Source of the DNA: Ettlia oleoabundans
Taxonomy: Eukaryota > Chlorophyta > Chlorophyceae > Chlamydomonadales
Length of the DNA: 17,530 bases
NCBI GenBank assembly: GCA_019693395.1
Contig: JAAMXP010005820.1
Coordinates: 1 to 17,530 of the forward strand
Direction: 5' to 3'
This document shows, one piece after another, positions 1 through 17,530 of the stretch; position 1 is the first letter of the stretch, and every line of letters starts with the position of its first letter. A program made the position numbers and the translations under genes. Below the pieces are notes generated by a model. The model searched no databases. It had not been told where the DNA came from and was given only the letters and a program-made list of their open reading frames with translations.

Positions 1-102
1 TTTTCTCGCTCATCGTTTTGTCTCCCAACCCTGGACGCAACCCCTTTCCTACCTTGATCATCAGTCACTGTTCTACCAACTGAACTCCTTCTCATCATTC
101 AG

Positions 103-1045
103 GAGCGAACCAAGTTTGAGAAGGAGACGCGGATCAACGTTGGGGGTCAAGCTCGACGCAGTAGCCTTGCTGAGAAGAAGTGAGTGGCTTGCATTGCCTG
201 TCTTTGGTTTAGCTGTGTCTGCTGGTGTTTGGCGCGAGTCCTATCAATTGCCCGCATCACTTCACCAAGCAACCAGCCTGCCTGCTTGATGCTTGCATCA
301 AGGCGTTCTTGGTTTGCTGACCGGAAGTTATCTTGTGTCAGCGTTGCTGTCTCAGCGGAGGGCTATACGGCTAATAACACATCCACCCTGTGCAATACCG
401 TTATGGGTGCTCCTCTTGCTGCCACCCTCCAACAGGCCTTACAGCTCCGGCCAGAAGGAGCTGATTGTGGTGACGCTGCTGGTGGCGGCAGACGGCTCCT
501 TCAAGCTGCCCCAGGTTGACTCACAAGGCAGCATGAAGCAGGCGCTGTCCATGCTGGGGGCCATCAGGTGGGTGGGTGAAAACTTGCTGGTGCGCTTACG
601 AAAGACTCCGTGTGCGTCCGAGTATGTTATTACGTGAATAATCTATATATGCACTGGAGCACCTCCCACGCTTGGTGCGGATCGTTTTCAGATTGCATAA
701 GCTCTCGCTGGTGCTCTCTGCTTTGCCACTGATTGTGTGTATCGTGGTCCTTGCCTCTGCAGGGCAGACGACCTGCTTGCTGTGGAGGTGCTGTGGACGC
801 CCGAGGAGGAGGTGCGGGCTGCCTGCTTCCTGCTGTGCCTGTTGCTGTGGTTGACGTTCAGTAATCGCCCTCACTCTGCTGAATCTCCCAATGCTCCTCC
901 CCATGCCATCGTCGCAAACTCTGCAGGCACCTGGGTTCGTCACCTAAGTACTTGCTTGTGCCTGTTCTGCCATCTACTCCTGCAGGATGATTACTTCACT
1001 GTGGAGGACCTGGCAGTGGATTACCCCACCCTCAACACTCTCTAA
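103..1045 (+). CDS. DUF1517-family protein, C-terminal part (5' truncated by window edge)
   Basis: Four exons fit in phase: 103-179, 436-567, 763-811 and 986-1045 (stop TAA), giving the last 105 residues. Bases 1-102 look like the end of an intron (AG at 101-102). The first visible residues, ERTKFEKETRINVGG, are followed by GQKELIVVTLLVAADG, then LLAVEVLWTPEEE and the end VDYPTLNTL. This order (IVVTLLVAA, then hxVEVLWTP, then a terminal DYP) is the signature of the DUF1517 family of cyanobacteria and chloroplasts. Arabidopsis FLAP1, a thylakoid/envelope protein linked to acclimation to fluctuating light, belongs to it. A chloroplast location is inferred from the family, because the N-terminus that would carry a transit peptide is not in the window. 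Donors are GTGAGT, GTGGGT and GTGCGG. The function of this copy is not shown by the sequence. Confidence 0.85.
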
Positions 1046-1488
1046 GACCCTCTCCTGAGCCACCGATCGCCACGCTTTGCCAGCCTGAAGGTATTGCAGC
1101 CTTCCCCACCTCATAGATTGCCTGCCACAATGCCCGTGCTAGCCAGCGTGAGCTTAGCCAGGCCCTTTCAGTCGTGCTCCCATCAGTAGTATTCTGTCCA
1201 TGCCCTCTGCTCAACGCCTTGCATGCACCTCCTTTCACATCCTAAATTTCATTGCTGAACCTACCCCTTGTCCCACTTCTGCCTGAGTGGTTGATGATCT
1301 GGCAGCATCCAGCCAAGCAGACTGCGGTTCCTGCTTTGTTGTGTATCAGCCTTTAATACTGCTTATCATGCATACCCCTCCTGAGCCCTTCTGCCCTGTA
1401 CTGCTACTCATTTACTTACCAACAGTTCTGAGTTCAACCTTGCATGAGAGTTTGTGCGCCAGTAAGCCATTCTGATGATGTGAGGGGT

Positions 1489-1493
1489 TTACA
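1489..1493 (-). terminator. Candidate poly(A) signal TGTAA for the G-patch gene
   Basis: TTACA on the + strand reads TGTAA on the - strand, about 250 bases past the TAG/TGA end of the G-patch gene at 1744. Only three bases separate it from the opposite-strand signal. Confidence 0.5.
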
Positions 1494-1496
1494 GTC

Positions 1497-1501
1497 TGTA
1501 A
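1497..1501 (+). terminator. Candidate poly(A) signal TGTAA for the DUF1517 gene
   Basis: TGTAA on the + strand, about 450 bases after the TAA stop. TGTAA is the usual chlorophyte polyadenylation signal. It is the first + strand copy I found after the stop. Confidence 0.5.
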
Positions 1502-1743
1502 TACAGTTGATCAGATGATACTGGAAACGAAAGCGAGCAGTTATAACGATAACGATGAAATTGCGGACTGGGAACAGCGTAAACGGCATATAAGGAAGGC
1601 ACCACAAACTTGGCAAGCAGCAAGTGAACAGCAGACGGGTTTTGGGCAAGCACAGAACTCTGCAACAGTTGCTCAGCACCTTGGGCCTCAACTACTACTA
1701 GAAGTATTTATTAATATGCACACTGCTTTCCCCACAGCCAGGC

Positions 1744-4269
1744 TCAACCACGCAGGCGGACCAGTTTTCCTTCCACCACAAACTTGCTGCTGGCCTGCAA
1801 CCGGCTGCTAAATGCCGCTTTCACTGCTGCCTTGCTGCTGACAATACCGCCATGCTTGGCTAGCACGTCCGCCACTACCCGCCGCTGCAGCTCTTTGAGT
1901 CTCAGCTGCCGCTTCTCTTCCGCCTCCAGCTGCTGCACGATCATCTTCTTCCACTTCACAGCTTCTTGCCAGCTGGCAGTGCCTTCAGCAGGCCCAGCAG
2001 GCCGCCCCCTCAAATCCTTCCCTTCTGCTGCCGCCTCTCCCGCAGCTTTGCTCCGCTTCTTGCCGCCGCCGTCACCTGTGCCGCCATCACAGCTGGCAAG
2101 TGCAACAAGCTCCGTGCAGCTGCCTTTTGCGGCTAGACTGGAGGCTGGCTTTCCGCGCTGCTGTCCCGCTCCCTCCTCTTCTGCTTCACTGCCGCCACCA
2201 GTGCCGGCCTCCTCCTGCTCCTGTTCCTCGAAGCTCACCCGCTTGCCCTCCCACTTCACGCCACCAAACTTGACTGTGCCTGTACCCTGGCCAAGCCCCA
2301 CCTTGCCCTGGGTCTTCCTGGCCTGAGCGGTGTTGAAGATGCGGGCCTGCATCGCGAGGTACAGCGCAGCACGGCAGGGTTGCACCAACATGGCTACAGC
2401 ACGGCATCATACAGGCACACAGCGGCAGCTCAATCAAGTATGCATACAGCCGACCACAGTGACGACAGCCCAGCAAGCCAGTCAGCCAGCCAGTCAGCCA
2501 GGAAGACACACCACGCCGATACCACAACATGCAATCAAATCCTATCCCCAAACCTCACAGGAGTCCACCACAGGCCCAACATGCACGCAATCTATAAGTA
2601 AGAGGTCACCCAGTCTTCCCACCCACCTGGTCATCCTCATCAAATGTCATGCGCCGCCGCTGCGCCTCCGCCGCCGCCTTGTCAAGCCCCTCCAGGCACC
2701 CCGCAGATGCAAAGCGCTTCTCTCCCCACCAGCCTGCAGAACCAGGCATGAAGGGCAGCATGTGGCAACTGGGCATGGAGCCAAATGGAGCCAGCGCCAG
2801 CACCAGCAAAACCAGCACCAAACAGCAAGAGGAGAACTGCCCACCCAGGCAGCACGACACGTGCACATGCACACTTCAGCAGCCGGTGGGGCACACCTGT
2901 GGCGGGGGTGGGCACAAAGGCGTACGAGGGCCCAGCTTGAGTCAGTACCGGCTCAATAACTATCCGCTGCTTCTTGGCTGGTGGCTGCTGCTGCTGCTCT
3001 TCTTCGGCTGCCGCCGCCTTTGCCTTCATCGCCTTCTTGCCCTCTCTGCTGCTGCCAGCGCTTGGCTGCCCATCCGTCGCTGCTGCCGCCTTTGCCTTGC
3101 GCTTCTTGCCGCTGCCGCTCAGCTTGACCTCACTGGTCGTGTCTGACTGGTCGCTGCCGCCTCCTGCAGCGGCACGTGCAGCCATTGGCGCCGCTTGTGC
3201 GTCGGTACCGTGCCCTGTACTGGCTGAAGTCCCGGCTGCACTGGGCACCCCCAGCTTGGCAGCCGCCTGTGCGGCCAGTGTAGCCTCCTGCTGCCGGATG
3301 CGTGCCATCTTTGCGTCCCGCCCGCCAAACCGCCCCGCCGCCACGCGACCACCCTTGGAGAGAGAGGCCAGCAGCTTCAGCTCCTCGGCAGAGGCACTAG
3401 TTCGGGTGCCGTCGCGGTTTACAGCCGCCGCAATGGCTGCCATCTGCTCGTCATCTGCATATTGTGGAGCAGGTGAAACATTCAAGGCAAGGTGAGGAGC
3501 ATCGGTGATGGCAGGGGCGAGGGTTGCAAGCAGATACAGCAGGCAGGTGACTTAGCAAACCCTCAACTTGCATGTCATGCACATGTGCATGCTGCAGTCT
3601 GGCAGTGGTACAATAGTTTGAACATGGACGGGTGCGTGCAGAGTGCAGGTTACGCTCCCTGTGCAAATAGAGCGGCACAGCACAGCGAACGGCACAGCAC
3701 AGCACGGCACAGCACAGCGAACGGCACAGCGTTTTGACACACACCTGAGTCAGAGTCAGACGAGTCACTACTGCTGCTGCTGTCCCCAACAGTCTGCAGC
3801 GCTGAGTCGAAAGCCTTCTCCCACCACTTATCTCCCCATGCATAGCTGCCATTGCCGCCCACCTGTTAAAACCGGGCCGGAGTGGCAGGGAGGGAGGGAG
3901 GGAGGGTGAGGGAACGCAGGCAACAGCAGGTTATAGTGGTGCAGGGATCTTGGGGCTGCAAATAATTGTCGAATGACTTATCCATCACGTCATTGATTCA
4001 GCAGACAACCCGCAAGAGGCAGCACCACACGACCGAAGTGACTTAGCTGCCACCAGTGGCAGCCCTGGCGGAGGCAGCGGCGGCAGGCGCACCCCCACTG
4101 TGTCCTCCTTCTTTTTCACTTGGATGGCCTCCTTGATGCCGGTGCCCTCCTTGCCCAGCCCGTGCCCTGCCTGCCAGCCCATTGAGCGCAGCATGCGCTC
4201 CCCAAACCCGCCGGTGCATTTGGGCTTTGACACTCCTTGGCCAGCAACATGGCCTGGAGGCAGCTTCAT
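1744..4269 (-). CDS. GPATCH4: G-patch domain protein, GPATCH4-like (nucleolar RNA-helicase cofactor family)
   Basis: Five exons join without a phase break: 4269-4093, 3862-3745, 3454-2897, 2733-2627 and 2346-1744, for 520 aa. An in-frame TAA lies just upstream of the ATG. Residues about 21-62 form a G-patch (GFGERMLRSMGWQAGHGLGKE, then IKEAIQVKKKEDTVGVG), followed by WGDKWWEKAF as in GPATCH4. Next come a Ser/Asp-rich tract, then GGRVAAGRFGGRDAKMARI, which matches the GPATCH4 'RTAHKAARLG..KAKLARL' block. A Lys/Ala-rich linker leads to WWGEKRF and FDEDDQ, then QGKVGLGQGTG. The last ~70 residues (KWKKMIVQQL to FVVEGKLVRLRG) look like the winged-helix-like C-terminal domain seen in plant members and in LYAR-type nucleolar proteins. 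Human GPATCH4 is nucleolar and stimulates the helicase DHX15; the same role here is inferred. The gene is divergent from the next one, sharing about 320 bases of upstream DNA. Confidence 0.88.
2476..2502. repeat. Short CAGCC/CAGTC tandem repeat in an intron
   Basis: Alternating AGCC and AGTC units (AGCCAGTCAGCC then AGCCAGTCAGCC) lie in the last intron (2347-2626) of the G-patch gene. It is simple intronic repeat with no coding role. Confidence 0.7.
3671..3731. repeat. Tandem GGCACAGCACAGC/GAACGGCACAGC repeat in an intron
   Basis: About 60 bases are built from units of GGCACAGCACA and GCGAACGGCACAGC, repeated about three times. They lie in the G-patch gene intron 3455-3744, starting about 13 bases past its donor on the - strand. 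The units are imperfect, contiguous and lack spacers, so this is a minisatellite and not a CRISPR array. Confidence 0.8.
3888..3906 (+). repeat. (GGGA)n run, five G-triplets
   Basis: Five GGG triplets separated by single A bases on the + strand. On the transcribed (-) strand this is a C/T-rich run 24-43 bases upstream of the acceptor AG at 3864-3863 of the first G-patch gene intron, so it may serve as part of the polypyrimidine region. The + strand could form a G-quadruplex. Confidence 0.7.
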
Positions 4270-4587
4270 CTCTTATGTGTGCGGCCGCTGCCCTGCCTGC
4301 CAAAAATGCTGAACCTGTGGGGCAATGGGCAGGCTGCAGGGGCTCGCGAGGTGCAGGATGAGTTGGGAGTGGTTGTAATGAGGTGCATGCAGCACTTCGG
4401 CCATCTGGAGGCGGCAGCCGCCATTTTTGTCCAGGCTGGCAGGGCGCAATGCGCGCAGAACCGTTGAGGAAACCACACAGCAGCTCTTCTACAAGGCCGA
4501 ATCATTCACCATTGTCTTGTCCGCCTGCTAATACCTCACGTCTTATCCCAAGCCACAGGGGCTGAACCCCTGCGCCACAAGCTTACC
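4270..4587. promoter_or_regulatory. Divergent promoter region between the G-patch and CBP3-like genes
   Basis: The 318 bases separate two start codons on opposite strands (4269 - and 4588 +). Both genes' core promoters and 5' UTRs must lie here or inside upstream non-coding exons. I see no clear TATA box, and the short open frames look like noise. It is called from position only. Confidence 0.5.
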
Positions 4588-6798
4588 ATGCTTCGTACTC
4601 TTTCCAAGCAAATTGCGTCGTTAAGCCTTTTAGAACAGCGTCTCGGTGGCACAGTGCTGCCTCCTCAGCCGTCTGCATCGCTGCAGGGTTGGCAACCAGC
4701 AGCAGTTCTCCAGCAGACCGCCTGGCACTCTACAGATGCATTCAAGGTGATCAGCCGTCGTGCTGATGGCGAGCGATGCCGGGCTGAGCTGGCACCGGCT
4801 GCGCTTGACCACCGTCGCCAAAGCTCTTGTGACAGCTAACCCTTCTGGCAAGCAGTACCCCTACAACCATCCCACCAGTTCATCCCACTCGCCCTGCTAT
4901 GCACACCTGCAGAAGCTTATCCATAATGCGGCACCCCGCTCTTTAGAATTTCAGCGCCAGTCGCCGGAGGAGCTTGAGGCGGAAGCGCGGCGCGGCTTTG
5001 CCATCAAGGCGCTGCTGACCCTGGGTGGTTTCTACTCCAGGGAAAGCCGCCACATGCGGGCGGCACAGCACCTGTACGCAGCAGTGACGGAGCAGGCGGT
5101 GTCACCCGCCTTTCTGCAGGGTGAGTGCGATGGCCGCAACGACACTCCCAAAGCTAGCCGGTGTCCTCGCGCTAACCCTCGGGGTTGAGCCTACAATCAC
5201 ATGAGCTGCTGGTACCTTCCTCAGCTGTGCTGCTGCCGTTGCTTGGCTTTTGCCAACAGGCACTCTGCAGTGCATTATCCTGCCATTTCTCCATGATCAA
5301 GGTGGTCGTTTCTGTGATGCGCGGTAGAACCCTCCTGATGCCAATCTCCTTGTTCTGTATGTATATCTTTCTGTGCAGCCATGGGCATTCCAGAGGAGTT
5401 CCAGCAGATGCACTCCTCCCTCTGCCTCCACATCTGGCTGGTGCTGGTGCGGCTGCGATCAGAGGGCAAGGACGGCAGGCACCTAGCTCAGGTAAGTGTG
5501 GCAGTAGCGACATCTACCCACAGCAGCTGTTCCTGATGGTGCAGGCCAGCCCACCATTAGTATCCGGTTAGGGAGGGGTGCTGAAGCAGACAACCGAGCA
5601 TGGCTGAATGCCATACCATGCAGGCAGCCCGGCGCAAGTTGCTGGAAGGGCAGCGATTTCGTTGTGTTTTGCATCTGCTCCCCCTGTAATTCCGCTGCCT
5701 GTATTGTGCCGTCTGTGCTGCGCTTAATATGTTGCGTCTCTTGTGCCATCCTTGCAGATGCTGTATGACGATTTTCAGATAGACGTAGAGGACAGGGCAC
5801 GCAAGGCGGGAGTGAGGGTAAGTGCGGAACATTGTGTCCACACAACTGAGGTTGCTGGCATGAGTTGTCATAAACCAGGAGGACTGCTCACGTCACCTGC
5901 GATGCCGTTCTTGCAGAGTCTGTCAACATTAAATCAACACCTTGCAGCTTTGTATGCATCATTGAGACATGCTTTTCTCCATGCCCCACCTGCAGGTGCG
6001 GCTGCAGAAGCAGCTGACCGAGCTTGAGAAGCAGTTTTACGGCAGCAGCATGGCGTATGACCGTGCAATGGCGGGGGAGGAGGCGCTGGACAAGGTGGGT
6101 CGGTGGAGGACGAGGAGAAGCTGACTGCATCAATCCATGTATCACGGGCCAGGGCCTTCGAGATGGGTGGGCACATTTTGGGAATGTGTTAGAAAGGGTT
6201 AATCCTACAAGAATATTGGTTGCAAATTCATAGCAACCTTAAGCACCTTTCGCCAAACTTCAACGTTTTGCAAGAGCTCTTTGCCATGGTTCAACCCGCA
6301 CAATGACGTGCAGCAAATGTCAATTGGGTATTTCATGCCAAAGCTGCTGGTACGACTGCCGCTGCTGCTATATTCTTCAGTCAGCAAAAAAACCAACTGC
6401 CCTTGTATACTGCACTGTAGGCATTGCTGCGCAATGTGTACCTCTCGGAAGGAGACAGGACAGCTGATGCTGCACTGCTGGCTCGCTATGTTCGCAGGTT
6501 AGCCAACCCTGGTCAGCTGGTTGCGCTGCTCAGGCTGCCTGTGGATGTGCCAGCTGCACCATGTTTCCCGACCTTGCTCTGCTATCAGCCACCTGGCACC
6601 CTTGTTTTGTGGTGCAGGGAGCTAGCCTGCCTGACAATGACGCCAAGCGCAGCAATTATGGCAGGCAATGTGAAATTCTCGTCGGAAGGCTTGGAGGCAG
6701 GCCCAGCGGCCAGCAGCAGCAGCAGTAGCAGTACGACTGGCACTGACCACGCAAGCACAGCGGGAAAGGAGGCGCCCACAGCAGGGTCAGCTGCTTGA
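4588..6798 (+). CDS. CBP3: CBP3/UQCC1-type ubiquinol-cytochrome c reductase (complex III) assembly factor
   Basis: Seven exons agree in phase: 4588-4746, 4913-5120, 5379-5491, 5758-5817, 5996-6094, 6421-6497 and 6618-6798, for 298 aa. Residues 1-53 (MLRTLSKQIASLSLLEQRL, with many Arg/Ser/Leu and few acids) look like a mitochondrial targeting peptide. The core, about 78-255, carries family features of the ubiquinol-cytochrome c chaperone domain (PF03981): GFYSRESRHMRAAQHLY, GIPEEFQQMHSSLCLHIWLV, LRSEGKDGR, MLYDDFQIDVE, LEKQFYGSSMAYDRAM and ALLRNVYLSEGD, then LLARYVRREL. The family works with a partner of the CBP6/UQCC2 type at the mitoribosome exit in synthesis and assembly of cytochrome b; that role is inferred from homology. 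The C-terminal ~45 residues are Ser/Ala-rich low complexity (a run of Ser near 246-252) outside the domain. Length is normal for the family. Confidence 0.88.
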
Positions 6799-7368
6799 AT
6801 GGTGGCTGGTGGCCGCTCTGCAAATTTCAGTGGGTGGACGCCCCAGGACATTTCATTTTGGCAGTTGCAATCACCATTCCATGCAATTCAATCACATCTG
6901 CTAGCAGTGGGACATCCATTGTCAATCATTTAGTCACCTCATTAGCCTGTACAACATCGTTAAGAGTACCTTGCTTGGTTTCTCGCCAGTATAAACACCC
7001 CATGTGTTGCATTCAGGTGCATAAGGGGTTGTTCAAGTGCTTAAGTCTGCCACCGGCATTGGGAATTACCAATAAGCCTCACCCCTGTAAGGGTTCTTGT
7101 AGTGCAACGTTGCCATGATTATGTCACTGTGCACGGTTGCTACACGTCTAGCATAGTTCCCTTCATGCCCGCCACGGGAGGGCGCTGCTGTGTTGGCACC
7201 CGGTCAGCAGCCGTCATCAGGTGCTGATCCCGGCTGCCGTCGATCGTTGCTTTTTGAGTTAGCTCCTGTGCTTTACAAGGCCAGCGTCTGTCACACGCAT
7301 TTTTGAAACCCGGCGAGTCCAAAGTCTGCTGGCCCCTCTGCCTGGCGTCTGCGCGCGATCGCCTCGAT
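6799..7368 (+). other. 3' UTR of the CBP3-like gene and promoter/5' UTR of the H4-like gene
   Basis: The first ~300 bases, to about 7105, are probably CBP3-like 3' UTR. The remaining ~265 bases should hold the start of transcription of the H4-like gene and become GC/CpG-rich close to the ATG. No extra exon is evident. A TATAAA at 6990-6995 lies inside the presumed 3' UTR and is not called as a promoter. Confidence 0.5.
7086..7090 (+). terminator. Candidate poly(A) signal TGTAA for the CBP3-like gene
   Basis: TGTAA lies 288 bases past the TGA stop on the + strand, a typical distance for chlorophyte 3' UTRs. Confidence 0.6.
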
Positions 7369-9154
7369 ATGACGCGCAAGACGCCGGGGCGGACGCCAAG
7401 CCGCAGCTGCAATGCGGGCAGCAAGCGGAACTCAGTGGGGACTCGCCTGCAGCCTGCACCAGCGGTGATCAGCAAAGCTTGTTATAGGAAGATTGCACGG
7501 CGCGCGGGTAGGGAGTCTGAAGACGGCTGGGGCGCGGCTGTGCTTGCCTGTCTGCAGCTGCGGCCTGGCGGCTGATGTGGGCTTGCTGCCGCTGCATCCC
7601 ACCTGCTTGGTCAAGAACAATATCAAACGACCTGTGCTGCCTGTCCTGGCTTGCTGTGCTGCAGGCGTGAAGCGCATATGTCCGAAAATCTACGACGAAG
7701 GGCGGGCGGCCCTGAAATACTTCCTCAAGCGCACCGTGCCGAAGGCCATAGTCATAGCCGGGCATGCCAACCGCTTCACAATCACCCCCAACGACATAGC
7801 CATGGCGCTCAAGCAGGAGGGCATGTGAGTATATACGCGTTTCACAGCTTTATTCCCATGGCTCACTGGGCTTGCGCCCGAGCAGCATGGGCACATAGGG
7901 ATGCCCTGCTCAGTGGGGCGTGGAATGAAGCGCTGGCAAATCCAGCAGCACACCTCAATGTGCTTCTTCCCTCCATCTGACCTATATGCTATGCTTCTAA
8001 CGCTGCCTAGCTGCTCTGCTATTCCTCATATGCACAGCACGCTCTACATGAGGGGAGCCGACTGGAACAACAGATTCTTCTCCCGGCATGACGTTCGCAA
8101 GCGTGTCATGCGGCCCCTGCCCCAGCGGTTGCTGGTTGAGGCAGCTGAAGCCCGAGCCGCCGAGAGCCAGCTGGAGTCAGCACCCAGCAGCGCACAGAGG
8201 GCCATGCAAGCGCCATCAGCCGCCCAGTCACCAGCTTCTGTTGGCTGCGAGGGGGAGCGGGAGCAAGAGGATGAAGAGGTCCCCACCGCTGGCTCCCAGG
8301 TTGCTCCAGCAGAGCAGCAAGCGGCTGGTGACGGCGGTGCTGCCCCAATGGAGGTTGAAGAACAGGCAGCAGCAGCTGGGACAACAGCGGAAGAGGAGGA
8401 GGAGCAGCAGGAGCAGCAGCTGCCGTCTCCAGCTGCTCAGCAGCCTGCGCTGGCTGGTGCTGTGGGGGACAAGGCTGGGCCTTCAGGCCAGCAGCCCACT
8501 CCGGCTGCCGCTGCCACTCCGGAGCAGCAGCAGCCTGAGGTGCACACTCCTGCGCCCATGACAGCGGAGCGAGCAGCGGAGGTGAGCTGTTGCACCTGGT
8601 TGAATTGCGGAAATGGCTGCGGGAAGTACTATCCGTGCCCTGCATGGGTGCTGTCCTTGATTGCAGTTTCGCACGGTTGGCAAGCAACATATGAAGCTTG
8701 TACATGACAAAACATGGCGGTTCCTGTTGCCTGTCCATAATGCTGTGCTCCCTTGCAGGTTCAGGCGTGGATGTCAAAGGTTTTTGCCGACACAATGAGC
8801 TCAACAGGCTACACCAGTACACAGAAGATCAAGACGGTGAGCGCCATCAAGGTGCAGGTGCCATTGTTCACCTTCCCAATGGAACCTGTGCTCACAAGAG
8901 TTGACACATGCATCTTTCTTGGACGGTTGCTTGCAAACAGTGCAGCTGCTTCCTCTCCCATCCACTGTTTCCTTCGTATCACTGTCCTAGCATGCTGACT
9001 TCCTGGTGCTCGACTGCTGCCCAATGGGGAATGTGTTCAGGTGATGCTGGCAAGGTACACATGCAGCGCTGAGGAGGTCCAGGACATGCTGTTTGCCCTG
9101 GAGCGGAACGGGAGCATCATGTTCGACAATGAAGATGTCTTCCTGACCAATTGA
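7369..9154 (+). CDS. Divergent histone H4-like protein with long C-terminal extension and winged-helix-like end
   Basis: Five exons keep one frame: 7369-7507, 7665-7824, 8038-8581, 8759-8836 and 9041-9154, for 344 aa. Residues 42-106 align gap-free with H4 37-101: IARRAGVKRI (H4 LARRGGVKRI), IYDEGRAALKYFL (IYEETRGVLKVFL), AGHANRFTITPNDIAMALK (TEHAKRKTVTAMDVVYALK) and TLY. About 31 of 67 positions are identical by hand count. H4 residues R35, R39, R40, K44, R45, R55, H75, R78, D85, K91 and Y98 are kept, while K79 is Phe. The tail (1-34) is basic (MTRKTPGRTPSRS) but lacks the GKGGK-type acetylation sites and the KRHRK patch. Residues ~140-281 are Ala/Gln/Glu/Pro-rich. Residues 282-344 are compact and end in AEEVQDMLFALERNG...MFDNEDVFLTN, like a winged helix. 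A nuclear chromatin role is inferred. It is not canonical H4, and I know no described family with this layout. Confidence 0.85.
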
Positions 9155-9459
9155 ACTGGGCACCAGTGGGGAAAGCTGCTCCTTGGAGAGGGAGCAGCTG
9201 TGGAAGGCGGGTCAACATTCATGCTGTTTTCCCACAAGCAGCGACATAGCGGCGCGGCCCCGGCCCCAGGCGCTAAGGCATCAGGCCGTCACGAACTGCT
9301 GAGCATAAACATTGACGCCTCCCAGAGATTGCACATGCACTGCGCATAACATCAGGCGAACTGTTGCATAAACGATCTCCTGTGACAAGCGACCCTGACC
9401 TTCTTGACGATTACAAACTGCAATTTATACGGCTGAGCGATAAATTAGGAGCAATCACA

Positions 9460-9472
9460 TTAGGGTTTAGGG
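9460..9472 (+). repeat. Interstitial telomere-like motif TTAGGGTTTAGGG
   Basis: Almost two units of TTTAGGG, the plant-type telomere repeat also used by many green algae. The same sequence on the other strand reads CCCTAAACCCTAA, a telo-box as found in plant promoters. Two units are too few for a true telomere tract. Confidence 0.6.
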
Positions 9473-9633
9473 TGTTGTCAAGATAGGCACTAGTGTGAGC
9501 GGACTCACTCTTGGGCTCATGCCCAATTTGCATTGCCGGCACGGCATCTTTGTGATCACGGCTTGACAGTTTATCACTTGTTTCCTGAGAAACTCACAGA
9601 GCTGCTAACTACATGCGAATACTCACAGCTAAG

Positions 9634-9638
9634 TTACA
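9634..9638 (-). terminator. Candidate poly(A) signal TGTAA for the prolyl 4-hydroxylase gene
   Basis: TTACA on the + strand reads TGTAA on the - strand, about 720 bases past the predicted stop. That is long but possible, and a further copy lies at 9411-9415. Weak, called on motif only. Confidence 0.3.
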
Positions 9639-10357
9639 GCAATTGATTGTCTATCAAGCAACAAGCGAGGTGATGACCTGCCAATGTCCCGAGTGGAAAA
9701 ATGCAACAATCTGGAAAACAACAAACTCTCAGCCTCTCAAGAATAGCAGTTAGGGTTCATTGTCATGTCAACAGGTGGGTCAACAGTGGGAGCAGAACGG
9801 CCGGCAGACCGTTGTCCAGCAGGCACCAGCAGGCAGCTCTGAATGCTGTAGTCCGGCCCCGCCCACCCGACTGGGCGTCATGCCGTGGCTGCTGATGCTG
9901 TGCAGAACAATTGTAACTCAGAAAAAACCAGGGTCATTTATGGGCAAGAAGCCTGCCTTGATCCTGTTCTCTCGCCGGCAAGCCTCGTCGCCTTGTTGGC
10001 ATACCTGTAGGGGGCAATGGAGGCAATGCAATCATTTCAGTGACAGGAGCAGGAACAGTGGGGTGGCAGCAGGGACGCCTGCAAAACAGCAGGTCAGCGC
10101 TGCCACTGCAGCCCAGAACCATGCGGCACACATTTCCATGCAAATAGACGAGTTGAAAACCAGTCATCAGCTTGTCCCAGTTCAGGCCCAGCTTCGTCGG
10201 GACGAGGCATGACATGGTGGAAGGGCAGGGCAAAAATGGACTGGGCAAGGCAACCTCAGCCAGGATAGGGCAACTCCAAGCCAAGCCTGGCCCAGAGCTT
10301 GGCAAGGCAACCAGCCATATCAAACCAAGCAGCCAGCCGGCCGAGGCAAGCCCACCC

Positions 10358-13068
10358 TCAGACTTCACTCACCACGCAGTCCCCACACGATGCCCTGCAA
10401 GTGCCCAGCGTGTGTGCCGCCCCCCGCATGAACCCCGGATTCCGGTCGCACTCGCCAGTTGCCGCCCAGCCGGGGCACCCAGGCTCCAAATCAACGCAGT
10501 CCTCTGGCACCGTGGCAGGCTGGGGCGGCAGCGGGCCTGACAGCAGCTCTGGGCGGAAGGGCTGGGTGTGGATCCAAAAAATGGCTGCAAGGAACGGGAG
10601 TGGGAGAGTAACAATAACATGTGGCTGCTGGGTTCAGGAGGACGTGTGTGCCATAGGCTGCAGGGGGCAGGCAGTAATCTGGGATTGGGTGGGGGAAAGG
10701 ATGCATGAACGGCAGGAGAACGCGAGATGAAGGAGTGAAGTGCGTTTGGCCTGCCAAAGCAGCTGGTGCCTGATCTGCCCATGATATACTGCCATTCTGT
10801 GTGTTGGCCAGCAAAAGCAGAAGCTGCGAACTCAACAGTAACAAGCACAGACAAGCGAGAATGTAACCAGGCGGTGTCAAGAAAGGTCGACAAGGAAGCT
10901 TACCCACATACTTCACCCCGCCGATGACGGGGCAAGCAGCGTGCACGGCATGTTGGTCATGAGAGCGCCCATCAGGGTGCACAGAGTGGAAAAGGAGCGC
11001 GTCACCACGCTTGGGTTTTACAGAAACGCGGCCCTGCAGATCAAAGCACGGCAGTGGCAACGCGTGCGGTGGCTTGGCAAAGGCATAGGGGTAGGACACA
11101 GGCGGCAAGCGAGGATGGCGCGTGACAGCGCATTGCCGTCCAGGCACATAAGGGCATGCTCAGTTCAGAAGGGCAAGTAGGAGCAGGGAAGGGTGCCATA
11201 AGGATTTCAGACGACCTGCTGCTGCCCAACAAGCGCTGCAGGGCTACAGCATTTGGGACGTATGCTCCATGCCCAGTCCCGTGACGTTGAGTGCATGCCA
11301 TGGCTGTTTTGCCTGGCAGCCAGGTAGCCAAAGCCATCCGGCCAGCCAGTGGCCTGCTGCCACTGCCGTCCTTGCCCGCCACCCAGCAACCCACCTGTGC
11401 GCAGGCTGAGAACGGGCCCTGTGTCTTGGCCAGCGAGGGATTAATCCATTCCGAGTTTGGAAAGGTGGTCTCGCCACCTGATTCCACGTCGTTGAGGTAC
11501 AGCAGTACAGTTGCGGTACGAGGCGCCTCGTCATCCAGGCTGTCAAAGTGCTCCTGCAGGTGGCATAGCCAATAACCACAGCAGCTCAATCACGGTCGTT
11601 GATTGATGGTCCGGTTGATTTAAGGCTAACCCACAGCATGTGAATCTGTTCTTTTTAATTCAAAAAGGTTCCCCAAACATCGCGTCTGCCAAACAATCTT
11701 CCCCAACAACGTGGGCCTGTGTGAAGCAATGCAGAGGTGGTTGGTTCCCTACCTTGTACTCCTGTGAGGCGCCGTACCGCAGCACCTGCAGCAGTCGAAG
11801 ACAATACAAGGGTGCGGATGTTTGCCTCGGTTTAGGATGGCAAACGGAACAAGAGGGGGAACCTTCACAGCAGCTATGGTTGCACTGTTTACAAACCCTT
11901 GAGAAGTTTAAAGCACGAATAGGTGCCGGTAATGGCAGCTTCCAACTGCAAGCTGCCAAGCGCGGGCCTGGTGAATCCCCTATCGGCCCAGCCTCACTGT
12001 CGGGTTGAACCCCACGGGCTGAGCCCCACCGCCTGGCTGGCTCACCTGCACATCCTCCTGATGGCTGACATTGTATTTTGTCCACAAGGCCACACGCTGC
12101 TGCAGCTGTGTCACAATCTCATCGTGGTGCCGCCTGTAAGTTAGGTGAGAGCGCAGGGAGAATAAGAAACGGCAGGCAAGCTGGAAGGGCGTAGCAACGG
12201 CCAGTGTCAGAGCGTGACTGCAGCACCGGCGCAAAAGAGGTTGGCGGATGATGCCGAATGCAGACAGCCAGCTTTTAAAGTAATAGAGACAGGACCAGTG
12301 AATTGGAAGTGCTGAGGCGGTTGGCAGCAAGACTGGGGGTTCACTGTGTAGGCGGTCAACTGCCACCCACCGAATGAACATGCCGTAAGAGGTGCGATAG
12401 CTATCAACCACGCTCTCGCCTTTAGCGCCCACCACCGTGCTGCGTCTTAGCTGCGGAATAGGGACGAGGTGTGGCGAATTACGGCAGGGTGTTGGGGCGG
12501 CGGCAAGGGAGGTATGCGTCTGCATGGCGGCATTAGTAGGGAGATCTGCAGGTCGTTGCACACACGCCCTGCTACAGGTGCCCTCTGCCACGCCCCCATC
12601 TAAACCCTTGGATTTTTAGTCCCCTTTTATGAGTGGGAACCCAACGACTAGTGCTTCCGAACCGGGGGCTCTGCTGGAAGCGGTAGGCGGCAAGAGAGAC
12701 GTATCACATCGCATTAACCAGCTGCATGGAGGGGTGGTACCAACCTGCGGCTGTGCCAGCTTGATGATGTGATCGGTCTCCTCTTTGCTGGCAAAGTTAT
12801 GCGCAAGGAAGGCGCGTGGGTACCAGGACACAGGCTCAAACCAAGGGTATGTTTCTGCCGCGTCTAGGCCGCCTGCAAAGCAGCGGTGGCAGCGGTGCCG
12901 CCAGCACGGGGCGGCAGTGTGGTGACGGAGGCGGGCGGCACGCAGATCATATATACCCAGCAAGTATCTGCAAACCTTGAACAGTCCATGCGAGAGCTTA
13001 CCTGCGCGGCTGGCCGCCAGGGCCAAGAACCAAGATACCATGGCCCATCCTCTTCTCGGCATGTGCAT
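10358..13068 (-). CDS. P4H: Prolyl 4-hydroxylase (2-oxoglutarate/Fe(II) dioxygenase) with C-terminal ShKT domain
   Basis: Eight exons agree in phase: 13068-13002, 12872-12745, 12450-12371, 12133-12046, 11785-11753, 11553-11395, 11033-10904 and 10584-10358, for 303 aa. An in-frame TAG lies directly before the ATG. Residues ~1-22 ([19 protein letters not shown]) form a signal peptide or anchor. The P4H core has [32 protein letters not shown] and [15 protein letters not shown]. Iron ligands H134, D136 and H216 and the 2-oxoglutarate lysine K226 sit in EHFD and [12 protein letters not shown], with the His-to-Lys spacing of 10 seen in Chlamydomonas P4H-1. The C-terminus has six cysteines (258, 265, 274, 291, 295, 298) around [11 protein letters not shown] and CRASCGDC, a ShKT domain common in algal and plant P4Hs. 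It should hydroxylate prolines of cell-wall or secreted hydroxyproline-rich proteins in the ER/Golgi. The last five codons overlap a perfect GTGAGT donor, so the 3' end is uncertain. Confidence 0.9.
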
Positions 13069-13406
13069 CTACTTCACAACCGTATGTTTAGCCACTGCAA
13101 CGCACAGAATGCGGCCGCGAAAGAGGGGTTAGGTGCCTGTTTCCGTGGCCTTGACATGCGTAGCATGGCTCCCTTTTTACGTGTTTTCAATGCCGTCAGA
13201 TGCATTGGCGCATGCTGATTCGGTTTCAGCATTTTCTTGCCGACACCTGGCCGTGCCCTCCCATACTTGGCACACTCCCCATCTTTGTTGTTCATTTCAG
13301 CTCCTCCGAGACACACACAGGCGTACATTAGACGAACGTTATTTGCATCAAGCGGTGCGCAGTCCAGGCAGTCTTCACGGTTGCACGGCCAGTCCTTGCA
13401 GCCATA
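13069..13406. promoter_or_regulatory. Divergent promoter region between the prolyl 4-hydroxylase and membrane-protein genes
   Basis: The 338 bases lie between two start codons on opposite strands. Both 5' regions must be here. No TATA box or other named element is clear, and the call rests on gene arrangement. Confidence 0.45.
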
Positions 13407-14275
13407 ATGCCGGCCACCAAGCAAAAGTAAGTGCCTTGCGCTTGTTAACCCGCCTGAGTCAACCCAATAGGCACTGCAGGAAGCGATTGTGACCTGCCGC
13501 TGATTGCCGCTCTACAGCTGCGTGCTGTTTTGGCGCCTTACTCCTCAACCTACATCTAAATGCTGGCAACACGCGCTCGCCATGGCACTGCTGGCTGCAG
13601 GAAGACACGAAGGACACAGCACCTTGACTCAAGCAGCAGCTCTGGCAGCAATGCGCTGGGGCTAGTAGCAGTGTTGGCGGCAGCTGCAGTGGGGTGGTGG
13701 TGGTGGCGGCGGCGGCAGCCCGCTGGCGACAAGCCTGGCAGCCGCAGCAGCTTCAAGTTTCCTCCCGCCCAGCAGCAAAGCGGCAGCAGCGCGCCACGCA
13801 GCAAGGCTTCGAACAACAAGAAGAACAAGGCGCGGAGAAAAGAAGAAAAGGCTCGACGTGCTGAGAAGCGGGAGAAGTGAGTTGCAATGATGAGATTTCA
13901 TGCCATCTATGCCTCCTTCTGCTGTTACTGAGCTCTCAACTTCAGATTTACACCTTTACCCTGCCGAACATCTGCTTCCGGCACGCTACAAGCACTGTTG
14001 CGCCTCCGCATGTCCACTGGCGCCAATGCTTGCCCGCCGCCTTTCAAGGGTTCCCTCGGTTGTGCTGCAGGGCGCTGGATGGTCCCAAGCAGGCAGGCAA
14101 GGACGACGACCAGCCGCAGTCAACGGCCGTCATCAACTACACCTATTTCGATTCGGCTCGCAAGGACAGCCTGTTGCCGGCAGCTCAGAAGCGGCCCACT
14201 CTGAGCGCTGCAGACGCGGTTAAGATGCAGCAGGACGCGGCCTCTGGCAGCGGCAGCGGTGGCAGCAAGAAGTAG
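13407..14275 (+). CDS. Single-pass lysine-rich membrane protein of unknown function
   Basis: Three exons fit: 13407-13426 (only 20 bases), 13601-13876 and 14071-14275, for 166 aa. Donors are GTAAGT and GTGAGT, acceptors CTGCAG. The two joins each rebuild a Lys codon, so skipping introns would leave only short frames. The protein starts MPATKQKKTRRTQ and has one hydrophobic segment at about 25-42 (NALGLVAVLAAAAVGWWWW) followed at once by RRR. A Ser/Pro/Gln stretch and a strongly charged segment (NKKNKARRKEEKARRAEKREK, about 79-99, likely helical) come next. The C-terminal part has DDDQPQ and INYTYFDSARKDSLL and ends GSGSGGSKK. The positive residues on both sides of the segment leave its topology open. 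I do not recognise a family. It is divergent from the P4H gene. Confidence 0.65.
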
Positions 14276-14329
14276 CACTTCCAGCAAATTCCTAGCTAAG
14301 GCCTGCTGCAGCGTTCATATCTTGAGTGC

Positions 14330-14689
14330 TCAATGCGAGTGAGCAACCCTGCGCCTTTTCTTCCTGTCAGTTTTAATCATCTTTGTTTGTTTTGTCACCG
14401 ACACCTCCCCGGTGAACTGTTCTCCTTCACAAACTTTCTTGACTGCTCTTGATGACCCCATGGTGTGATCATTCAACTTTTGAGGATGCCATGCACTTTC
14501 TGTGACGTCTTGGTCATGTTGGATCAGCACTCCCGAGTTGATCAGTCGAGAAAGTTGTGCTGAGGCACGTGCACTGACCCGTGATGCTTTGACATTCTCA
14601 GTGATGGGGAGTGATGTGGGTTGGCAGAGCTCAGTGTTCATGTCAGTCTGTGCCTGATTTACACGTACACAAGCTTTGGTCTGCAGCAT
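14330..14689 (-). other. Uncertain 119-codon open frame, - strand
   Basis: An ATG-started open frame, ending in TGA, lies antisense to the presumed 3' UTR of the membrane-protein gene. It has a charged end (MIKTDRKKRRRVAHSH) and a segment KASRVSARASAQLSRLINSG that could form helices. Its codons often end in A or T, unlike the G/C-ending codons of the seven genes here. It may be chance, part of the HGD 3' UTR, or a remnant of a mobile element or foreign gene. I do not recognise it. Confidence 0.2.
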
Positions 14690-14796
14690 CTGGATTTACA
14701 ATTTGTTGGTGTGTTGGTTGATCAAACATAAAACGAACAGGCAGAGATGGTTGAAATGGATGTTGGACAAGATGAGAAACATTGAGGAAATAAAGT

Positions 14797-14801
14797 TTAC
14801 A
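14797..14801 (-). terminator. Candidate poly(A) signal TGTAA for the homogentisate dioxygenase gene
   Basis: TTACA on the + strand reads TGTAA on the - strand, about 320 bases past the TAG stop at 15120. It is the first - strand copy downstream of the gene. Confidence 0.5.
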
Positions 14802-15119
14802 TCAAGCGGCTTGCATCTACAGCACTTTGGTAAGAACCTCCAGCAGAGTCTTGCGTAAAGGGAGGCGTTACCTGCTGGTGATCCATTCAATCATGCAACA
14901 CAAGAGAAGAAAGTATCATGGTGCTATGGTACATGACATGCAGCGGATGGGGATCTATTGAACATACATGCAAGTACCCTGATCCGCCAAAGCAGGTACA
15001 CCGCAAACCAACAGATTGATGCTTAGATGCGAATGGCTGGCTGAGATCGCTGCCCTTTAAACCCAATATTTTGGTACAAAACAACCTAGGTCAACTACCA
15101 GAATGCCTGCATGAGCTGC

Positions 15120-17408
15120 CTAGCTGTGCCCGTTCTGCTGCTGCTGCTGCTGCGCGGGTGGTGGCTCTTCGCCGCCAACTGCCATATGCCCGCCACCTGG
15201 CTGGCCAGCTTTGCTGCTGGCATCAGGTGCAGGACCTTCCCCAGCCGCTGCCTGTGTTGGCCTCCAACTAGGATTAAAGTGGCTCTTCAGGCCCACCCAG
15301 CACTGATAGTAGTTGCGGTCTGCATGCCCGGGTGGATGCACCACAACAAAACTATCAGGGGGAGCCCAACTTCTGAGACAAAGGCAGGACAAAATTGCCA
15401 TGCGCAACCGCAGTCAGCCATCGACAGCAGCTCCAGCCTGCCAGCCAGCACTAGTGACTCAAAAGGGGAAGGCAGAAACCAGCTTGCCCCGGCAACACTC
15501 GCACCAATGTTTGGCGCGCCCACAGCATGGGCGGTCAGGCGCGGGGTGTAATATGTCTCAAACATGAAGGCAAGAGTGTCCCTGCGTTGCAAATAGCAAG
15601 GTTGAAGTAGTCCGTTGGTGTTCCCATCGGGAACACAATCAAGCCGCTAAAAGTGCGAGATGTGAGGTATCATGCCACTACTGCAGCCGGGCAACAATCG
15701 TGCTTCGGCATGACAGCACTACAGCTATATAAACACAGCAGCTCGTTGTTTGTATGCCGCCTTGCAAGCACAAAGCAGAGCGGCTGTCGTGGGCATGCAG
15801 CAGCTGCAGTCTGCACACTTGAGGGTACAACTGGCCCAGTACCGCCTGCCCACGAGGGATCGACGGGGCAGAGTTGACAAGGTAGGGTTAATACAATGTT
15901 GGCGTTGACGACAAGGGCTGGTGGGGGTGCTGTTCTCACTTGGGGAGGTGGCCGATCTGCTCAGCTTCAGGGGCGGTGGCTCCCTCAAAAGTCCTGGTGT
16001 CAGGCCCGTGCGGCGTCATGCACGAGTGCAAGCTCGCGCCCCCTGCAGCCAGATGGGGAAATAGCTTAAGGGTGCAATGAAGCTCTGCAAAACAAAGGCT
16101 GTGTGGAATACGTTGGACAACACCTTGTAAGATGCACGCTAGCATAGCAGGTGTGCTTCATGTAGGCACGTGAACTAGGCAGCGTGGTGCTGGCAATGGG
16201 GCAAGTTGGGGAACATGTGCATGCATGCGGGTGGGTGTGGGTCGGTGTGTGTGTAAAGAGCTTGGGGTTGGGGTTGGCTGGGTCGATTGGTGTAAGGAAA
16301 GCATGATGTTCTGACCTGGCAGGAAGCCGTCAGCTTTTGCGTCGTACACTCCACGTATGAGGCCCATGAACTCCGACATCACGTTCCTGCACGTACCAAT
16401 GACTGTGCCAGTCACTAAAGCAGGGTAGGTTGTCTGTAAGTGGATGGTTTATTCTGCAAGAGAACCCCCATTCCTGGGAAGTTTATGGTGTCCGTAATGG
16501 CGTTTATGTTGTTGCAGTTGGCTTATAAGCCAGCCAATACTCCAGCGAAGCGAAGAAGAAGAGGGGCAGTACATATGAGCAGGCCCCCATCCAGCCTGAA
16601 ATTCCTGCTGCCCTTCTGTCCAGCCAGCTGCAGCACCCACCTGTGGTAGTAGGGTGGCCGGAAGGTGTGCTGCGCCACAGTCCAGCGTGGCGGGAAAATG
16701 ACAAAGTCAGCCACAGCGGTGCCTACAATGGTCAAGCAAGGGTATTGAGGTGTGCCATTGTTGCTGTATGACGAGAGCATGATTGATTAATGGCATGGGG
16801 GGCAATCGTTACTACAGCTCCTTTGTGCTGCACAGCGAGAGCCAGCATGCCGGCAGCAGAAGCAAAGTTTGACTCCATCCCTGCTGACGTGCGTGCCTCA
16901 GGGGCTGCATACCCCGTCAAACCATGAACCCATCAGGCAGCGTACCGGGAACAGGCGAGGGCGCAGTGAGCACTGTGAAGATGGAGGGGTCAGGGTGGTC
17001 GAAGCTCACCGCGTTCACTGCAGACGAAGGGCAGACGGAGGCGATCTATGAAGTGATGGAGATAGCAGCTGCGGTTCAGCAGGAACGTTAGTCTTCTTCA
17101 CCATCTGTTGGAGCTGAAGACATGCAAGCTGGCATAAACCTACATCTGCCCACCTAAACCTAACTCTTTGCCCAACACCAACCGCCCAGCGGTCGATGTG
17201 AACTGCCTAACCCAACTGCCTAAACGAGGGCCTAATCCAAGGCATTGACTGCCACAAAACCAACATCTAAAGCCCGTGTCATGCATTCGGCACACAACAG
17301 CTGCACCAAGACAAAACTTGCCTGGACAGAACTTTGCAAGGTCGTACTTGTAAGGTGCGTAGTTGCCGTGCCAGGCCACCACATTGAACGGCGAGAAGGA
17401 CTGGGCGG
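15120..17408 (-). CDS. HGD: Homogentisate 1,2-dioxygenase, C-terminal half (5' part outside the window)
   Basis: Seven exons join in phase: 17408-17322, 17017-16946, 16722-16641, 16386-16316, 16042-15940, 15581-15505 and 15319-15120, for about 230 residues. The enzyme opens the ring of homogentisate to maleylacetoacetate in tyrosine and phenylalanine breakdown. Diagnostic blocks appear in order: [100 protein letters not shown] and [12 protein letters not shown]. The iron ligands matching human H335, E341 and H371 (YYHRN, MSEFM, TPHGPD) and the catalytic H292 (AWHGN) are all kept. The first visible intron has a GC donor (CCAG|GCAAGT at 17322/17321). About 47 residues after KSHFNPSW are an Ala/Gly/Pro tail ending in a Gln run, absent from human HGD. 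The mature N-terminal half lies beyond base 17530. Confidence 0.93.
15135..15153. repeat. CTG/CAG microsatellite coding a Gln run
   Basis: Six CTG units on the + strand encode six glutamines near the end of the homogentisate dioxygenase reading frame on the - strand. It is a simple coding microsatellite. Confidence 0.85.
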
Positions 17409-17530
17409 CTGCAAGGAGCAAACGTGCACGGCATTGGAGATCAGAAAGTGGTTGCAAAATCCATGGTGTGCATTTTGCGCCAGCGAGGTTGGAGGCATTA
17501 CAAGACAAACAGCCCCCCCCAACCCCCCAC
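17409..17530 (-). other. Intron at the right edge, upstream of the first visible HGD exon
   Basis: The sequence upstream (on the - strand) of the acceptor AG at 17410-17409 has no stretch matching the residues expected before [12 protein letters not shown] in HGD. It also holds two C runs near 17513-17528. It is read as intron, with the preceding exon outside the window. Confidence 0.6.

Follow-up and report, generated by a model that had tools for sequence, protein, structure and literature searches.

The window, that is, the whole 17,530-nt stretch of Ettlia oleoabundans DNA analysed here, contains a predicted five-exon gene that runs from ATG to stop through four GT-AG introns and whose spliced translation gives a predicted 344-aa product (Table 1). 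Its coding length was 1035 nt with the stop counted, and the introns were 157, 213, 177 and 204 nt long, in phases 1, 2, 0 and 0. The four-intron structure in the original prediction was upheld by the spliced translation and by homologous proteins that bridged all four junctions, in the stretches ARRAGV, G[IS]TLY, ER..E[VI] and, at junction 4, L[KR].V. An alternative donor at 8851 would add five residues that occur in none of the homologues, and the shorter exon 4 (donor after 8836) was therefore preferred. The acidic linker encoded by exon 3 was poorly conserved. A gene for a ubiquinol-cytochrome c chaperone, pieced together by tblastn, is found immediately upstream, also on the + strand, and the remaining genes, read by eye, suggest an ordinary nuclear neighbourhood. 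As had been claimed, no histone neighbour was found on the contig with Pfam Histone at E 0.001, a threshold at which the H4-like gene itself was also missed.

Table 1 Features of the H4-like gene, its neighbours in the window and further histone-fold genes of the same genome
Feature	Position	Strand	Description
H4-like gene, whole	7369..9154	+	H4-like / winged-helix protein; spliced translation and homologues P0001-P0005 along its length
Exon 1	7369..7507	+	Basic tail, then histone fold from about 7468
Exon 2	7665..7824	+	H4-like histone fold core; genome search and family profile
Exon 3	8038..8581	+	Fold end, basic extension, acidic linker, winged-helix start
Exon 4	8759..8836	+	First part of winged helix
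Exon 5	9041..9154	+	Last part of winged helix with predicted wing, stop codon
TLY, end of histone fold	8039-8047	+	In exon 3
Conserved basic extension	about 8048-8158	+	In exon 3
Winged-helix start	about 8558	+	In exon 3
Ubiquinol-cytochrome c chaperone gene	4588-6798	+	Directly upstream; tblastn pieces between 4588 and 6498
DUF1517-like gene	1-1046	+	By eye
G-patch-like gene	about 1700-4300	-	By eye
Prolyl 4-hydroxylase-like gene	10340-12900	-	By eye
Homogentisate dioxygenase-like gene	15100-17500	-	By eye
Diverged H2B-like gene	L048 (contig C301), about 1225-2133		Intron-bearing; IEESYKRYVHRVLQQVHPEL, VMQSFMSDAFDRLALEASRL, then a piece like the end of H2B
Diverged H3, candidate CENH3	L034 (contig C269), about 1112-1647		Intron-bearing; helix 1 region IPRAPFWRLAREV, end KDMQLARRLRGEHS
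Piece of a second diverged H3	L043 (contig C880), 1441-1581		SLHAKRVTLMVKDMQLARRLRGERA
Another histone-fold gene	L008 (contig C41), 1501-1701		Small POLE4/NF-YC type, by eye

A search of the 32.9-Mb assembly with the first 143 residues found one copy of the H4-like gene, which matched itself in exon 2 at E 2.0e-31. Beyond the gene itself and seven H4 loci, the same search gave two matches only (E 0.11 and 0.25). The seven canonical H4 genes encode the same protein and are located on seven other contigs. A match to the histone 3' stem-loop was present downstream of H4 at 7/7 of these loci, although weak (E 0.002-0.9, under the gathering score); altogether, 11 stem-loop matches, all below that score, were counted at the seven loci (L001-L007), including matches beside H3 in L002, L003, L005 and L007. 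An H3 gene lay within 500 bases of H4 at four of the seven loci; the other three H4 genes were no more than 500 bases from a contig end, so their neighbours could not be judged. By comparison, no match to the histone 3' stem-loop model RF00032 was found in the 17,530-nt window at E up to 1, and the window gene, with its introns, does not have the features of a replication-dependent histone gene. Its control is probably like that of a replacement histone or of an ordinary gene.

When the full-length protein was used as a query, one match was obtained, D9Q98_006441 of Chlorella vulgaris (P0001, 394 aa, E 9.5e-49), in which the N-terminal alignment has 72 identical columns out of 142. A second search with a two-sequence profile in which the linkers were masked gave eight proteins, namely those of three Chlorella species (P0001; P0002, C. 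variabilis CHLNCDRAFT_57043, 568 aa; P0003, C. sorokiniana, 346 aa) and five metagenomic ones (P0004-P0008). P0001 and P0003 are already named Histone H4 in UniRef. Judged from these matches, the alga of the window would be related to Chlorella. The tail, the fold and the C-terminal domain are united in one protein in P0001, P0003, P0004 and P0005, and in P0002 they follow a chaperone part. P0006 shares the histone fold of P0005 with a different C-terminal frame; it was left out of the alignments together with P0007 and P0008, which are second halves only. The structure model of P0004 was of low confidence and was left out of the structure search. P0002 starts with a ubiquinol-cytochrome c chaperone domain, the same type of gene that precedes the H4-like gene in the window. 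P0002 is best read as two adjacent genes joined in annotation, and the chaperone / H4-like gene order appears to be conserved between the window alga and C. variabilis. A region search gave no match and missed the C. vulgaris homologue as well, so little can be concluded from the lack of protein matches in the rest of the green lineage. Two pattern-based scans of viral_contigs, of limited reach, gave no confirmed viral relative. Among the literature matches listed, no title or abstract opening pointed to a paper on this protein, and a paper on algal H2A variants (PMC12459048) makes no mention of histone H4, an H4 variant or Chlorella.

Residues 36-106 of the window protein aligned without a gap to residues 31-101 of H4, in agreement with the original prediction. 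The identity, put at about 46% by hand count in that prediction, was 47% to the alga's own H4 at six of the seven loci and 43% at one (E 1.0e-14 to 3.5e-14), an agreement beyond chance, and in a multiple alignment the fold was 47% identical to own H4 and 45% to human H4. Since Pfam labels do not tell H4 from related folds (among Histone, TAF, CENP-T_C and CENP-S, canonical H4 itself matches CENP-T_C best), a sequence panel was used for the fold assignment. A family profile built from six members, with canonical H4 left out, gave 87.4 bits for own H4 and 85.2 for human H4; archaeal HMfB reached 20.3 bits, TAF6 15.4, CENP-T 13.9 and CENP-S 9.8. Own H4 was preferred as well when any one of the six members was used singly, with a margin of at least 34 bits. 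A better profile for a histone-fold family other than H4 would have spoken against the prediction, and in this panel H4 was ahead of the next family by 67 bits. In a PDB search with the window query alone, the best 60 of 96 sequences were all H4. A PDB search with an alignment containing canonical H4 is biased towards H4 and was not counted as evidence. These results support the view that the histone fold is H4-derived and that the gene is an H4 paralogue. Pfam TAF gave 12.4 bits on the window protein, under its cut-off of 21, which does not indicate a TAF6-type fold. A CENP-T-type fold would be C-terminal, whereas the fold here lies near the N-terminus, with 13.9 bits for CENP-T vs 87 for H4. 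Foldseek gave no match at E 0.001 or better; its top 30 rows were chains of nucleosomes or histone complexes, and winged-helix rows appeared from E 0.2.

The N-terminal tail of the window protein has 8 basic and no acidic residues among 36. Most homologues have GSGRAG in the tail where the window has SCNAG; this motif is followed by basic residues and lines up with GLGKGGAKR of H4, which suggests that the tail is H4-derived too, though tail alignments are uncertain. In H4 numbering, all six members share R39, R40, G42, V43, R45, L62, R78, T82, D85, L90, K91, G94 and T96-L97-Y98, and all six depart from H4 at positions 41 (A), 79 (F or M), 84 (N), 88 (L, M or F) and 95 (I or S). Tyr88 is accordingly lost in 6/6; the four Chlorellaceae-type members have also lost Tyr72, which the two metagenomic ones keep. 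In the nucleosome structure, R45 and R78 lie in DNA-facing loops, and Tyr72 and Tyr88 face H2B. At the start of helix 2, P0001, P0002 and P0003 carry 3-7 extra residues, which may be genuine or mis-spliced. Among the four Chlorellaceae-type members the fold is 43-54% identical, and between the window and C. variabilis it is 47% identical compared with 57-91%, piece by piece, for the neighbouring chaperone; judged from these sequences, the H4-like fold is diverging fast. The proposed phylogeny with H4 and other histone folds was run and remained unresolved, with no starred branch in either of two trees. In one of them the long branch of TAF6 joined the Chlorellaceae-type group (92/93), which was judged a long-branch effect because TAF6 receives only 15 bits from the family profile. 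The trees gave no support for the metagenomic and Chlorellaceae-type members as one clade; the shared A41, N84 and layout are what suggest it.

A second conserved domain, which went unmentioned in the original prediction, lies C-terminal to the acidic linker in the last ~70 residues. In the AlphaFold model of the C. vulgaris protein it is folded as helix-helix-helix-strand-strand, in blocks with pLDDT of 76-93, which is a winged helix. The best chains aligned by VIA-align included winged helices of MCM, cullin and Rpa2, and 13 of the 50 listed rows, including the top row, were MCM entries. When the C-termini of the window and C. vulgaris proteins were scanned in isolation, WH_MCM3_C was the sole Pfam family listed, with E values of 0.077 and 0.056 that fall short of its cut-off, and it was not reported by Pfam for full-length P0001, P0002 and P0003. 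A scan of the alga's own genome with WH_MCM3_C was uninformative, as it gave no match, its controls stayed silent too, and an intron interrupts the winged helix of own MCM3. A profile made from human MCM3 and a plant-like MCM3 sequence also missed the own MCM3 exons, which were located by reading through the frames. The own MCM3 gene, which we assign as such by its MCM3 motifs, is on contig C949, and its C-terminal winged helix was read from two exons with an intron between.

Against this own MCM3, the profile of the four Chlorellaceae-type C-termini scored 24.7 bits, and 0/500 shuffles scored as high (best 7.6); against human MCM3 it scored 8.4 bits, again with 0/500 shuffles as high (best 7.3). 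Among single C-termini, those of C. vulgaris (19.3 bits), the window (15.8) and C. variabilis (9.0) were each matched by none of 500 shuffles, that of C. sorokiniana gave 4.3 bits with 3/500 shuffles as high, and the two metagenomic ones gave 0.5 and -0.1 bits. Controls with the four-member profile were low: -2.5 for own MCM7 exons, -0.8 for an own MCM5 exon and 2.1 for an own MCM4 exon (the last two being single exons, hence partial), and 0.9 for the human CUL1 winged helix. Comparison of the C-terminal profile with the MCM3 winged helix by hhalign gave a probability of 90.8% and 27% identity over 64 columns. When the Chlorellaceae-type profile was run on the open frames of five MCM loci, its top match was the last exon of MCM3, at 9.5 bits. 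The C-terminal domain of the Chlorellaceae-type members can thus be assigned, on their joint profile, as an MCM3-type winged helix, whereas for the metagenomic members it is the domain layout that is shown. A six-member profile put calmodulins first in the PDB; an EF-hand C-terminus was rejected because of weak single stretches, the two-stranded wing in the model and the stronger match to own MCM3. With an H4-derived fold and an MCM3-type winged helix, the gene can be described as an H4-MCM3 domain chimera. Since own MCM3 keeps its winged helix, the domain here is an extra copy and not a transfer. A Pfam scan of the 344-aa protein with E up to 10 listed no MCM AAA+ ATPase domain. The region of the third helix (SAEEVQDMLFALER) is acidic and hydrophobic, not basic, which favours protein docking over DNA reading.

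Compared with canonical H4, the window protein keeps a gap-free fold of 45-47% identity with R39, R40, R45, R78 and TLY, and a related tail motif. However, it does not fit the near-invariant form of about 103 aa that ends soon after TLYGFG, since in its 344 aa TLY is followed by the extension, the linker and the winged helix, and the family has A41, F/M79, N84, L/M/F88 and I/S95. CENP-T is a long protein with a low-complexity stretch in which a histone fold is followed by a helical extension. The window protein resembles this layout, but its sequence is that of H4, its fold is near the N-terminus and a winged helix is added. Its last ~70 residues are like MCM3 in sequence profile and predicted fold, but no MCM ATPase domain is listed for it. 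It has been reported that H4V of Trypanosoma brucei and human H4G have identities of 80% and 85%, and that ascomycete H4E, an H4 paralogue with its own intron layout, interacts with H3 (PMC10878826); H4.V of rice (PMC7617672) and of T. cruzi (PMC13052989) are also reported H4 variants. These proteins are likewise H4 paralogues, and the H4E genes likewise have their own intron layout, but 80% and 85% compare with about 47% here, and the accessible parts of these papers mention no fused domain for them. The proposal of a special-purpose H4 variant stands as far as H4 paralogy is concerned, although to call the protein a histone variant would not be enough, since it consists mostly of extension, acidic linker and MCM3-type winged helix. 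With the MCM3-type domain, the likely function would move away from a chromatin state or cell stage and closer to replication licensing.

In the reading that we favour, at a rough probability of 45%, the H4-derived fold pairs with H3 on DNA and the MCM3-type winged helix is offered to the ORC-Cdc6 licensing machinery. Since much of the H4 core is kept, the fold would pair with H3 or a CENH3-like H3; with Arg45 and Arg78 kept, it would touch DNA; and with Tyr88 lost, and Tyr72 lost in the four Chlorellaceae-type sequences, it would pack differently on H2A-H2B. According to published work, Cdc6 and Orc2 are both contacted by the winged helix of Mcm3 (PMC5538431); initial recognition of ORC-Cdc6 by MCM-Cdt1 has been reported to go through the winged helices of Mcm3 and Mcm7, with the Mcm3 contact stimulating hydrolysis of ATP (PMC11748629). 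Docking on Cdc6/Orc2 in the manner of MCM3, the winged helix would bring an ORC-Cdc6 docking surface to chromatin, and the outcome may be that licensing factors are recruited to marked chromatin, or that a decoy keeps MCM from loading there. We infer this mechanism in full; kinship, layout, copy number, introns and the absence of a stem-loop match are what the sequence itself provides.

Other explanations were weighed against the same evidence. Yeast UAF, an rDNA factor, contains H3 and H4. The window protein might similarly be a non-nucleosomal subunit whose fold pairs with H3 or another partner in a transcription or repair complex and whose winged helix docks there without relation to licensing; the loss of Tyr88, the variable H2B-facing positions, the additional extension and linker, and a relaxed conservation that fits release from the octamer are consistent with this, as is the description of UAF as a multi-protein factor with histone folds (PMC9020658). 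We regard it as unlikely, however, as the DNA-facing R45 and R78 are kept in 6/6 members and the winged helix is closer to MCM3 than to the other winged helices tested. Low odds are also given to a centromeric H4 that partners a CENH3-like H3 and recruits kinetochore or replication-timing factors through the winged helix. Kinetochore proteins diverge fast, as does this fold (43-54% identity), and an intron-bearing CENH3-like H3 is present in the genome (C269), but CENP-T (13.9 bits) and CENP-S (9.8) fall far below the 87 bits of H4, and no tie links an MCM3-type domain to kinetochores.

A nucleosome specific to a cell stage (spore, gamete or stress), in which the protein takes the place of H4 in some octamers while its winged helix compacts or marks that chromatin, seems improbable to us; this reading corresponds to the original prediction. 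The H4 kinship, single copy, introns and lack of a stem-loop match do resemble replacement histones, and an intron-bearing H2B variant also occurs in the genome. Against this, Tyr88 (6/6) and Tyr72 (4/6) are lost at the H2B contact, and 344 aa with a replication-factor domain would be odd for a packaging histone. That unrelated exons were joined artificially, or that the gene is a decaying pseudogene, is highly improbable: the model was indeed predicted from DNA alone, and the homologous record P0002 is itself over-joined, but P0001, P0003, P0004 and P0005 unite all three parts, P0002 has them behind its chaperone part, and homologues bridge the four junctions. A silent pseudogene is likewise unlikely because tail, fold and C-terminal domain have all been retained in homologues from three Chlorella species and in the metagenomic P0004 and P0005.

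Returning to the licensing reading, we tentatively suggest, with somewhat less confidence than the mechanism itself, that such a chimeric histone hard-wires chromatin to licensing, and that replication origins of Chlorella-type algae are marked or silenced by it. If this is true, a helicase-loading domain would be known for the first time in a relative of the core histones. Among histones, H4 is regarded as the most conserved, and a protein with about 47% identity and a fused helicase domain means that H4 can escape this constraint with the core of its fold kept. Such algae can be cultured and some can be transformed; if the mechanism holds, the gene would provide a single-gene handle, in growable algae, on the communication between nucleosomes and origin licensing.
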